From the NCBI GenBank assembly GCA_030428615.1, contig JAUIDN010000001.1, forward strand, positions 186,001 to 250,000: a stretch of 64,000 nt of DNA, written 5' to 3'. Under the pieces are notes generated by a model, which was not told the origin of the DNA, did no database searches, and saw nothing but the letters and a program-made list of their open reading frames with translations. Positions 1-64,000 of the stretch are shown here, piece by piece. The DNA is from Alphaproteobacteria bacterium (GTDB lineage: Bacteria; Pseudomonadota; Alphaproteobacteria; Sphingomonadales; Emcibacteraceae). Numbering within the stretch: position 1 is the stretch's first letter; the number at the start of each line of letters is the position of its first letter. A program made the translations under genes and the position numbers.

Positions 1-288
1 CAGATAGTAAGCAATAATGAAGGAAAGCAGTAAGGAGATCGGCACCCCGAGGATCAGATATTCAAATGTATTGCCCAGCACCACCCAGAAAACCGGATCA
101 TTAAAAAGCACGACGAAATTATCAAAGCCGATGTAGCGCTTCTCCCCGACAATATTCCAGTCGGTCAGTGATATGCTGAACGCATCAAGTGTCGGGTAAA
201 ACCGCACCAGAATGAAATAAACAAGCGGCACCGCCATGAACACCCAGGCCCAGATGGCCCGCTTTTGTGCGATTGTGCGTTTACTCAT
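1..288 (-). CDS. Sugar ABC transporter permease (N-terminal part, cut by window edge)
   Basis: Only the first 96 codons are in the window; the gene runs off the left edge. The protein starts MSKRTIAQKRAIWAW and has a first membrane segment at about residues 13-31. A periplasmic stretch containing DNFVVLFNDPVFW follows, and a second membrane segment begins NTFEYLILGVPISLLL. This is the layout of MalF/UgpA-type permeases of the CUT1 carbohydrate importers. Its ATG overlaps the stop of the upstream binding-protein gene by eight bases (ATGAGTAA), which implies translational coupling. It should form the membrane channel for the sugar delivered by that binding protein. The substrate cannot be read from this fragment. 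Confidence 0.85.
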   Translation of the reverse strand, partial: MSKRTIAQKRAIWAWVFMAVPLVYFILVRFYPTLDAFSISLTDWNIVGEKRYIGFDNFVVLFNDPVFWVVLGNTFEYLILGVPISLLLSFIIAYYL

Positions 289-1582
289 CGCTGCTTACTC
301 CGGTGCTTTCTTTTGCCGCTGCCGCTTCACGTATCTCAATCAGGGCGGCATCAATGATATTCTGGTCCTCCTGCGCGGCGATGGCAAGGCTTTCATCCAC
401 GCTCATGCCGTTCAGGACAATACGGTCCAGCATATCGACCACGGTTTTGCGCTGCGCACTTTCCGAATAAAAAAGCGTTGTATGCGCATAATCAAGCCCG
501 CGGATAAAGGCGCCAAATTCCGGATGGTTGCGGTTATCATCGCGGTAGGCCACAGCCTTTCGCGCCGGAAGCTCGCCGACCTGATCAAGCCAGTATTGCA
601 TGGCGCGCGGCGACGTGATGAATTTTAAAAACTTTTCCGCCGCCAATTTCTTTTCACCACTGGCCTTGGATGTGATGCCATTGACCCAGTAGGATGAAAA
701 ATTGGATTTGATACCGTTATGTTCCGGCAGTTCCGCTACACCCCACTCAAGCCGGTTACGCCCGCCGCGGGTGCGCTTTAAAAAACTGAGTACGAACGAG
801 CCGTCAATATGCATCGCCGCCCGGCCCGCCTTGAAGGCGATTTCTCCCTTATCCATGAAATCCACGACCGATGTTTTATGACGGGTGGCGAAATCCGCAT
901 AATATTGAAAAGCGGCTCTCCCCGCTTCATCATCATACATTACCTTGCTGTTATCCGCGTTATAAGGCACCCCGCCGAATTGGCGCACCAACACTTCGCG
1001 CCACCAGTTATGGTCCTGATTGATCGGCCCCATTGTCAGGCCTGCCTGCGTGATATTTCCCGCCGGGTCCCGTTGGGTAAGCTTTTTGGCAAATTCCACC
1101 AGTTCATCAAGCGTCTTTGGCGGCACTTCGGGATCAAGCCCCGCTTCGCGGAAAATCTTCTTGTTCCAGAATAGCGCCAGTGAACGGACCGCCGTCGGCA
1201 GCGCGTAATAATCACCGCCGGATTTCATGCTCCCGACCATCGGGAAAAATTCCTGTTCAATTTCGCTGTGGGGGAAGCTTTCCTGCGATAACGGCTGCAA
1301 TATTCCGGCGGCCAGATAATCATGCAGCCATCCGTAATAAAGCTGCACCACATCCGGCCCTTCCCCGGCGGCAACCGCTGCTGCGACTTTTGTGCGGTAT
1401 TGGGCATAAGGGAAATTGTTGTGAGTAACGGTAATATCCGGATTTTCCGCCTCAAACGCCTCAATAAGCTTCTCCATGGCGTCAATGCGGGTTTTATAGC
1501 TATACTGCCAATATTCGATCTCCACCGCGTTCGCAGCGGTTGTCATCATCAGGCAGAATATTGCGCATACCAATCCGCGCAT
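281..1582 (-). CDS. Extracellular solute-binding protein, family 1 (sugar ABC importer)
   Basis: A periplasmic binding protein of about 433 residues that captures a carbohydrate for a CUT1-type ABC importer. The N-terminus MRGLVCAIFCLMMTTAANA is a clear Sec signal peptide. The mature part shows family features: EYWQYSYK near the start, then ALPTAVRSLALFWNKKIF and the hinge-region helix TLDELVEFAKKLTQRD. The reading frame is open upstream to a TTG at 1606. I prefer the ATG at 1582 because AAGGGG lies nine bases before it and the signal peptide then starts normally. The permease gene follows with an eight-base overlap. The gene diverges from the PIG-L deacetylase gene, so the imported substrate may be an acetylated sugar compound; that link is inference. 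Confidence 0.9.
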   Translation of the reverse strand: MRGLVCAIFCLMMTTAANAVEIEYWQYSYKTRIDAMEKLIEAFEAENPDITVTHNNFPYAQYRTKVAAAVAAGEGPDVVQLYYGWLHDYLAAGILQPLSQESFPHSEIEQEFFPMVGSMKSGGDYYALPTAVRSLALFWNKKIFREAGLDPEVPPKTLDELVEFAKKLTQRDPAGNITQAGLTMGPINQDHNWWREVLVRQFGGVPYNADNSKVMYDDEAGRAAFQYYADFATRHKTSVVDFMDKGEIAFKAGRAAMHIDGSFVLSFLKRTRGGRNRLEWGVAELPEHNGIKSNFSSYWVNGITSKASGEKKLAAEKFLKFITSPRAMQYWLDQVGELPARKAVAYRDDNRNHPEFGAFIRGLDYAHTTLFYSESAQRKTVVDMLDRIVLNGMSVDESLAIAAQEDQNIIDAALIEIREAAAAKESTGVSSDE

Positions 1583-1675
1583 AAGGACTATCCCCTTACC
1601 ACCCAATTCTGGTGGTTCTGTTAACCATGTTTTTTTGCAGTACCATAGACCGAATTATATTTGATTTCCAGTGTC

Positions 1676-1703
1676 TTGACTTAAAGTTCATTGCAGGTAA
1701 ATT
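1676..1703 (+). promoter_or_regulatory. Candidate sigma-70-type promoter for the PIG-L gene
   Basis: TTGACT (1676-1681) and TAAATT (1698-1703) are separated by 16 bases. They sit about 30 bases before an ATG that has a GAGGG ribosome site. Spacing and sequence fit a housekeeping promoter, but nothing else supports it. Confidence 0.45.
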
Positions 1704-1731
1704 ATTGGGGTAAATTAGAGGGAAATTAACC

Positions 1732-4236
1732 ATGACAGAAGCACAGCGCAGAATTGCCGAACAACAACGCCTTTCCGGGATAAACAGGTTATGGAATGCG
1801 CTGACCCCGCTTAAACATGTGGGAAGCTTCATGAACTGTGGCGCACATCCGGACGATGAACGCTCGCATATTCTTGCCTATCTTGCCCGTAATCAGGGCG
1901 CACGCATCATGTACGCAACCGCCACCCGCGGTAAGGGCGGCCAAAACGCCATCGGAACCGAAGCGGGCGATGATCTTGGCGCGTTCAGAACAGAGGAACT
2001 CGAAGCGGCGGCAAGCGAAATCCCCATGTCCGTACATTTTTACAGCGCGCGATTTGGTGATGAAATTGACGATTTCGGTTTTTCCACCGACCCGTCGGAA
2101 GCCGAAGAACACTGGGGCAAGGAACGGATGCGCGAACGGCTTGTGCGGATCATCCGCGAACAAAAGCCCGATATTCTGTCGCCCACTTTCCTTGATGTCG
2201 ACGGGCAGCACGGTCATCATCGCGCCGTAACGCGCGCCACCATTGACGCCTATGATCTGGCCGCGGACCCAAATGCCTTCCCTGAACAGATTGATGAAGG
2301 GCTTAAGCCCTGGCAGGTGAAGAAACTTTACCTTTCCGCGACCAGTGGCCGTGGCGGGGTTTATGATGATACCGAAGCGCCACCGGATGCCACCGTCAGC
2401 ATCCCGACAGGGATGTATGATCCTATAAATGGCGCCACCTACCGTCAGATTGGCGAATGGTCACGTGCGCGGCACCTGACACAGGGGATGGGCCGATGGT
2501 ATGATCCTGCACCGGAACAAAGCCACCTTCACCGCCTGCGCTGCGAAGTGGATATCCCGCTGATGGAGGATGATGTTTTTGACGGACTTCCAAGAACTCT
2601 CGCCGATTTGGCGGAAATTGTAACAATAAGCGGTGTTCCCGAACTATTGAGACAGGCCGATCACTATGTAAATGAAGCAATAGCAGCCTTTCCGGATCGT
2701 GAAAGAATTCTTGCTAACCTTATGCAAATAAACAAGAATTTTGACGCGATAATGGAACGGTTGTCCATTATACCCATGAGTGCAGTGGAAGACTGGGTTC
2801 ATAAACTCAATTTAAAAAGAAGACAGCTTGGAAATGCAATTTACGAATCTTCCGGCCTGCAAGTTGATATTGAATGGGACAGCAACTTCACCAGTCCCGG
2901 TCAACAGTTCACCGGAAAAATTACGCTCTATAACACCGGCAATCAGACTTGGAATAATCTCAACCTTTTAGTTTTTGGCACCGACTTATCAATGCCAAAA
3001 CAGATCGACATGGAAAGATTTGAAGTTTCGACGGGCGAACGAAAAGAAATCAACATCCGTCTGTCTGTGCCCGAAGATGCTGCCTATCATCATCCGCTTG
3101 ATAAGAATTATGAACCCTTCTGGAATCTGGAACGCTTCTGCTGTGTACTCGGTTTTGATGGGATCGGTGAAAAAATTATTCTGCCCGCCAATCCGGTCCT
3201 TGTTGTCCCCCCTGTTAATCTTAGCTGGGAAGCAAGCGGACTGTTTTATAATCGCCTTACCGATGGTGATCCCGTGCAAGCCATGCTTAGTGTTGATAAA
3301 TTCACGGACATCGGCTCTGACGTTGAAGTTGGTCTTGAAGCTCCAGCCGGTTGGACAGTATTGCCCCCCACATACACCGTTAAAGCGGGTGAGTTGCCGG
3401 GTTCATCAAAATATAATTTTGTCATTGCCGGGCCCACAGGCGGTAGCCGCATTGAAATGACCCCCTACGCCATATGTGATGGCAAGCGGGTGGAAGAAAA
3501 TGTTTTGATGATGGACTATCCACATATCAGAAACACCTGCAAAATAGTGCCAAACACGTTGGCTGTGCAACCAATTGATCTTGAAATACCCGCGCGGGTA
3601 AAGGTCGGCTATGTTGATCGTGGTGCAGACCGGGTTTATTTCTGGCTGCAACGCTTTGGCGTTGACGTCTCAATGTTAAGCGTTGATGACCTTAAAACCC
3701 AGGATTTAAGCGTTTATGATACGATTGTCATTGGCATCCGCGCTTTCGCAGCAGACTTAACAGCAACGAGCCCATTTCTGCGCAGCTATGTTGAAAATGG
3801 CGGTAATCTGGTCACTCAGTATAACCGGACCGACGACGACTGGAACAACGAAACCACACCGCCGCGCCCAATTACCATAGGCACGCCGTCGTTCAGATGG
3901 CGGATCACAGATCCCAATGCGGTTGTCACCTATTTAAAACCGGATCATCATTTGCTCAATGCACCCAATAAGATTGGTGAAGATGACTGGGCAAACTGGC
4001 ACCAGGAACGCGGCCTTTATTTTGTCGCAGAAGCGTCAAGCGAATATGAATTTCTGCTTTCCATGTCCGATCACGGGAAAGAACCGCTACGCGGTGGGCT
4101 TATCAGCGGTAAAATCGGCGACGGATGGCATCATCATTGCTGCCTTATCCTGCATCATCAACTGGAACATCAGGTTCCCGGTGCTGCACGGCTGCTGGCT
4201 AACCTGATCACACCCCCCGATTGGAAACAGGTTTGA
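1732..4236 (+). CDS. PIG-L family deacetylase with C-terminal amidotransferase-like domain
   Basis: An 834-residue protein. Residues about 33-215 form a PIG-L/LmbE zinc deacetylase domain: GAHPDDE carries the first metal ligands and catalytic Asp, and DGQHGHHRAV supplies the later His residues. This family removes N-acetyl groups from amino-sugar conjugates. The middle (about 385-600) looks like beta-sandwich material (NTGNQTWNNLNLLVF). The end (about 610-830) resembles the glutamine-amidotransferase-like tail seen in long PIG-L proteins (YDTIVIGIRAF, FLRSYVENGGNLVTQYN, RGGLISGKIGDGWHHH). Many long relatives are exported, but here no signal peptide is visible, so I predict a cytoplasmic enzyme. 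The start has GAGGG eight bases upstream. It diverges from a sugar ABC importer. The first third is visibly richer in G+C than the rest. Confidence 0.85.
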   Translation: MTEAQRRIAEQQRLSGINRLWNALTPLKHVGSFMNCGAHPDDERSHILAYLARNQGARIMYATATRGKGGQNAIGTEAGDDLGAFRTEELEAAASEIPMSVHFYSARFGDEIDDFGFSTDPSEAEEHWGKERMRERLVRIIREQKPDILSPTFLDVDGQHGHHRAVTRATIDAYDLAADPNAFPEQIDEGLKPWQVKKLYLSATSGRGGVYDDTEAPPDATVSIPTGMYDPINGATYRQIGEWSRARHLTQGMGRWYDPAPEQSHLHRLRCEVDIPLMEDDVFDGLPRTLADLAEIVTISGVPELLRQADHYVNEAIAAFPDRERILANLMQINKNFDAIMERLSIIPMSAVEDWVHKLNLKRRQLGNAIYESSGLQVDIEWDSNFTSPGQQFTGKITLYNTGNQTWNNLNLLVFGTDLSMPKQIDMERFEVSTGERKEINIRLSVPEDAAYHHPLDKNYEPFWNLERFCCVLGFDGIGEKIILPANPVLVVPPVNLSWEASGLFYNRLTDGDPVQAMLSVDKFTDIGSDVEVGLEAPAGWTVLPPTYTVKAGELPGSSKYNFVIAGPTGGSRIEMTPYAICDGKRVEENVLMMDYPHIRNTCKIVPNTLAVQPIDLEIPARVKVGYVDRGADRVYFWLQRFGVDVSMLSVDDLKTQDLSVYDTIVIGIRAFAADLTATSPFLRSYVENGGNLVTQYNRTDDDWNNETTPPRPITIGTPSFRWRITDPNAVVTYLKPDHHLLNAPNKIGEDDWANWHQERGLYFVAEASSEYEFLLSMSDHGKEPLRGGLISGKIGDGWHHHCCLILHHQLEHQVPGAARLLANLITPPDWKQV

Positions 4237-4378
4237 ATTTTAGTTAAATTTTATTATTATTCACAATAAGTTAGAATAAAATTGCCTGTTTTCGTTAAAG
4301 TTTCATTTATATGCTTCGCCTATCCTGATTCGCGAAAGGCATTCATACGAATATTCCTTTTACGTGATAACTCGCCCC

Positions 4379-4428
4379 ATCAGCGGTGGATATCTATCAA
4401 TAGTATGTTGATATTTTCCACCGCTGAT
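4379..4428 (+). terminator. Long hairpin followed by a T-run, probable terminator
   Basis: Two perfect 12-base arms (4379-4390 and 4417-4428, ATCAGCGGTGGA and its complement) enclose an inner six-base stem TATCAA/TTGATA with a seven-base loop. TTTTTATA follows directly on the plus strand. It lies about 140 bases after the PIG-L stop, in a 291-base gap that otherwise holds nothing I recognise. It could terminate the PIG-L transcript or end a small RNA. Confidence 0.5.
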
Positions 4429-4527
4429 TTTTTATATATTATTTTCATTTTGACGCATGGCAATAAACGGATATCATGACGTTGATCAATGATACGCGAA
4501 ACAAAACCGTAATAATGAGGCGCTGAA

Positions 4528-5811
4528 ATGAAAAAAATTAAAAGTAGTATGGTGATCCTATTGCTTGTCTTCTCCCAATCATTTGCCGCTGAAAATCGTA
4601 TTGACGGGCAGCGCCCTGATGCACCAGAACTGGCGGAACCCGGAAATTATAACGTCGGCGTTCGTACACTAAACTTGCTTCATAGAAATCAGGTCGACGT
4701 CATTAATATAGAGGAAGGAAGCGCCCTACCCGTTTATGATCGTCCCATTACCGTTGAAGTCTGGTATCCCGCACAAACAGAAAAGAGGGGCAGTGAGTAT
4801 CGGGATGTTTATTTGCGGGATGGAAAAACAAAAGTCACTCTGTACGGAAGTGCCGTTCGCGATGAAATGCCGTTAAGACCGGAAGCCCCTTATCCATTGG
4901 TTGTCATTTCGCACGGATATCCGGGAAACCGTTTTCTGATGAGCCATTTTGGTGAGAATTTAGCATCAAAAGGGTATGTTGTCGTCTCTATCGACCATAC
5001 AGACAGCAATTATCAGGATGCTGGCCCCTTTGCGAGTACACTGTACAACCGGCCCCGCGACCAGAAATTTATTCTCACCGAAATGAAACGGTTTAATGAA
5101 GATGAAAATCATTTCCTACATGGCATGGTGGATGCGAATAATGCAGGCCTTATGGGCTATTCAATGGGCGGCTATGGTGCCCTTATCACTGCTGGCGCCG
5201 GAATCACGGAAAAAATAGCAAAAACAGAATCTGTTTCTCCGAACAACATATTGGAATCCCTGGCTGCGGGGAATGAGACACATAAAAGACTAGTAAATTC
5301 AATGAACTATAAAGCCATTGTTGCATTTGCGCCCTGGGGAATGGAACGCGGTTTTTGGGATGACCTGGGCCTTTCCAATATAAATCTACCAATGATGTTT
5401 ATTACAGGGAGCGAGGATGAAACATCCGGCTACGAAACAGGAACCAAGGCAATATTTGAGAAAACGACAGGAACAAACAGGTATCTTCTCACCTTTGAAA
5501 ATGCTGGTCATAACGCAATTGCGCCGATACCCGCCCCGGAAGAAGCGCAAAATGCCTATTATAACAACGGCAAGTCGGTCGCGTTTTCACATTATAATGA
5601 TCCCGTCTGGGACAGCCTTAGGGCCAATAACATTGCCCAGCATTTTGTCACCGCTTATTTTGGAAAGCTGCTTAAAAATGACGCCAGTATGGAACCTTAT
5701 CTGGACCTTATACCATCCGGCAACGACGTGAACGGCGAGACAAACTGGAAAGGTTTCAGCGAAAAAGGCTCTAAAGGTTTGAGGCTCGATTTTCTTAATA
5801 CCGGTGAATAA
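4528..5811 (+). CDS. Exported alpha/beta hydrolase (dienelactone hydrolase/PAF-acetylhydrolase-like)
   Basis: A 427-residue secreted serine hydrolase. Residues 1-20 (MKKIKSSMVILLLVFSQSFA) are a signal peptide. The core shows PLVVISHGYPGNR, which is the oxyanion-hole strand. The nucleophile elbow is GLMGYSMGGYGA (Ser in GYSMGG), a likely acid is in ITGSEDETSG, and the catalytic His is in ENAGHNAIAP. The N-terminal YDRPITVEVWYPA matches the start of platelet-activating-factor-acetylhydrolase/dienelactone-hydrolase-like proteins that act on small esters. The start has GAGG seven bases upstream. It stands alone and converges with the permease gene. The substrate is unknown. Confidence 0.8.
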   Translation: MKKIKSSMVILLLVFSQSFAAENRIDGQRPDAPELAEPGNYNVGVRTLNLLHRNQVDVINIEEGSALPVYDRPITVEVWYPAQTEKRGSEYRDVYLRDGKTKVTLYGSAVRDEMPLRPEAPYPLVVISHGYPGNRFLMSHFGENLASKGYVVVSIDHTDSNYQDAGPFASTLYNRPRDQKFILTEMKRFNEDENHFLHGMVDANNAGLMGYSMGGYGALITAGAGITEKIAKTESVSPNNILESLAAGNETHKRLVNSMNYKAIVAFAPWGMERGFWDDLGLSNINLPMMFITGSEDETSGYETGTKAIFEKTTGTNRYLLTFENAGHNAIAPIPAPEEAQNAYYNNGKSVAFSHYNDPVWDSLRANNIAQHFVTAYFGKLLKNDASMEPYLDLIPSGNDVNGETNWKGFSEKGSKGLRLDFLNTGE

Positions 5812-5817
5812 AAGATA

Positions 5818-8247
5818 CTATTCGCATCTAAGCGATTCTGCCGGATTTACGCGTGCCGCTTTTATGGAATAGCTGATCACAGTAATCCATGCGATCAAAA
5901 GCGCAATAACACCGGCCCCAACAAACCAGATAACATTAAGGTCGATCCTGTATTCAAAACTTGAAAGCCAGTCACTCATCAACCACCAGGCAAGCGGAAG
6001 AGCAATGACGTTTGCTAAAAGAACCGGTTTTGAAAACTGCCCGACCATCAGTTTTATAATATCAACATTTCTGGCGCCTAAAACCTTACGAATGCCAATT
6101 TCGCGGGTGCGGCGCTCCGCTGAAAAAGCGGTAAGTCCCAAAAGTCCGATAGCCGATATAATGATTGCCAGTACCGCAAAGGTTACAAATACTTTCATCT
6201 GCCGGTTTTCGGAGGAGTAAAAACTATCAACCTGGTCCGAAAGTATTTGATAACCGAGCGGTACGCCCGGTGCCAATTCCGCCCAAAGCTGTTCAAGGCG
6301 GGAAATAAGGCCGGGAAAATCGTTGGTAGAATAACGCAGGCTCAATGTACGGTAAAATACCGGCGCATTCAGATAAAGCATGGGACGCACCGAATTATGA
6401 ATTGAGCGTAAATGAAAATCCTCTATTACACCAACGACGGTGAAATGAACGGCACGCCCCTCACCCGGTTGTCCCCACCTGATCTGCTGACCGATAATTT
6501 CCTGCGGATTCGCATAACCAAGCCTTCTAACCGCTGTTTCGTTTAGAACTGCGTTTGTTTCGACCACCATTCCATCTTCCGATGGAAAATCAGTAATCCT
6601 GTCGCTTAACCGGTCCTTCTCAAGCTTTTTTCCTGCCTTTAACTCTAACCGATAAAGATCAAAAAAGTCAGCCTGATGTGACAGAATGCTAATGGTATAT
6701 GGCTCATCAGGGCGACCGACAAATGTCATCCCCGTGGTAAAATCATAGGGGTCCGTCGGCACAAATTGTGAAGCGGTCACTGATGTAATTCCGTCAATGG
6801 TCGATAGCCGCTGATCAAGCAACTCCACCTGATCAATAAGATTATTTGACCGCAGGTTGCGTATAATCAACACGCCTTCTTTTTCGTATCCAGGGTCCAT
6901 ACTTGTGGCGAAAACGGTTTGGCGAACAACTACTGTCGTGCCGGCAATAAGCATAATCGCGATAGCAAATTGCAGGAACACCAAAAATTGTCGTAGAAAT
7001 ACTGAACTCGCTTTTCCCTTATCAGATTTAAGTACAGCCGCAGGGTTAAAAGCAGACAGATAAAATGCTGGATAGAGCCCGGCAATGATACCGACAAATG
7101 CCGAAATGGTGATCAGCAAAGGTAAATAAAGCGGATTATTTATAAAATCAAAACTTATTTCCCGATCAAGCGCGGCATTAAAGACCGGCATCATGATTTC
7201 CACAAAGGCTACCGCAACGATGGCGGCGATTAAAGTGATAATAATAGATTCGCCCAAGAACTGAACGATAAGCTGTTTCCTTGTTGCCCCCATAACCTTG
7301 CGAATACCGACTTCCCGTGCGCGTTTTATGGCGCGCGCGGTTGCAAGGTTGATATAATTTACCGTCGCAATAACGACAATCAACACAGCTACACTAATAA
7401 ACCCAACAACCACATTGATGTCGCCTCCCGGTTTCCCAATAACACCGGCAGGTGATTTTAAATATACATCCTGCACCTTAATAAATGTCGGCACCCTAAA
7501 GTCGCTGGCTTTAGCGCCGTTAATTCCGGCAGAAACGTTTTCATCAATAAGTTTAGCAATTAATGGACGAAGATTTTCCACATCGGCCCCAGGCGCCATA
7601 CGAACATAAGTTGCATTGTTCATAGACATATATTCCGTACTGACATTGTCATGAAAAATGGGGTGGTATGGCACTATCATATCAATGGCCAAATGCGACT
7701 TTCGCGGCACATCATCCATGACGTGCCCCACCCTGTAATCCGCCTGCCCGGCTATGGTCAGGGTCTTGCCGTTCGCATTCTCATTACCAAAATATTTGTT
7801 TGCTATTTTTTTTGTGATCACAATGGTCTGTTGATCCTCAAGAACGCCTGCGGGCGCGTCAAATCCCATAAATTCGAGAAAGTTTGTGTCGGCAAATGTT
7901 ATGTTTTCATAAAACAGGCGATCACCCGCTTTTACAGCAAGCGTATTCGTTTGATAGCGCGTACTGTCAAGGACTTCTGCTGAGCGCTCTTTTAGCAATG
8001 GCGCGTATGCCCCCATGAAATGAGCATATCGTTCATCAGCGCGGTTTGGCCCACGTGCCGTGACCTCAATTCGATATGTTCGGTCAGCCTCAGGGATAAA
8101 GCTATCGTACCCGAGCTCATCATTTACAAATAAGGCAATCATCAAACAGGCCGCAAGCGCCACCGCCAAACCAAAAATATTGATCGCACTGTATCCTTTA
8201 TTTTTCAAAATATCACGTAGTGTGCTGGTCAAATAACTTTTGAACAT
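5818..8247 (-). CDS. MacB/FtsX-type ABC transporter permease (double-domain)
   Basis: An 809-residue membrane protein made of two similar halves, each a MacB_PCD periplasmic domain plus an FtsX-type bundle. Membrane segments can be seen near residues 23-42, 283-303, 333-353, 377-397, 425-445, 685-705, 735-755 and 775-795. The halves share the coupling motifs REVGIRKVMGATR and REIGIRKVLGARN, which contact the ATPase. Such permeases belong to MacB-like systems that move lipoproteins, peptides or toxic compounds, or that act by mechanotransmission. No ATPase or HlyD-like adaptor is encoded in this window, so the partner must be elsewhere. The start has GGGAG upstream. A sigma-54-like promoter and a distal inverted repeat precede it. 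Confidence 0.88.
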   Translation of the reverse strand: MFKSYLTSTLRDILKNKGYSAINIFGLAVALAACLMIALFVNDELGYDSFIPEADRTYRIEVTARGPNRADERYAHFMGAYAPLLKERSAEVLDSTRYQTNTLAVKAGDRLFYENITFADTNFLEFMGFDAPAGVLEDQQTIVITKKIANKYFGNENANGKTLTIAGQADYRVGHVMDDVPRKSHLAIDMIVPYHPIFHDNVSTEYMSMNNATYVRMAPGADVENLRPLIAKLIDENVSAGINGAKASDFRVPTFIKVQDVYLKSPAGVIGKPGGDINVVVGFISVAVLIVVIATVNYINLATARAIKRAREVGIRKVMGATRKQLIVQFLGESIIITLIAAIVAVAFVEIMMPVFNAALDREISFDFINNPLYLPLLITISAFVGIIAGLYPAFYLSAFNPAAVLKSDKGKASSVFLRQFLVFLQFAIAIMLIAGTTVVVRQTVFATSMDPGYEKEGVLIIRNLRSNNLIDQVELLDQRLSTIDGITSVTASQFVPTDPYDFTTGMTFVGRPDEPYTISILSHQADFFDLYRLELKAGKKLEKDRLSDRITDFPSEDGMVVETNAVLNETAVRRLGYANPQEIIGQQIRWGQPGEGRAVHFTVVGVIEDFHLRSIHNSVRPMLYLNAPVFYRTLSLRYSTNDFPGLISRLEQLWAELAPGVPLGYQILSDQVDSFYSSENRQMKVFVTFAVLAIIISAIGLLGLTAFSAERRTREIGIRKVLGARNVDIIKLMVGQFSKPVLLANVIALPLAWWLMSDWLSSFEYRIDLNVIWFVGAGVIALLIAWITVISYSIKAARVNPAESLRCE

Positions 8248-8300
8248 CGGTTAATTTCTCCCAAAATAGCGAATAAGGCCAACAGAATATCCTGATAAAA

Positions 8301-8316
8301 TGCAAGAAATATGCCA
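8301..8316 (-). promoter_or_regulatory. Sigma-54-type (-24/-12) promoter of the permease gene
   Basis: On the minus strand the bases read TGGCAT-N5-TTGCA. The invariant GG and GC are ten bases apart, which matches the RpoN consensus. The predicted transcription start near 8290 leaves a leader of roughly 43 bases before the permease ATG at 8247. An 18-bp inverted repeat lies about 80 bp upstream, where an enhancer-binding activator would be expected. Confidence 0.65.
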
Positions 8317-8378
8317 GAGAAAGAAATTACAATGTATCAGTTACTTAACAGATTACCGTGAATTTTGAAGCATATAAT

Positions 8379-8418
8379 ACTGTCCATTATCGAACATTTT
8401 TGTTCGATAATGGACAGT
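8379..8418 (-). promoter_or_regulatory. Perfect 18-bp inverted repeat, candidate activator (enhancer) site
   Basis: ACTGTCCATTATCGAACA (8379-8396) and its exact complement (8401-8418) are separated by TTTT. No T-run follows the stem on either strand, so it is a poor intrinsic terminator for the DoxX-like gene that ends at 8436. Its distance from the sigma-54-type promoter suits binding by an NtrC-family response regulator. The activator gene is not in this window. Confidence 0.55.
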
Positions 8419-8435
8419 TCATATAAATAGTACGA

Positions 8436-8855
8436 TCATCTGGATAATGAAAACCTAGTATCCAGGTCGCGTAACAAATAAAGTGTAATACAGGCTGCAA
8501 ACATTGGCCAGGCAGCATAAAACGTCAAAGTGACATCAGGCGGAATGTATCTGTCCCATGATGCCAAGGTTGTCAAACCGTGAAACAGCAAAACAAGGCC
8601 ATAAGTATATTTTTTCCACATACCCGCAACGAATGCCAAAATAAGGAGCATTTCCAATACCCCCATTGCCATTACGATGGTTTGACTAGCCCCACCGATG
8701 AAATAAAAACCCTCCAGGATTGCCGCGCCGTGAGCCGGATTTGTAAATTTATCTACCGTCCAGGCAAACATAACCAGGAATACCGTTATACGAAGCAAAA
8801 ATAACGATATTTCTATATTTGACCGGTGGCTTTCAATAGGTGAATTGTCGTTCAT
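8436..8855 (-). CDS. Small DoxX-like membrane protein
   Basis: A 139-residue protein with four predicted membrane segments: about 17-35 (SLFLLRITVFLVMFAW), 48-68, 72-92 and 108-128. It has no signal peptide apart from the first helix. Size and helix spacing resemble DoxX/DoxD-like proteins, whose roles range from thiosulfate or quinone chemistry to redox stress, but no defining motif lets me choose. The start has AAAGGT seven bases upstream. It is transcribed in the same direction as the permease gene, from which the inverted repeat and sigma-54-type promoter separate it, and it diverges from the aminotransferase-fold gene. Confidence 0.6.
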   Translation of the reverse strand: MNDNSPIESHRSNIEISLFLLRITVFLVMFAWTVDKFTNPAHGAAILEGFYFIGGASQTIVMAMGVLEMLLILAFVAGMWKKYTYGLVLLFHGLTTLASWDRYIPPDVTLTFYAAWPMFAACITLYLLRDLDTRFSLSR

Positions 8856-8964
8856 TTTTCATACCTTTTAAAATAAATTGAATAAGAAGACTACCGATTA
8901 CGGCAAGAAGGAACATTAACAAATAATCACATTAGTGTGATTGATAAACCGAATATTTAAGGGT

Positions 8965-10248
8965 ATGAATAATCATAACTTCAAAAAGGTACTTGCGAAA
9001 ATGATAAATGATGAATTGATGTCGAACGTACGGGAACGTTTTGATCTAATTGAAGAATGCCCTTATCAGGGAAAAAGGATTTTTTTTGAAAATGCTGGCG
9101 GCGCTCTCACCCTTAAGTCAGTAACGGAAAAATCTCGCGAAATGGCGGCAATCCCCGATAACCAGGGCCGTGATAACCCCGCATCAATTGAGCTTTCAAA
9201 CATCATTAATCAGGCGAAATCAGATATCCATGCGTTCTTTGGTTCGCAGAATGGTGCCGTATTTGTCGGTGAAAGCGGAACGGAATTATTATTTCGCCTT
9301 ATCAGTACCGCAATCGTTGGATCGCAAAAAGGAGGTGATGTGGTCGGCAGCACGTTAGAACATCCCGCCTCCAGAAGCGCCTGCACCCGTTGGACCGAGA
9401 TAGCTGGCGCGAATTATTTACAGGTCATCCATAATGATGAAACCGGGACCGTTACCGCAGATGATTACCGGCCCGTGGTTACGGAGAATACCAAAGTTGC
9501 TACGATTTTACATACCAGTCCCGTAACTGGCATTTCGGTTGATGTTAAATCTATCGCAAAAGTTATCAGGGAGAAGTCGCCGGATTGTTTTATCATTGTC
9601 GATGGCATTCAACATGCCGCTCATGGCACCCTTAATATTGATAATTATGATGTAGATGGTTATGTCATTTCACCGTATAAGGTTTTTTCGCGACACGGGT
9701 ACGGCATTGCCTGGGTATCACCCCGCTTTTCGACAGTGCCCCACAATCAGGTCATTGGCTCGCCTGAGGATAATTGGGAACTTGGCACCCGAGACACAGG
9801 ATCATATGCTACATTTTCCGAAGTGGTTAACTATTTTAGCTGGTTGGGCGGACATTATAGCAATTCCGCAGATCTTCGCGAACGACTGGTCGCCGCCGGG
9901 AAGGCAATAACACAACATGAAAAAGACCTTACCGACCTGATGATTTATGGGAATGAAAAGGTACGCGGCCTTGCAAGTATGGATAAAGTGGCCGTCATTG
10001 GTGGCAACGATAACCCTGACCGAAAGGGGCTGGTATCACTGATCGTGGACGATATGGATAGCGTCGATGTGGTAAGTCAGCTTAGCGAGAAAGGAATACG
10101 CGTTCACGTGAGGAAAAATGATCATTACTCCGGCAACATTCTCATACCATTGGGTGAGAAGAACTGCGTTCGTGTCTCGCTTTGTCATTATAATACCGCG
10201 GGTGAAGTGGAGCAGTTTCTTGGCGCCATGCATGAAATCATAAAGTGA
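8965..10248 (+). CDS. Class V aminotransferase-fold PLP enzyme (cysteine desulfurase-like)
   Basis: A pyridoxal-phosphate enzyme of the NifS/SufS fold, closest in appearance to the cysteine-desulfurase-like VC1184 type. FFENAGGALTLKSV opens the domain. GESGTELLFRLI binds the cofactor phosphate. IVDGIQHAAHG supplies the Asp and His that hold the ring, and SPYKVFSRHGYGIAWV carries the Schiff-base Lys. No conserved active-site Cys loop is evident, so true desulfurase activity is doubtful. The start is uncertain: the frame opens at a TTG at 8941, with ATGs at 8965, 9001 and 9019. Family alignment favours a start near 9001 or 9019, where AAAAAGG lies upstream. It converges with the CapA-like gene, one base away. 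Confidence 0.8.
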   Translation: MNNHNFKKVLAKMINDELMSNVRERFDLIEECPYQGKRIFFENAGGALTLKSVTEKSREMAAIPDNQGRDNPASIELSNIINQAKSDIHAFFGSQNGAVFVGESGTELLFRLISTAIVGSQKGGDVVGSTLEHPASRSACTRWTEIAGANYLQVIHNDETGTVTADDYRPVVTENTKVATILHTSPVTGISVDVKSIAKVIREKSPDCFIIVDGIQHAAHGTLNIDNYDVDGYVISPYKVFSRHGYGIAWVSPRFSTVPHNQVIGSPEDNWELGTRDTGSYATFSEVVNYFSWLGGHYSNSADLRERLVAAGKAITQHEKDLTDLMIYGNEKVRGLASMDKVAVIGGNDNPDRKGLVSLIVDDMDSVDVVSQLSEKGIRVHVRKNDHYSGNILIPLGEKNCVRVSLCHYNTAGEVEQFLGAMHEIIK

Positions 10249-11385
10249 TCAATATTTTCCAAATGTGAAAAACCCACGCATCCAGTTGGTATGGGCTTTC
10301 GTTTTAAAATGTTTGGCAAAATATTTAAATCCGGCAAGCAGCCCGCGCTTTGCCGTCCTGTAATAAGTATCGGAGAGTAGCGTGGCCATTTCAGCGCGGC
10401 ATAATTCATAATAATGTTTTCGAAGCATCCCACCGTCGCTTAACGCCGCACTGTATTCTTCCATTTTGTTTAGAATCTCACGACCCTTTTCCGGCTCCGG
10501 ATGATAGGATACATTATTTTCATCAATCATTACCGGAATAAGTTCGTAGCTAATAGTTCGCTTCCCATCAACGCCATCTTTTACAATTACGGTCATATAT
10601 ACAGATTCGTCAACATGACCCGGACGCTTTTCGCCGTACGAGTTACCGAATGCTGAAAAAATAAAATTACCCAATGAATAAGCAATCAAAGTATTTCCAG
10701 CATATTCTATTCCCTGCAGGCAATGGGGGTGATGCTGGATGATCAGGTCCGGTCCAAGCTTCGCTAGACTGCGCGATAATGATACACGCCAAGGCGCGGG
10801 ATAATTTGTAAATTCAAGGTCCGCATGAATTGAGACAATAACGAGATCTGCATTTTCCTTAGCTTCCCTGATCGCTTTTTCAATCAAGGATTTATCCAAT
10901 TTGGCAAGTCCCGGCTTGCGGTCCGTTGCAGCATATTGGGTTGCATCGCAGAAATTGACAATCCCTATTTTAAAACCATTCTGGTCTATATATAGCGGCT
11001 CGCACGCTTCACTAATCGAGTTACCGATACCAACAATTTTATGTCCTTTTTGTTCAAGGTACAATTTTGTATGCGATAACCCATCTGGCCCGTAATCGCC
11101 AATATGGTTATTGGCAAGACAAAAAACATCAAAACCACTGTCTGAGATGTTCGAGGCTTCTTCTTCACTTATGGACATCCACCCTACGTCTTCCGCATTT
11201 TTGAGAATGCTGAATTCATGATTTGCAATCGCCAAATCAACATTGGCGTTCAGATTTTGGCAAAATTCAAGAGAATTGGCCTGATGTTCCGCTGACTTAT
11301 TTTTAATTTGATGAAGACAAAAATCGCCAACAAACCCTAATTTTATTTCTCTTCTCAGTTCTTCAGTCACTATGATGTTCCCCAA
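10249..11385 (-). CDS. CapA-like metallophosphatase-fold protein
   Basis: A 378-residue protein of the CapA/PgsA family (PGA_cap), whose founding members take part in poly-gamma-glutamate capsule formation. Family motifs appear in order: GFVGDFCLHQ near residue 18, ANHEFSIL, LANNHIGDYGPDG, SIHADLEF and HHPHCLQGIEY, followed by YSLGNFIF. These residues form the calcineurin-like metal site. No signal peptide or membrane helix is visible, although many CapA proteins are anchored and exposed. The start overlaps the end of the upstream flippase gene by 16 bases, so the two are very probably co-transcribed. Together they suggest synthesis or modification of a surface polymer, though no polymer-specific glycosyltransferase lies nearby. 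Confidence 0.82.
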   Translation of the reverse strand: MGNIIVTEELRREIKLGFVGDFCLHQIKNKSAEHQANSLEFCQNLNANVDLAIANHEFSILKNAEDVGWMSISEEEASNISDSGFDVFCLANNHIGDYGPDGLSHTKLYLEQKGHKIVGIGNSISEACEPLYIDQNGFKIGIVNFCDATQYAATDRKPGLAKLDKSLIEKAIREAKENADLVIVSIHADLEFTNYPAPWRVSLSRSLAKLGPDLIIQHHPHCLQGIEYAGNTLIAYSLGNFIFSAFGNSYGEKRPGHVDESVYMTVIVKDGVDGKRTISYELIPVMIDENNVSYHPEPEKGREILNKMEEYSAALSDGGMLRKHYYELCRAEMATLLSDTYYRTAKRGLLAGFKYFAKHFKTKAHTNWMRGFFTFGKY

Positions 11386-12854
11386 CGCCCTTTAAGAAAC
11401 ACGCCAAGGATCGCTTTTTCCGGACCGTCTACTTTCCCTGAAAGAACCCACAGCGCAACCAATGTAACACCGTAAACAACCACACCAACCAAGGTATCCA
11501 ATAAAAGTTCAAACAACATAAGACCATCCAGAAAACTCAACTCAAATTGCAGGAAGTAGTTCACACCATAAATCATTGCACAGTTGGCGATAATAACCCG
11601 CCAAAGGTTTTTCATAAGTTTGGAAACAGATAATATTTTCATATACCACATGATCGATTGCGCAACAATCACGCCGATTACACCCGCAATCAAAACACCC
11701 CATATGAGCCCCATAAACCCATATTCCACTATCGCGTACCATAAAATAGCAACTGTGTAGACGGCTTTCACGGCGGATGTTTTTGTCAAAATATCAGGCC
11801 TGTTTGAAGCAAGGGAAGCCGAAATAAATGTTGGGTATGAAGCCCGGCAAAGACCATATAAAGCCAACACCTGAATGACCGGTATGGCTTCAACCCAGCT
11901 ATCGTCAAGAGCCACAAGGACAATGGGTTCCGCCAGTAAGCTGACACCTGTCGCAGCGGGTATGACAATTGCAAAAACAATACTGATCGTATCCACGTAC
12001 ATCTTGGAAAATTCCGCGAAATTATCCGTAAGTTTTGAAAAGCTCGGCGTGCAGGCTCGCGCGACGGGCATCGCCACCTCTGTTGATGGCACCCCTGATA
12101 TTTCATAAGACATGTTGTAAATACCAACATTGGCCGTTGTCGAATAAATACTGAGAAGGAAACCGTCAACTTTAACAGCGACCGCACCAATTATTTCGTT
12201 AAGAACCATCCATTTGGAAAAATGGAATAATGAACCAAACTCAACCAGACTGAAACGCGGGCGCATTGGCGACATCCAATAGCTGGAAATAATTTGCGCT
12301 ACCATGCTTGCGGCAATCCCGGCAATCAACGCCCAATAGGTCTCCCAGACATAAGCGATGGTAATTGTCACCACGAAACCGCAAATTTTCTGGTAAAGGC
12401 TGTAGTAGAAGTCTTTTGAAAACACCATATTTTTTCGAAATTCAACAACCCCGATATTATAGAAGCCTCGCAGGAACGAAATCGCGGCGTAGCAATATAT
12501 AATAAGCTCCAAACGATCTTCCTGCATTATGTTTGACGCCGGCATTGCCACTACAACAAGAATTAATGCGATAAGCATTCCACGCATTATGTGAATAGTC
12601 CATGCGCTGTTATAGTGATCAGGCGAGGCATTTCGATTGGCGATCAAGGCCGATTCAAGCCCCAGTTCCGTTATCATTTCGAGAAACCCGTAAATGACAG
12701 CCGCTTTACCGACCAGACCGTAATCTTCTGGCCCTAATATTTTAGCGAGGATTACAAGGCTTATTACCCCGATAAACCGAACGGCCATTCGCGACCCAAC
12801 CGTCCAAAGTGTGGCAAAGAAGGTCTTCTGACCTAAACTGGGTTCCTGAGGCAT
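11370..12854 (-). CDS. Oligosaccharide flippase (Wzx/MOP superfamily), copy B
   Basis: A 494-residue integral membrane protein with about 12-14 hydrophobic segments. The N-terminal pattern WTVGSRMAVRFIGVISLVIL and the motif AKILGPEDYGLVG mark the polysaccharide-export branch of the MOP flippases, related to WzxC-type proteins. They move lipid-linked oligosaccharides across the inner membrane. It is a close paralogue of the gene directly upstream; long stretches are identical, such as VPSTE-AMPVARACTPSFSK and VGKAAVIYGFL. The gene overlaps the capA-like gene by 16 bases, so an operon of flippase A, flippase B and CapA is likely. Confidence 0.88.
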   Translation of the reverse strand: MPQEPSLGQKTFFATLWTVGSRMAVRFIGVISLVILAKILGPEDYGLVGKAAVIYGFLEMITELGLESALIANRNASPDHYNSAWTIHIMRGMLIALILVVVAMPASNIMQEDRLELIIYCYAAISFLRGFYNIGVVEFRKNMVFSKDFYYSLYQKICGFVVTITIAYVWETYWALIAGIAASMVAQIISSYWMSPMRPRFSLVEFGSLFHFSKWMVLNEIIGAVAVKVDGFLLSIYSTTANVGIYNMSYEISGVPSTEVAMPVARACTPSFSKLTDNFAEFSKMYVDTISIVFAIVIPAATGVSLLAEPIVLVALDDSWVEAIPVIQVLALYGLCRASYPTFISASLASNRPDILTKTSAVKAVYTVAILWYAIVEYGFMGLIWGVLIAGVIGVIVAQSIMWYMKILSVSKLMKNLWRVIIANCAMIYGVNYFLQFELSFLDGLMLFELLLDTLVGVVVYGVTLVALWVLSGKVDGPEKAILGVFLKGRWGTS

Positions 12855-12958
12855 GTTCGATTTGTTTCTTTTTATTGTTTTAATTAATAGATCAAATGAT
12901 AAAGAACTAGTGTTAATTTATAGTTATCGAAATAACTTTAATACGGCCCGGTTGATTG

Positions 12959-14452
12959 TCAATGCACTGGATCATTCCCCCACTTACCTCTTGATATCAC
13001 TGAAAGAATTGATTTTTCTGGTCCATCCACTTTTGACGACAGTCTCCAAAGCAATGCAATCGTTGCTCCGTAGATTACAGCCCCTGCAACAATTTTTAAA
13101 ATAAGCTCTATAAGTAACCATCCTTCAAACATGGGAGAATCGAAACCTGAAAGATAAAACAAGCCATATATCATTGCGCAATTGGCTATACCCGCGCGCC
13201 AGAGATTCAGGAAAAGACGCCTGACTGACAAAATTTTCATGTTGCGTGCAATAGACTGGGCGATTGCAACACGGATCACGCTGCTAATTACAACACCCCA
13301 AATCAATCCCATGAACCCAAATTGAAGGATGGCAAAAAGTAAAATTCCAACTGTGTAAAACACGCTCAATATGGACAATTTCGTTAGTATATCCGGCCGG
13401 TTTGATGCCAGCATCGCCGAAATGAATGTCGGCATTGCGCTTCCAATCAACCCGTAAATAGATAACACTTGAATTATCGGCACTGCATCCAACCATTTAT
13501 CATCAAGGGCGACAAGAACAATCGGCTCCGCAAGCATTGCCATACCGGTTGCCGCTGGAATTACGATGACCAGAACAATGCTGAGTGTATCCACATACAT
13601 TTTTGCAAATTCTTGAAAATCATCCCTTATTTTTGAAAAGCTGGGTGTACAGGCGCGCGCGACCGGCATCGCTATTTCCGTTGATGGAACGGAGGATATC
13701 TCACTGGACATATTGTAAAGACCGACATTGGCTGTTGTTGAATAAACACTGATTAGAAAAGCATCGACTTTAATTGAAATAGCATTAACAACTTCATTCA
13801 CCAACATCCACTTTGAAAAATCAAATAATGAATTAAATTCCCGCAATGTCAGTCGTGGCCGCATCGGCGACATCCAGAAACTTGATATAATCTGCGCTAT
13901 CTGCCCGGCAGCAAGGCCAATCACCAGCGCCCAATATGTCTGCCATATATAAGCCACTGCAACTGTAACAACAAATGATGTCAGTTTTTGATAAAGGCTG
14001 AAATAAAAATCCTTGGAAAAGGTCATGTTTTTTCTAAAATCGACGACGCCGATATTATAAAACCCATCAAAAAATGAAATGCCTGCGTAACAATAGATAA
14101 TTAATTCAAGACGCTCTTCGTTCATAATAACAGATGCCGGTTGTGCAACAACCGCCAAAATCACTGCAATAATTATCCCTCTCAAAACGTGGATCGTCCA
14201 GGCAGTACTGTAATGATCCGGGGTCGCTTTCTGGTTGGTGATTAAGGCTGCCTCCAGACCAAGCTCACTTAACATAGCCAGAAAACCATAAATTACAGCC
14301 GCCTTACCCACCAAACCATAATCTTCAGGGCCTAATATTTTCGCCAGAATGACAAGGCTGATTAACCCAATAAATCTGACCGCAAAGCGCGAGCCAACCG
14401 TCCAAAGCGTGGCAAAAAAGGTCTTTTTATTTAAGCTGGGTTCGGCGGACAT
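12959..14452 (-). CDS. Oligosaccharide flippase (Wzx/MOP superfamily), copy A
   Basis: A 497-residue flippase that matches copy B along its whole length, including the start (LNKKTFFATLWTVGSR), the GPEDYGLVGKAAV motif and the C-terminal KVDGPEKSILSV. This is a tandem duplication within the family, with enough divergence at third positions and loops to say it is not very recent. It is the first gene of the minus-strand set; 104 AT-rich bases separate it from copy B. The two copies may have diverged in substrate, or may serve two polymers. No polymerase or glycosyltransferase is encoded within this window near them. Confidence 0.88.
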   Translation of the reverse strand: MSAEPSLNKKTFFATLWTVGSRFAVRFIGLISLVILAKILGPEDYGLVGKAAVIYGFLAMLSELGLEAALITNQKATPDHYSTAWTIHVLRGIIIAVILAVVAQPASVIMNEERLELIIYCYAGISFFDGFYNIGVVDFRKNMTFSKDFYFSLYQKLTSFVVTVAVAYIWQTYWALVIGLAAGQIAQIISSFWMSPMRPRLTLREFNSLFDFSKWMLVNEVVNAISIKVDAFLISVYSTTANVGLYNMSSEISSVPSTEIAMPVARACTPSFSKIRDDFQEFAKMYVDTLSIVLVIVIPAATGMAMLAEPIVLVALDDKWLDAVPIIQVLSIYGLIGSAMPTFISAMLASNRPDILTKLSILSVFYTVGILLFAILQFGFMGLIWGVVISSVIRVAIAQSIARNMKILSVRRLFLNLWRAGIANCAMIYGLFYLSGFDSPMFEGWLLIELILKIVAGAVIYGATIALLWRLSSKVDGPEKSILSVISRGKWGNDPVH

Positions 14453-14588
14453 GAAATCCCATTTCTTTTATTATGATAATTGTCGAGTCATGAGTTAACA
14501 CAGGTTAAATCCTTGCCCGTAAAGAACATACATAATCTTTATTAAATTATCCTTTAGAAATTTCGCTCTTTAACGCATTAAAATGCCG

Positions 14589-15044
14589 TTATTCAATCAT
14601 GCATTGACATGCCATAATAATAGTGACCGTATCGCCATCTTCGGAAAATGGCAAAACCAGCGAAGAATAAACCTTTACAATACCATTATCCAACCTGAAG
14701 TCGTTATAATAGAAGTAGGGTTTTTTCGTACGGACACTTTCCGCAAGCAGGCCTTCTACCCCCTGTATCTCCGGGATGTCATTGATAAATTTTCCCAAAT
14801 AGGAATTAGGTGTTTTACATTTTGACCCTATTAATCGAATTTTAAATCGGAGAGGGTCATAATATACGCCTTCCATCACGATATATGGCAAAGATTGCGG
14901 AATTCTCATTGGGTCAAAATCTGCCTTTGAAGGCATCAACCGATCACCGCGGATTTCCTGCCAATAGTCATAAAATGCAACTTGCGCAGCAGAAGATAAA
15001 TCTACTTTTGCGAAGTCAAAATTTTGCTTAATTGCGACCCCCAT
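14589..15044 (-). CDS. PAS domain protein (PAS_5 type)
   Basis: A 151-residue protein that is almost entirely one PAS_5 domain, a family typical of Alphaproteobacteria. The usual opening FYDYWQEIRGDRLMPSKADFDP is present with its conserved Trp and Pro residues. PYIVMEGVYYDPLRFKIRL follows, then YLGKFINDI and the closing strand SSLVLPFSEDGDTV. There is no output domain, so it probably acts as a stand-alone sensor or a localisation partner. It lies 136 bases from the flippase pair on the same strand. The region upstream (15045-15237) is AT-rich and holds a TTAA-N7-TTAA string inside a run of TTAATTAA, which I do not trust as a CtrA site. Confidence 0.8.
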   Translation of the reverse strand: MGVAIKQNFDFAKVDLSSAAQVAFYDYWQEIRGDRLMPSKADFDPMRIPQSLPYIVMEGVYYDPLRFKIRLIGSKCKTPNSYLGKFINDIPEIQGVEGLLAESVRTKKPYFYYNDFRLDNGIVKVYSSLVLPFSEDGDTVTIIMACQCMIE

Positions 15045-15237
15045 CTGTCACCCCATCTGTCATATTTCATTCGCCCTGTTAATGAAACCCAATAGCGAAA
15101 GTTAATAATTAATTAATATTACATATAATTTTAACCATTTAAATAGAAAAACATTATAATTATCTAATGTAAGCAGCAGGTTTTATTTTATTCCCCGATA
15201 GGATAAGGTGCCGTAAAAATCAGAAAAGTGTACCGAT

Positions 15238-16020
15238 ATGACATTAAAATCTGCCGTAACTGACCAGCCTCCCCTTATTTTCATTCATGGGTCATTTGCT
15301 AATGCAGGAAGCTGGAAAAAAATAATTGAGAAACTGAACCCAAAATACGAATGCCATACAGTCAATCTACCGGGGCATGGTGGAATGGAAGACCCAGACG
15401 ATTTTAACGATCCGACCCTTGAGACGGAAATTGAAGCCGTTAAAAGCTTTGTTGCTGAAAGCGTTAACCCGCAGCGCGGCATTCATATCGTCGGCCATTC
15501 CTATGGCTGTGTTGTGGCAATGGGTATCGCATTGACGGGGATATTACCGGTTAAAAAACTAACCTTGTTTGAAACTGTTGATGTAACTGTTTTACAAACT
15601 TTCGGTAAAGATGAAATGTTCGAAACAGTAATGAAGTTCGTCAACTCATATGAAAAAAGTTTTGAACAAAACAAAAGTAATGCTTGTTCAATGGTAATAG
15701 ACTTTTGGGGAGGCCCAGGATCCTTCAGTGTAATTCCCGAACACATACAACAAAAAATGGCGACGATGACCGAAAACAATATACGACATTGGAATTTAAT
15801 TAAGAATAGCAGGAAAGAAATTGAAGATTATAAAAATCTTGATGTCCCTATAGCGATTGTCTATGGCAGCAAATCTAACAAAGTGGCGAAAACAATTTCA
15901 ATGACACTTCATGAAAACCTGCCTAAAAGCTCGCTCCATGAAATCGAAGGCGCAAGCCATTTCATGATCACAAGCCATGCAACAGAATGCGCCGCAATCA
16001 TTAACAATCCTGGCTATTGA
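15238..16020 (+). CDS. Alpha/beta hydrolase
   Basis: A 260-residue cytoplasmic hydrolase with a standard fold. FIHGSFANAGSW forms the oxyanion hole, GHSYGCVVAMG is the nucleophile elbow, the strand IAIVYGSKSN precedes the usual acid position, and IEGASHFMITSH holds the catalytic His. There is no signal peptide. The acid residue is not obvious because the loop after VYGSKSNKVAK lacks a clear Asp, so the triad is only partly supported. It resembles esterases and acyl hydrolases of the MhpC/MenH type in size. It is a single gene between the PAS_5 gene and the NPY-repeat gene. The substrate is unknown. Confidence 0.75.
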   Translation: MTLKSAVTDQPPLIFIHGSFANAGSWKKIIEKLNPKYECHTVNLPGHGGMEDPDDFNDPTLETEIEAVKSFVAESVNPQRGIHIVGHSYGCVVAMGIALTGILPVKKLTLFETVDVTVLQTFGKDEMFETVMKFVNSYEKSFEQNKSNACSMVIDFWGGPGSFSVIPEHIQQKMATMTENNIRHWNLIKNSRKEIEDYKNLDVPIAIVYGSKSNKVAKTISMTLHENLPKSSLHEIEGASHFMITSHATECAAIINNPGY

Positions 16021-16158
16021 AGCTGCTAAATATGCACCTTCACTTGAACTCGCTTTCAAAATAGCGGATTGCTTTTTCGTCCCCATTGGTGAGGTATTTC
16101 ATTATCAAGATGTTGCTTAAATCGTGCACTTGTTTTTGTAAAACGTTCATTATACCAT

Positions 16159-16602
16159 ATGTCAATGGGTCATTTAGTTACGATGTTTATATATGCAATT
16201 ATATTTGGAGCAACGCTTGCGGCTGCACAAGCGCCTCAAAACGGCACGCCTTCAGAAACATATCTCGGAATGAACTGTCCTTATGACCCCCAATGCCTGA
16301 ACAATCCTTACGGAGCCGGAAGCCCTTATAAAAAAGATGGTTTTAAAAACCCTTATAGTCCCAATGGCAGCCGTTACAGCAATACATCCCCAAATAATCC
16401 TTATGCTACAAAGCCGCCAAAGTTATATGATGAGGATGGTAATTACCTTGGACTTTTGAGTGCTAATCCTTACTTAAACGATTCCACATCTAATCCTTAT
16501 GGCAAGTATGGTAATCCAAATTCTCCGGATAGTATAAATAACCCCTATGGGGTCGGCAGCCGTTATTCACAAAAAAAAGTATATGTGGTACCGCAACAAT
16601 AA
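16159..16602 (+). CDS. Exported NPY-repeat protein of unknown function
   Basis: A 147-residue protein with an N-terminal hydrophobic segment (MFIYAIIFGATLAAAQA) that looks like a signal peptide ending near residue 24. The mature part is built from short repeats centred on NPY, six in all (for example NNPYGAGSPY, KNPYSPNGSRY, SNPYGKYGNP, NNPYGVGSRY), rich in Asn, Pro, Tyr, Gly and Ser. Similar NPYG-rich small proteins occur in scattered proteobacteria with no known role. The low complexity and Tyr/Asn content suggest a flexible surface or matrix component, which is inference. In-frame ATGs at 16159, 16165 and 16180 are all possible starts; none has a clear ribosome site. Confidence 0.65.
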   Translation: MSMGHLVTMFIYAIIFGATLAAAQAPQNGTPSETYLGMNCPYDPQCLNNPYGAGSPYKKDGFKNPYSPNGSRYSNTSPNNPYATKPPKLYDEDGNYLGLLSANPYLNDSTSNPYGKYGNPNSPDSINNPYGVGSRYSQKKVYVVPQQ

Positions 16603-16615
16603 TTTCACGTGCGGG

Positions 16616-17509
16616 CTATTGCGGCTTTCTTAAATTCACAGAAAAACTGGGCGTTAAAAGCCCCACACTGATGCCCAATGGATGAAATATCTTCTTGAGT
16701 AATTTTAATATTGCCATTGCTTTTGCGGACAAGCCGAAACGTTTCTTTATCTCAAAGTAAAGCTTTCCGTTGTCCTGCAAATCAAGATTCACATAATGCT
16801 TTAGCGCATGCATTACGCGAAATGGATTTACGCCACGTTGGTAGCGGCCCTTGCCCCAGATTATTTTTCCCAGGTTTGTCGGAAGATAATTTATAAACCA
16901 TCGCCCGCGGTGAACCTCTTTCGGTGAAAGCCTGTTACTTGTACCGGTTATAATCAATAAACCACCGGGCTTAAGCAAACGATCAAGCTCTTTCATAACG
17001 GTAGAGAAATTGTCATATTCAACATATTCCAGAACACTGTTACAAATAATGACATCAAAATAACCATCATTAAAATCAAGACGTTCCCCGTCTTTAACCA
17101 AATGACAATTGACCCGGTCGGCAACGCCATATTGAAGTGCATTTAATTTTGCCATATCAGCATTAAATTTATCAATATCTACTGCTTCAACCGAATGACC
17201 AAGCAGCGCTGTTACAACAGCAGTTGCTCCAATATTACAGCCAAATTCCAAAATTGTTTGGTGTTTTTCCTTTACAAGAAGGTCCAGAATATGGCGGACC
17301 TTACCCCATTCATAGTCAACATAGCCGCCAATCCATCTGTCATCGGGGTTGTATCCAGAGCTAAGGGATAAATTACGGAATTTTTCACGCGCTCCAAAAT
17401 CTTTTATTGGAATTTTATCTTCGCTATCCCGGATTTCGGCATCTTCATTCAAATTGACTAATCCTGCACGCCTATACGACCTTATTGACCAGTGTATCAA
17501 CACCATCAA
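16616..17509 (-). CDS. Class I SAM-dependent methyltransferase
   Basis: A 297-residue enzyme with the Rossmann methyltransferase core. Motif I is ILEFGCNIGATAVV, the acidic residue after strand 2 is in VEAVDIDKFN, and motif IV is FDVIICNSVLEYVEY, followed by LLKPGGLLIITG. The C-terminal 100 residues contain membrane-proximal-looking basic and hydrophobic stretches but no certain helix. The ATG at 17509 overlaps the FAH-family gene by 38 bases. A TTG at 17452 preceded by AGGA would remove that overlap and may be the real start. Neighbours give no substrate; a role in lipid or glycan methylation is possible but unsupported. Confidence 0.8.
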   Translation of the reverse strand: MMVLIHWSIRSYRRAGLVNLNEDAEIRDSEDKIPIKDFGAREKFRNLSLSSGYNPDDRWIGGYVDYEWGKVRHILDLLVKEKHQTILEFGCNIGATAVVTALLGHSVEAVDIDKFNADMAKLNALQYGVADRVNCHLVKDGERLDFNDGYFDVIICNSVLEYVEYDNFSTVMKELDRLLKPGGLLIITGTSNRLSPKEVHRGRWFINYLPTNLGKIIWGKGRYQRGVNPFRVMHALKHYVNLDLQDNGKLYFEIKKRFGLSAKAMAILKLLKKIFHPLGISVGLLTPSFSVNLRKPQ

Positions 17510-18158
17510 TACCGGCTTCCATTAAGTCACCCCGCACTACCGGGCCAATGCCTGATGGTGTGCCGGTGTAAATCAAATCCCCGGGTTCCAAGATATAGAG
17601 TTCCGAAAGTTTGGATACAATCTGATTTGAATTCGCAATCATCATGCTTATATCGCTATCCTGCCTGACGTCACCATTCACACTAAGCCAGATACGACCT
17701 TTTTTGGGATGGCCAATATCGCTTGCTTTATGGATAGCGGTAATAGTTGCAGATTTATCAAAGCCCTTGGAAGTATCCCAAGGCATACCAAGCGCCTTCA
17801 TTTCCGCCTGAAGGTCCCTGCGTGTAAGATCATTTCCAACAGCATAACCATAGATATAGTCTTCTGCCTCCTCCGCGGTGATATTGACCGCTCGCTTGCC
17901 AATCGCAATAACAAGTTCTATTTCATAATGAAAATCATTTGTTTTTGGCGGATAAGGTACGTCTTCGTGGTTTGCAACGATCGCGTCGGCGGGTTTCATA
18001 AAGAATACGGGATCAACTTCATCCGGATCACTTCCGAATTCAACCACATGATCATGATAATTCATCCCCACACAATATATTCGGTTAACAGGAAATACGT
18101 CGTCACTTCCCGCTATCTCAACGGTTGTCGTGGGTTTTGGTTCAAATATCATGGCCAT
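17472..18158 (-). CDS. Fumarylacetoacetate hydrolase-family protein
   Basis: A 228-residue protein of the FAH/acylpyruvate hydrolase family. These enzymes cleave or decarboxylate acylpyruvates and related beta-keto acids with a divalent metal. The family core is clear: YCVGMNYHDHVVEFG near the start, FHYEIELVIAIGKR with metal-binding acidic residues, YAVGNDLTRRDLQ, and EPGDLIYTGTPSGIGPV close to the end. The length suits single-domain members such as YcgM or oxaloacetate decarboxylase. The start has AAGGA seven bases upstream. It follows ratA by 12 bases on the same strand, so it may be read from the lipA-ratA transcript. Confidence 0.88.
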   Translation of the reverse strand: MAMIFEPKPTTTVEIAGSDDVFPVNRIYCVGMNYHDHVVEFGSDPDEVDPVFFMKPADAIVANHEDVPYPPKTNDFHYEIELVIAIGKRAVNITAEEAEDYIYGYAVGNDLTRRDLQAEMKALGMPWDTSKGFDKSATITAIHKASDIGHPKKGRIWLSVNGDVRQDSDISMMIANSNQIVSKLSELYILEPGDLIYTGTPSGIGPVVRGDLMEAGIDGVDTLVNKVV

Positions 18159-18170
18159 GTTTTTTCCTTT

Positions 18171-18602
18171 TTATTTTCCGTATAATTGTTCTGCGCGACC
18201 CTCGAAAGAAGCGACCATTCTATGTACCGCTTCGGTAAACAGACCGCCAACCATTTTTTGAAAAAACTTGTTTTTGAATTCGAAATCGACTTCAAAGTGA
18301 AGTTTTGAACCGCCATTCTTCAGGTCTTCAAATAACCATAAATTATGAAGATAGCTGAGTGGCCCTTTAATATAATCTATTTCGACCTTGCCTTCAGACA
18401 GCATTACATGGCTGGTAAAGCGTTCGCGAAAAACCTTAAAACCGATAATGAGGTCGGCATAAAAATCGTTTTCCTGTTTATTATAAACCCTGGCGCCGAT
18501 ACACCATGGCAGAAATTCCGGATACCCACCAACATCAGCCACCAAATCAGACATCTGCTTGGCACTATAGGAAAATGTCCTGTCTTCGACAAATTTTGGC
18601 AT
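18171..18602 (-). CDS. RatA/COQ10 START-domain protein (ubiquinone-binding)
   Basis: A 143-residue single-domain START-like protein (polyketide cyclase/COQ10 type). It opens with FVEDRTFSYSAKQMSDLVADV, followed by YPEFLPWC and the closing helix VHRMVASFEGRAEQLYG. Relatives bind ubiquinone and help respiration, as COQ10 does in mitochondria; E. coli RatA was reported to block ribosome subunit association. Next to lipA in an alphaproteobacterial setting, the ubiquinone role is the safer reading. Its ATG shares one base with the lipA stop (TGATG), so the two are translationally coupled. Confidence 0.88.
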   Translation of the reverse strand: MPKFVEDRTFSYSAKQMSDLVADVGGYPEFLPWCIGARVYNKQENDFYADLIIGFKVFRERFTSHVMLSEGKVEIDYIKGPLSYLHNLWLFEDLKNGGSKLHFEVDFEFKNKFFQKMVGGLFTEAVHRMVASFEGRAEQLYGK

Positions 18603-19597
18603 CAGAACTCGTAATTTGGGTTGTGCTTCTTCATTTCATCAATGTCGACCGGTGCATCCTCATGGGCTCTATTACCTTCTTTTCTCAGTTGTTCAAGGCG
18701 GGCCGCTTTCAGCGTTTCAAAATCTTCGCTGGCGTGATGGGATGATCTCGTCAATGGCGACGATGACACATGAAGAAATCCTTTTGCTTTGGCACGTTTC
18801 TTATATTTCAGGAACTGATCCGGTTTGATAAATTCGTGAACATCAACGTGTTTTTTTGTCGGCTGGAGATATTGGCCGATGGTCATGAAATCAATATCGG
18901 CGGACCGCATATCGTCCATTACCTGAAGAACTTCAACTTCTTCTTCGCCTAATCCGACCATTATGCCTGATTTCGTGAATATTTCCGGGTCAACTTCCTT
19001 CACTCTGGAGAGCAAATTAAGCGAATGAAAATAGCGCGCTCCAGGACGAATATGGGTATAAAGACGAGGAACCGTTTCAAGGTTATGATTAAACACATCC
19101 GGTTTTGCTGCGATCACGGTTTCCAGAGCACCTGGCTTATTTCTGAAATCCGGCGTCAGAATTTCAATTGTGGTTTCCGGCGATGCATCACGAACCGCGT
19201 TGATCACTTTTACGAATTGATCAGCACCACCATCGTCCAAATCATCCCTGTCAACCGACGTAATTACAATATGCTTCATGTCCGTTGTCAAAACCATTTC
19301 CGCCACATGCGCCGGTTCATCCGGATCAACCGGGTTTCCTTTTCCGGTTTTAATATTACAAAAACGGCACGCGCGCGTACATGTATCCCCAAGGATCATT
19401 ACGGTTGCGTGTTTTTTGGTCCAGCATTCACCGATGTTTGGACAAGCTGCCTCTTCGCAAACCGTATTAAGCTTAAGCCCGCGCATAAGATTGCGGGTTT
19501 CGTTAAACCCTTTTGATACGGGCGCTTTCACACGTATCCAATCAGGCTTTCTTAAGTGACCGGATTTGCTCAATTCTATTTTTTTTGCTTCTGCCAT
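18602..19597 (-). CDS. lipA: Lipoyl synthase
   Basis: A radical-SAM enzyme of 331 residues that inserts two sulfurs into octanoyl groups on lipoyl domains. Both iron-sulfur motifs are present: the auxiliary cluster [12 protein letters not shown] and the radical-SAM CTRACRFC. The family sequences VKAPVSKGF and [13 protein letters not shown], the latter with the Ser ligand region, also fit. The product is needed by the E2 and E1-beta proteins encoded just upstream, which explains the gene order pdhABC-lpdA-lipA. It is 24 bases from lpdA and overlaps ratA by one base. No lipB is seen in the window. Confidence 0.97.
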
Positions 19598-19621
19598 ATC
19601 ATATCCGATATAAGATTTATT

Positions 19622-21040
19622 TTAGAAATGTAAAGCTTTGCCAAATGCATCCAACACCGCTTCATGCATCATTTCCGACATCGTTGGATGCGGGAATACA
19701 GTATGCATCAGTTCCGTTTCCGTTGTCTCAAGAGTACGTGCGACCGTATAGCCCTGTATCATTTCAGTCACCTCAGCGCCAACCATGTGCGCGCCAAGCA
19801 GCTCACCTGTTTTAGCATCAAACACCGTCTTCATCATACCTTCCGCTTCGCCCATCGCAATGGCCTTACCATTACCAATAAATGGAAAACGGCCGACGCG
19901 TACTTTGTGACCCGCGGCGATCGCCGCTTTTTCCGTCATACCAACACTTGCTACCTGAGGACGGCAATAAGTACAGCCGGGGATGTTACCCTTATCCATC
20001 GGATGAAGGTCCTTGATTTCCTTATTTCCTTTGTCGCGTGCAATTTTCTCAACCAAAATAACGCCTTCATGGCTGGCTTTGTGGGCGAGCCACGGTGGGC
20101 CGGTCAAATCACCAATCGCATGAACGCCTTTAACGCCCGTATGTCCCCATTCATCCGTCACCACATGACCGCGGTCTACCTTGATTTTATTTTCTTCAAG
20201 CCCGATATTTTCGACGTTTCCATCGATCCCGATCGCTATGATTACACGGTCCACTTCAATCTGTTCAGATTTCCCGCCTTTGGCTTCCACCGTACAAACA
20301 ACCGTCGATTTCTTTTTATCAAGTTTCGTAACGCTGGCTTCGGTTTTTATGGTGATACCTTGCGATTTAAATGATTTAGCAGCGAAGGCGGAAATTTCCT
20401 CGTCTTCAACCGGCATTACCCGGTCCATCATTTCGACAACCGTTACTTCGGAACCAAGCTCATTATAAAAGCTGGCAAATTCGATGCCAATCGCACCGGA
20501 ACCAATAACCAGCAATTTTTTAGGCATGGTATTTGGCACAAGGGCATGACGGTATGTCCAGATAAGCTCACCATCCGCCTTCAGATGCGGCAGTTCCTTC
20601 GCTCGCGCCCCGGTGGCAAGAACAATGTCTGTTGCTTCCACTATTGTTGTCTTACCGTCTTTTTCAACGGATAGCTTGCCGGGTGAGACAAGTTTTCCAC
20701 TGCCTTCAATAACGGTAATTTTATTTTTCTTCATCAGGTGTTTTATACCCGCGCTAAGCTGTGCGGCAATGCCGCGACTGCGTTTCACCACCTTGTCCAG
20801 GTCAAATCCAAGCTGATCCGCCACAAGGCCATAGTCAGCCGCATGTTTCATATTGTGAAATACTTCCGCAGAACGAAGAAGTGCCTTGGTTGGGATACAG
20901 CCCCAGTTAAGGCATATTCCGCCAAGTTCCGCCCGCTCAACCACGGCTGTTTTAAAGCCAAGCTGCGCCGCGCGAATTGCAGCAACATATCCTCCTGGAC
21001 CAGAGCCAAGCACGATCATATCAAATTTTTGTGCAGTCAT
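19622..21040 (-). CDS. lpdA: Dihydrolipoyl dehydrogenase (E3)
   Basis: A 472-residue flavoprotein that reoxidises dihydrolipoyl groups with NAD+. FAD-binding GSGPGGYVAAIRAAQLG is at the N-terminus, and the redox disulfide is in GGICLNWGCIPTKALL. The NAD-binding GSGAIGIEFASFYNELG lies mid-protein, and the C-terminal HTVFPHPTMSEMMHEA holds the active-site His-Glu pair. The start has AAGGGAG upstream. It lies 12 bases after pdhC, as expected for the E3 dedicated to pyruvate dehydrogenase. Confidence 0.97.
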   Translation of the reverse strand: MTAQKFDMIVLGSGPGGYVAAIRAAQLGFKTAVVERAELGGICLNWGCIPTKALLRSAEVFHNMKHAADYGLVADQLGFDLDKVVKRSRGIAAQLSAGIKHLMKKNKITVIEGSGKLVSPGKLSVEKDGKTTIVEATDIVLATGARAKELPHLKADGELIWTYRHALVPNTMPKKLLVIGSGAIGIEFASFYNELGSEVTVVEMMDRVMPVEDEEISAFAAKSFKSQGITIKTEASVTKLDKKKSTVVCTVEAKGGKSEQIEVDRVIIAIGIDGNVENIGLEENKIKVDRGHVVTDEWGHTGVKGVHAIGDLTGPPWLAHKASHEGVILVEKIARDKGNKEIKDLHPMDKGNIPGCTYCRPQVASVGMTEKAAIAAGHKVRVGRFPFIGNGKAIAMGEAEGMMKTVFDAKTGELLGAHMVGAEVTEMIQGYTVARTLETTETELMHTVFPHPTMSEMMHEAVLDAFGKALHF

Positions 21041-21052
21041 AATCCGGCTCCC

Positions 21053-22336
21053 TTAAAGTAACATTGCTGATGGTTGTTCAAGAAACATCTTAACCGCAGC
21101 CAGATACTCTGCACCAACCGCACCATCAATCGCACGGTGATCACAAGAAAGCGTAACAGTCATCACAGTTGCAACGGCCAATTCACCATTTTTGACAACC
21201 GGACGCTGTTCGCCCGCACCAACAGCAAGAATAGCCGCTTGTGGGGGATTAATCACAGCGTCGAATTGCTTGACGCCCATCATACCCATATTCGAAATGG
21301 AGAATGTACCGCCCGCATATTCCTCTGGCGCCAGTTTACCTTCGTGCGCACGTTTCGCCAGGTCTTTCGTTTCTTCTGATATCTGACGAAGTCCTTTTTG
21401 GTCCGCGCCACGCACAACCGGTGTAATAAGTCCTCCGTCAATCGCAACCGCCACCGAAATATCAGCGCGTTTGAACTGGTGCATGACGTCACCCATAAAT
21501 TGCACATTTGCCGCTGGTACTTTCATCAATCCGGCCGCGCATGCCTTAATCACGAAATCATTGACGGAAATTTTATATTCATCGGACATAGCGTTAAGTT
21601 GTTTACGTGCGGCGAGAAGGTTATCAAGTTCAATATCCACACTGAGGTAAAAATGAGGTACTGTCTGTTTGCTTTCGGTAAGCCTTTTTGCAATTGTTTT
21701 ACGCATATTGCTGAGCTTGACAACATCATACGGTGCATCACCCTCAAGCGAAACGCCCCCAGCAAACGCCGTTGCGGCGGATGATGGTGAATATGCTTCC
21801 ACATCGCGTTTTATGATACGCCCGCGAGGGCCAGATCCTGAAATTTGCGAAATATCATAGCCACTTTGTTCCGCTATACGTCTGGCAAGCGGCGATGCAA
21901 ATACGCGTTCACCTTTTGGTGCAGCCGCCACAACAGGTTGCGGCGCGGCTTTCTTCTCAGTCGCTGGAGCAGGAGCCGCAGCGGGTGCTGGCTCGGATGC
22001 CGTTTCAGGGGCTTCAGCGCTTGTCTCTGGTTTTGCGGCAGGCTTTGTTGCGGGAGCATCCGCAGCGATACTGTCTGCCGCTGAAGCATCTTCACCTTCT
22101 TCAAGAAGAACGGCAATAAGTTCACCGACCGCGACATTTTCGGTTCCTTCGTCCACAAGAATTTTTCCGACCACACCGTCATCGATGCTTTCAAATTCCA
22201 TGGTTGCCTTGTCGGTTTCAATCTCAGCGAGGATTGTACCGCTTTCGACTTCATCTCCGACCTTAACCAGCCATTTGGCAAGGGTTCCGGTTTCCATGGT
22301 TGGGGAAAGTGCGGGCATTGTAAGTGCAATAGCCAT
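21053..22336 (-). CDS. pdhC: Pyruvate dehydrogenase E2, dihydrolipoyllysine acetyltransferase
   Basis: A 427-residue E2 core protein. One lipoyl domain occupies about residues 1-80, with the lipoylated Lys in ETDKATMEF. An Ala/Pro-rich linker follows, then a peripheral-subunit-binding domain ([17 protein letters not shown], about 145-180). The catalytic domain ends with the active-site pattern [13 protein letters not shown] single lipoyl domain is usual for alphaproteobacterial E2, where E1-beta supplies another. The start follows the pdhB stop within three bases and has GGGGGGAG upstream, so translation is coupled. Confidence 0.96.
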
Positions 22337-22338
22337 AA

Positions 22339-23733
22339 TTATTCTCCCCCCACATAACAGACTTGTTTAGCAGCGGCGACAATACGGTCATCACTGATAA
22401 CAGCCAGTTTTTCAAGGTTCGCCGCATATGGCATCGGCACGTCTTCGTTCGTTGCCCGTAAAACCGGCGCGTCCAGATAATCAAACGCGTCCTCCATAAG
22501 GCGCGCGGATATTTCGGAACTTACCGAACAGGTGGCCCATCCTTCTTCGACGCAAACCACACGGTTTGTTTTCTTCACGGAATTGATCACCGTTTCCATA
22601 TCCAGCGGACGGATCGTCCGAAGATCAACGACTTCCGCGCTAATACCTTCTGCTGCAAGTTTTTCAGCGGCATCAAGGGCGAATTTAACGCCGATTGAAT
22701 AACTGACCAGTGTCACATCACTACCTTCACGGACCACGGCCGCTTTACCCAACGGAACGGTATAGTCATCGATATCCGGCACATCAAAGCTATATCCATA
22801 TGTTATTTCATTCTCAAGAAAAATAACCGGATTCGGATTTTTAATGGCTGCTTTCAACAGGCCTTTACAGTCGGCCGCGCTATAAGGTGCGACAACAATA
22901 AGCCCGGGCACATGCGCATACCATGATGCATAATTTTGTGAATGCTGCGCTCCTACGCGCGATGCCGCACCATTTGGTCCGCGAAACACCATTGGGCAGC
23001 GAATTTGACCACCGGACATATAATTGGTTTTTGCCGCGGAGTTGATAATCTGATCCATTGCCTGCATCGCGAAATTAAATGTCATAAATTCGACCACGGG
23101 CTTAAGCCCCGCCATCGCCGCCCCGACACCAAGTCCGGCAAAGCCATGTTCCGTGATTGGGGTATCAATAACACGTCTGTCGCCAAATTCATCAAGAAGC
23201 CCCTGGGTTACTTTATAAGCTCCCTGATATTCGGCCACTTCTTCACCCATAACGAAAACATTTTCGTCAAGACGCATTTCTTCGGCCATCGCATCCCTTA
23301 AAGCTTCGCGTACGGTCATATTTGTGAACGTCGTCCCTTCCGGCAGGTCAGATTCAACGGGTGCGGGTGTTGCGGGAGCCGAAACTTCGGCCGGTGCCGG
23401 CGCAGTTGCATCGACGCTCTGCGCCACTGGTGGCTCCGATGCGGGAGCCGCGACCTTCGCAGAAACACCCTCAAGCGCACTTTCGTCTTCGCCTTCTTCC
23501 AATATCACTGCAATAAGTGTTCCGACGGCAATCCCCTCTGCCCCATCAGCGACGAGGATCTTCCCCATCACGCCCTCTTCATCGGTTTCAAGTTCCATTG
23601 TTGCTTTATCGGTTTCAATTTCGGCGATAATATCTCCCGGTTTTACGGTATCACCTTCTTTTTTTGTCCATTTGGCGACTGTACCCTCTGTCATCGTGGG
23701 CGACATGGCGGGAAGTAAAATTTCTACTGACAT
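22339..23733 (-). CDS. pdhB: Pyruvate dehydrogenase E1 beta with N-terminal lipoyl domain
   Basis: A 464-residue protein. Residues 1-80 form a lipoyl domain ([10 protein letters not shown] marks the modified Lys), joined by an Ala/Pro-rich linker to a transketolase-type E1 beta domain from about 135. The E1 part shows [33 protein letters not shown] and the C-terminal [11 protein letters not shown] lipoyl domain fused to E1 beta is a recognised alphaproteobacterial trait. The start has AAGGAG eight bases upstream. It is second in the pdhA-pdhB-pdhC-lpdA operon. Confidence 0.96.
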
Positions 23734-23756
23734 AATGATTACTCCTTGTTCTTATC

Positions 23757-24803
23757 TTATTCGGCGACCAAAACGTCGGTATATAATTCTGATGGATCCG
23801 GTTCCGGGCTTGACTGCGCAAATTCCGCTGCTTCGGATACCACCGCTTTTATTTCTTTATCAATTGCTTTCAGTTCGTCTTCGGACATGATTTTAGCATC
23901 AAGTATCCGTTTCTTCACCTGATCAATCGGGTCAAACTCTGCACGCATTTTCGATACTTCTTCTTTTGAGCGATATTTCGCCGGATCAGACATGGAATGT
24001 CCGCGGTATCGGTACGTTTTCATCTCAAGAAGGACCGGTCCCTCACCAGCGCGGCATTTTGCCACAGCACGCTCTGCGGCTTCACGCACGGCAAGCACAT
24101 CCATCCCATCAACCACTTCCCCTTCAATTTTAAAGCTTTCGCCGCGGCGGAACAATTCAATTTCCGACGATGCACGTGCAAGAGACGTCCCCATAGCATA
24201 CTGATTATTTTCTATCACATAAACGACAGGAAGGTTCCAAAGACGCGCCATATTGAAGCTTTCATAAACCTGGCCCTGGTTAACGGCCCCATCACCAAAA
24301 TAGGTCACCGACACATTGTCAGTGTTGCGGTACTTGTGGGCAAATGCGAGACCAGCCCCGATTGGAACCTGTGCCGCAACAATACCATGTCCGCCGTAAA
24401 AACCGTGATCAACACTAAACATGTGCATTGAACCACCCTTACCCTTTGAAATACCGGTAGCGCGCCCGGTAAGTTCCGCCAAGATCAATTTCGGATCAAT
24501 TTCACAGGCAAGCATATGTGCATGATCGCGGTAGCTGGTAATGATGCTGTCCCCTTCCTTGAGAGCACCCTGAATACCGGTCACGACGGCTTCCTGCCCG
24601 ATATACAGATGGCAGAAACCACCGATCAGGCCCATGCCATACATTTGTCCGGCTTTTTCTTCGAAGCGGCGCATTAACAGCATTTCTTTGTAATAATTGA
24701 TAAGATCTTCTTTGGATGCAGCAGGCGCTGCTTTCTTTACAGCCTTGCGGCGTGCGGCGGGTTTCCCGCTTTTTGTTTTGCGGGGGGCAGGTTTCTTAGC
24801 CAT
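23757..24803 (-). CDS. pdhA: Pyruvate dehydrogenase E1 alpha
   Basis: The thiamine-diphosphate-binding E1 alpha subunit, about 348 residues. A basic Lys/Ala-rich leader (KKPAPRKTKSGKPAARRK) precedes the core YYKEMLLMRRFEEKAGQMYG. The ThDP motif is TYFGDGAVNQGQVYE. The phosphorylation-loop region RYRGHSMSDPAKYR is conserved in sequence, although bacteria do not regulate it by kinase. The frame extends to a GTG at 24812; the ATG at 24803 sits just after GAGGA and is the likelier start. It is the first gene of the pyruvate dehydrogenase operon. The 243-base region upstream is AT-rich and should hold the promoter, but I see no clear boxes. Confidence 0.95.
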   Translation of the reverse strand: MAKKPAPRKTKSGKPAARRKAVKKAAPAASKEDLINYYKEMLLMRRFEEKAGQMYGMGLIGGFCHLYIGQEAVVTGIQGALKEGDSIITSYRDHAHMLACEIDPKLILAELTGRATGISKGKGGSMHMFSVDHGFYGGHGIVAAQVPIGAGLAFAHKYRNTDNVSVTYFGDGAVNQGQVYESFNMARLWNLPVVYVIENNQYAMGTSLARASSEIELFRRGESFKIEGEVVDGMDVLAVREAAERAVAKCRAGEGPVLLEMKTYRYRGHSMSDPAKYRSKEEVSKMRAEFDPIDQVKKRILDAKIMSEDELKAIDKEIKAVVSEAAEFAQSSPEPDPSELYTDVLVAE

Positions 24804-25055
24804 ATTCCTCACTCATATTGTTGATGTTAGTCCCATAAGATCCGGTGACGAAATCTCTATCAGCAAATCTTATTTAAAGGATATTGATTTATCCTTAAAA
24901 CATAATAATATCATGACTAAAAGTTATTGAAATACAACACTTTTTTTAAATTAACCGAATTTAAGTTAATTTAATGAAAAAGTTAATTTTTTATGCATAA
25001 TAGAACACACACTGTAACAACATGAAAACAAAGCATTTTTGTAACAATATTACGT

Positions 25056-25370
25056 TTATTGTCCGGATTTATCGTTTGGAATAACAATTTCGTCCGGATG
25101 AGTGAAGCCAAGATCTTTTCGTACAAGCTCATCCAGATAATCCGGATCAACGTGATCTTTTGACAGCAAACTGACATGCAGGTCAAGATCTTCGCGGACA
25201 GCTCTTATCCTTTCCTGCTCCGCTTTCAGGGCGGTGATTTCTTCCTGAAGAACCTTTTGCGATGTTACACTTTTAAAGGCGTGCGCCGCAAAATAGGAAG
25301 ACACCAACATTGCCGCAATTGGCAATGTCATCTTCCTGAGTCTGTAAAATATTGGTTTTTTGTTCCTCAT
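25056..25370 (-). CDS. ftsB: Septum formation initiator FtsB/DivIC
   Basis: A small bitopic divisome protein, about 104 residues from the ATG at 25370 (the frame also opens at a TTG at 25376). A short basic cytoplasmic tail is followed by a membrane helix at about 14-32 (LPIAAMLVSSYFAAHAF). A coiled coil follows (QEEITALKAEQERIRAVREDLD), then the conserved segment DPDYLDELVRKDLGF. In E. coli FtsB joins FtsL and FtsQ to activate septal peptidoglycan synthesis. Position between eno and pdhA is the usual alphaproteobacterial site. Five GANTC sites and a 22-bp palindrome lie just upstream. Confidence 0.92.
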   Translation of the reverse strand: MRNKKPIFYRLRKMTLPIAAMLVSSYFAAHAFKSVTSQKVLQEEITALKAEQERIRAVREDLDLHVSLLSKDHVDPDYLDELVRKDLGFTHPDEIVIPNDKSGQ

Positions 25371-25379
25371 TGACAAAGA

Positions 25380-25478
25380 GAATCACATCCGATTCGCTGG
25401 GTCAAGATTTTTCTTAAAAAAAAGAATCGCCTAGAGTCAATAACATAGCCAACATACTACATGTAGTATGTTAGATTC
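25380..25478 (-). promoter_or_regulatory. Cluster of five GANTC sites upstream of ftsB
   Basis: GANTC occurs near 25380, 25391, 25424, 25434 and 25474, that is five times in about 99 bases where chance predicts well under one. GANTC is the CcrM methylation site of Alphaproteobacteria, and its methylation state controls GcrA-dependent cell-cycle promoters in Caulobacter. The cluster covers the likely ftsB promoter region. A TTGACT at about 25435-25440 on the minus strand could be a -35 box. Confidence 0.5.
25451..25472. repeat. 22-bp perfect palindrome between eno and ftsB
   Basis: AACATACTACATGTAGTATG plus TT is self-complementary with no spacer. It lies about 80 bases before the ftsB ATG and about 80 bases after the eno stop. 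No T-run follows, so it looks like a dimer-binding operator more than a terminator. The core TACTACATGTAGTA recalls BlaI/CopY-type operators but lacks their central spacer bases. Confidence 0.6.
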
Positions 25479-25549
25479 ATTTTAAGCATAAATTTAAAAA
25501 ACCAATAGAAAACTCTAATGAGCTCTTTCGCAAACTGTGTAATTAATTA

Positions 25550-28500
<2,951 letters not shown>

Positions 28501-28523
28501 CTAAAATCTTTTACAAAAAATAA

Positions 28524-28542
28524 ACGGCACCAAAGGTGCCGT
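28524..28542 (-). terminator. Rho-independent terminator after secG
   Basis: An eight-base GC-rich stem (ACGGCACC / GGTGCCGT) with a three-base loop is followed on the minus strand by TTATTTTTTG. It lies seven bases after the secG stop and about 50 bases before the pyrG ATG. Confidence 0.85.
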
Positions 28543-28548
28543 CTACAA

Positions 28549-28878
28549 TTAATTTGAAACCGGTACCTGCGGCGTTGTTTCGGCAGGCATCTCAGGAACC
28601 ACAGGTGCCTCAACCGGCGCGGGTGCAGGCTCATCAAGCACAGACGTGCTTGAAGCGTCCTGCTTGGCGATCCAGGCCAGTACAAGGCTGGTTACAAAAA
28701 AGCACCCGACAATGACAGTCGTCATCTTCGTCAGCAGATTCGCCGCTGAACGACCGGACATCATGCTCGTTGGTCCACCACCGATACCAAGTGCTCCGCC
28801 CTCGGATTGTTGTAACAATACAAGAACAACCAAAGCAACGGCTAACATCAAATGTATGACAAGAACAACCTCTTGCAT
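28549..28878 (-). CDS. secG: Preprotein translocase subunit SecG
   Basis: A 109-residue inner-membrane protein with two helices, about 3-22 (VVLVIHLMLAVALVVLVLLQ) and 55-76. Between them is the conserved loop QQSEGGALGIGGG. SecG assists SecYE during protein export. The C-terminal tail is rich in Pro, Ala and Val (EPAPAPVEAPVVPEMP), common in alphaproteobacterial SecG. It lies 113 bases after tpiA and ends at a clear terminator. Confidence 0.95.
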   Translation of the reverse strand: MQEVVLVIHLMLAVALVVLVLLQQSEGGALGIGGGPTSMMSGRSAANLLTKMTTVIVGCFFVTSLVLAWIAKQDASSTSVLDEPAPAPVEAPVVPEMPAETTPQVPVSN

Positions 28879-28991
28879 TTTTCTTACTCTTTAAATTAAT
28901 AAATCAATAAAATTCTAAAATATAGATAGCTTCATCTAAGTTATTTACAAGAGGCTTTTACTCTAAAGCGCCATCAATGGCTAGTATAAAA

Positions 28992-29750
28992 TTAGCCTAT
29001 TTCGTCATAGGCGGAAATAATACCGTAAAAGTCATCTGCTTTAAGGCTTGCGCCACCAACAAGGGCACCGTTCACATTCGGAACTGACATCAGTTCAGGC
29101 GCATTTGACGCCTTTACCGATCCGCCATATAAAATTTTTATGCCCGCCCCTGATGCACCAAAGCGGCTCATAAGCACCTCTCGAACGGCTTTATGCATTT
29201 CCTGAACATCCATGACCGTTGGCGTATGGCCGCTACCAATTGCCCAAACGGGCTCATAGGCAATAATCGTGTTGCTCGCCGTCGCACTTTGCGGGATCGA
29301 TGCCTTTACCTGCGAGATGACAACATCAAGTGCCTTACCCGCTTCTCGTTCTTCAATGGTTTCCCCAACGCAAATAATTGCCGTTGCGCCTTCATTCTGG
29401 GCCGCCGCAGCCTTTGCATTAACCACATCGTTATTTTCACCATGATCCGCCCGTCGTTCAGAATGACCGACAATAATATGCTTACAGCCAAGTTCGACAA
29501 CCATTTCAGCAGAAATATCCCCAGTATGCGCACCACTCACGTTCATGTGGCAATCCTGCGCCCCGATTGCAACATTTTCGGCGCCCAAACCAGCAAATGT
29601 ACTGATCAGCGTAAAAGGCGGGCAGATCAGAACATCACATTTGGCACCACTTGTGTTGATCAAATCATTAAGTCGGGTAATTTCCTGGGTTGAAGCTTTA
29701 AGGCCATTCATTTTCCAGTTTCCGGCTACTAATGCTTTGGGTGTCATCAT
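28992..29750 (-). CDS. tpiA: Triose-phosphate isomerase
   Basis: A 252-residue glycolytic enzyme interconverting dihydroxyacetone phosphate and glyceraldehyde 3-phosphate. The active-site Lys is in AGNWKMNG, the His in VGHSERR, and the catalytic Glu in AYEPVWAIGSG. The phosphate-binding loop ILYGGSVKASN and ALVGGASL are intact. It diverges from the ppiD-like gene across 202 bases and is followed by secG, the usual alphaproteobacterial arrangement. Confidence 0.98.
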   Translation of the reverse strand: MMTPKALVAGNWKMNGLKASTQEITRLNDLINTSGAKCDVLICPPFTLISTFAGLGAENVAIGAQDCHMNVSGAHTGDISAEMVVELGCKHIIVGHSERRADHGENNDVVNAKAAAAQNEGATAIICVGETIEEREAGKALDVVISQVKASIPQSATASNTIIAYEPVWAIGSGHTPTVMDVQEMHKAVREVLMSRFGASGAGIKILYGGSVKASNAPELMSVPNVNGALVGGASLKADDFYGIISAYDEIG

Positions 29751-29952
29751 ATCAGATAATATCCTTCCTATAATATTGGCTGTCAGGTGTTTTAGTGACT
29801 ATCAGATATTTACCCTCTTTTCCACCGGGAATAGTGATATTTCAACTCTTTTCTTGTTGCGAATGAGGAATGAGATAACTATGATGCCGCAAATATAACG
29901 GGCACGCTGACAGCGGCCCTCAAAAAATTACTGAAGGTGCAGGTAATAATCA

Positions 29953-31881
29953 ATGTTTGAATTATTCAGAAAAGGCATGGGTTCTGTTTTCGCGGGTATC
30001 CTCTTAACGCTTCTTATTGTCAGCTTTGCCATATGGGGAATTGGTGATCCGCTCAATACACTCGGATCAAATCAAATCGCCGAAGTCGGCGGTGAAAAAA
30101 TCACCCCCAACGAGCTCTCGCGTTCATTTGAGAATGAATTCAGGCTTTTGCAGCAAAATGCGGGAGACAGCGTGACACGCGAACTCGCGATACAGTTTGG
30201 TATCGGTGCGCAGGCCGCTGCGAAACTTGTTGAACGCAAGGCGTATGATGTTGAGGCAAGAAATCTGGGACTTCGAACATCAGATGAAGAACTTAGGGAT
30301 TATATATACTCAATCCAGCTTTTTCAGGATGAAACAGGTACTTTTAATCGTAGCTTCTTTGATCAGTTTGTGCGCTCTCAAGGTTACAGCACCAAAGAGT
30401 TCGAAGACATTTTAAGAAGTGAGATTGCAAGAAGTAAACTTATCAATGCCCTGATTGATAATATTGAAGCACCGGATATCACCGCAAACACGCTGACCAA
30501 ATATGCTTCGGAGCAGCGCACTTCCGAAATCCTTTCCATACCCGCCAGTCAGATGACCGCCATAGGTGAAGCAACCGATGAAACCTTAAGAGCGTTTTAT
30601 ACCGAAAATCAAAGTAATTACATGGCACCGGAATATCGCGACATTAGCTATTTTGAGATTTCAGCAAATGACATTGCTGAAAATATCGATGTCAGCGAAG
30701 AAGATGCACGTGCGTCCTATGAAGATCAGATCAACGAATTTACACTCGCGGAAGAACGTAGTTTTATTCAAATGCTTCTTGATGATATGGAAACCGCTGA
30801 GATCGCCTTTACGGAACTACAAAATGGTAAAAGCTTTGAAGACGTTATCCTGGAAAAAACCGGTGCCACGGCGGAAGATAGTACATTCGAAGCACAGCCA
30901 CGTGCCGAATTCGCGGAACTCTATGGCGAGGAAGCCGCCGATCTGCTTTTCAGCGCTGATGAAGGCGGGTTTACCGCGCCGATTGAGACGGGATTTGGAG
31001 TATACCTTTTTAAGGTAAATGAAGTTAAACAGGGCAACGTTAAAAGTTTTGAAGAAGTAAAAGATGACATCGTTCAAGACATTAAAATGAACCGGGCAAT
31101 TGACCAGTTGTTTGATATCAGAAATCTGATTGAAGACGAACTTGCGGCCGGGTCACCAATAGGCACAATTGCTGATGTTATAAAGGCACCACTTAAAACG
31201 GTTTCCAATGTCAGCATTGAAGGCATGACCCCGGATGGTTCAGCGTCAAGGGAATTACCGCTGATAGTTGAATTTCTTGATCATGCATTTGAAAATGATA
31301 TTGGCGCGGAACTGGAGCTTTATGAAGGCATTTCAAACAAGTTTTATATGCTCAGCGTTGATAATATCATTGATGCAGAACTTCGTGACTTTGAAGAAGT
31401 TCGTGAGGCCGTAACTGCGGATTGGGAACAAAGCCGCCGTGACCAGCTTGCAACAGAGCTGTCAGAGCGTGTGATAGAAGAATTCAACGCCTCCGATAGT
31501 GCTGATAAATCCCTGTCGGAATTCCAGAACGTCATCAACAGCAATCTGACGCTGAATGAGGTGACTGTGGGCCGCGGCAACGAAGAGAGCGCCGTCTCTT
31601 CGGAAATCCATACCAGCATCTTTTCACAGGAAATAGGCACTGTCGAAACAATCCCCGCCGCAAACGGTGATGGATATGTTCTGGTGCATGTTAAAGGCCG
31701 CTCATTCAAGAATAATGTTGAAGAAGAAGCGATTACCGCATCAAAGAACCAAGTCAGGACATCCTATCAAAATGATCTGATGGGGGCTTACATTGTTCAA
31801 TTATATCAGGATCTGCCGGTTATTATGAATAATGATAATATAAGGGCAACTCTTGACCAGATTGCAGCACCGCTTGAATAG
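29953..31881 (+). CDS. PpiD/SurA-type periplasmic peptidyl-prolyl isomerase chaperone
   Basis: A 642-residue membrane-anchored chaperone of the PpiD type. A single N-terminal anchor lies at about 11-31 (FAGILLTLLIVSFAIWGIG). A SurA_N-like helical region follows (about 36-190, with FNRSFFDQFVRSQGYS), then a parvulin-like PPIase domain at about 255-370 (ERSFIQMLLDDMETAEIAF, GFGVYLFKVNEV). A large C-terminal region (about 400-630) resembles a second degenerate parvulin module. PpiD helps proteins leave the Sec translocon, which suits its location beside secG and tpiA. The start is preceded by CAGGT. trpE follows 19 bases later. Confidence 0.88.
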   Translation: MFELFRKGMGSVFAGILLTLLIVSFAIWGIGDPLNTLGSNQIAEVGGEKITPNELSRSFENEFRLLQQNAGDSVTRELAIQFGIGAQAAAKLVERKAYDVEARNLGLRTSDEELRDYIYSIQLFQDETGTFNRSFFDQFVRSQGYSTKEFEDILRSEIARSKLINALIDNIEAPDITANTLTKYASEQRTSEILSIPASQMTAIGEATDETLRAFYTENQSNYMAPEYRDISYFEISANDIAENIDVSEEDARASYEDQINEFTLAEERSFIQMLLDDMETAEIAFTELQNGKSFEDVILEKTGATAEDSTFEAQPRAEFAELYGEEAADLLFSADEGGFTAPIETGFGVYLFKVNEVKQGNVKSFEEVKDDIVQDIKMNRAIDQLFDIRNLIEDELAAGSPIGTIADVIKAPLKTVSNVSIEGMTPDGSASRELPLIVEFLDHAFENDIGAELELYEGISNKFYMLSVDNIIDAELRDFEEVREAVTADWEQSRRDQLATELSERVIEEFNASDSADKSLSEFQNVINSNLTLNEVTVGRGNEESAVSSEIHTSIFSQEIGTVETIPAANGDGYVLVHVKGRSFKNNVEEEAITASKNQVRTSYQNDLMGAYIVQLYQDLPVIMNNDNIRATLDQIAAPLE

Positions 31882-31900
31882 CCCGCTTTAAATAGGCTGG

Positions 31901-33433
31901 ATGAACAGGAATATGACCACTTTCCCTAGCAAACAAGACTTTGATAAGTTGTACCACCAAGGGAAAGCACAGGTTCTCTGGACAACTCTTGTTGCGGATC
32001 TTGAAACATCCATAAGCGCCTATTTAAAAATTGCTGAAAATGAAGAATATGCAAGCCTTCTCGAATCGGTTGAGGGTGGCGCTATCCGCGGACGGTATAC
32101 ATTCATTGGATTAAAGCCGGATGTTATCTGGCGTACAAACGGTGATAATCCGGAAATAAACCGCAAAGCACTTTCCGGCGTTCGAGAAGACGATTTCAAA
32201 CCCGTGGCTGGTCATGCCCTTGACAGTCTTAGAGACCTCTTTGCAGAAAGCATGATTGACCTTCCCGCCAATATACCGCCGTCTGCGGCGGGCTTGATTG
32301 GGTATATGGGTTATGATTGCGTGCGGCTCATGGAAAAGCTTCCCGAAGCAAAGGAAGAAGTCATTGGCACCCCGGACAGCATGTTCATGCGCCCTACCAT
32401 TATGGTTGTCTTTGACAGTGTTACTGACCTGATCACGATTGTAACGCCCGTTCGCCCAGCGAAGGACGTCAATGCGGACATCGCCTACTTGCGCGGCGAA
32501 GAACGGTTAAACGATATAATATCAGCATTATCACAACCTCTAAGCAGCCCGGGACAGAATGTTGACAACGCCAAGTTAAGCGAACCAAAATCAAATACAT
32601 CACACGCTGAGTATGAAGCCATGGTGGCAAAAGCCAAAGAATATATCGCCGCTGGTGATATTTTTCAGGTTGTCCTTTCACAGCGCTTTTCAATGCCGTT
32701 TGATTTGCCTCCCTTTTCACTCTACCGCGCCTTAAGGCGCACAAATCCGTCACCATTTTCATATTATTTAAAATTTGGCGACTTTTCGATTGTCGGGTCG
32801 AGTCCGGAAATACTTGTGCGGCTCAGGGATAATGAAGTGACCATTCGCCCAATCGCCGGCACCCGCCCGCGCGGCAAGACCCCCACCGAAGACAAACAGA
32901 ATGCAAAAGATCTGCTGGCAGATCCCAAGGAATGCGCTGAGCATCTTATGCTTCTCGATCTTGGACGCAATGATGTCGGGCGCGTATCAAAAGTGGGATC
33001 GGTTAAAGTCACCGAAAAAATGAACATCGAATATTATTCGCACGTTATGCATATCGTCTCCAATGTGAGGGGCGAAATCGCGCCGGAATATGACGCATTG
33101 AAAGCACTTTGTGCAGGCTTCCCTGCGGGTACCGTGAGCGGCGCCCCCAAGGTTCGCGCCATGGAAATTATTGACGAACTGGAAAAAGAAAAACGCGGCA
33201 TTTACGCAGGAGCGGTCGGTTATTTTTCCGCCGATGGCAGCATGGATACCTGTATTGTGTTAAGGACAGCGATCGTTAAAGATCAAACCATGTATGTCCA
33301 GGCTGGCGCCGGCGTCGTTGCCGACAGTAACTGGAAATCTGAATATGCCGAATGCGAAGCAAAGGCACGAGCACTTGTCCATGCCGCAGAAAAAGCAGTT
33401 CAATTTGCAGGTATGGATAAGGTCACCCAATAA
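31901..33433 (+). CDS. trpE: Anthranilate synthase component I
   Basis: A 510-residue enzyme converting chorismate to anthranilate with ammonia from TrpG. The N-terminal domain carries the tryptophan-feedback region (LLESVEGGAIRGRYTFIG). The chorismate-binding core shows FQVVLSQRFS, GSSPEILVRL, IRPIAGTRPRG, LLDLGRNDVGRV, FPAGTVSGAPKVRAMEII and AGAGVVADS. An alternative ATG at 31913 is preceded by CAGGA. It forms an apparent operon with the ppiD-like gene, but no trpG, trpD or trpC follows; the next gene, msrA, is on the opposite strand. The partner amidotransferase must be elsewhere. Confidence 0.97.
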   Translation: MNRNMTTFPSKQDFDKLYHQGKAQVLWTTLVADLETSISAYLKIAENEEYASLLESVEGGAIRGRYTFIGLKPDVIWRTNGDNPEINRKALSGVREDDFKPVAGHALDSLRDLFAESMIDLPANIPPSAAGLIGYMGYDCVRLMEKLPEAKEEVIGTPDSMFMRPTIMVVFDSVTDLITIVTPVRPAKDVNADIAYLRGEERLNDIISALSQPLSSPGQNVDNAKLSEPKSNTSHAEYEAMVAKAKEYIAAGDIFQVVLSQRFSMPFDLPPFSLYRALRRTNPSPFSYYLKFGDFSIVGSSPEILVRLRDNEVTIRPIAGTRPRGKTPTEDKQNAKDLLADPKECAEHLMLLDLGRNDVGRVSKVGSVKVTEKMNIEYYSHVMHIVSNVRGEIAPEYDALKALCAGFPAGTVSGAPKVRAMEIIDELEKEKRGIYAGAVGYFSADGSMDTCIVLRTAIVKDQTMYVQAGAGVVADSNWKSEYAECEAKARALVHAAEKAVQFAGMDKVTQ

Positions 33434-33468
33434 AAAAATTTACCATGCATAGTGGATAAAGTGTCCGA

Positions 33469-33984
33469 TTATCCCGCTTCCTGCCGCCGTTTTGGAAGTT
33501 TCCAACCCGGCCGCGGGAAATGACACGTATACCCATTTGGGATGCGCTCCAGGTAATCCTGATGTTCCGCTTCCGCTTCCCAAAATTCACCTGCTTGGGT
33601 TACTTCGGTTACAACCTTGCCCGGCCATAGACCGGATGCGTCAACGTCCTTAATGGTTTCTTCCGCAATTTCCTTTTGTTCGTCTGAGGCGTAAAAAATC
33701 TCAGAACGATAGGAACTGCCACGGTCATTTCCCTGACGGTCAACGGTGCTTGGATCATGGATCTGAAAAAAATATTCAAGCAAAGTACGGTAACTGATAA
33801 CCGACGGGTCAAAATTAATTTCTATCGCTTCAGCATGGCCGTCATGCTCCCTGTATGTGGCGTGATCAACATCGCCACCGGTATATCCGACACGCGTTGA
33901 TATCACACCGGGGAGTTTACGGATCAGGTCCTGCATTCCCCAAAAACATCCCCCAGCCAAAATTGCTTTTTCTTTCTTTTCCAT
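33469..33984 (-). CDS. msrA: Peptide methionine sulfoxide reductase MsrA
   Basis: A 171-residue repair enzyme that reduces methionine S-sulfoxide. The catalytic Cys is in [11 protein letters not shown]. The substrate pocket residues are in VGYTGG and EFFWEAE-like [13 protein letters not shown], and a resolving Cys is in [11 protein letters not shown]. There is no signal peptide, so it is cytoplasmic. The start has AAAGGA eight bases upstream. It converges with trpE and has no visible operon partner. Confidence 0.96.
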
Positions 33985-34100
33985 TGCCGGTGTCCTTTAA
34001 ATATATAGATTTCAGGGACCATCATAATAATCCAATTTCATTTATTCAATCGGAACATACGGTGGAAGCAACGAAATGATGTAATAAATGCCTTATGGCG

Positions 34101-35303
34101 CTAATCGTCTATATATTTATCAACAACGGCAGCCGCAATTAGATCACCCCAGACATTGAGCGTGGTGTGTGCGCGGTCAAGGAACCAGTCGACTGCGAGA
34201 ATTAGACCGAAACCTTCAACAGGTATGCCAATAACTGACATTATCATCAAGGTCATTAAGTAACCGCCCTGAGGAATGCCCGCAGACCCAAATGCAGCAA
34301 GCACCGCGAGCAGCATGATGGTCAAATAGTCGTCAAAACCAAGAGTGATACCATATACCTGTGCTAAAAATATCGCTGCCGCCGTTTGGTAGACAGCCGA
34401 TCCATTCATATGAATGGTTGAACCCAGTGGAATCACAAAACGTGTCGCGCTTTTCTTTAACCCGTGTGCCTGGGTATATTCAAGGCATGCTGGCATCGTT
34501 GCCGAAGAGCTTGAAGTGCTCCACGCAGTTAAAACCGCCGGAAGCACATCTTTGATATAGCCAATTCCTTTGCCAGTGATCACTTTCATGACTAAAAACA
34601 TAAAAGCACCCTGCACGATCAGACCAATACTGACCGCGAGAACATAACCGCCCACTGCACTAAATCCATCTAGGACGGCCGCGCCACCACCGGCCTGCGC
34701 AATCGGCAGTGCGACTAACGCAAATATCCCAAAAGGTGAAAGATACATTATCCAGCCAACAATAATCATCATAACATTATTGAGCCCTTCAAAAAAATTG
34801 ATCACCACCTTCCCCGTCTCCCCAACTACGGTAAGTGCAGCACCAAATATCACCGAAAAAACCACCAGTTGCAGAAGTTCCATATTGGCCGCAGAACCAA
34901 CTATATTGGGAGAAATGAGCCCCATAAGAACATCAGCAACAGTTGCACGCGCTTCAGGGATTCCCTCGGTTGTCATCGCGCTCATCTGGAAATTAGCACC
35001 GGGATCAATAAATAAAGTCACAATAATGCCGACGAAGGATGCCATCACCATCATCGTGCCAAAGAAACCAATGGTGATTGCTCCTGGTTTTCCCATTTGA
35101 CGAATATCACCAAGCGACGTCATCCCCGTTATAATTGCAGACACGATAAGCGGCACCAGGATCATTTTAAGCGCGTTGAGAAATAATTCCCCCATCCATG
35201 AAAACATTAATGCGTCTTCACCCATAGTCCATCCGGCGATCGCCCCAAGCACGACAGCGAGAATGATGAAATATAATATTTTTATCGAGTGATCTTTTGA
35301 CAT
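34101..35303 (-). CDS. Dicarboxylate/amino acid:cation symporter (DAACS/GltP family)
   Basis: A 400-residue sodium- or proton-coupled carrier of the glutamate-transporter fold. The first membrane segments (IKILYFIILAVVLGAIAGW) are followed by the family markers. The serine-rich hairpin STSSSSATMPACLEY is the HP1 loop, and GSTIHMNGSAVYQTAAAIF is the TM7 substrate site (usually NMDGT; here HMNGS). The HP2 region is GSAGIPQGGYLMTLMI. The changed NMDGT motif suggests a substrate other than aspartate or glutamate, but this is inference. It is transcribed alone on the minus strand. Confidence 0.9.
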   Translation of the reverse strand: MSKDHSIKILYFIILAVVLGAIAGWTMGEDALMFSWMGELFLNALKMILVPLIVSAIITGMTSLGDIRQMGKPGAITIGFFGTMMVMASFVGIIVTLFIDPGANFQMSAMTTEGIPEARATVADVLMGLISPNIVGSAANMELLQLVVFSVIFGAALTVVGETGKVVINFFEGLNNVMMIIVGWIMYLSPFGIFALVALPIAQAGGGAAVLDGFSAVGGYVLAVSIGLIVQGAFMFLVMKVITGKGIGYIKDVLPAVLTAWSTSSSSATMPACLEYTQAHGLKKSATRFVIPLGSTIHMNGSAVYQTAAAIFLAQVYGITLGFDDYLTIMLLAVLAAFGSAGIPQGGYLMTLMIMSVIGIPVEGFGLILAVDWFLDRAHTTLNVWGDLIAAAVVDKYIDD

Positions 35304-35426
35304 TACTTTCTCCCCTTACTTAGAAAGAGGGTAACGCAAATGCCATGGTTGGTCAAAACACATATTTTATAAAAGTGACTGTAAAAAAACGGAAATAAGA
35401 TAAAAAACTGGTTTTTACCAAACCTA

Positions 35427-36476
35427 TCATTGAACCGCCGCAAGCTGAGCGCGTGAATATTTTTCCCGTACCGTTTGGGATATCGGCACGATGGTTATTC
35501 CCTTTTCCTTCAACGTGGGTATCCATTGTTTTAGAGCGCTTATGGTTTGCGAATAAGGATGGCCGATGGCAAGGGCTGTCCCATTTGATTTTGCCATGTG
35601 TTCCAGCTTTGTGAGCTGTCCTAAAATATAATCATGATCACGTTCATTATCCAGAAACACATCGCGATTTGTCACCGGGATTCCTTTTTCACGTGCTCTA
35701 TTCTCAAGCTGGCTATTTGGCGTTGTCTTGCTATCCAGAACAAGGAGTCCTTTGTCCTTTATAACGCCAAGCAACCGGTCGACGGCTTCAGCATCTTCGG
35801 TAAACTGGCTGCCCATGTGATTGTTCACACCGATAAAGTTTGAAAACTGGCTTAAGTTATAATCAATATTTTCCAATTGCACCCGACCAGACGTGGAGGA
35901 AAGAAGCGCATGCGGGCCCGGGTCCGCTTTTCCCTTTGGCTCCATCGGAATGTGAACCAGAATATCATGACCTTTACTATATGCATCATCCACCTGCTTC
36001 GCGATACCGGAAGCGTAAGGAAGAAAAGATAATGTCAGCGGCACGTCCATATCGATCATTTCCCTGGTGGCTCCTTTGACGATCCCTAAATCGTCGATCA
36101 CCAACACAACCTTGGCATTTCCTTCAGGAACCTTTACGTCGGTCGCGGCATATTTTTGCCACGCCTCCTGCCCACGTTTATTGCGTTCGGGCCGGGTCAC
36201 CAAAACGGGTTTTGGTGTTGTACGCCGCGCCAATTTCGATAGAAAACTTTCTTTACGGTCGGACCGTGGCGACGGCACAGAAACACTCACCGCTTCAAAG
36301 CCCTCCTCATATACATGTAATGAATAATCAATGACTGATTTATTATAGTTCACGTCATCCCATTTAAGCCAGACACCAACACCGCAAAAGCCGATGAGAA
36401 CATAATAAAAACCCAGCAACAGATATTTAATTACCGGCTTAGGGCGCCTTTTTTTTATAGAGGAAGAGGTATTCAT
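35427..36476 (-). CDS. Divergent polysaccharide deacetylase family protein
   Basis: About 349 residues from the ATG at 36476; the frame is open to 36542, but those residues look non-coding. After a basic tail (KKRRPKPVIKY) comes one membrane anchor (about 18-38), placing the rest in the periplasm. The catalytic region is a divergent polysaccharide deacetylase domain (DUF610/PF04748). It shows VVLVIDDLGIVKGATREM, VPLTLSFLPYA, ILVHIPMEP, NNHMGSQFTEDAEAV and LLVLDSKTTPNSQLENRA, and ends TIVPISQTVREKY. Relatives are often encoded beside a CtpA-type protease and EnvC-like amidase activator, but not here. The substrate has not been established. Confidence 0.85.
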   Translation of the reverse strand: MNTSSSIKKRRPKPVIKYLLLGFYYVLIGFCGVGVWLKWDDVNYNKSVIDYSLHVYEEGFEAVSVSVPSPRSDRKESFLSKLARRTTPKPVLVTRPERNKRGQEAWQKYAATDVKVPEGNAKVVLVIDDLGIVKGATREMIDMDVPLTLSFLPYASGIAKQVDDAYSKGHDILVHIPMEPKGKADPGPHALLSSTSGRVQLENIDYNLSQFSNFIGVNNHMGSQFTEDAEAVDRLLGVIKDKGLLVLDSKTTPNSQLENRAREKGIPVTNRDVFLDNERDHDYILGQLTKLEHMAKSNGTALAIGHPYSQTISALKQWIPTLKEKGITIVPISQTVREKYSRAQLAAVQ

Positions 36477-36592
36477 GCCGATGAAGTTTTGTCCGTTTTT
36501 TATTGTGGCGCTTTTATAGGCCATAAAAAGAAAATAAATCAATATCTAGCTGTTGAGATTTTACAAACTACTCTATAGTGTAACGAAATATA

Positions 36593-36607
36593 TTAACAGC
36601 GAATTAA
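36593..36607. promoter_or_regulatory. Candidate CtrA box upstream of parE
   Basis: TTAACAGCGAATTAA fits the full CtrA consensus TTAA-N7-TTAA and ends 18 bases before the parE ATG. The position is close to the start codon, which suits repression better than activation. The region is AT-rich, so chance is possible. Confidence 0.4.
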
Positions 36608-36625
36608 AGAAGCCATTAACACACA

Positions 36626-38605
36626 ATGACAGACTTGTTTGAAACGGCAACAGTAACAGCCGATTATTCCGCCAAAGATATTGAAGTTTTAGAAGGACTG
36701 GAACCAGTGCGCCTGCGGCCGGGGATGTATGTTGGCGGTACCGATGAGCGCGCACTTCATCACCTTGTTGCTGAAGTCCTTGATAACAGCATGGACGAAG
36801 CCGTAGCAGGTCACGCTAGTCGAATTGAAATAACGTTAAATGGCGATGGCTCGGTAACGATAGCGGATAACGGGCGTGGTATTCCCGTTGATCCTCACCC
36901 GAAACACAAGGACAAATCCGCGCTTGAGGTTATTTTTACCACACTGCATTCGGGTGGTAAATTTAACAGCAAAGTGTATGAGACGTCAGGCGGTCTGCAT
37001 GGCGTGGGAATATCGGTGGTAAACGCGCTTTCCGAATGGACAGATGTGGAAGTCGCACGCGACAAACAGGTCTGGACGCAAAGTTTCGCCCGCGGGAAGG
37101 CCCAAACCAAAATCACCAATCTTGGTCCGACACCTAACCGGCGCGGCACAAAGGTAACATTCCTCCCGGATTATGAAATATTTGGCGTTGGTAAAACCAA
37201 ATTCAAACCATTGACGCTATACAAACTTGCAAGATCAAAAGCATATCTGTTCAAAGGTATTGAGATCAGATGGCAGTGCGACCCGTCCCTTCTTTCGGAA
37301 AAAGACCAAGAAGAAGTACCGGAAAAAGAAACACTCCATTTTCCTGGCGGTCTAAACGATTATCTGTCCCTGCTCACTGAAAAACGAAGCCTGGTCACAT
37401 CGGAAAATTTTTATGGGAAAGTGCCGCTGGCCGATGAAGCGGGACAGATCGAATGGGCCATTACCTGGCCCGAATACGGCGAGGGCAGCATTTCGTCCTA
37501 TACCAATACCGTTCCCACACCACAGGGAGGCACCCACGAAAGCGGCGTTCGGGCAGCACTTCTTAAAGGAATAAAGGCATATGGTGAACTGGTTGGAAAT
37601 AAAAAAGCGGCAGGCCTTACCGGGGATGATATTTTTAACGGTGCCTGTGTTCTTATTTCACTATTCATTAAAAACCCGCAATTTCAGGGCCAGACAAAAG
37701 ACAAGCTGACCAACCCGGAAGCTCTGCGCCTGACTGAAAATGCACTTCGCGATCATTTTGACCATTGGTTAAGCGGATCGCCCGCCATGGCAAATGATCT
37801 GCTCGGCTGGGCGCTTGAGCGCATGGAAGAACGCCTTCGCCGAAGAGCCGAAAAAGACGTAAAACGAAAAACAGCGACCAGCAAACGTAAATTGAGACTT
37901 CCGGGCAAATTGGCGGATTGTTCCAACGCCGATGCTGAAGGCACTGAAATCTATATTGTGGAAGGTGACAGTGCGGGCGGCTCCGCAAAGCAGGCCCGTG
38001 ACCGCAAAACGCAGGCCATTCTGCCGATCCGCGGAAAAATTCTGAATGTCGCCAGTGCAACCCGCGACAAAATCCGCGCCAATCAGGAAATATCCGATAT
38101 TAATCAGGCGCTTGGGTGTGGAAACGGTGACAAATACAAGGAAGAAGACCTTCGCTATGAGCGGGTTATTATCATGACCGATGCCGACGTTGACGGTGCA
38201 CATATCGCCACCCTGCTTATTACAATGTTTTATCAGGAAATGCCCGAACTTATTAAAGGTGGTCATTTATTTCTGGCGCAACCGCCGCTTTACCGTATTG
38301 CCCAGGGCGGTAACGTTCATTATGCCCGCGACGATGACCATAAGGATGAATTGATGGCAACGGAATTTACAGGCCGCGGTAAGATTGAGGTCAGCCGATT
38401 TAAAGGGCTTGGAGAAATGCCAGCGTCGCAACTAAAAGAAACAACAATGCTTCGCGGCAAGCGCACATTGCTTAAAGTCGTTATTGAAGAAGGAACAAGG
38501 CTGGAAACGGCGGAAAAAGTCGATCAGTTGATGGGCAAGAAACCGGAGCTTCGTTTCCAGTTCATTCAGGAAAATGCATCGAAAGTTGCGGAACTCGATA
38601 TTTAA
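36626..38605 (+). CDS. parE: DNA topoisomerase IV subunit B
   Basis: A 659-residue ATPase subunit of the enzyme that decatenates sister chromosomes. The GHKL ATPase has [23 protein letters not shown] and the glycine-rich lid [15 protein letters not shown]. The transducer domain follows, with the QTKDKL switch Lys. The TOPRIM domain shows [24 protein letters not shown]-like sequence (here ...[13 protein letters not shown]) and [13 protein letters not shown]. The length and the absence of the long insert seen in proteobacterial GyrB favour ParE. No parC is in the window. The candidate CtrA box upstream suggests cell-cycle control. Confidence 0.95.
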   Translation: [659 protein letters not shown]

Positions 38606-38736
38606 TTAGTGAATTTTAGAATTAAAGTAAGGCCAAACGAAACAACACTGATTTTTCAGAGGATCATTGACTTTTACGCACTATCGCCTATTGTGCGCGG
38701 GATATAGAATGATATGACAAGGATTTCGATCAACAT

Positions 38737-40044
38737 ATGAGTTTTGATTATTTAGGTTTAAGCGACGAGCTTCTATCCGCAGTGAAAGACGCGGGATATA
38801 CCGAACCTACCCCCATACAGAAAAAAACAATTCCTGCGACTCTGCAAGGACGCGATATCCTTGGTATTGCACAGACAGGTACAGGCAAAACGGCGTCTTT
38901 CACACTTCCGTTGATTGATATATTGTCACAGGGACGATCACGGGCAAGGATGCCTCGCTCACTAATCCTCGAGCCAACCCGCGAACTGGCTGCCCAGGTT
39001 GCTGAAAGCTTTGAAAAATACGGCAAGAATTCAAAACTCACCTGTGCATTACTCATAGGTGGCACTGCATTCACGGACCAAGTCAAGCTGTTGGATAAAG
39101 GGGTTGATGTGCTGGTTGCTACGCCGGGGCGCCTTCTTGATCATATGGAGCGGGGCAATGTGATGCTGAATGGTGTTGAAATATTGGTGGTCGACGAAGC
39201 GGACAGAATGCTTGATATGGGCTTTATTCCCGATATTGAACGCATATGCAAAATGCTCACCAAAAAAATTCAATCGCTTTTCTTTTCGGCAACCATGCCG
39301 CCTGAAGTTAAAAAACTTACGGATACTTTTCTTAAGGATCCCAAAGAATTTGAAGTTTCTGCTCCGACCGCAACGGCGGTCACTATTGATGAGCATCTGG
39401 TGCAATTCAGGGGCGACGATAAATTAAAGCGTAATATCCTGCGTTATCTGCTTGAGAACAATGATATAAAAAATGCCATCATTTTTTGTAACCGCAAGAA
39501 AGACGTCAAGGTCGTCAACAAGTCATTAAATGTTCATAAATTCAGCGCGGCAGAACTTCACGGTGACCTGCATCAGGAAACACGGACGGAGGTACTTGAC
39601 GCGTTCAAAAAAGGTAAAGTAAAAATTCTTGTCGCAAGCGATGTTGCAGCGCGTGGACTGGACATTCCCGATGTCGACCACGTCTTTAATTTTGACGTAC
39701 CTTCGAACCCGGAGGATTATATTCACCGGATTGGCCGCACCGGACGCGCGGGCAAAAAAGGCACCGCGATCACATTGGCAAGCCAATCAGACAAAAAATA
39801 TCTGGATGGACTTTTCAAATTTCTTGATAAAAAAATTCCTCTTTTAAAAATTCCTGAAGAAGTCCTTGGGGGCGAGAAAAAGACAGCCAAAAAAGACAAC
39901 AAAAAAGAACCGGAAAACCAAAGTGACAAACGCAATAAAGGGGAAAGCAAAAAGAGCGGAGCAAAAGAAGAAAACAAATCGCACACTAACGGCAAGCCCG
40001 TCGTCGGTATGGGTGATCACGTTCCGGATTTTCTTACCCGTTAA
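38737..40044 (+). CDS. DEAD-box RNA helicase (RhlE-like)
   Basis: A 435-residue helicase with all core motifs: the Q motif TEPTPIQKKTIP, AQTGTGKTASF, PTRELAAQV, TPGRLLDH, VDEADRMLDMG, SATMPPE, ASDVAARGLDIPDVDHVFN and HRIGRTGRAGK. The C-terminal 60 residues are a Lys/Glu-rich disordered tail (KKDNKKEPENQSDKRNKG) likely to bind RNA, ending in a short conserved-looking VVGMGDHVPDFL. RhlE-type proteins act in ribosome assembly and RNA turnover, including at low temperature. It stands alone after parE. Confidence 0.93.
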   Translation: MSFDYLGLSDELLSAVKDAGYTEPTPIQKKTIPATLQGRDILGIAQTGTGKTASFTLPLIDILSQGRSRARMPRSLILEPTRELAAQVAESFEKYGKNSKLTCALLIGGTAFTDQVKLLDKGVDVLVATPGRLLDHMERGNVMLNGVEILVVDEADRMLDMGFIPDIERICKMLTKKIQSLFFSATMPPEVKKLTDTFLKDPKEFEVSAPTATAVTIDEHLVQFRGDDKLKRNILRYLLENNDIKNAIIFCNRKKDVKVVNKSLNVHKFSAAELHGDLHQETRTEVLDAFKKGKVKILVASDVAARGLDIPDVDHVFNFDVPSNPEDYIHRIGRTGRAGKKGTAITLASQSDKKYLDGLFKFLDKKIPLLKIPEEVLGGEKKTAKKDNKKEPENQSDKRNKGESKKSGAKEENKSHTNGKPVVGMGDHVPDFLTR

Positions 40045-40159
40045 TTGGTAAAATTACCCTTCGTCAGTCATTTTTATTCGTTGTTTCTCCCAGTGTGATT
40101 AGCCAAAACCTATTGAGAAATAAATTGATCTTATTAAATAAGTACGATTCAACATTAAT

Positions 40160-40174
40160 TTAACAAAATTTTAA
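40160..40174. promoter_or_regulatory. Candidate CtrA box upstream of the GGDEF gene
   Basis: TTAACAAAATTTTAA matches TTAA-N7-TTAA exactly. It lies 20 bases before the first possible ATG (40194) and about 95 bases before the second (40269). The second distance would suit CtrA activation. AT-rich surroundings mean chance is not excluded. Confidence 0.4.
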
Positions 40175-40193
40175 AGGAAACTATCTAGTATTC

Positions 40194-41345
40194 ATGACAG
40201 AATCAGACCGCCGCGATAACGGGGTTTGGCTTATTGGGGGGGAAACACAGAAAAGAGATATAAAGAAAATGACTAAGTTTCTATCCGATAACGACAAAGA
40301 ATTCATCTGGAGCAATTCCGGAACCGCCATAAATATGATGACCGAATATGAGGTCGTCCCTACGCCGCAGAATTACCAACTTTGGTACACACACACCGCG
40401 CAATCAGACCTTAATCTGTCAAAAGTGCTGGAAAGCATGATTGCAAAAAAAATGGCCTTCAATGAAGACCTCAACGAAAAGCTGTATGAACGGTTTTTTT
40501 CTTCCGAAAAGGAATTAAGAGCCGTTGTTGAAACGGGGGCTACGTTTCAAAAAGAACTGGCAAAGATAGTCAGTGTATTGAAGGATGCCGGGAACGACAC
40601 AAGTGAGCATACCAAAGCATTAATGGAACATATGAGCAGACTCTCCGATTTTGAGGGCTCGCAGGAACTTAAAGATATTATCCATCTGGTTATTGACGAT
40701 ACGGACAAGATAAAAGAACAAAGTCAAAAGCTTGAAACAAAGCTCGAAGAAAGTACGGTCAAGATACAGGGGCTTCAATCTAATTTGGAAAATGCACGCC
40801 TTGAAAGCCGTACTGATGCGCTCACTAATATCGGGAACCGCAAATTTTTCGAAGAGAAAATAAGTGAATACCACAAAAACTTCCAAGAAATAGGGCATGA
40901 TCTCTGTCTTATTTTATGTGACATCGATTTTTTCAAAAAATTCAATGATAATTATGGCCACCAGATCGGCGATCAGGTGCTTAAGGTTGTCGCACATGTG
41001 ATTAAAAAAGAACTTGGTCTGCTGGGTTCTGCTGCACGCTATGGCGGTGAAGAATTCGCCATTTTATTACCAAAAGCAAAATTACAGGACGGCATCGAAC
41101 TTGCCGATAAAATCCGTACCGTAATTTCACAGCGAATTATTAAAAACAAAAACACTGGCGCAAACTTCGGTCGGATCACGATGTCGTTCGGTGTGGCGAG
41201 CTTGCGCCGTGGTATTTCAATAGATGATTTGATACAAAAGGCCGATTCAGCACTTTACCTATCAAAATCTGCTGGCCGTAATATGGTGCAAAGCGAGCTT
41301 GAACTTGATCAGGTTGTTTCAGGATCAGACAGCATTTCTGCATAA
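40194..41345 (+). CDS. Diguanylate cyclase (GGDEF domain protein)
   Basis: A 383-residue predicted cytoplasmic diguanylate cyclase. The first 200 residues are mainly helical, with a likely coiled coil at about 155-210 (KLETKLEESTVKIQGLQSNLE). A similar N-terminal region appears in cytosolic GGDEF proteins of Alphaproteobacteria. The GGDEF domain starts DALTNIGNRKFFEE, carries CDIDFFKKFNDNYGH, and has the active motif RYGGEEFAILLPK. No RxxD inhibitory site sits before the motif (GLLGSAARYGG), so product inhibition is probably weak. The ATG at 40194 lacks a good ribosome site; the ATG at 40269 (MTKFLSDND) may be the true start. A terminator follows. Confidence 0.9.
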   Translation: MTESDRRDNGVWLIGGETQKRDIKKMTKFLSDNDKEFIWSNSGTAINMMTEYEVVPTPQNYQLWYTHTAQSDLNLSKVLESMIAKKMAFNEDLNEKLYERFFSSEKELRAVVETGATFQKELAKIVSVLKDAGNDTSEHTKALMEHMSRLSDFEGSQELKDIIHLVIDDTDKIKEQSQKLETKLEESTVKIQGLQSNLENARLESRTDALTNIGNRKFFEEKISEYHKNFQEIGHDLCLILCDIDFFKKFNDNYGHQIGDQVLKVVAHVIKKELGLLGSAARYGGEEFAILLPKAKLQDGIELADKIRTVISQRIIKNKNTGANFGRITMSFGVASLRRGISIDDLIQKADSALYLSKSAGRNMVQSELELDQVVSGSDSISA

Positions 41346-41369
41346 TTACGGCTTAGTTTATATCCTTTT

Positions 41370-41407
41370 AAAAAGTGTCGTCTAATTGAAAGATTGACAC
41401 TTTTTTT
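41370..41407 (+). terminator. Rho-independent terminator after the GGDEF gene
   Basis: Ten-base arms AAAAAGTGTC and GACACTTTTT are separated by 16 bases and continue into a T-run. The loop can pair further (GTC-AAT with ATT-GAC). It lies 24 bases after the stop codon. Confidence 0.75.
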
Positions 41408-41451
41408 AGTTTGAGTGATATTTCGGATAGCAATAATCAAAAGGCATAATC

Positions 41452-42237
41452 ATGGCAAAGGTAATACTGGATACAATGCAGCTGGAGTTTTCAGGCACAA
41501 TTGCCACGATATCCCTGACGCGGGAAAAAGCGCTCAACGCCATGAATCAGACATTTTTCAATGATTTTTCATCACTTATGAAGCAGTTAAATTCTGAAAC
41601 TTCCATCAAAGCATTAATCATTACCGGAAATGGTGATGGCTTTTCCGTTGGTGCGGACCTTAAGCAGCTTCCTATTGGTGAGGATATGGATCTTGAACGT
41701 GCGCTTCGGGAAAATTTTGAACCCATGGTCCTGGGATTACGAAAACTCCCCTTCCCGACCATCGCTGCCGTTAACGGCTACGCGGCGGGCGCGGGTATGG
41801 GACTTATGCTCGGATGTGATTTTACCGTAGCGGCCAGATCCGCTCAATTTGTTCAAGCCTTTGTCAATATAGCGCTAGTCCCAGATGCGGGCAGTACATA
41901 TTTCCTACCGCGCCTTATCGGGCAGGCACGCGCGACCGAAATGATGATGCTGGGTGAGCCCATATCAGCTGAAAAAGCATATCAGATTGGGCTTATCTAT
42001 AAGGTCGTGGATGATAGTTCGCTTGAACAGGAAGCAGTTTCGCTTGCCCGTAAGTTGGCGTCAAAGCCAACATCTGTGCTTGTGCAAATTCGAGAACTTC
42101 TGGATGCTTCACAGGAAAACAATTTAGCCGAACAGCTTGCAAGCGAAGCGGCGGCACAAAATATTGCCGGTAAATGTGAAAATTTCATTGAGGGTGTAAA
42201 GGCCTTTAACGAAAAAAGAAGCCCAAAATTTAAATGA
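41452..42237 (+). CDS. Enoyl-CoA hydratase/isomerase family protein
   Basis: A 261-residue crotonase-fold protein. The oxyanion-hole segments are GDGFSVGADLKQL and NGYAAGAGMGLMLGCDF. The second catalytic position reads VPDAGSTYFLPRLIG, with Asp where hydratases have Glu, and the first Glu of classical hydratases is not evident. This pattern is nearer to PaaG-like isomerases (ring-1,2-epoxyphenylacetyl-CoA or delta-3,delta-2-enoyl-CoA isomerase). There are no phenylacetate genes nearby, so the substrate is open. AAGG lies seven bases before the ATG. It converges directly with the DSP-like gene, one base apart. Confidence 0.88.
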   Translation: MAKVILDTMQLEFSGTIATISLTREKALNAMNQTFFNDFSSLMKQLNSETSIKALIITGNGDGFSVGADLKQLPIGEDMDLERALRENFEPMVLGLRKLPFPTIAAVNGYAAGAGMGLMLGCDFTVAARSAQFVQAFVNIALVPDAGSTYFLPRLIGQARATEMMMLGEPISAEKAYQIGLIYKVVDDSSLEQEAVSLARKLASKPTSVLVQIRELLDASQENNLAEQLASEAAAQNIAGKCENFIEGVKAFNEKRSPKFK

Positions 42238-43317
42238 TTACTGCCCTTCTTTAAGGCCCATATATATTTCAAGCTGTTCCGTAATTCCGGCATGTTTCAA
42301 GCCAGCCAGGCGCGCCTTGCTGAGCGCTTCTTCAGGTTCTTCATTATCAACATTGTACAAATGAGCCGCCAGAACAATTGACGCCCTATCCCCTGATCCG
42401 CAATGAACCAGTACATCACCGTCAGTCGTTGATGCGATGATACCCAGCGCTTTTTCAAGTTCTGCGACATTAATCTTTCCATCATTTATATCACCATATC
42501 GGTCATTATAGATGCGGGCACGGTGAAACTTTAGACCAGCGGCGCTTGCGAATTTTTCTTCTTCAAAGCCATTATTCTCAATGGGAGCCCGATTTGTAAT
42601 GATTGTCGTAATTCCCCGTTCTTTCATCATATTGAAGCTTTCAGCGGGAGGCTGGCTGGTGATGTAAAAGTTTTTATATTTCACCATATTGTTGATACCG
42701 CCGAATGGCTTCACCTTTTGAATGGACCGGTCAATGAACCGGTGAAATCTTGGAACCGCCCATTCGCTGTTCATTCCGGCTGCGGTTGCTGCTTCAAACG
42801 CATCCTCTTTTGAATAGCCATAATCGCGGTAAAGGATCATCCCCAAAGTTGATCCCGCGCGCTGCCCATGGCTGCAGTGGAGCAATATTTTCTGACCCTT
42901 CGCCGTTGCTTCGTCGATTGCTTCTTTCACCTTGGTGAGGGCTTCATCGCTAAATTCTGCTTCGAATGTCGGAGCGGTCAGATAAGGAATTTGTTTATAG
43001 GTAATCCCTTGATCTTCCACCAGTTTTTTTTCATCAAAACCTATATCCTCGTTAAGCTCCCGCAGGTTAATCACCAAATTAAAGCCCTGCTCTTTAAACA
43101 TCCCGACCGTTTCTTCATCGGGCTGCGCAGCGTAAACAACGTTTCCATAATGTGGCGTGTTTACGAGATTACCAAACGGTTCATGAACTGCTTCTTTTGT
43201 TCTGTCCGTCGCAGCGAGCTCTGCTGTTTGTGCACAGGCAGATATCGACACGAACGACAGCATCGTCAAGAATGCCGCTAAAAATGTCCCTACAATCTGC
43301 GACACTCTAAAATTCAT
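42238..43317 (-). CDS. Exported protein with two DSP-like (DUF442-type) domains
   Basis: A 359-residue protein. The N-terminus is hydrophobic and ends in ISAC (Cys28), a plausible lipobox. Two dual-specificity-phosphatase-like domains follow, each opening with GN(I/L)..V(V/K)Y and a Q-P motif. Domain 1 (about 48-200) has the loop HCSHGQRAG (Cys148-Arg153); domain 2 (about 205-350) has HCGSGDRAS (Cys306-Arg311). The Cys-X4-Arg spacing is the short loop of rhodaneses and of the DUF442/Blh-type sulfurtransferase-phosphatase group, and not the CX5R loop of true tyrosine phosphatases. Two similar exported proteins are encoded just upstream. AAGGA lies six bases before the ATG. Activity is unknown; phosphatase and sulfurtransferase are both possible. 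Confidence 0.75.
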   Translation of the reverse strand: MNFRVSQIVGTFLAAFLTMLSFVSISACAQTAELAATDRTKEAVHEPFGNLVNTPHYGNVVYAAQPDEETVGMFKEQGFNLVINLRELNEDIGFDEKKLVEDQGITYKQIPYLTAPTFEAEFSDEALTKVKEAIDEATAKGQKILLHCSHGQRAGSTLGMILYRDYGYSKEDAFEAATAAGMNSEWAVPRFHRFIDRSIQKVKPFGGINNMVKYKNFYITSQPPAESFNMMKERGITTIITNRAPIENNGFEEEKFASAAGLKFHRARIYNDRYGDINDGKINVAELEKALGIIASTTDGDVLVHCGSGDRASIVLAAHLYNVDNEEPEEALSKARLAGLKHAGITEQLEIYMGLKEGQ

Positions 43318-43332
43318 GACTATTCCTTTTTT

Positions 43333-43947
43333 CTAACGCTTGAGATTATCCATATATTCATCAAGTGCAGCAGCAACATTCTTGCTTGTCATACCCGCCT
43401 TTGAAGCATAATCAAGGGCCTGATCTTTGGAAAAACCGTAATCTTTATAAAGAACTGCGGCTAACGCGCCAGCAGCACGCTGTCCGGATTGACAATGCAT
43501 GAGAACCTTGCTGCCACTTGCTGCGGTTGCACTTAAAAGTTCGCTGATCTGCTCAATCGCTTCGGCGTCTACGGCCCTTGGCTGATCATTTATGCTACCC
43601 TTGTAAAAGGAAATCTGCTGAAACGCCATTCCATTCTTTTCAACCGCTTCTCTCGCATCAAACCCTACAGGTTCATCTTCAAATCTGACGCTAATTACCA
43701 TTTTAAAGCCCTCATCCTTTAATTTGGAAATCGTCGCCTCGTCCGGTTGCTTGCTATATACAACATGCCCTAGCATTGGTGTTTTATCCAGGTTTCCTAT
43801 AGGCGATTGCTGACCTTCAGATATAAGGTCTGGTTTCATGTTTGACCCGGCGGCATCCATTTGTGCGTTGGCACCAGTCGCCACAAACAACCCAACGAGA
43901 AGGGAAAGGAAAAATTTCGCCATAAAGCTTTTAAAATTATAATTCAT
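43333..43947 (-). CDS. Exported single-domain DSP-like (DUF442-type) protein
   Basis: A 204-residue periplasmic protein. Residues 1-28 (ending GLFVATGANA) are a Sec signal peptide. The single domain has the same opening as its neighbours (GNLDKTPMLGHVVYSKQPDE), the strand FKMVISVRFEDE, and the loop MHCQSGQRAAG with Cys152 and Arg157 (CX4R). AAGGAAG precedes the start. It is 15 bases from the two-domain gene and 40 from the next copy, so all three are probably one transcript. Tandem duplication with divergence is the simplest origin. Confidence 0.75.
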   Translation of the reverse strand: MNYNFKSFMAKFFLSLLVGLFVATGANAQMDAAGSNMKPDLISEGQQSPIGNLDKTPMLGHVVYSKQPDEATISKLKDEGFKMVISVRFEDEPVGFDAREAVEKNGMAFQQISFYKGSINDQPRAVDAEAIEQISELLSATAASGSKVLMHCQSGQRAAGALAAVLYKDYGFSKDQALDYASKAGMTSKNVAAALDEYMDNLKR

Positions 43948-43987
43948 AGGCCGGCTTCCTTATAAATAGTTGTTGTTCCAAACATGA

Positions 43988-44560
43988 TTACTGAATGCTA
44001 TCGACATAATCATTGTGAATTTTTGTGACAAACTCGCTGGTCATGCCGGCGTCTTTTGCCATTTCGCCAGCGTCTTCTTTTGAATAACCGGCTTTGACAA
44101 GCGCGACACCAAGAAACGATCCGGCACGTTGAGAATGGGTGCAATGCAGGAAGACTTTACTGCCATTGTCACCGGTCATTTTCACAAGTCCCAATATTTC
44201 GTCCACTGCATCAGCGTTAATCGTTCGTCCCTTCATATAAGGGACCTGTACATAAGCTATCCCCTGTTCCACCACAGCTTTTTGTTCATCGAATCCTTCA
44301 TTTTCTGCTTCCCCACGGATATTAATGACCATTTTAACATCCATATCCTTAAGCATGGCTACGGTTGCCTTATCCGGTTGATCAGCAAAAATTACATGAC
44401 CATATTGGTTTACAACCTGAAGATTTCCGAATTTTTCCTGGTCCCCTTTTATGGCAAGCGGCGAATTTTGCGCATGAGCAAAACCCGATATCAGCGCCAA
44501 AGAAAGGCATAAGAATACAACATTTCGGGTGATTTTTTTTGCAATTTTCTGAAAGATCAT
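43988..44560 (-). CDS. Exported single-domain DSP-like (DUF442-type) protein
   Basis: A 190-residue protein with a signal peptide (residues 1-30, ending LISGFAHA). Its domain starts FGNLQVVNQYGHVIFADQPD and carries the loop LHCTHSQRAGS with Cys140 and Arg145 (CX4R; the usual Gly is Ser143). It is the first gene of the three-gene set, so the operon promoter should lie in 44561-44735, a region shared with the divergent SOS-box-controlled small gene. AGGA lies eight bases before the ATG. Confidence 0.75.
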   Translation of the reverse strand: MIFQKIAKKITRNVVFLCLSLALISGFAHAQNSPLAIKGDQEKFGNLQVVNQYGHVIFADQPDKATVAMLKDMDVKMVINIRGEAENEGFDEQKAVVEQGIAYVQVPYMKGRTINADAVDEILGLVKMTGDNGSKVFLHCTHSQRAGSFLGVALVKAGYSKEDAGEMAKDAGMTSEFVTKIHNDYVDSIQ

Positions 44561-44672
44561 TTTGCGGTTCCTGCTTTTATGATTTTGGAAACTATACGGA
44601 TTTTAATGTCGCAGTTCAATAGCATTATTCGTCATTGTGAAAAAAATATTCTTGTTTTGTTCTTTTTTGTTC

Positions 44673-44712
44673 TTGACGAGCGACGCGAAAAAGAATAGAA
44701 CAATATAAGAAC
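44673..44712 (+). promoter_or_regulatory. Promoter with overlapping alphaproteobacterial SOS (LexA) box
   Basis: TTGACG (44673-44678) and TAGAAC (44696-44701) are 17 bases apart. GAAC-AATATAA-GAAC (44698-44712) matches the alphaproteobacterial LexA site, the direct repeat GTTC-N7-GTTC, read from the other strand. It covers the -10 box and predicted transcription start, so LexA would block initiation. It serves the 70-residue membrane-protein gene starting at 44736. Confidence 0.6.
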
Positions 44713-44735
44713 AAAAAACAATAGTGGAGAAAATA

Positions 44736-44948
44736 ATGGATATTTTACTACAAATCATAGGGTATAGCTTTATTCCATTAATCGGCATACTTGTGATCAC
44801 GGGTATTCATGATATTTATCAAGGGTTGAAAGAACATTTTGATTTCCGGCCTGTAAATATCACAGAACTTCCAATTCGTTTTAACAGGATAGAATTTTCA
44901 GACAATTTTGGATTTAAAAAAGTGAATAGTCATTTTTGTAGTAATTAG
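44736..44948 (+). CDS. 70-residue membrane protein, predicted SOS-induced
   Basis: A short protein of unknown family. One hydrophobic helix (about residues 3-24, LLQIIGYSFIPLIGILVITG) is followed by a mixed-charge tail of about 45 residues (KEHFDFRPVNITEL, then RFNRIEFSDNFGF). GGAG lies six bases before the ATG; an upstream in-frame GTG at 44724 is unlikely because it overlaps that ribosome site. The promoter region holds an SOS box (44698-44712). Size, single helix and predicted SOS control recall the small division inhibitors SidA and DidA of Caulobacter, although I see no sequence similarity. Reality of the gene rests on the good ribosome site and promoter; coding bias cannot be judged at this length. 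Confidence 0.55.
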   Translation: MDILLQIIGYSFIPLIGILVITGIHDIYQGLKEHFDFRPVNITELPIRFNRIEFSDNFGFKKVNSHFCSN

Positions 44949-44960
44949 ATTTCCTAGCTA

Positions 44961-45308
44961 CTATTTCATATTTTTTAATTCATCGAATTTTTTCATTTCA
45001 TAATTGATCGACCATTCGATCATCGTCCGGTAAAGTACCGATACCAGTTCCGGGTCTGCTCCCTGCTCTCTGGCATAGCTTGATACTTTTTTTATCACGT
45101 CTTCTACCCGATCATTATCGCGAACTTTGTTTCTGTCCTGTTTTATTCTTGCCGCCTGATCCATATAACTTTTACGCAGGGCAATTAATTCAACCAACTT
45201 CTGATCAAGCTTATCTATTTCAATCCGAAGTTCATCCATTGTCTGACAATCATCAGTTTTAAGACCAAGTGTTTTTTTTATGTCGGCAAGCTTCATTTTC
45301 TGTCTCAT
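44961..45308 (-). CDS. Chorismate mutase (AroQ type)
   Basis: A 115-residue all-helical chorismate mutase that makes prephenate for phenylalanine and tyrosine. The first long helix is MDELRIEIDKLDQKLVELIALRKSYMDQAARIKQ, shown here in parts: RIEIDKLDQKLVELIALRKS carries the active-site Arg and Lys, and DNDRVEDVIKKV the next Arg. It resembles the stand-alone alphaproteobacterial form usually encoded near the 16S processing/signal recognition genes. There is no signal peptide, so it is cytoplasmic. The ATG at 45308 and an internal ATG at 45296 are both possible. It lies 56 bases after the TPR-lipoprotein gene's opposite end on the same strand. Confidence 0.88.
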   Translation of the reverse strand: MRQKMKLADIKKTLGLKTDDCQTMDELRIEIDKLDQKLVELIALRKSYMDQAARIKQDRNKVRDNDRVEDVIKKVSSYAREQGADPELVSVLYRTMIEWSINYEMKKFDELKNMK

Positions 45309-45364
45309 ATCAAATAATATGGGGCATTCATATTTTACTTTTTACGTTTCATAAAGAATAAACT

Positions 45365-46714
45365 TTAATTATTTGAACTTTGGAGCACAAGGCAGGGGAT
45401 TTGTTTGTCCTGCAGCGCCTGGCAATTCTCCCTAGCGGCGGAGATATTGTCAAAATCTCCAATGATCAAACGGTATCTCGATTGATTATCCGCCGTTGTC
45501 ACCTGCGATATCCGAAACTGTTCATCGGAAAGCAACTCCGGCGCAAGTGTCCTTAATCTGAGCCAGTCCGCGTTTACATCACTTTCCGAAATATACGACC
45601 CCAACTGCAGGCGATAGTTATCGGTGGCGGCATCAACAGGTAAATTCTGCGGCATCATTTCTTCCGGATCACTTTTTTCAGACATCTTCGGTGCTTCCGG
45701 CTCCTCATTTGTCTCTACAGGCACCTCTTGTGACTGAACCGGTTCGTCCTGTACATCTTCCTCATTCTCACTATTCAGGATATCTTCAAGCATCCTACGT
45801 TTTGGATCCATGGATACCACTGGCTGTGTTTTGACAGGGTCCGGCTCAATTTCATCCTCCGGGAAGGAAGAAAGATTTAAAAATACCGCCTGCGCCCGTC
45901 TTTTACTGGAAAGACTGCTAAGCCATCGATATCGCCTCATGTTTAATTCAATTTCTTCCGGCGTCATAATGGTTCTTGCCATCGCTCTCGCGGCTTCCTC
46001 TTCACCGGACATCGCGTAAACCATAATAAGGTTTTGCTGTGCTGTGTTCTGACTGTAGTCAAGATTTATAGCCTTACTAAGAAGCCGAATGGCAGGCGCA
46101 TACTCACTTTCAAATGACAGTGATAACGCCAGATTATTGAGCAGTGAAATATGATCCGGTTGTCGGCTTAACCCCCTGCCATAAGCATTCTGCGCCTGCT
46201 CGTGCAATCCTTCAAGATCATACGCAAGGCCAATACTGTTATATATCCTATAATTATCCGGCGATTTAAGCGCCGCCGCCTCAAGATATTCAATGGCTTC
46301 CAGCGATTGATTCTTGCTAACCAGCATCTGACCAAGACCTAATTCCGCCTCGCCATTTCCGGGGTCAAGTTCAAGCACCTGTCTATAATATGTAATTGCC
46401 CCATCCGTCGCACCAAGGCGTTGATATATTTGCCCAAGCGCCAGTCTTGAGGTCACATGCCTGGGGCTTTCGTTTGCGGCGCGCTGATAAAGTCGGATTG
46501 CGTTGGTATAGTCCCCTGAGACCCGAAAACTTTCGGCCATCTTCATTAAAGAAGGGCTGGAAAAAGCAAGCTCACCGTCCACCCTTCTTTCATCAGGCAT
46601 GGCATTTTCATCGTAGTTGGGCTCGAAATCACCGCCACCACCGCAGGCAGTAATGGACAATAGAAGAATAAGAGGTGTAATAATTTTGACTGAATTTCGA
46701 AAATTTGTGTTCAT
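45365..46714 (-). CDS. Lipoprotein with TPR repeats and a C-terminal SPOR domain
   Basis: A 449-residue envelope protein. The signal sequence ends LSITACGGG, a clear lipobox (Cys24). Five or six TPR units lie at about 55-255 (for example DYTNAIRLYQRAANESPRH and ATDGAITYYRQVLELDPGN). An acidic, Pro/Glu-rich linker (about 285-365) leads to a SPOR domain at about 370-445 (YRLQLGSYISESDVNADW, YRLIIGDFDNISAARENC). SPOR domains bind denuded septal peptidoglycan, so the protein may act at the division site or in pilus/secretion assembly (TadD-like TPR). It precedes the chorismate mutase gene on the same strand. Confidence 0.85.
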   Translation of the reverse strand: MNTNFRNSVKIITPLILLLSITACGGGGDFEPNYDENAMPDERRVDGELAFSSPSLMKMAESFRVSGDYTNAIRLYQRAANESPRHVTSRLALGQIYQRLGATDGAITYYRQVLELDPGNGEAELGLGQMLVSKNQSLEAIEYLEAAALKSPDNYRIYNSIGLAYDLEGLHEQAQNAYGRGLSRQPDHISLLNNLALSLSFESEYAPAIRLLSKAINLDYSQNTAQQNLIMVYAMSGEEEAARAMARTIMTPEEIELNMRRYRWLSSLSSKRRAQAVFLNLSSFPEDEIEPDPVKTQPVVSMDPKRRMLEDILNSENEEDVQDEPVQSQEVPVETNEEPEAPKMSEKSDPEEMMPQNLPVDAATDNYRLQLGSYISESDVNADWLRLRTLAPELLSDEQFRISQVTTADNQSRYRLIIGDFDNISAARENCQALQDKQIPCLVLQSSNN

Positions 46715-46829
46715 TTTGATCAGTTTGGCTAAATTTTATAAATTTACAATACCATAGATATACTATAAATCCTTATTATAATACAGGAAATTTAATTAAC
46801 TAAAAAGCAATCAATTATTTAATAAATTG

Positions 46830-46863
46830 TTAAAATATGATTGATAGTTTAAGATGAAGTTAA
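46830..46863. promoter_or_regulatory. Candidate CtrA boxes upstream of the 64-residue ORF
   Basis: TTAAGATGAAGTTAA (46849-46863) matches TTAA-N7-TTAA exactly; TTAAAATATGATTGA (46830-46844) misses by one base. Both precede the ATG at 46881. The 165-base intergenic region is strongly AT-rich, which raises the chance of random matches. Confidence 0.4.
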
Positions 46864-46880
46864 ATAAGTAAGGATTAATT

Positions 46881-47075
46881 ATGGTTGATATTGCTACAGC
46901 AAGCGCCGCGTCATCACAGGTTCAGATTGATGCAGGACGCAGTAGTTCGCAAGAAAATGCGGCTATTGCAAAGGATGCAGAACAAGGCAAAATAGAAGAT
47001 TCTGTAAATGAACGTAAGGCCGTTGAAGCCGACACTGGTCCAGGCGTCGGCAATAATGTCGATATTCAAGCCTAG
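46881..47075 (+). CDS. 64-residue protein of unknown function
   Basis: A small hydrophilic, Ala/Ser/Glu-rich protein (MVDIATASAASSQVQIDAGR at the start, ending GPGVGNNVDIQA) with no membrane helix, Cys or known domain. A good ribosome site (AAGGA) and a strong bidirectional terminator right after the stop support a real gene. It is flanked by the divergent TPR-SPOR lipoprotein gene and convergent aspS. Candidate CtrA boxes upstream suggest cell-cycle or motility control. I do not recognise the family. Confidence 0.6.
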   Translation: MVDIATASAASSQVQIDAGRSSSQENAAIAKDAEQGKIEDSVNERKAVEADTGPGVGNNVDIQA

Positions 47076-47096
47076 CGAGTTTCTTTAATAAGTAAA

Positions 47097-47133
47097 AAAG
47101 GGCGTGATCCTATCGGGTCACGCCTTTTTTTGA
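47097..47133. terminator. Bidirectional terminator between the 64-residue ORF and aspS
   Basis: GGCGTGATCC and GGGTCACGCC form a near-perfect stem around TATC. A-rich sequence precedes it and TTTTTTT follows on the plus strand, so it can end transcripts from both sides. It lies two bases before the aspS stop region. Confidence 0.85.
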
Positions 47134-47134
47134 T

Positions 47135-48925
47135 TTAATCTTCTTTTTTCGGTTCCGGTAGAATGGTACGGAGATGAAGTTCACGAAGCTGCTTCATTTC
47201 CACTTCACTCGGCGCATTCATCATCAAATCTTCTGCTTTCTGGTTCATTGGAAATACAATTACTTCACGAATATTTGGCTCATCCGCCAGAAGCATAACA
47301 ATCCTGTCGATGCCCGGTGCTATTCCACCATGGGGTGGCGCGCCGTATTTAAGAGCATTCAGCATTCCCGCAAATCGTTCCTCAACCACTTCCGGACCGT
47401 GACCGGCAATTTCAAATGCTTTGTACATGATTTCAGGCACGTGGTTTCTGATAGCCCCCGATGATAGCTCAATACCATTACAAACAATGTCATACTGATA
47501 CCCAAGGATATCGGCAGGATCCATCGTATTCAGGGCTTCAAGGCCGCCTTGTGGCATTGAAAACGGATTGTGGCTGAAATCAAGTTTCTTTTCAATTTCA
47601 TCATACTCATACATTGGAAAGTCAACAATCCAGCAAAATTTGAATTCATCATCAGCTATAAGCTCCAAATCTTCACCAATTTTGGTACGAGCATGACCAG
47701 CAAGTTTCGCCGCATCTTCATCTTTCCCGCAAGAGAAGAATACGCCGTCATTACCGTCAAGCTCTGCAATTTCCATGAGTTTGGCAATACGTTCTTCGTC
47801 AAGGTTCTTTGCGATCGGGCCCATGGCTTCGCCGTCTTTAAAACGGACGTATCCAAGACCTGCGTATCCTTCTGATCTAGCCCAATCATTCATTTTATCA
47901 AAAAATGATCTTGGTTGATTCCCCCCTGCACTCGGTGCCGGGACCGCACGAACAACAGCACCATTTTTTATAGCACCTGCAAAAATTCCAAAACCCGAAC
48001 CGTCAAAGACTTCGGTAACATCGCAAATTTCAATAGGATTTCTAAGGTCCGGCTTATCGGATCCGTATTTTAACATCGCTTCTTTAAACGTTATACGAGG
48101 GAACGGTGCCTGAGTTACTTTTTTCTCTGAAAATTCTTCGAAAACACCTTGCATGACTGGCTCTATTGCCGCGAAAACATCATCCTGAGTAACATAAGAC
48201 ATTTCCATATCAAGTTGATAAAATTCGCCAGGGCTGCGGTCTGCACGCGCATCTTCGTCACGGAAACACGGTGCTATCTGAAAATAACGGTCAAAGCCCG
48301 CAATCATCAAAAGCTGCTTAAATTGCTGTGGTGCCTGGGGAAGCGCATAAAATTTACCCGGATGCATGCGGCTTGGAACGAGAAAATCCCGTGCACCTTC
48401 CGGCGATGAGGCCGTTAATATTGGTGTCTGGAACTCCTTAAAGCCCTGATCGACCATGCGGCGACGGATACTTGAAATAATGTCAGAGCGCAGGACAATA
48501 TTATGATGAATGCGTTCACGCCGCAGATCGAGAAAACGGTATTTTAGGCGGATATCTTCAGGGTATTCCTGTTCACCGAAAACCGGTAACGGTAATTCCT
48601 CAGCAGCATTTAGAATATCCACTTTCTTTACAAGTATTTCGATCTCACCTGTTGGAAGCTCCGGGTTAATTACTTCCGCGTCCCGTTTTACCACTTCGCC
48701 TTCAACACGGATCACACTTTCAGCACGAACATTTTCCGCCAATTCAAAAATATCTTTAAAGTCGCTGTCAAAAACACATTGTGTGATTCCGTAGTGGTCT
48801 CGAAGATCAATAAATAAAAGTCCACCATGATCACGTTTGCGGTGTACCCAACCGGAAAGGCGTGCTATCCCGCCCACATGATCGGCGCGAAGCTCATTAC
48901 AAGTATGAGATCTGTATTCGTGCAT
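47135..48925 (-). CDS. aspS: Aspartyl-tRNA synthetase (probably non-discriminating)
   Basis: A 596-residue class II synthetase of the bacterial type, with an N-terminal OB-fold ([20 protein letters not shown]), the catalytic core and the GAD insertion. Class II signatures include [20 protein letters not shown] and [13 protein letters not shown]. The anticodon-domain residue His33 in RKRDHGG corresponds to His31 of Pseudomonas AspRS. That residue is linked to charging both tRNA-Asp and tRNA-Asn, whereas E. coli has Leu there. A non-discriminating enzyme would need GatCAB, not in this window. It diverges from rnd. Confidence 0.96.
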
Positions 48926-48993
48926 ATTATTTCTACTACTTTTTTAATATTCAAGTTCAATTTAGTGTGTTTTTGTGCTTTATTGTCGCTTTG

Positions 48994-49014
48994 TCAAGTT
49001 AATCTTTAACTTGA
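48994..49014. promoter_or_regulatory. Nine-base inverted repeat in the aspS-rnd divergent region
   Basis: TCAAGTTAA and TTAACTTGA flank TCT, giving a perfect dyad. It lies about 22 bases before the rnd ATG and 70 bases before the aspS ATG, where an operator or leader hairpin would act. No known regulator motif is recognised. Confidence 0.4.
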
Positions 49015-49035
49015 GCCAATATATTAAGGGTATAT

Positions 49036-50190
49036 ATGAGTGTAATAACCACAAACGAAGACTTGAAAGCACTTTGTGAAAGACTTGGCAAGTCAGATTA
49101 CGTAACTGTAGATACAGAATTTCTAAGAGATAAAACTTACTATTCTAAATTGTGTCTTATACAGATCGCCGATGATAATGAATTTCACGCAATTGACACG
49201 TTAGCTGGCGGTATCGACCTCGGCCCCTTTTATGATCTGATGGAAAATGAAAATGTGGTCAAGGTATTCCATGCCGCAAAACAGGATATTGAAATTTTTG
49301 TTAATCAGGCAAATGTGGTCCCTTCTCCACTGTTTGACAGCCAAATTGCTGCTATGGTGTGTGGATTTGGTGACAGTATCGGTTATGAAAAACTGGTAAT
49401 GACACTGTGTAATAAACCCCTGGATAAAAGCACTCGTTTCACAGATTGGTCAAGGCGTCCCCTTACCGAAAGGCAAATTGATTACGCGCTGGGCGATGTA
49501 ACCTATCTTCGCACGATTTATAAAAAACTTAAGGAAAAACTGGATCAAAACGGGCGCGAAAGCTGGCTGAAGGAGGAAATTTCGGACCTTCAAAACAAAG
49601 ATACCTATGTCGTTAAACCGGAAGATGCATGGAAGCGGATTAAAATAAGAAACAACAATCGACGCTTTAATGCCATCGTCCATAAAGTGGCCGCTTGGCG
49701 TGAGGTACAGGCGCAAAGTCGGAATTTACCCCGCAACCGCATCATGCGCGATGAAGTTTTATTGGAACTCTCAGCGGTTCGCCCTCAGCACACAAATGCC
49801 CTAACAAGCATAAGGGGGCTTGGTGCAAACTTCGCTTCGAGCAAAGCAGGGAAAAGCGTAATAGACGCTGTTGCAGAAGCAATGGCGCTGCCTGACGATC
49901 AACTACCTGTACTTCCTAAAAGAAAACCGCCATCCCAAAATAATGATCCAATTGTGGAATTACTTAAAGTGTTACTGAAGCTTGTTTGCAAACGTGAAGA
50001 GGTTGCCCCTAAATTATTGGCCAATGTGGAAGACCTGGAAATGATTGCAGAAGAAGATACCGCCAACGTTAAGGCACTTTCCGGATGGCGTTATGATATT
50101 TTTGGGAAGGACGCACTGGCACTCAAAAATGGTAAAGTCGCCTTTGCCATTAAAAACGGTGAGATCGTTATTTTTCCCATAGCCGAATAA
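49036..50190 (+). CDS. rnd: Ribonuclease D
   Basis: A 384-residue 3'-5' exoribonuclease that trims tRNA precursors. The DEDDy residues are visible: TVDTEFLRDKTYYSKLCLIQ, FHAAKQDIEIF and YALGDVTYLRTIY. One or two HRDC domains follow (about 210-290, WREVQAQSRNLPRNRIMRDE). The length is standard. AAGGG lies six bases before the ATG. It is read alone and converges with the ppx gene. Confidence 0.95.
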   Translation: MSVITTNEDLKALCERLGKSDYVTVDTEFLRDKTYYSKLCLIQIADDNEFHAIDTLAGGIDLGPFYDLMENENVVKVFHAAKQDIEIFVNQANVVPSPLFDSQIAAMVCGFGDSIGYEKLVMTLCNKPLDKSTRFTDWSRRPLTERQIDYALGDVTYLRTIYKKLKEKLDQNGRESWLKEEISDLQNKDTYVVKPEDAWKRIKIRNNNRRFNAIVHKVAAWREVQAQSRNLPRNRIMRDEVLLELSAVRPQHTNALTSIRGLGANFASSKAGKSVIDAVAEAMALPDDQLPVLPKRKPPSQNNDPIVELLKVLLKLVCKREEVAPKLLANVEDLEMIAEEDTANVKALSGWRYDIFGKDALALKNGKVAFAIKNGEIVIFPIAE

Positions 50191-50230
50191 AATTGAAATG
50201 GCCTGCTCGCTACGCCGCTTTTAAAGCTTA

Positions 50231-51739
50231 TTATTCGGCAGAAACCTTCTCTTTCTCGGAATTAAATACGTAACTGTCGTCAACAACACCTTCAAGTTCG
50301 AGAAAGCCTGCCAAATCACCGAGGCGTTTTCTAACCACATCGTTTATGATATCAATTTTATCCGGCTTAACATTCAGAAGTAGCGTATCGGATGTCAGAC
50401 TAAGTTCTGCAAGCTGCAATCCTTTTGAAGTACCAGCCGAAAGTCTTTGTGCCAATCTCAAGGCCATGCCTACTTTCTTCGTATAATACATATCTTCCCT
50501 GCTAATCAGCGAAGTCGCAACCTCCACCTGTCTTGCTCTATGGTTCGCCCCCCCGTAACAAACATAAAGAGCCATTGCAATCAGACCCGCTCCCCAGTGA
50601 TTAATGCCCCCCAACCTTCCATAAAGGATTTCCGCAACGACTTTTTCCGCCCTATATTCCGGGTGTCCCCGCCATCCCACATCACTTAATATGCAGATAG
50701 CCAGCCGCAATCGTTTTTGTTCTTGCGTTTCTTCCAGAAATAACGGATCTATCCATTCATAAAGCCTTTTCCCATGCTCCGGAAAACGCCCGGTCATTTT
50801 TGCGACCTGATGACAACCTACAATCAGCGGATCCTGCATTCTGACGTCTTCATCCATTTCATCATAAAGCAGCCCTTCACGAACACCGAACGCTGAGACA
50901 ATAAATTTTGACGGCTTTATAGTTCTTAAAAGCCTGTAAAGCGTCAACGAAGCAAGTGAAAGTATATTTACCCTTTTTTCCGAAATATAAGGTAGATATT
51001 CGTCAAGTTCCACGAGTGTCATGCGCGAAATGCGCTTTGCAAGTGCCGTTATTTCATCAACCGGAATGACATAATTATGCATATTGATATGTTGATATCC
51101 GACAACCTTCATATGGATGCGCGCCAAAGACCGCCAGGCACCGCCAACAGCATAAAACTTTTTATGTTTTGCGCCGCTGAGCCATTCAACAGACTTGAGT
51201 TCCTTTTTTACCAATCTTTTCGGGTTATCAATCCAGTTTCCCATCTGATCCTGTAAACGAAGTGGTCCGATCGGCAATGTAACCTCGTTCGAAACTTTTT
51301 TATCACCTACAATCGCAAGCTCAAGGCTGCCACCCCCCAGATCCCCAACGATCCCATCCGCATGAGGAACGGCGCATATAACACCGCAACCAGAAAGTCT
51401 TGCTTCTTCAATTCCATCAATCACTTTGATATTAAGGCCGGTTTTCTTCTTTACCATTATGATAAAATCTGATCCGTTGCTAGCATCGCGAACCGCAGAT
51501 GTCGCGACTATTCTTGGGTCATTAATGCCCATTTTATTAAGAAGCATTGAAAAGCGTTTTAAGGTCGATACTGCAAGATCCATCGATTCTTTTATCATCA
51601 ACCCCGTTTCCGAAACACCCCGCCCAAGTCCGCAAAAAACCTTTTCATTGAATACGACATATGGGGCACGTTCACGGTTTTCATATACCACCAGACGCAC
51701 CGTGTTGGAGCCAATATCAATTACGGCAAATTTTCCCAA
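50231..51739 (-). CDS. ppx: Exopolyphosphatase / pppGpp phosphatase (Ppx/GppA)
   Basis: A 502-residue actin-fold phosphatase that releases phosphate from polyphosphate, and in some members converts pppGpp to ppGpp. Motifs are AVIDIGSNTVRLVVYE, IVATSAVRDASNG and VGDLGGGSLELAIVG; the C-terminal half (about 310-500) is an HD-like helical domain. It starts with TTG, supported by GAGGGA six or seven bases upstream. It follows ppk within 22 bases on the same strand, so synthesis and breakdown of polyphosphate are encoded together. Confidence 0.94.
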   Translation of the reverse strand: MGKFAVIDIGSNTVRLVVYENRERAPYVVFNEKVFCGLGRGVSETGLMIKESMDLAVSTLKRFSMLLNKMGINDPRIVATSAVRDASNGSDFIIMVKKKTGLNIKVIDGIEEARLSGCGVICAVPHADGIVGDLGGGSLELAIVGDKKVSNEVTLPIGPLRLQDQMGNWIDNPKRLVKKELKSVEWLSGAKHKKFYAVGGAWRSLARIHMKVVGYQHINMHNYVIPVDEITALAKRISRMTLVELDEYLPYISEKRVNILSLASLTLYRLLRTIKPSKFIVSAFGVREGLLYDEMDEDVRMQDPLIVGCHQVAKMTGRFPEHGKRLYEWIDPLFLEETQEQKRLRLAICILSDVGWRGHPEYRAEKVVAEILYGRLGGINHWGAGLIAMALYVCYGGANHRARQVEVATSLISREDMYYTKKVGMALRLAQRLSAGTSKGLQLAELSLTSDTLLLNVKPDKIDIINDVVRKRLGDLAGFLELEGVVDDSYVFNSEKEKVSAE

Positions 51740-51760
51740 ATTTTATTCCCTCAACCTTTA

Positions 51761-53872
51761 TTAATCGTTGTCTTCTATAATAGCTTTTCCTACACCCGAC
51801 AGACTTGGATTTGTCATAAAGTATTGGTGAGCAGAGAAAACTTCGCCCTCCGCTTCGACTTTCTTATAACGATCATCGCTATTTAAAGTCCAACTTTGCG
51901 CTGTATCCCTTATATTTGATCCCATGATCTGGTCAAGCACCTGTGAATGCACTGTTGGATTTTCCAGTGGCACCAGAATTTCAACCCGACGATCAAAATT
52001 TCGTGGCATCCAATCGGCCGAAGAAATAAATACCTTTGCTTCGTCTGATGGCAGCTTGTGGCCATTCCCAAAACAGACGATCCGCGCATGTTCCAGAAAA
52101 CGCCCAACGATACTTTTAACACGAATATTTTCGGAAAGCCCCGGAACACCCGCCCGAAGACAGCAAATACCGCGAACCACCATATCAATTGAAACACCAT
52201 TGTTTGATGCTTCATAAAGTTTATCAATGATAATAGGATCAACCAGCGCATTCAGTTTCACCCAGATATTCGCTGGCATCCCAGCTTTGGCAAATTCGAT
52301 TTCCTTATCAATCAATTCCATTAACGATGAGCGAATGTGATAAGGGGATATTTTTACCTTATTAAGCGATTGCGGAACAGTATTTCCGGTCAGATAATTG
52401 AAAATATGAACGGCATCGTTTCCAAGCGCTTTATCATCCGTGAAGAAAGAGATATCCGTATATACCTTTGCGGTTTGTGGGTGGTAGTTACCGGTTCCAA
52501 AATGGACGTATGACTTTAACTTTTCGTCTTCACGGCGGATCACGACGGATATTTTGGCGTGGGTTTTAAGTTCAAGAAAGCCGAAGACAACCTGGACACC
52601 TGCCCGCTCCATATCCTGCGCCCATTTAATATTTCTGGCTTCATCAAACCTTGCTTTTAATTCCACCAGTGCTGTTACAGATTTTCCTTTTTCAGCGGCC
52701 TTAATCAGTGCCTCGACGATCGGGCTGTTATCACCAGTTCTGTATAACGTCTGTTTAATCGCAAGCACGTTTTCGTCCTGCGCTGCCTGCTGAATGAAAC
52801 TTACTACAACATCAAAACTTTCAAACGGGTGGTGAACAACAAAATCCTTTTGACTGATTGCGGCAAAAATATTGCCATTAAATTCTTTCACACGCCTTGG
52901 AAAGCGCGGGTTAAATTTTTCAAATGTCAAATCTTTACGGTCATCAACGATAAGATCACTGAGTTCAGAAAGCCCTAAAACCCCATCAACATCAACAATT
53001 TCTTCCTTAAGAACCCCTAACTCCTTCCTCACAATTTTCCGGAGGTTTTTTGGCATGTCTTTATTTACTTCAAGGCGAACCACGTTGCCGCGCCGTCGCC
53101 TTTTGAGTGCGCTTTCAAAAACAAGCACAAGATCCTCTGCCTTTTCTTCAACTTCAAGTTCGCTATCGCGAATAATCCTGAATATTCCCTCGTTGACGAG
53201 CTTGTAATTCGGAAATATCAATCCGATAAACATTCTAAGCAGATTCTCGAGCGAAATAAATCTTATGCCCTTGGGGCCGTCAGGCAACCTTATAAAACGT
53301 TTTGTCTGGGTTGGAATTGGAAGCAGGGCCAGCAGCGGTTTATCATCTTCTTCACGCTTGAGGTCAATAATCAACGAAAACCCAAGGTTTGGAATAAACG
53401 GAAACGGATGCGCAACATCAATCGCCAGCGGTGTCAGGATGGGAAACACATCTTCCAGAAAATATTGTTCAAGCCATACACACTCTGCTTTTGTCAGTCG
53501 GCACGGTTCCAGCAAATCAAGTTTGTTTTTTCTAAGTTCTGCAAGCAGTTCCCTGCATTCAATCTGCTGTTTTTCAACCAATTCTGTGGAAAACTCATTT
53601 ATGAGCATGAGCTGCTCCTTCGGAGTTAATCCGTCATCGCTAAGCACACTTGTTTCCGACATCATAAGACCACGTAGTCCCGCGACGCGGACCATATAAA
53701 ACTCGTCAAGATTGCTTCCGGAAATTGACAGAAATCTGAGCCTTTCAAGAAGCGGGTAATTTTTATTGGACGATTGTTCCATGACACGCATGTTAAATGA
53801 AAGCCACGATAGCTCACGGTTTATCAGTTTGTCCGTCACCGCAAAATCATCAAGAGATGACATTTCGTTCAT
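51761..53872 (-). CDS. ppk1: Polyphosphate kinase 1
   Basis: A 703-residue kinase that polymerises ATP gamma-phosphate into polyphosphate at the membrane. It shows the N-terminal NRELSWLSFNMRVMEQ, the active-site YVHFGTGNYHPQTAKVYTD with the autophosphorylated His, the second His in GRFLEHARIVCFGNG, and RNFDRRVEILVPLE. The frame also opens at a GTG (53884), but GAGGGA precedes the ATG at 53872 at good spacing, and this places the start one base after the hdaA stop. It sits in the set DUF2066-hdaA-ppk1-ppx. Confidence 0.96.
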   Translation of the reverse strand: MNEMSSLDDFAVTDKLINRELSWLSFNMRVMEQSSNKNYPLLERLRFLSISGSNLDEFYMVRVAGLRGLMMSETSVLSDDGLTPKEQLMLINEFSTELVEKQQIECRELLAELRKNKLDLLEPCRLTKAECVWLEQYFLEDVFPILTPLAIDVAHPFPFIPNLGFSLIIDLKREEDDKPLLALLPIPTQTKRFIRLPDGPKGIRFISLENLLRMFIGLIFPNYKLVNEGIFRIIRDSELEVEEKAEDLVLVFESALKRRRRGNVVRLEVNKDMPKNLRKIVRKELGVLKEEIVDVDGVLGLSELSDLIVDDRKDLTFEKFNPRFPRRVKEFNGNIFAAISQKDFVVHHPFESFDVVVSFIQQAAQDENVLAIKQTLYRTGDNSPIVEALIKAAEKGKSVTALVELKARFDEARNIKWAQDMERAGVQVVFGFLELKTHAKISVVIRREDEKLKSYVHFGTGNYHPQTAKVYTDISFFTDDKALGNDAVHIFNYLTGNTVPQSLNKVKISPYHIRSSLMELIDKEIEFAKAGMPANIWVKLNALVDPIIIDKLYEASNNGVSIDMVVRGICCLRAGVPGLSENIRVKSIVGRFLEHARIVCFGNGHKLPSDEAKVFISSADWMPRNFDRRVEILVPLENPTVHSQVLDQIMGSNIRDTAQSWTLNSDDRYKKVEAEGEVFSAHQYFMTNPSLSGVGKAIIEDND

Positions 53873-53873
53873 C

Positions 53874-54590
53874 TTATCCCTCACCCAGTTTTTCTATTGC
53901 CCGTTTCACCATCGGGATAGTAATTTTTTTATTTTCACTTAAAGATACTTTGTCCAATTCCCTCACCAAAACACGAATAAATGAAAATGATCTATCCGCG
54001 TTTTTGATGATATAACCAATAATCTTATCAGACAATTTGATTTGCCGATCAGCGAACTGTTTTACAATGACCGCCTCCAGCAACGTATCATCAGGCGGTT
54101 TTATTTTCACGGCTTCCGCTGCCAGCATCCGTGATGATAAATCAGCAAGATCAATTTTCCATTTTTTTGGCCTTTTGCTAGCTGTAAGCAGCAAATATCC
54201 CCCCTGCTCATTGACCCAGTTATAAAGATGGAAAAGGCCTTCAGCAACACCGGCCTTACCTATATATCGATCAATATCCTCTATAACAAATACAAGCTTT
54301 TCACCTGAAATAAAATCTATATCCGATAATTTATCTGCATTTATACTAACGGCGCCAGAAATACGTTGCCACACATGGGAAAGGTGTGTTTTTCCACAGC
54401 CTTCCGGACCATATATTATAAGACAATGAAAGTTTTCTCCGCCACGTTGCCACCTCGGCCAAACGTCAATCCACCTTACTGCCGCTTTATTGGAAAGGGA
54501 CGGTAAAAATTCCTCTTCCGAGAAGGTTTCATTGACCGGCCAATCAAGTAAAAGTTGCTCTGGTATTTTCTTTGCTCTGGCCACCATCAA
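53874..54590 (-). CDS. hdaA: HdaA, DnaA-homologous regulator of replication initiation
   Basis: A 238-residue DnaA-like AAA+ protein lacking the DNA-binding domain. The N-terminal PEQLLLDWP is a degenerate clamp-binding motif for the DnaN sliding clamp. Walker A is YGPEGCGKTHLSHVW, Walker B is FVIEDIDRYIG, and the sensor region is LLLTASKRPKKW. In Caulobacter HdaA with the clamp inactivates DnaA-ATP to prevent re-initiation. The first codon is a TTG at 54590; the next codon is an ATG and may be the real start. It follows the DUF2066 gene within two bases and abuts ppk1. Confidence 0.9.
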   Translation of the reverse strand: MMVARAKKIPEQLLLDWPVNETFSEEEFLPSLSNKAAVRWIDVWPRWQRGGENFHCLIIYGPEGCGKTHLSHVWQRISGAVSINADKLSDIDFISGEKLVFVIEDIDRYIGKAGVAEGLFHLYNWVNEQGGYLLLTASKRPKKWKIDLADLSSRMLAAEAVKIKPPDDTLLEAVIVKQFADRQIKLSDKIIGYIIKNADRSFSFIRVLVRELDKVSLSENKKITIPMVKRAIEKLGEG

Positions 54591-54591
54591 A

Positions 54592-55776
54592 TCATAAATC
54601 CCCAGATACCAGACTGGTTAAGCCAATCGTCCAATGTTGGTTTTCCTCATCCTGTTCCAACATCAATCCTTGTTGCGCAAGGGAAAGCGCCAGTTGTTCC
54701 GGCTCACCTGCGAATTCGATTTCAAGATCGATCGCGTTAATTGTAATACTTTTTAAATTAACGCCCCTTACCAGATTAACTTTTTTGAGCTGTCTCTGAA
54801 TAATAAGCCAGTCATCAATTTTGTTAAGCTCACCCCTTGCTTCAATCTTAGATTCAAAACCATAGTTCACAAGAACCTTTGATTTCCAAAGATCATCAAC
54901 CCAGTCCGTTGCTGCATCGACCCCCGCCATAAACAAGGCATCAAGATTTGGCTCTCCCTCCTCATCATAGGCCGGAACAGAAACGGTTAGCGAAGTTTCG
55001 GCATTTTCCTGCTTCAAGCCAGGGTCATTACGCTGCAAAAGAATATCAAGCGCCAATTCATCCGACGCCGTATTTTTCCGCACCGTCGCCGTCGCGATGA
55101 TCAGATCATTCAGCCTGTTTTCTCTAATATAGGACTGAATTGATTTTTCATCACCCAGCTTCGCCTGCAACGCACTTATATACATCTTATTTTTTAAAGA
55201 AGGCAAAGGCGTTTCTATCGGCACCAAATTATTGATTATATTATAATTTTGCCACGCCTCGCGCCATTTATTATTACGTTCCCATAGCATTAGCGCGCCC
55301 GCTTCTTCGAGTACGGGTAGAACGCTCACTGCCGTACCCAAGGTTTCCGCAAATGGTATTTTATATTCGCTAAGAACTTGATTTACCTTGGCACGGTTAA
55401 AATGGACGACAAGCGATGCGATATAGCGCACTGTCGAGCGTCGTTCATCATTTACTTCAAATCCGCTGATAAATTCGGTGACTTCCTGATCTGTGAAACT
55501 CGGTAGTTTTTCCCGGTCAGAAATCAGCAGGATACGACGAAACAGGCGTTCCAATGCCATTCTTTGTCCCGTGCGAAGAGCACGGTCGCGGGCGGTTGTT
55601 ACATTTCTGGATGTTTCGTCAACTTCAATATTATAAATGGTATAGATGCTTGCTTCGCGGTCAGCCTCATTAATATTGATCTGGCCTGACGCCGAAGAAA
55701 TAAGGACGATCATAAAGTTAACAAATAATATTAAAAAAACCTTATATTTATTTGATATATAAGAATTAAATGTCAA
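54592..55776 (-). CDS. DUF2066 family exported protein
   Basis: A 394-residue protein of a family common beside hdaA/purM in Alphaproteobacteria. An N-terminal hydrophobic segment (about 12-30, YKVFLILFVNFMIVLISSASG) is probably a signal peptide. The body has RDRALRTGQRMALERLFRRI and FEVNDERRSTVRYIASLVV, typical of DUF2066. Function is unknown; export suggests an envelope role. The frame starts with TTG (55776), with AAGAG upstream and no good alternative. It is first in the DUF2066-hdaA-ppk1-ppx transcript and diverges from purM. Confidence 0.82.
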   Translation of the reverse strand: MTFNSYISNKYKVFLILFVNFMIVLISSASGQININEADREASIYTIYNIEVDETSRNVTTARDRALRTGQRMALERLFRRILLISDREKLPSFTDQEVTEFISGFEVNDERRSTVRYIASLVVHFNRAKVNQVLSEYKIPFAETLGTAVSVLPVLEEAGALMLWERNNKWREAWQNYNIINNLVPIETPLPSLKNKMYISALQAKLGDEKSIQSYIRENRLNDLIIATATVRKNTASDELALDILLQRNDPGLKQENAETSLTVSVPAYDEEGEPNLDALFMAGVDAATDWVDDLWKSKVLVNYGFESKIEARGELNKIDDWLIIQRQLKKVNLVRGVNLKSITINAIDLEIEFAGEPEQLALSLAQQGLMLEQDEENQHWTIGLTSLVSGDL

Positions 55777-55976
55777 TGAAGATACTCTTTTTCTGTTTTC
55801 GTTAACTTACCATAATAATCTATCATGTCATGACTATGGCAATCACTATAATTATCTTATGTTACAGTATAATTGCAACCGGATGAATTATCTTTTTGCT
55901 GATATTTTTTATAGCCTTTTTTCGCACAGGGCCTTATACCTGTTTCTATAATATTTAACACGGGAAGTACTCAAAA

Positions 55977-57083
55977 TTGTCTAGTCAGAATAAATCTTAC
56001 AGTTACAAGGATGCAGGTGTTGATATCGATGCAGGTAATGCACTTGTCGATGCGATCAAGCCCGCTGCCGCTTCCACTCGCCGTGAAGGATGCGATGCGG
56101 GGCTCGGTGGATTTGGGGCTCTTTTTGATTTAAAAGCAGCGGGTTTTAAGGATCCTATCCTCGTATCCGGCACAGATGGCGTCGGCACCAAACTTAAAGT
56201 CGCCATTGAAAGTGGAAAACACGACACCGTCGGTATCGATCTCGTCGCGATGTGCGTCAATGACCTGATTGTTCAGGGCGCGGAGCCACTTTTTTTTCTT
56301 GATTATTATGCAACGGGTCATCTTAGCATAAATGTGGGAAAAGCTATTATTGAGGGCATCGCAGAAGGATGCCGACAATCAAACGCCGCGCTGATCGGTG
56401 GAGAAACTGCAGAAATGCCCGGCATGTATTCAGATGGTGATTACGACCTCGCCGGTTTTTGTGTTGGCGCCGTTGAAAGATCACGGATTATTGATGGATC
56501 AAAAGTTGGGGCGGGTGATGTAGTGTTGGGTCTTGCGTCAAGTGGTGTTCATTCAAATGGGTTTTCGCTGGTTAGAAAACTTGTTGAGGTTTCCGGCATC
56601 TCCTACGATGACCCATGCTCCTTTGAAGATGGAAAAACATTTGGCGAAGCGTTTCTTGAACCAACAAGAATATATGTCAAAAGCTGCCTGGCCGCCTTAA
56701 AAGAAGATATGGTAAAAGCGCTTAGCCACATAACCGGCGGCGGGTTTGTCGAAAATATTCCGCGTATTTTACCAAAAGGCGTTACCGTTGACGTTGATGC
56801 CAGCCGTTGGACACTGCCACCGATTTTCGACTGGTTACGTGTAACAGGCAACATTACGCCGCTTGAAATGGCAAAAACATTCAACTGTGGTATTGGGATG
56901 GCGGTCATTGTCCCTGCAGACAAAGTTGACGAAGCAACAAAAATTTTCGAAGCAAACGGCGAAACCGTACACTATATAGGCACAGTCCGGACAGCAAAAG
57001 AAAGCGAACCGACAACAACTGTCACCGGAAATGCTGGTAGCTGGGGATATCAACAGGCATGGACTGCAAAGTCCGCACATTAA
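55977..57083 (+). CDS. purM: Phosphoribosylformylglycinamidine cyclo-ligase (AIR synthetase)
   Basis: A 368-residue purine biosynthesis enzyme that closes the imidazole ring of AIR. It shows [15 protein letters not shown] at the start, [46 protein letters not shown] and [15 protein letters not shown]. The start is a TTG preceded by GGGAAG nine bases upstream; no in-frame ATG lies close by. The purN start lies 21 bases after the stop, so the two form an operon, as in many bacteria. Confidence 0.97.
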
Positions 57084-57104
57084 TGAAATAATCAGGGAAT
57101 TTTG

Positions 57105-57752
57105 ATGGTTGATGTAGCAGTACTCATTTCCGGTGGCGGAACAAATCTTCAGGCTCTTATTGATGCCTGTGCTGAAGATGACTTTCCAGCTAATATCAAA
57201 CTTGTTATATCCAATAATCCGCGCGCAAAAGGGCTTGAACGCGCAAAAAAAGCCGGAATATCAACGAAAGTAATCAATCATCGCGATTACGAAACGCGTG
57301 AAGATTTCGACGATCAAATTCATGAAGCCCTGAATGAATGTGGCGTGAAGTTAATTTGTCTTGCCGGGTTTATGCGTATATTGGACGCACGGTTTGTCAA
57401 TCGCTGGCGAAACAGGATGCTCAATATCCACCCCTCACTATTACCAAGTTTCAAAGGTCTTCATACGCAGGAACGGGCCCTTGAAGCGGGGGTAAGGTTT
57501 ACCGGATGCACCGTTCATTTTGTAAATCCGGAACTGGATGATGGTCCTATTATCACACAGGCGGCAATTGCCATAAACCCGGATGATACAGCGGAAACAT
57601 TGGCGACAAAAGTGCTGGAAAAAGAGCATATTATATACCCACAGGCTTTAAAGCTTGTCGCGGAAGGCCGGGTTCGAGTGGTTGGTAACAGGGTCACGAT
57701 CCGTGAAGCAGATTATGCCAATGAAAGCATTATAAACCCCATTCCCGAATGA
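57105..57752 (+). CDS. purN: Phosphoribosylglycinamide formyltransferase
   Basis: A 215-residue enzyme that formylates GAR with 10-formyl-tetrahydrofolate. It shows VLISGGGTNLQALID, CLAGFMRIL, NIHPSLLPSFKGLHTQERAL and GCTVHFVNPELDDGPII, which contain the catalytic Asn, His and Asp. The ATG at 57105 has AGGGA at good spacing; an upstream TTG at 57102 is less likely. It is followed by a clear bidirectional terminator. Confidence 0.97.
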   Translation: MVDVAVLISGGGTNLQALIDACAEDDFPANIKLVISNNPRAKGLERAKKAGISTKVINHRDYETREDFDDQIHEALNECGVKLICLAGFMRILDARFVNRWRNRMLNIHPSLLPSFKGLHTQERALEAGVRFTGCTVHFVNPELDDGPIITQAAIAINPDDTAETLATKVLEKEHIIYPQALKLVAEGRVRVVGNRVTIREADYANESIINPIPE

Positions 57753-57754
57753 TA

Positions 57755-57790
57755 AAAAAGCCGCCTGTGCATCCACAAGCGGCTTTTAAA
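57755..57790. terminator. Bidirectional terminator between purN and ndk
   Basis: The arms AAAAGCCGCCTGTG and CACAAGCGGCTTTT pair over 14 positions with one mismatch around a CATC loop, with A/T runs on both sides. It can terminate purMN and the convergent ndk. Confidence 0.85.
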
Positions 57791-57808
57791 ACAAGACGTC
57801 GGATTTAT

Positions 57809-58231
57809 TTAACCAACAATTTCTTTATCGTTGAAGAAATATTCGATCTCAATTTTTGCATTTTCAAGGCTGTCTGAACCGTGCACCGAATTTTCACCGA
57901 TTGACAGGGCAAATTCTTTCCTAATTGTGCCATCGGCTGCTTCATCAGGATTGGTCGCACCCATAATTTCACGGTTTCGCGCGACGGCATCTTCACCTTC
58001 AAGAACCTGAACAACAACAGGTTCAGAAATCATAAAATCAACCAATTCACCAAAAAACGGACGATCCTTATGCACTGCGTAGAAACCTTCTGCTTTTTCA
58101 CGGGTCATGCGAATACGTTTGGACGCTACAACGCGAAGGCCGCCGTCCTCAAGTTTTTTGATGATTGCTCCGGTGATGTTACGTTTTGTCGCGTCGGGCT
58201 TGATAATTGAAAATGTACGCTGTAATGCCAT
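57809..58231 (-). CDS. ndk: Nucleoside diphosphate kinase
   Basis: A 140-residue enzyme balancing nucleoside triphosphate pools by phosphate transfer from ATP. It shows [31 protein letters not shown], and the catalytic His in [13 protein letters not shown]. The length is typical. It converges with purN at a shared terminator and diverges from the ABC-F gene. Confidence 0.98.
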
Positions 58232-58352
58232 GTCTGTTTCCTTAGACTTATTATATTAACTGCTGTTCGCGGGCCTTATAGTGGTTATTTTGCGAAACTT
58301 CAATCTTTATTTGTCATTGATCTTTGCTCCCAAGCTGATAAAAGCATGACCC

Positions 58353-60209
58353 ATGTTACAGATAACAGGACTCACATATCGTATTGCAGGAAAATTACTG
58401 CTCGAAAATGCCAGCGTCACGGTGCCAGCCGGACACAAAGTTGGGATTGTCGGCCGTAATGGTGCCGGTAAAACAACCCTTTACAAGCTGATCCTTGGTG
58501 AACTCGAAAGTGACGACGGTAAAATACGCATTCGTAAAGGCGCCCGTGTCGGACAGGTCGCTCAGGAAGCACCAGGCGGCCCCGAAACACTTATTGAAAC
58601 CGTACTTGAATCGCACCGGGAACTCGCCGCCCTGCAACGTGAGGCTGAAACCTGCAAAGACCCCCACCGCATAGCAGAAATTCATGAACGACTTAATGAC
58701 ATTGGCGCGTACGAGGCAGAGGCGCGTGCTGCCAGTATTTTATCGGGCCTTGGTTTTGATGATCAGGCACAGCGGCGCCCTTGCAGTGAATTTTCCGGCG
58801 GTTGGCGGATGCGGGTAGCCCTCGCCTGCACTCTTTTTACCGAACCGGACCTTCTTCTTCTTGATGAACCGACAAACTATCTTGACCTTGAAGGAGTGCT
58901 GTGGCTTGAAAACTTCATCAGGGTTTATCCTTATACGATACTGATTATCAGCCATGATCGCGACCTTCTTAACAGCTCCACGAACGGAATTGTGCATCTT
59001 GAGCAACGAAAACTAACTTTTTATGGTGGAAATTTCGATAAATTTGAAAAAACATACAGGGAGCAACGTGAACTTCAGCGCGCAGCAATCCGGAAACAAA
59101 CCGCCGAACGCGAACATATTCAAAAATATATCGACCGCTTTCGTTATAAAGCGAGCAAGGCCAAACAGGCACAAAGCCGGATTAAGATGCTTGAAAGGAT
59201 GGAACCTCTCGCCGCACTCGCGGAAGAGCAGACCGTACAATTCAATTTTCCCAACCCGGAAGAGCTGGCACCGCCCCTTGTAACGATGGAAAAACTGTCA
59301 GTCGGGTATGAAGAAGGCAAGCCGATCTTAAAAAATCTAAGCCTCAGGATTGATATGGATGACCGGATCGCCCTGCTTGGTCAAAACGGCAATGGCAAAT
59401 CCACCTTTGCCAAACTTCTTTCCAATCGATTAAAACCGATGTCCGGTACCATTGTCCGCTCCAGAAAACTGGGGATAGGTTATTTCGCCCAACACCAGCA
59501 GGATGAACTTGATCCCAACGGCACTCCACTTTCACATCTTGGCGTTCTCATGAAAGGAAAAACGGAAACTCAGGTGCGTGCCCGGCTTGGTGGATTTGGA
59601 TTTGGTGTCGATAAAGCGAGTAATAAAATTTCAACACTTTCCGGCGGTGAAAAAGCAAGACTTTTATTCGCGTTAATGAGCTTTCACGCACCACAAATGA
59701 TTATTTTGGACGAACCAACAAACCATTTGGACATGGATAGCAGGCAATCCCTGATCCACGCCATCAATGATTACGAAGGGGCGGTTATCCTGATTAGCCA
59801 TGATAGCTATTTGGTTGAAGCCTGTGCGGACAAGATAATGGTTGTTGTTAATTCAACGGTAAAGGATTTTGATGGAGACCTGAATGATTATAAGGACCTG
59901 ATACTCAAGCGAAAAACAGGCCCCAACAAAAAGGAAAAACCGGCACCAAAACCCCCAGCCAAAACTGGTGATGCCGAACTTAAGAAAATAAAATCTGAAT
60001 TCGAAAATGCTGAAAGTGAGGTTGACAGGCTCACAAAAGAAATCGCCAAATATAACAAGGCGTTAAATAACCCCAAATTATATGACCAATCAAACCCATC
60101 ATCAAAAAAGGCCCTTCAGCAGTTCACCCGGGAAAAAGCAATATTGGAAGCCAATCTGGAAAAGGCGGAAGAGCTCTGGATTTCACTGGGTGAAAAAATC
60201 AACAGCTGA
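58353..60209 (+). CDS. ABC-F family ATPase (translation factor type)
   Basis: A 618-residue soluble protein with two ABC ATPase domains and no membrane segment. Walker A motifs are GRNGAGKTTLYKL and GQNGNGKSTFAKL; signatures are FSGGWRMRVALA and LSGGEKARLLFAL, with Walker B LLLLDEPTNYLD and MIILDEPTNHLD. The linker (about 230-310) is rich in Arg/Lys and the C-terminus is a coiled coil (ESEVDRLTKEIAKYNKAL). It resembles the Uup/YheS-type ABC-F proteins, which act at the ribosome. It diverges from ndk and converges with an esterase gene, one base away. Confidence 0.93.
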   Translation: MLQITGLTYRIAGKLLLENASVTVPAGHKVGIVGRNGAGKTTLYKLILGELESDDGKIRIRKGARVGQVAQEAPGGPETLIETVLESHRELAALQREAETCKDPHRIAEIHERLNDIGAYEAEARAASILSGLGFDDQAQRRPCSEFSGGWRMRVALACTLFTEPDLLLLDEPTNYLDLEGVLWLENFIRVYPYTILIISHDRDLLNSSTNGIVHLEQRKLTFYGGNFDKFEKTYREQRELQRAAIRKQTAEREHIQKYIDRFRYKASKAKQAQSRIKMLERMEPLAALAEEQTVQFNFPNPEELAPPLVTMEKLSVGYEEGKPILKNLSLRIDMDDRIALLGQNGNGKSTFAKLLSNRLKPMSGTIVRSRKLGIGYFAQHQQDELDPNGTPLSHLGVLMKGKTETQVRARLGGFGFGVDKASNKISTLSGGEKARLLFALMSFHAPQMIILDEPTNHLDMDSRQSLIHAINDYEGAVILISHDSYLVEACADKIMVVVNSTVKDFDGDLNDYKDLILKRKTGPNKKEKPAPKPPAKTGDAELKKIKSEFENAESEVDRLTKEIAKYNKALNNPKLYDQSNPSSKKALQQFTREKAILEANLEKAEELWISLGEKINS

Positions 60210-60962
60210 TTATTTGGCGAAAAATGTAAGAAGAGCATCATCAATCAATGGGCGCCAGTTCTTCCAATTGTGGCTTTGCCCGGTTTCACGGTATGTTAAA
60301 TCATATCCCATACTTGTGAGCGCCAACTTAAATGGTTTTCCTTGCTCAAGATTGTCATTTACGCGACCAAAGCTCATAAACATTTTTAGCGGGAGCTTTT
60401 CTCTGTTTTTATATTCCTGTTTAATCAACCGTAGAAATTTGTTATTCGCAGGAGAATGCATGGAAATACCAGAAAATCTGTCATAGAGCATCAGACCAAA
60501 ACAGGCTGCATTCAAACCACCAAATGATACACCCTGAATGACCCTATCTTCCCGATCCTTGCTTGCGGGATAATTTTCTTCAATGGTTGGAATAAATTCC
60601 AATTTAAAAAATTTTGCATAATCTTCACTGCAAAGATACTCAAAATTTCTCCTGTTGTCCTTCAAATTATCAGGATTTCTGGCATCAATAAAAACAGCGA
60701 TGACTGGTTTCATTTGACCCGCATCTATCAAGCTGTCCAATACATCAACCATTTTTCCTTGGTGTATGTAGCCGGGACCGTCAGTGACGTATATTGTTGG
60801 GAGCGGGTCCATTTGTCTGAACCCTTCCGGGGTATAAACCTGGTATTGAAGATCATATCCAAGAATATTACTGGTTATACGAATATAGTCGCTTAATGCG
60901 CCCTCGGCGAAGCAAACCGAAGATAAAAAAGTATAAAAAACGACACCGTATAAATATTTCAT
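60210..60962 (-). CDS. Exported esterase (esterase D/IroE-like)
   Basis: About 250 residues from the ATG at 60962, chosen because GGGAA precedes it and the resulting N-terminus MKYLYGVVFYTFLSSVCFA is a signal peptide; the frame extends to 61037 without support. It has a PF00756-like esterase fold: PTIYVTDGPGYIHQGKMVD, the nucleophile elbow GVSFGGLNAACFG and a His in TGQSHNWKNWRP. Relatives cleave small esters, siderophores or acetylated sugars. It lies between the ABC-F gene and holC, where alphaproteobacterial genomes often have nothing, so it may be an insertion. Confidence 0.78.
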   Translation of the reverse strand: MKYLYGVVFYTFLSSVCFAEGALSDYIRITSNILGYDLQYQVYTPEGFRQMDPLPTIYVTDGPGYIHQGKMVDVLDSLIDAGQMKPVIAVFIDARNPDNLKDNRRNFEYLCSEDYAKFFKLEFIPTIEENYPASKDREDRVIQGVSFGGLNAACFGLMLYDRFSGISMHSPANNKFLRLIKQEYKNREKLPLKMFMSFGRVNDNLEQGKPFKLALTSMGYDLTYRETGQSHNWKNWRPLIDDALLTFFAK

Positions 60963-61052
60963 ATTCAGTATTCCCACAAATGCATTCGCAAGAATATCAA
61001 AACTATCAACGGATAAGAAATAACAACTGAATAACAATATTGTGAAGCAGGA

Positions 61053-61499
61053 TCAGGCTTTTTTATTCCATCCACCGGATTCAGACTGTTGCCAGTAAGT
61101 CAGTTCATACCCTTTGCCTTTGTATGCCGTCCATCTCTTGCGCGCTTCGTCAACATCTGTTGGATTATTACCATTGAACATTTCAAGAACCCTTGAATAT
61201 CCTTCCGGTTTTTCTGATGTTGCACCATCCGTAAGAACCAGAACTTCTGCGCTGGCGGGATTTTCCTCCCCAGTGGTTATATAGATAGGTTGATCTTCCT
61301 TATGTTTACTTTTTTCGGTATCATGTGCCAGAAAACTTAATTTATCAAATGTCCACAGAAATTGATCAACATCCTCCATATGGATAGCAGACGGAACTTT
61401 AATTACCGCTTTCATATTAGCCTCCCGCACCTTCGTCAGTAATTTAGGGAGAGCAACATTTAACGGCTGATAGGTAAGATGATAAAAGCTTATTTCCAC
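61053..61499 (-). CDS. holC: DNA polymerase III chi subunit
   Basis: A 148-residue protein of the HolC family. It shows ISFYHLTYQPLNVALPKLLTKV at the start, then FDKLSFLAHDTEKSKHKEDQPIY and ARKRWTAYKGKGYELTYWQQ at the end. The chi subunit links the clamp loader to single-stranded-DNA-binding protein. It lies 18 bases after pepA on the same strand, the usual alphaproteobacterial pair. Confidence 0.92.
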   Translation of the reverse strand: MEISFYHLTYQPLNVALPKLLTKVREANMKAVIKVPSAIHMEDVDQFLWTFDKLSFLAHDTEKSKHKEDQPIYITTGEENPASAEVLVLTDGATSEKPEGYSRVLEMFNGNNPTDVDEARKRWTAYKGKGYELTYWQQSESGGWNKKA

Positions 61500-61517
61500 A
61501 CCAGTACTCCAAAAAAA

Positions 61518-62999
61518 TCAGTCTTCGTAATTATCCCTGATCAAACGATCCAGAAGTCTGACACCATAGCCGGTCGCGCCTTTTTCTGCCACATCGGAGG
61601 GCTTCTGCTTCCAGGCCGTTCCTGCAATATCAATATGAACCCACGGCGTATCATTAACAAAACGCTGTAAAAATTGCGCCGCGGTAATACTTCCGGCATA
61701 TTTTCCCCCGACATTTTTCATATCAGCGATATCGGAATTAATCAATTCGTCATATCCTTCTCCGATTGGCATGCGCCAAACCGGCTCATCGACTTCTTTA
61801 CCAGCTGCGATTAACTGATTACTCAGATCATCATTATTTGAAAATATACCGGCATACTCCTGCCCCAGCGCAACCATCATAGCCCCCGTCAATGTAGCCA
61901 GATCAATCATGAATTTTGGCCTGTATGTATCCTGACAGTACCAAAGACAATCAGCGAGTACCAATCTTCCTTCCGCATCCGTGTTGATTACTTCGATCGT
62001 CTGACCCGACATGGAACTGACAACATCACCTGGACGCTGCGCCGTCCCCGATGGCATATTTTCAACAAGACCGACAACACCTATAACATTTGCTTTTGCT
62101 TTCCGTCCGGCGATTGCTTTCATTGCCCCCACTACAGAAGCACTGCCCCCCATGTCAAACTTCATGTCTTCCATACCGGCGCCCGGTTTTATCGATATAC
62201 CACCCGTATCGAAAGTGACGCCTTTACCAACAAGTGCTACCGGCGCTTCATCTTTGTTTTTAGAGCCCATCCATTTCATGATAACCATAAGGCTTTCGCT
62301 CGCACTACCCTGCCCGACGCCAAGGATTGCCTCCATACCCAGCGCCTCCATCGCGTCTTCATTCAATATTTCAACCTCCACTCCGAGGTTGGTCAATTCT
62401 TTAATCTGTTCAGCGTAGCTTTCAGGGTAAATTACATTGCCCGGCTCCGAAACAAGATCTCGCGCCCAGATCACACCATCCGCAATTTTTTCGAGTTCCT
62501 CGAACTTGTCTTTTTCCGCTTCTGCTTCAAGGGTAGAAATCAATACCTTCTCTACGGTAGGTTTTTTAACATTTTTTTCCGTTGTGTAATATTTGTCGAA
62601 TTTATAATGGCGTAACAAAATGCCAAGTCCGCAGTGCGCAGCAAATTTGCCGATAACGATGGTGACATTTTTATCCCCGCTATACATCAGTTTATGAATT
62701 ATCTTACCGCCGACTTGTTCGGCCTTAAGTGGTGTAAACTTATCCATTTCCCCTACGCCAACGAGTAATACTCTCGTCGCTTTGATGCCATTTGGCGCAA
62801 GTAGCTCTACAATCTCACCGAATTTACCCTTGAAATTCGATGCTTCTGCTGCTGTAGTAAGGGCTCCTTTTGTTAAATCGTTAAGGGTGACAGCGGGTGG
62901 ACGAAATTCATACCCCTCATCTTTTTTAAGCGAAAAAACGACCAGTGCTCCTTCAATATTTTCATATCCGTTTGTAATTTCATTAAAACTTATTTTCAT
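61518..62999 (-). CDS. pepA: Leucyl aminopeptidase
   Basis: A 493-residue cytosolic metallopeptidase (M17) with two metal ions. The family signature NTDAEGRLVLADCLWY is intact. Metal ligands and the catalytic Lys are in ALVGKGVTFDTGGISIKPG and KFDMGGSASVVGAM. The N-terminal domain (about 1-160) is the usual macro-like fold. GAGG precedes the ATG at 62999; the frame also reaches a TTG at 63011. It heads the pepA-holC unit and diverges from lptD. Confidence 0.96.
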   Translation of the reverse strand: MKISFNEITNGYENIEGALVVFSLKKDEGYEFRPPAVTLNDLTKGALTTAAEASNFKGKFGEIVELLAPNGIKATRVLLVGVGEMDKFTPLKAEQVGGKIIHKLMYSGDKNVTIVIGKFAAHCGLGILLRHYKFDKYYTTEKNVKKPTVEKVLISTLEAEAEKDKFEELEKIADGVIWARDLVSEPGNVIYPESYAEQIKELTNLGVEVEILNEDAMEALGMEAILGVGQGSASESLMVIMKWMGSKNKDEAPVALVGKGVTFDTGGISIKPGAGMEDMKFDMGGSASVVGAMKAIAGRKAKANVIGVVGLVENMPSGTAQRPGDVVSSMSGQTIEVINTDAEGRLVLADCLWYCQDTYRPKFMIDLATLTGAMMVALGQEYAGIFSNNDDLSNQLIAAGKEVDEPVWRMPIGEGYDELINSDIADMKNVGGKYAGSITAAQFLQRFVNDTPWVHIDIAGTAWKQKPSDVAEKGATGYGVRLLDRLIRDNYED

Positions 63000-63155
63000 T
63001 TTATGCCTCAATTTCGTCTTGCTTCGCCAATATAGGGGTTCATTATTTTAAGAGATAAAGATAGGTTTAAATGTTATCAAGATAAATAGGAAATATATTT
63101 ATGGATTTTCTATTTAATCCCTGTACCATTTAGTAAAAATATGTAATAGAGCCGC

Positions 63156-64000
63156 ATGAAAAAATTAGTTCACATTGTCTGCTTATCAGTCTCGCTCACG
63201 TTGGCTGCTACGGGTGCAGTGTCAGCGCAGACTTCGCCAACAAGCGGCAAACAAATTGATTTTTCCGCCGACAAAGTCATTTACGACCAAGAAGCTAATA
63301 CAATTACAGCAACTGGTGATGTCGTCCTTCAACAGAATAATAACAGTCTCAATGCGGAAACAGTTCAGTATGATATCAACACCGGACAGGTCACTGCTTT
63401 CGGTGGTATTATCATCCGCGAACCTACTGGTAATGTTCTTTTTATGCAGGATGCCACCCTTGATGGTGATCTTAAACAGGGGTTTATCAATCACACGAGG
63501 GTTATTTTTTCCGACGGCTCAAAACTGATTGCACGGCGTGGCGAACGCAGCGGCCAACTTACAATCCTGCAAAACGCCATTTATACACCATGCGAATTCT
63601 GCCTTGAAAAAGGCAAAGAAAAGCCAACCTGGCAGATACGAGCTGATGAAGTTACCCATGACAGCGATGATAAAACAGTAAGATATAAAAATGTGCGCCT
63701 TGAAGTCGCGGGGATTCCCATTTTATATTCCCCCTACTTCGCACATCCTGACCCAACCGTCCGTGCAAGAACCGGTATTCTACCGCCATCAAAGCTTGGT
63801 CGTTCCACAGAACTGGGCGCATTCATACAAATACCTTATTATTTTAATATCAGCCAATCCAAGGATTTCACGTTCCAGCCAATTATAACGAGCCGCGAGG
63901 GCGTGGTGTTTGACGGGAACTATCGCCAACACACTGGAAATGGAACGTTTTTCGTTAATGGATCTTTCGCGAATGTCAATGAACGTGACAACAATTTTGT
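63156..64000 (+). CDS. lptD: LPS-assembly protein LptD (N-terminal part, cut by window edge)
   Basis: The first 281 codons of the outer-membrane LPS translocon. A signal peptide (MKKLVHIVCLSVSLTLAATG, cleaved after VSA) is followed by an OstA/LptA-like beta-jellyroll domain: IDFSADKVIYDQEANTITAT and LNAETVQYDINTGQVTAFG. Next comes CEFCLEKGKEKPTWQIRADEV with a Cys pair, and then the start of the barrel (PYFAHPDPTVRARTGILPP). LptD with LptE inserts lipopolysaccharide into the outer leaflet. Its presence shows a Gram-negative LPS-bearing organism. It diverges from pepA across 156 bases; no lptF or lptG lies between. Confidence 0.94.
   Translation, partial: MKKLVHIVCLSVSLTLAATGAVSAQTSPTSGKQIDFSADKVIYDQEANTITATGDVVLQQNNNSLNAETVQYDINTGQVTAFGGIIIREPTGNVLFMQDATLDGDLKQGFINHTRVIFSDGSKLIARRGERSGQLTILQNAIYTPCEFCLEKGKEKPTWQIRADEVTHDSDDKTVRYKNVRLEVAGIPILYSPYFAHPDPTVRARTGILPPSKLGRSTELGAFIQIPYYFNISQSKDFTFQPIITSREGVVFDGNYRQHTGNGTFFVNGSFANVNERDNNF

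Follow-up and report, generated by a model that had tools for sequence, protein, structure and literature searches.

The small gene occupies positions 44736–44948 (stop codon included) on the plus strand of the window, i.e. the whole 64,000-nucleotide stretch of Emcibacteraceae DNA that was analysed. It encodes a 70-aa membrane protein with a single predicted helix, an assignment based on its homologues, its codon pattern and an AlphaFold2 model. The ATG start codon (44736) follows a GGAG ribosome-binding site (44726–44729, plus strand) and the stop codon is at 44946–44948; a GTG in frame at 44724 is another possible start, the ATG being the conserved one. Upstream on the same strand are the −35 element TTGACG (44673–44678), whose TTGAC is exact in 25 of the 27 homologues, and, at a spacing of 17 bp, the putative −10 element TAGAAC (44696–44701). 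Two LexA-type boxes, both on the plus strand, accompany this promoter. Box A, GTTCTTTTTTGTTC (GTTC-N6-GTTC, 44659–44672), has a 6-bp spacer and its second half-site abuts the −35 element; box B, GAACAATATAAGAAC (GAAC-N7-GAAC, 44698–44712), has a 7-bp spacer and lies over the −10 element. Direct reading of the DNA recovers every element named in the original prediction, namely TTGACG-N17-TAGAAC, the GAAC-N7-GAAC site over the −10 element, GGAG and the 70-aa ORF. The sites returned by a generic promoter scan do not include the gene's own −35/−10 promoter.

Downstream, and convergent with the small gene, are genes for a type II chorismate mutase (PF01817; 44961–45308, minus strand) and a TPR-SPOR protein (PF05036; 45365–46714, minus strand). 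We treat them as synteny markers and not as parts of any mechanism. Each is present at 24 of the 27 loci, and at least one of the two lies downstream in the same convergent orientation at all 27. The upstream side of the small gene in the window carries three tandem DSP-PTPase-like ORFs (42238–44560, minus strand) with Pfam matches that range from weak to clear. An ORF of this kind adjoins the small gene in 12 of 12 loci of the genus, and an enoyl-CoA hydratase gene takes that place in 11 of the 12 loci of genus g5.

Family of the small gene

A search of 32 genomes of the bacterial family with the protein as query gave matches in 14, of which 13 carry boxes. The promoter pattern, which holds no protein information, matched 19 of the 32 genomes, once in each, and its reversed control matched none. 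Eighteen of these 19 matches precede a homologous ORF, eight of them in genus g5 where the protein search had missed the gene, so the pairing of box and ORF on which the original prediction turned recurs in relatives; the 19th match precedes the lexA gene of genome G002. A 35-residue profile built from 22 members brought the count to 27 of the 32 genomes, our own included, with E values of 1.4e-4 or better. Five of these (G002, G004, G008, G015 and G016) had contributed nothing to the profile and yet were found by it, and each of them has a box upstream. The count leaves out two weak profile matches taken as chance, that in G022 with E 0.18 and that in G012 with E 0.72. The small gene was not found in five of the 32 family genomes (G009, G010, G012, G019 and G022), which are drafts with completeness of 64–90%. 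Nor did these five match the chorismate mutase of the window, which suggests that the locus is missing from the drafts; the chorismate mutase was, however, also undetected at three of the 27 loci that have the small gene, and an empty match proves nothing.

The substitution pattern is that of coding DNA. For 26 sequences (G002, with its uncertain start, was dropped), differences at the three codon positions within codons 1–28 are 0.43, 0.23 and 0.66. The tails of seven 70-aa members of the genus give 0.53, 0.33 and 0.63, and the 24 noncoding bases 5′ of the start in the same seven give 0.48, 0.51 and 0.39 by position. From this substitution pattern, the synteny, the conservation of the operators and the occurrence of homologues in 27 of the 32 genomes we conclude that the 70-aa ORF is a real gene of a conserved family.

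Searches of family libraries and the PDB gave no meaningful match, the weak ones involving a single member each or, in the case of the PDB, de novo coiled coils, and the Pfam matches of 22 members (E up to 1) included no LysM domain. Profile searches of 384 other genomes of the class, among which four represent a second family within this order, found no convincing homologue. The full-alignment profile matched five of them weakly (two matches with internal stops and three in open frames of 195–627 aa) and the N-terminal profile matched seven weakly, in open frames of 46–691 aa; these matches were rejected without reading each. A relaxed promoter pattern matched one of the 384 (G098), where the second box lacks the A/T-rich centre of the family, and this was taken as chance. 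An origin in phages or plasmids was also considered and rejected, there being no match in viral contigs, phage records or plasmids. Named genome contigs gave no match in a single-protein search; closer alignment revealed six relatives among them, all metagenome bins, of which two are assigned to Emcibacteraceae, three to Kordiimonadaceae and one is an unplaced alphaproteobacterium. No such gene from this bacterial family came up among the open-licence papers listed in literature searches, as judged from titles and the opening parts of abstracts.

LexA-type boxes at the small gene and elsewhere in the genome

The original prediction placed one LexA site at the promoter. Box B is indeed there, and a second site, box A, lies further upstream, outside the segment then considered; it is found at the matching place in 25 of the 27 homologues, with a 6-bp spacer in 18 and a 7-bp spacer in seven. 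Box B is exact in 21 homologues and inexact in six, one of which (G008) has unread bases there. Both boxes are exact in 20 of the 27 promoters, and 26 have one or both in exact form, which bears out the claim of a LexA-type site at this promoter. The homologue locus without any exact box is that of G030, a genome 53% complete in which LexA was not found. In G030 and G024 (L084, L071) an AspS gene adjoins the chorismate mutase and the operators are degenerate, with GTAC half-sites in G030.

A single exact N7 box is weak evidence, being near chance level: the window contains two exact GTTC-N7-GTTC sites against a mean of 1.62 in shuffled sequences, and the genome contains 68 against 45 for the reversed-pattern control. 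We regard the box as standing above chance because it is conserved across relatives. With the promoters aligned on the −35 element, the mean pairwise difference is 0.69 in the promoter spacer, near saturation, compared with 0.03 in the −35 element itself and 0.04 in the adjoining half-site of box A. Differences in the half-sites of box B are 0.20 and 0.27, and 0.42 in its A/T-rich centre; the T and the A immediately 5′ of box B, within the −10 element, are identical in all 27 homologues. The 27 genomes are kin and do not represent 27 independent events, and the saturated spacer serves as the control for this.

Box A, mostly with 6-bp spacing, departs from the N7 consensus. LexA of this organism probably tolerates the shorter spacer, since the lexA box itself has a 6-bp spacer in all 12 genomes of the genus in which LexA was found (L029, L098–L125), the second LexA copy of G020 being left out. 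Of the 34 LexA matches listed for the family as a whole, 29 lexA promoters were read. An exact box (N6 or N7) is present in 15 of the 29; in the other 14, all from genus g5, the second half-site is degenerate or absent and none is exact.

Our genome encodes a single LexA. Its lexA gene lies on the same contig as the small gene at a distance of about 198 kb and has a box with a 6-bp spacer, which starts 20 bases after TTGAC versus 25 at the small gene; recA has a degenerate box. Boxes also precede umuDC (umuD and umuC confirmed by Pfam, PF00717 and PF00817), ssb/uvrA and an imuA-imuB-like pair, where ssb, uvrA, imuA and imuB were identified by reading translations. The occurrence of the motif at other SOS genes, on which the original prediction depended, could thus be observed. 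These last three cases come from 14 of the 68 N7 matches in the genome, chosen for their likeness to box B; of these 14, three precede recognisable SOS genes and at least four lie inside long ORFs. Taken together, the sequence evidence strongly supports LexA control of the small gene, with LexA binding and induction as the expected consequences, and the gene almost certainly belongs to the SOS regulon.

Two further sites in the same genome are worth recording. At L019:1501–2004 (contig C31, ~32086) GTTCTTTTTATGTTC is followed a few bases on by TTGACA, and the 131-aa ORF downstream, which has no Pfam match, is a candidate orphan SOS gene. At L016:1304–1515, on the minus strand (contig C5, ~31838), GTTCTTATTTTGTTC is followed directly by TTGATT, with a TATATG-like element and GGAG further on, so that it abuts the −35 element in the same way as box A at the small gene. 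The ORF behind it, 47 aa long, Cys/His-bearing and contained in a listed 56-aa ORF, is a candidate small SOS gene.

The predicted protein and its possible role

Conservation of the protein is strongest over approximately the first 31 residues, which form one helix. All 26 sequences compared share M1 and G23; P14 occurs in 25 of them, F12 in 24 and I27 in 23. AlphaFold2 predicts one helix at residues 3–36, with a mean pLDDT of 93–95 for residues 11–30 and about 50 for residues 41–70. The tails differ in length and sequence among homologues, and two homologues (G011 and G008) are only 32 aa in total; within the genus the tail retains some residues and so is not junk there. Of the helix plus 45-residue tail described in the original prediction, therefore, the N-terminal helix holds for the family and the tail does not. 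Across the sequences compared, the tail is dispensable in evolution, lineage-specific where present and missing elsewhere. The helix is hydrophobic and would insert into the membrane. Its hydrophobic moment, calculated for four members and lacking an amphipathic peptide as yardstick, is low at 0.02–0.05, and a helical periodicity of conservation (permutation p of 0.04–0.13 over four ranges) is only suggestive of a conserved face.

Several small single-helix or membrane proteins of the SOS response, such as SidA, YneA and SosA, inhibit cell division (PMC4211646, PMC13396833, PMC6851548). SidA of Caulobacter crescentus, a 29-aa SOS-induced protein described as acting on FtsW (PMC4211646), is likened here by description and not by sequence: like the predicted product it is a small inner-membrane protein under LexA control, and its length is close to the 32 aa of the shortest homologues. 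Most members of the present family, however, are tailed, and the small gene has two LexA-type boxes; about 97% of the SOS promoters of Caulobacter are reported to have one (PMC12700426). DidA of the same species, with 71 aa and one predicted helix, resembles the 70-aa product in size and layout and binds FtsN (PMC4211646), but it is described as SOS-independent and induced by DriD, whereas the small gene has conserved LexA-type boxes over its promoter and a variable tail. YneA of Bacillus, ChiZ of Mycobacterium and SosA of Staphylococcus are likewise one-helix membrane proteins induced by the SOS response or by damage (PMC13396833, PMC6851548). YneA, which reaches the divisome through its helix (PMC13396833), and ChiZ differ in having LysM domains, of which none was found in 22 members here. 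SosA is reported to need its extracellular part (PMC6851548), whereas family-wide conservation of the tail is lacking here, and sosA adjoins lexA, in contrast to the ~198 kb that separate lexA from the small gene.

We favour, with a probability of roughly 0.55, the reading that the small gene belongs to the SOS genes that LexA represses in Emcibacteraceae-like bacteria and that its single-helix product inhibits division. In this scheme LexA, bound to one operator abutting the −35 element and another over the −10 element, would keep the gene tightly off, which would make sense for a product whose leakage does harm. After DNA damage, active RecA would bring about self-cleavage of LexA and the small gene would be expressed. 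The working part of the product, an inner-membrane protein in this scheme, would be its one helix, some 25 residues long and close to the N-terminus. This helix would most likely halt division during repair by packing against a membrane-spanning helix of the late divisome (FtsW, FtsI or FtsN), as proposed for SidA. Division arrest and its target are suggested by analogy only; a SidA-like action fits best because the helix is the conserved part. A narrower version, which we put forward tentatively, is that these single-helix proteins form an undescribed family of SOS effectors that may have arisen independently of SidA. All activity would then lie in docking of the helix on the FtsW/FtsI/FtsN complex, the fast-changing tail would be an add-on specific to each lineage (e.g. 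a turnover signal) and the double operator would enforce silence.

Other explanations have to be weighed against division arrest. A fortuitous coincidence of boxes with an ORF that is no gene would agree with the near-chance frequency of a single exact N7 box, but it is practically impossible in view of the spread of homologues over 27 of the 32 genomes, the coding substitution pattern, the synteny and the conservation of the operators. A small hydrophobic single helix behind LexA-type boxes, with homologues as short as 32 aa, is also what one would expect of a membrane toxin of the TisB kind, whose helix would depolarise the membrane and bring on dormancy rather than block the divisome. TisB of E. 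coli is a LexA-controlled small hydrophobic peptide, and type I toxins of its type have a long structured leader and an antisense RNA. The leader of the small gene, by contrast, is only ~27 nt if its start is placed from the −10 element, with the ribosome-binding site adjacent, and leaves no room for a structured, inhibited leader; its RNA fold is not unusual (z −0.99) and there is no Rfam match. The scan found no promoter-like site on the minus strand within the gene, a weak point as it also missed the gene's own promoter. Together with the low hydrophobic moment, these features, each a weak test, make a depolarising peptide the less likely case, and a rather improbable one.

The product might instead be an SOS-induced small regulator of another membrane machine (a protease, a transporter or an envelope sensor) and take no direct part in division. 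Examples of small one-helix proteins that tune transporters or proteases are numerous, TisB is itself an SOS-induced membrane protein with a role other than division, and none of the data point specifically to the divisome. HigX of Caulobacter is a second SOS-induced membrane protein with such a role, regulating envelope genes; it is, however, described as a four-helix transcription factor and not a small peptide (PMC13384398). On the other side, the double operator suggests a costly product, and the SOS proteins of this size and single-helix build that the consulted papers describe are division inhibitors, a biased sample, as those papers came from searching for such inhibitors. We consider a regulator of this sort doubtful, and prefer inhibition of division. 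If that reading is right, the small gene represents a known functional kind, the family itself being one not found in the literature searched.

Short and quick to diverge, SOS division inhibitors are readily overlooked in annotation. In this family the operators led to homologues that the first protein search had missed, the promoter pattern recovering eight members in a second genus. The 32-aa members amount to a natural truncation experiment in which the helix stands out as the likely active part, and with them comes a small set, made by nature, on which to test how a divisome might be stopped by one helix.
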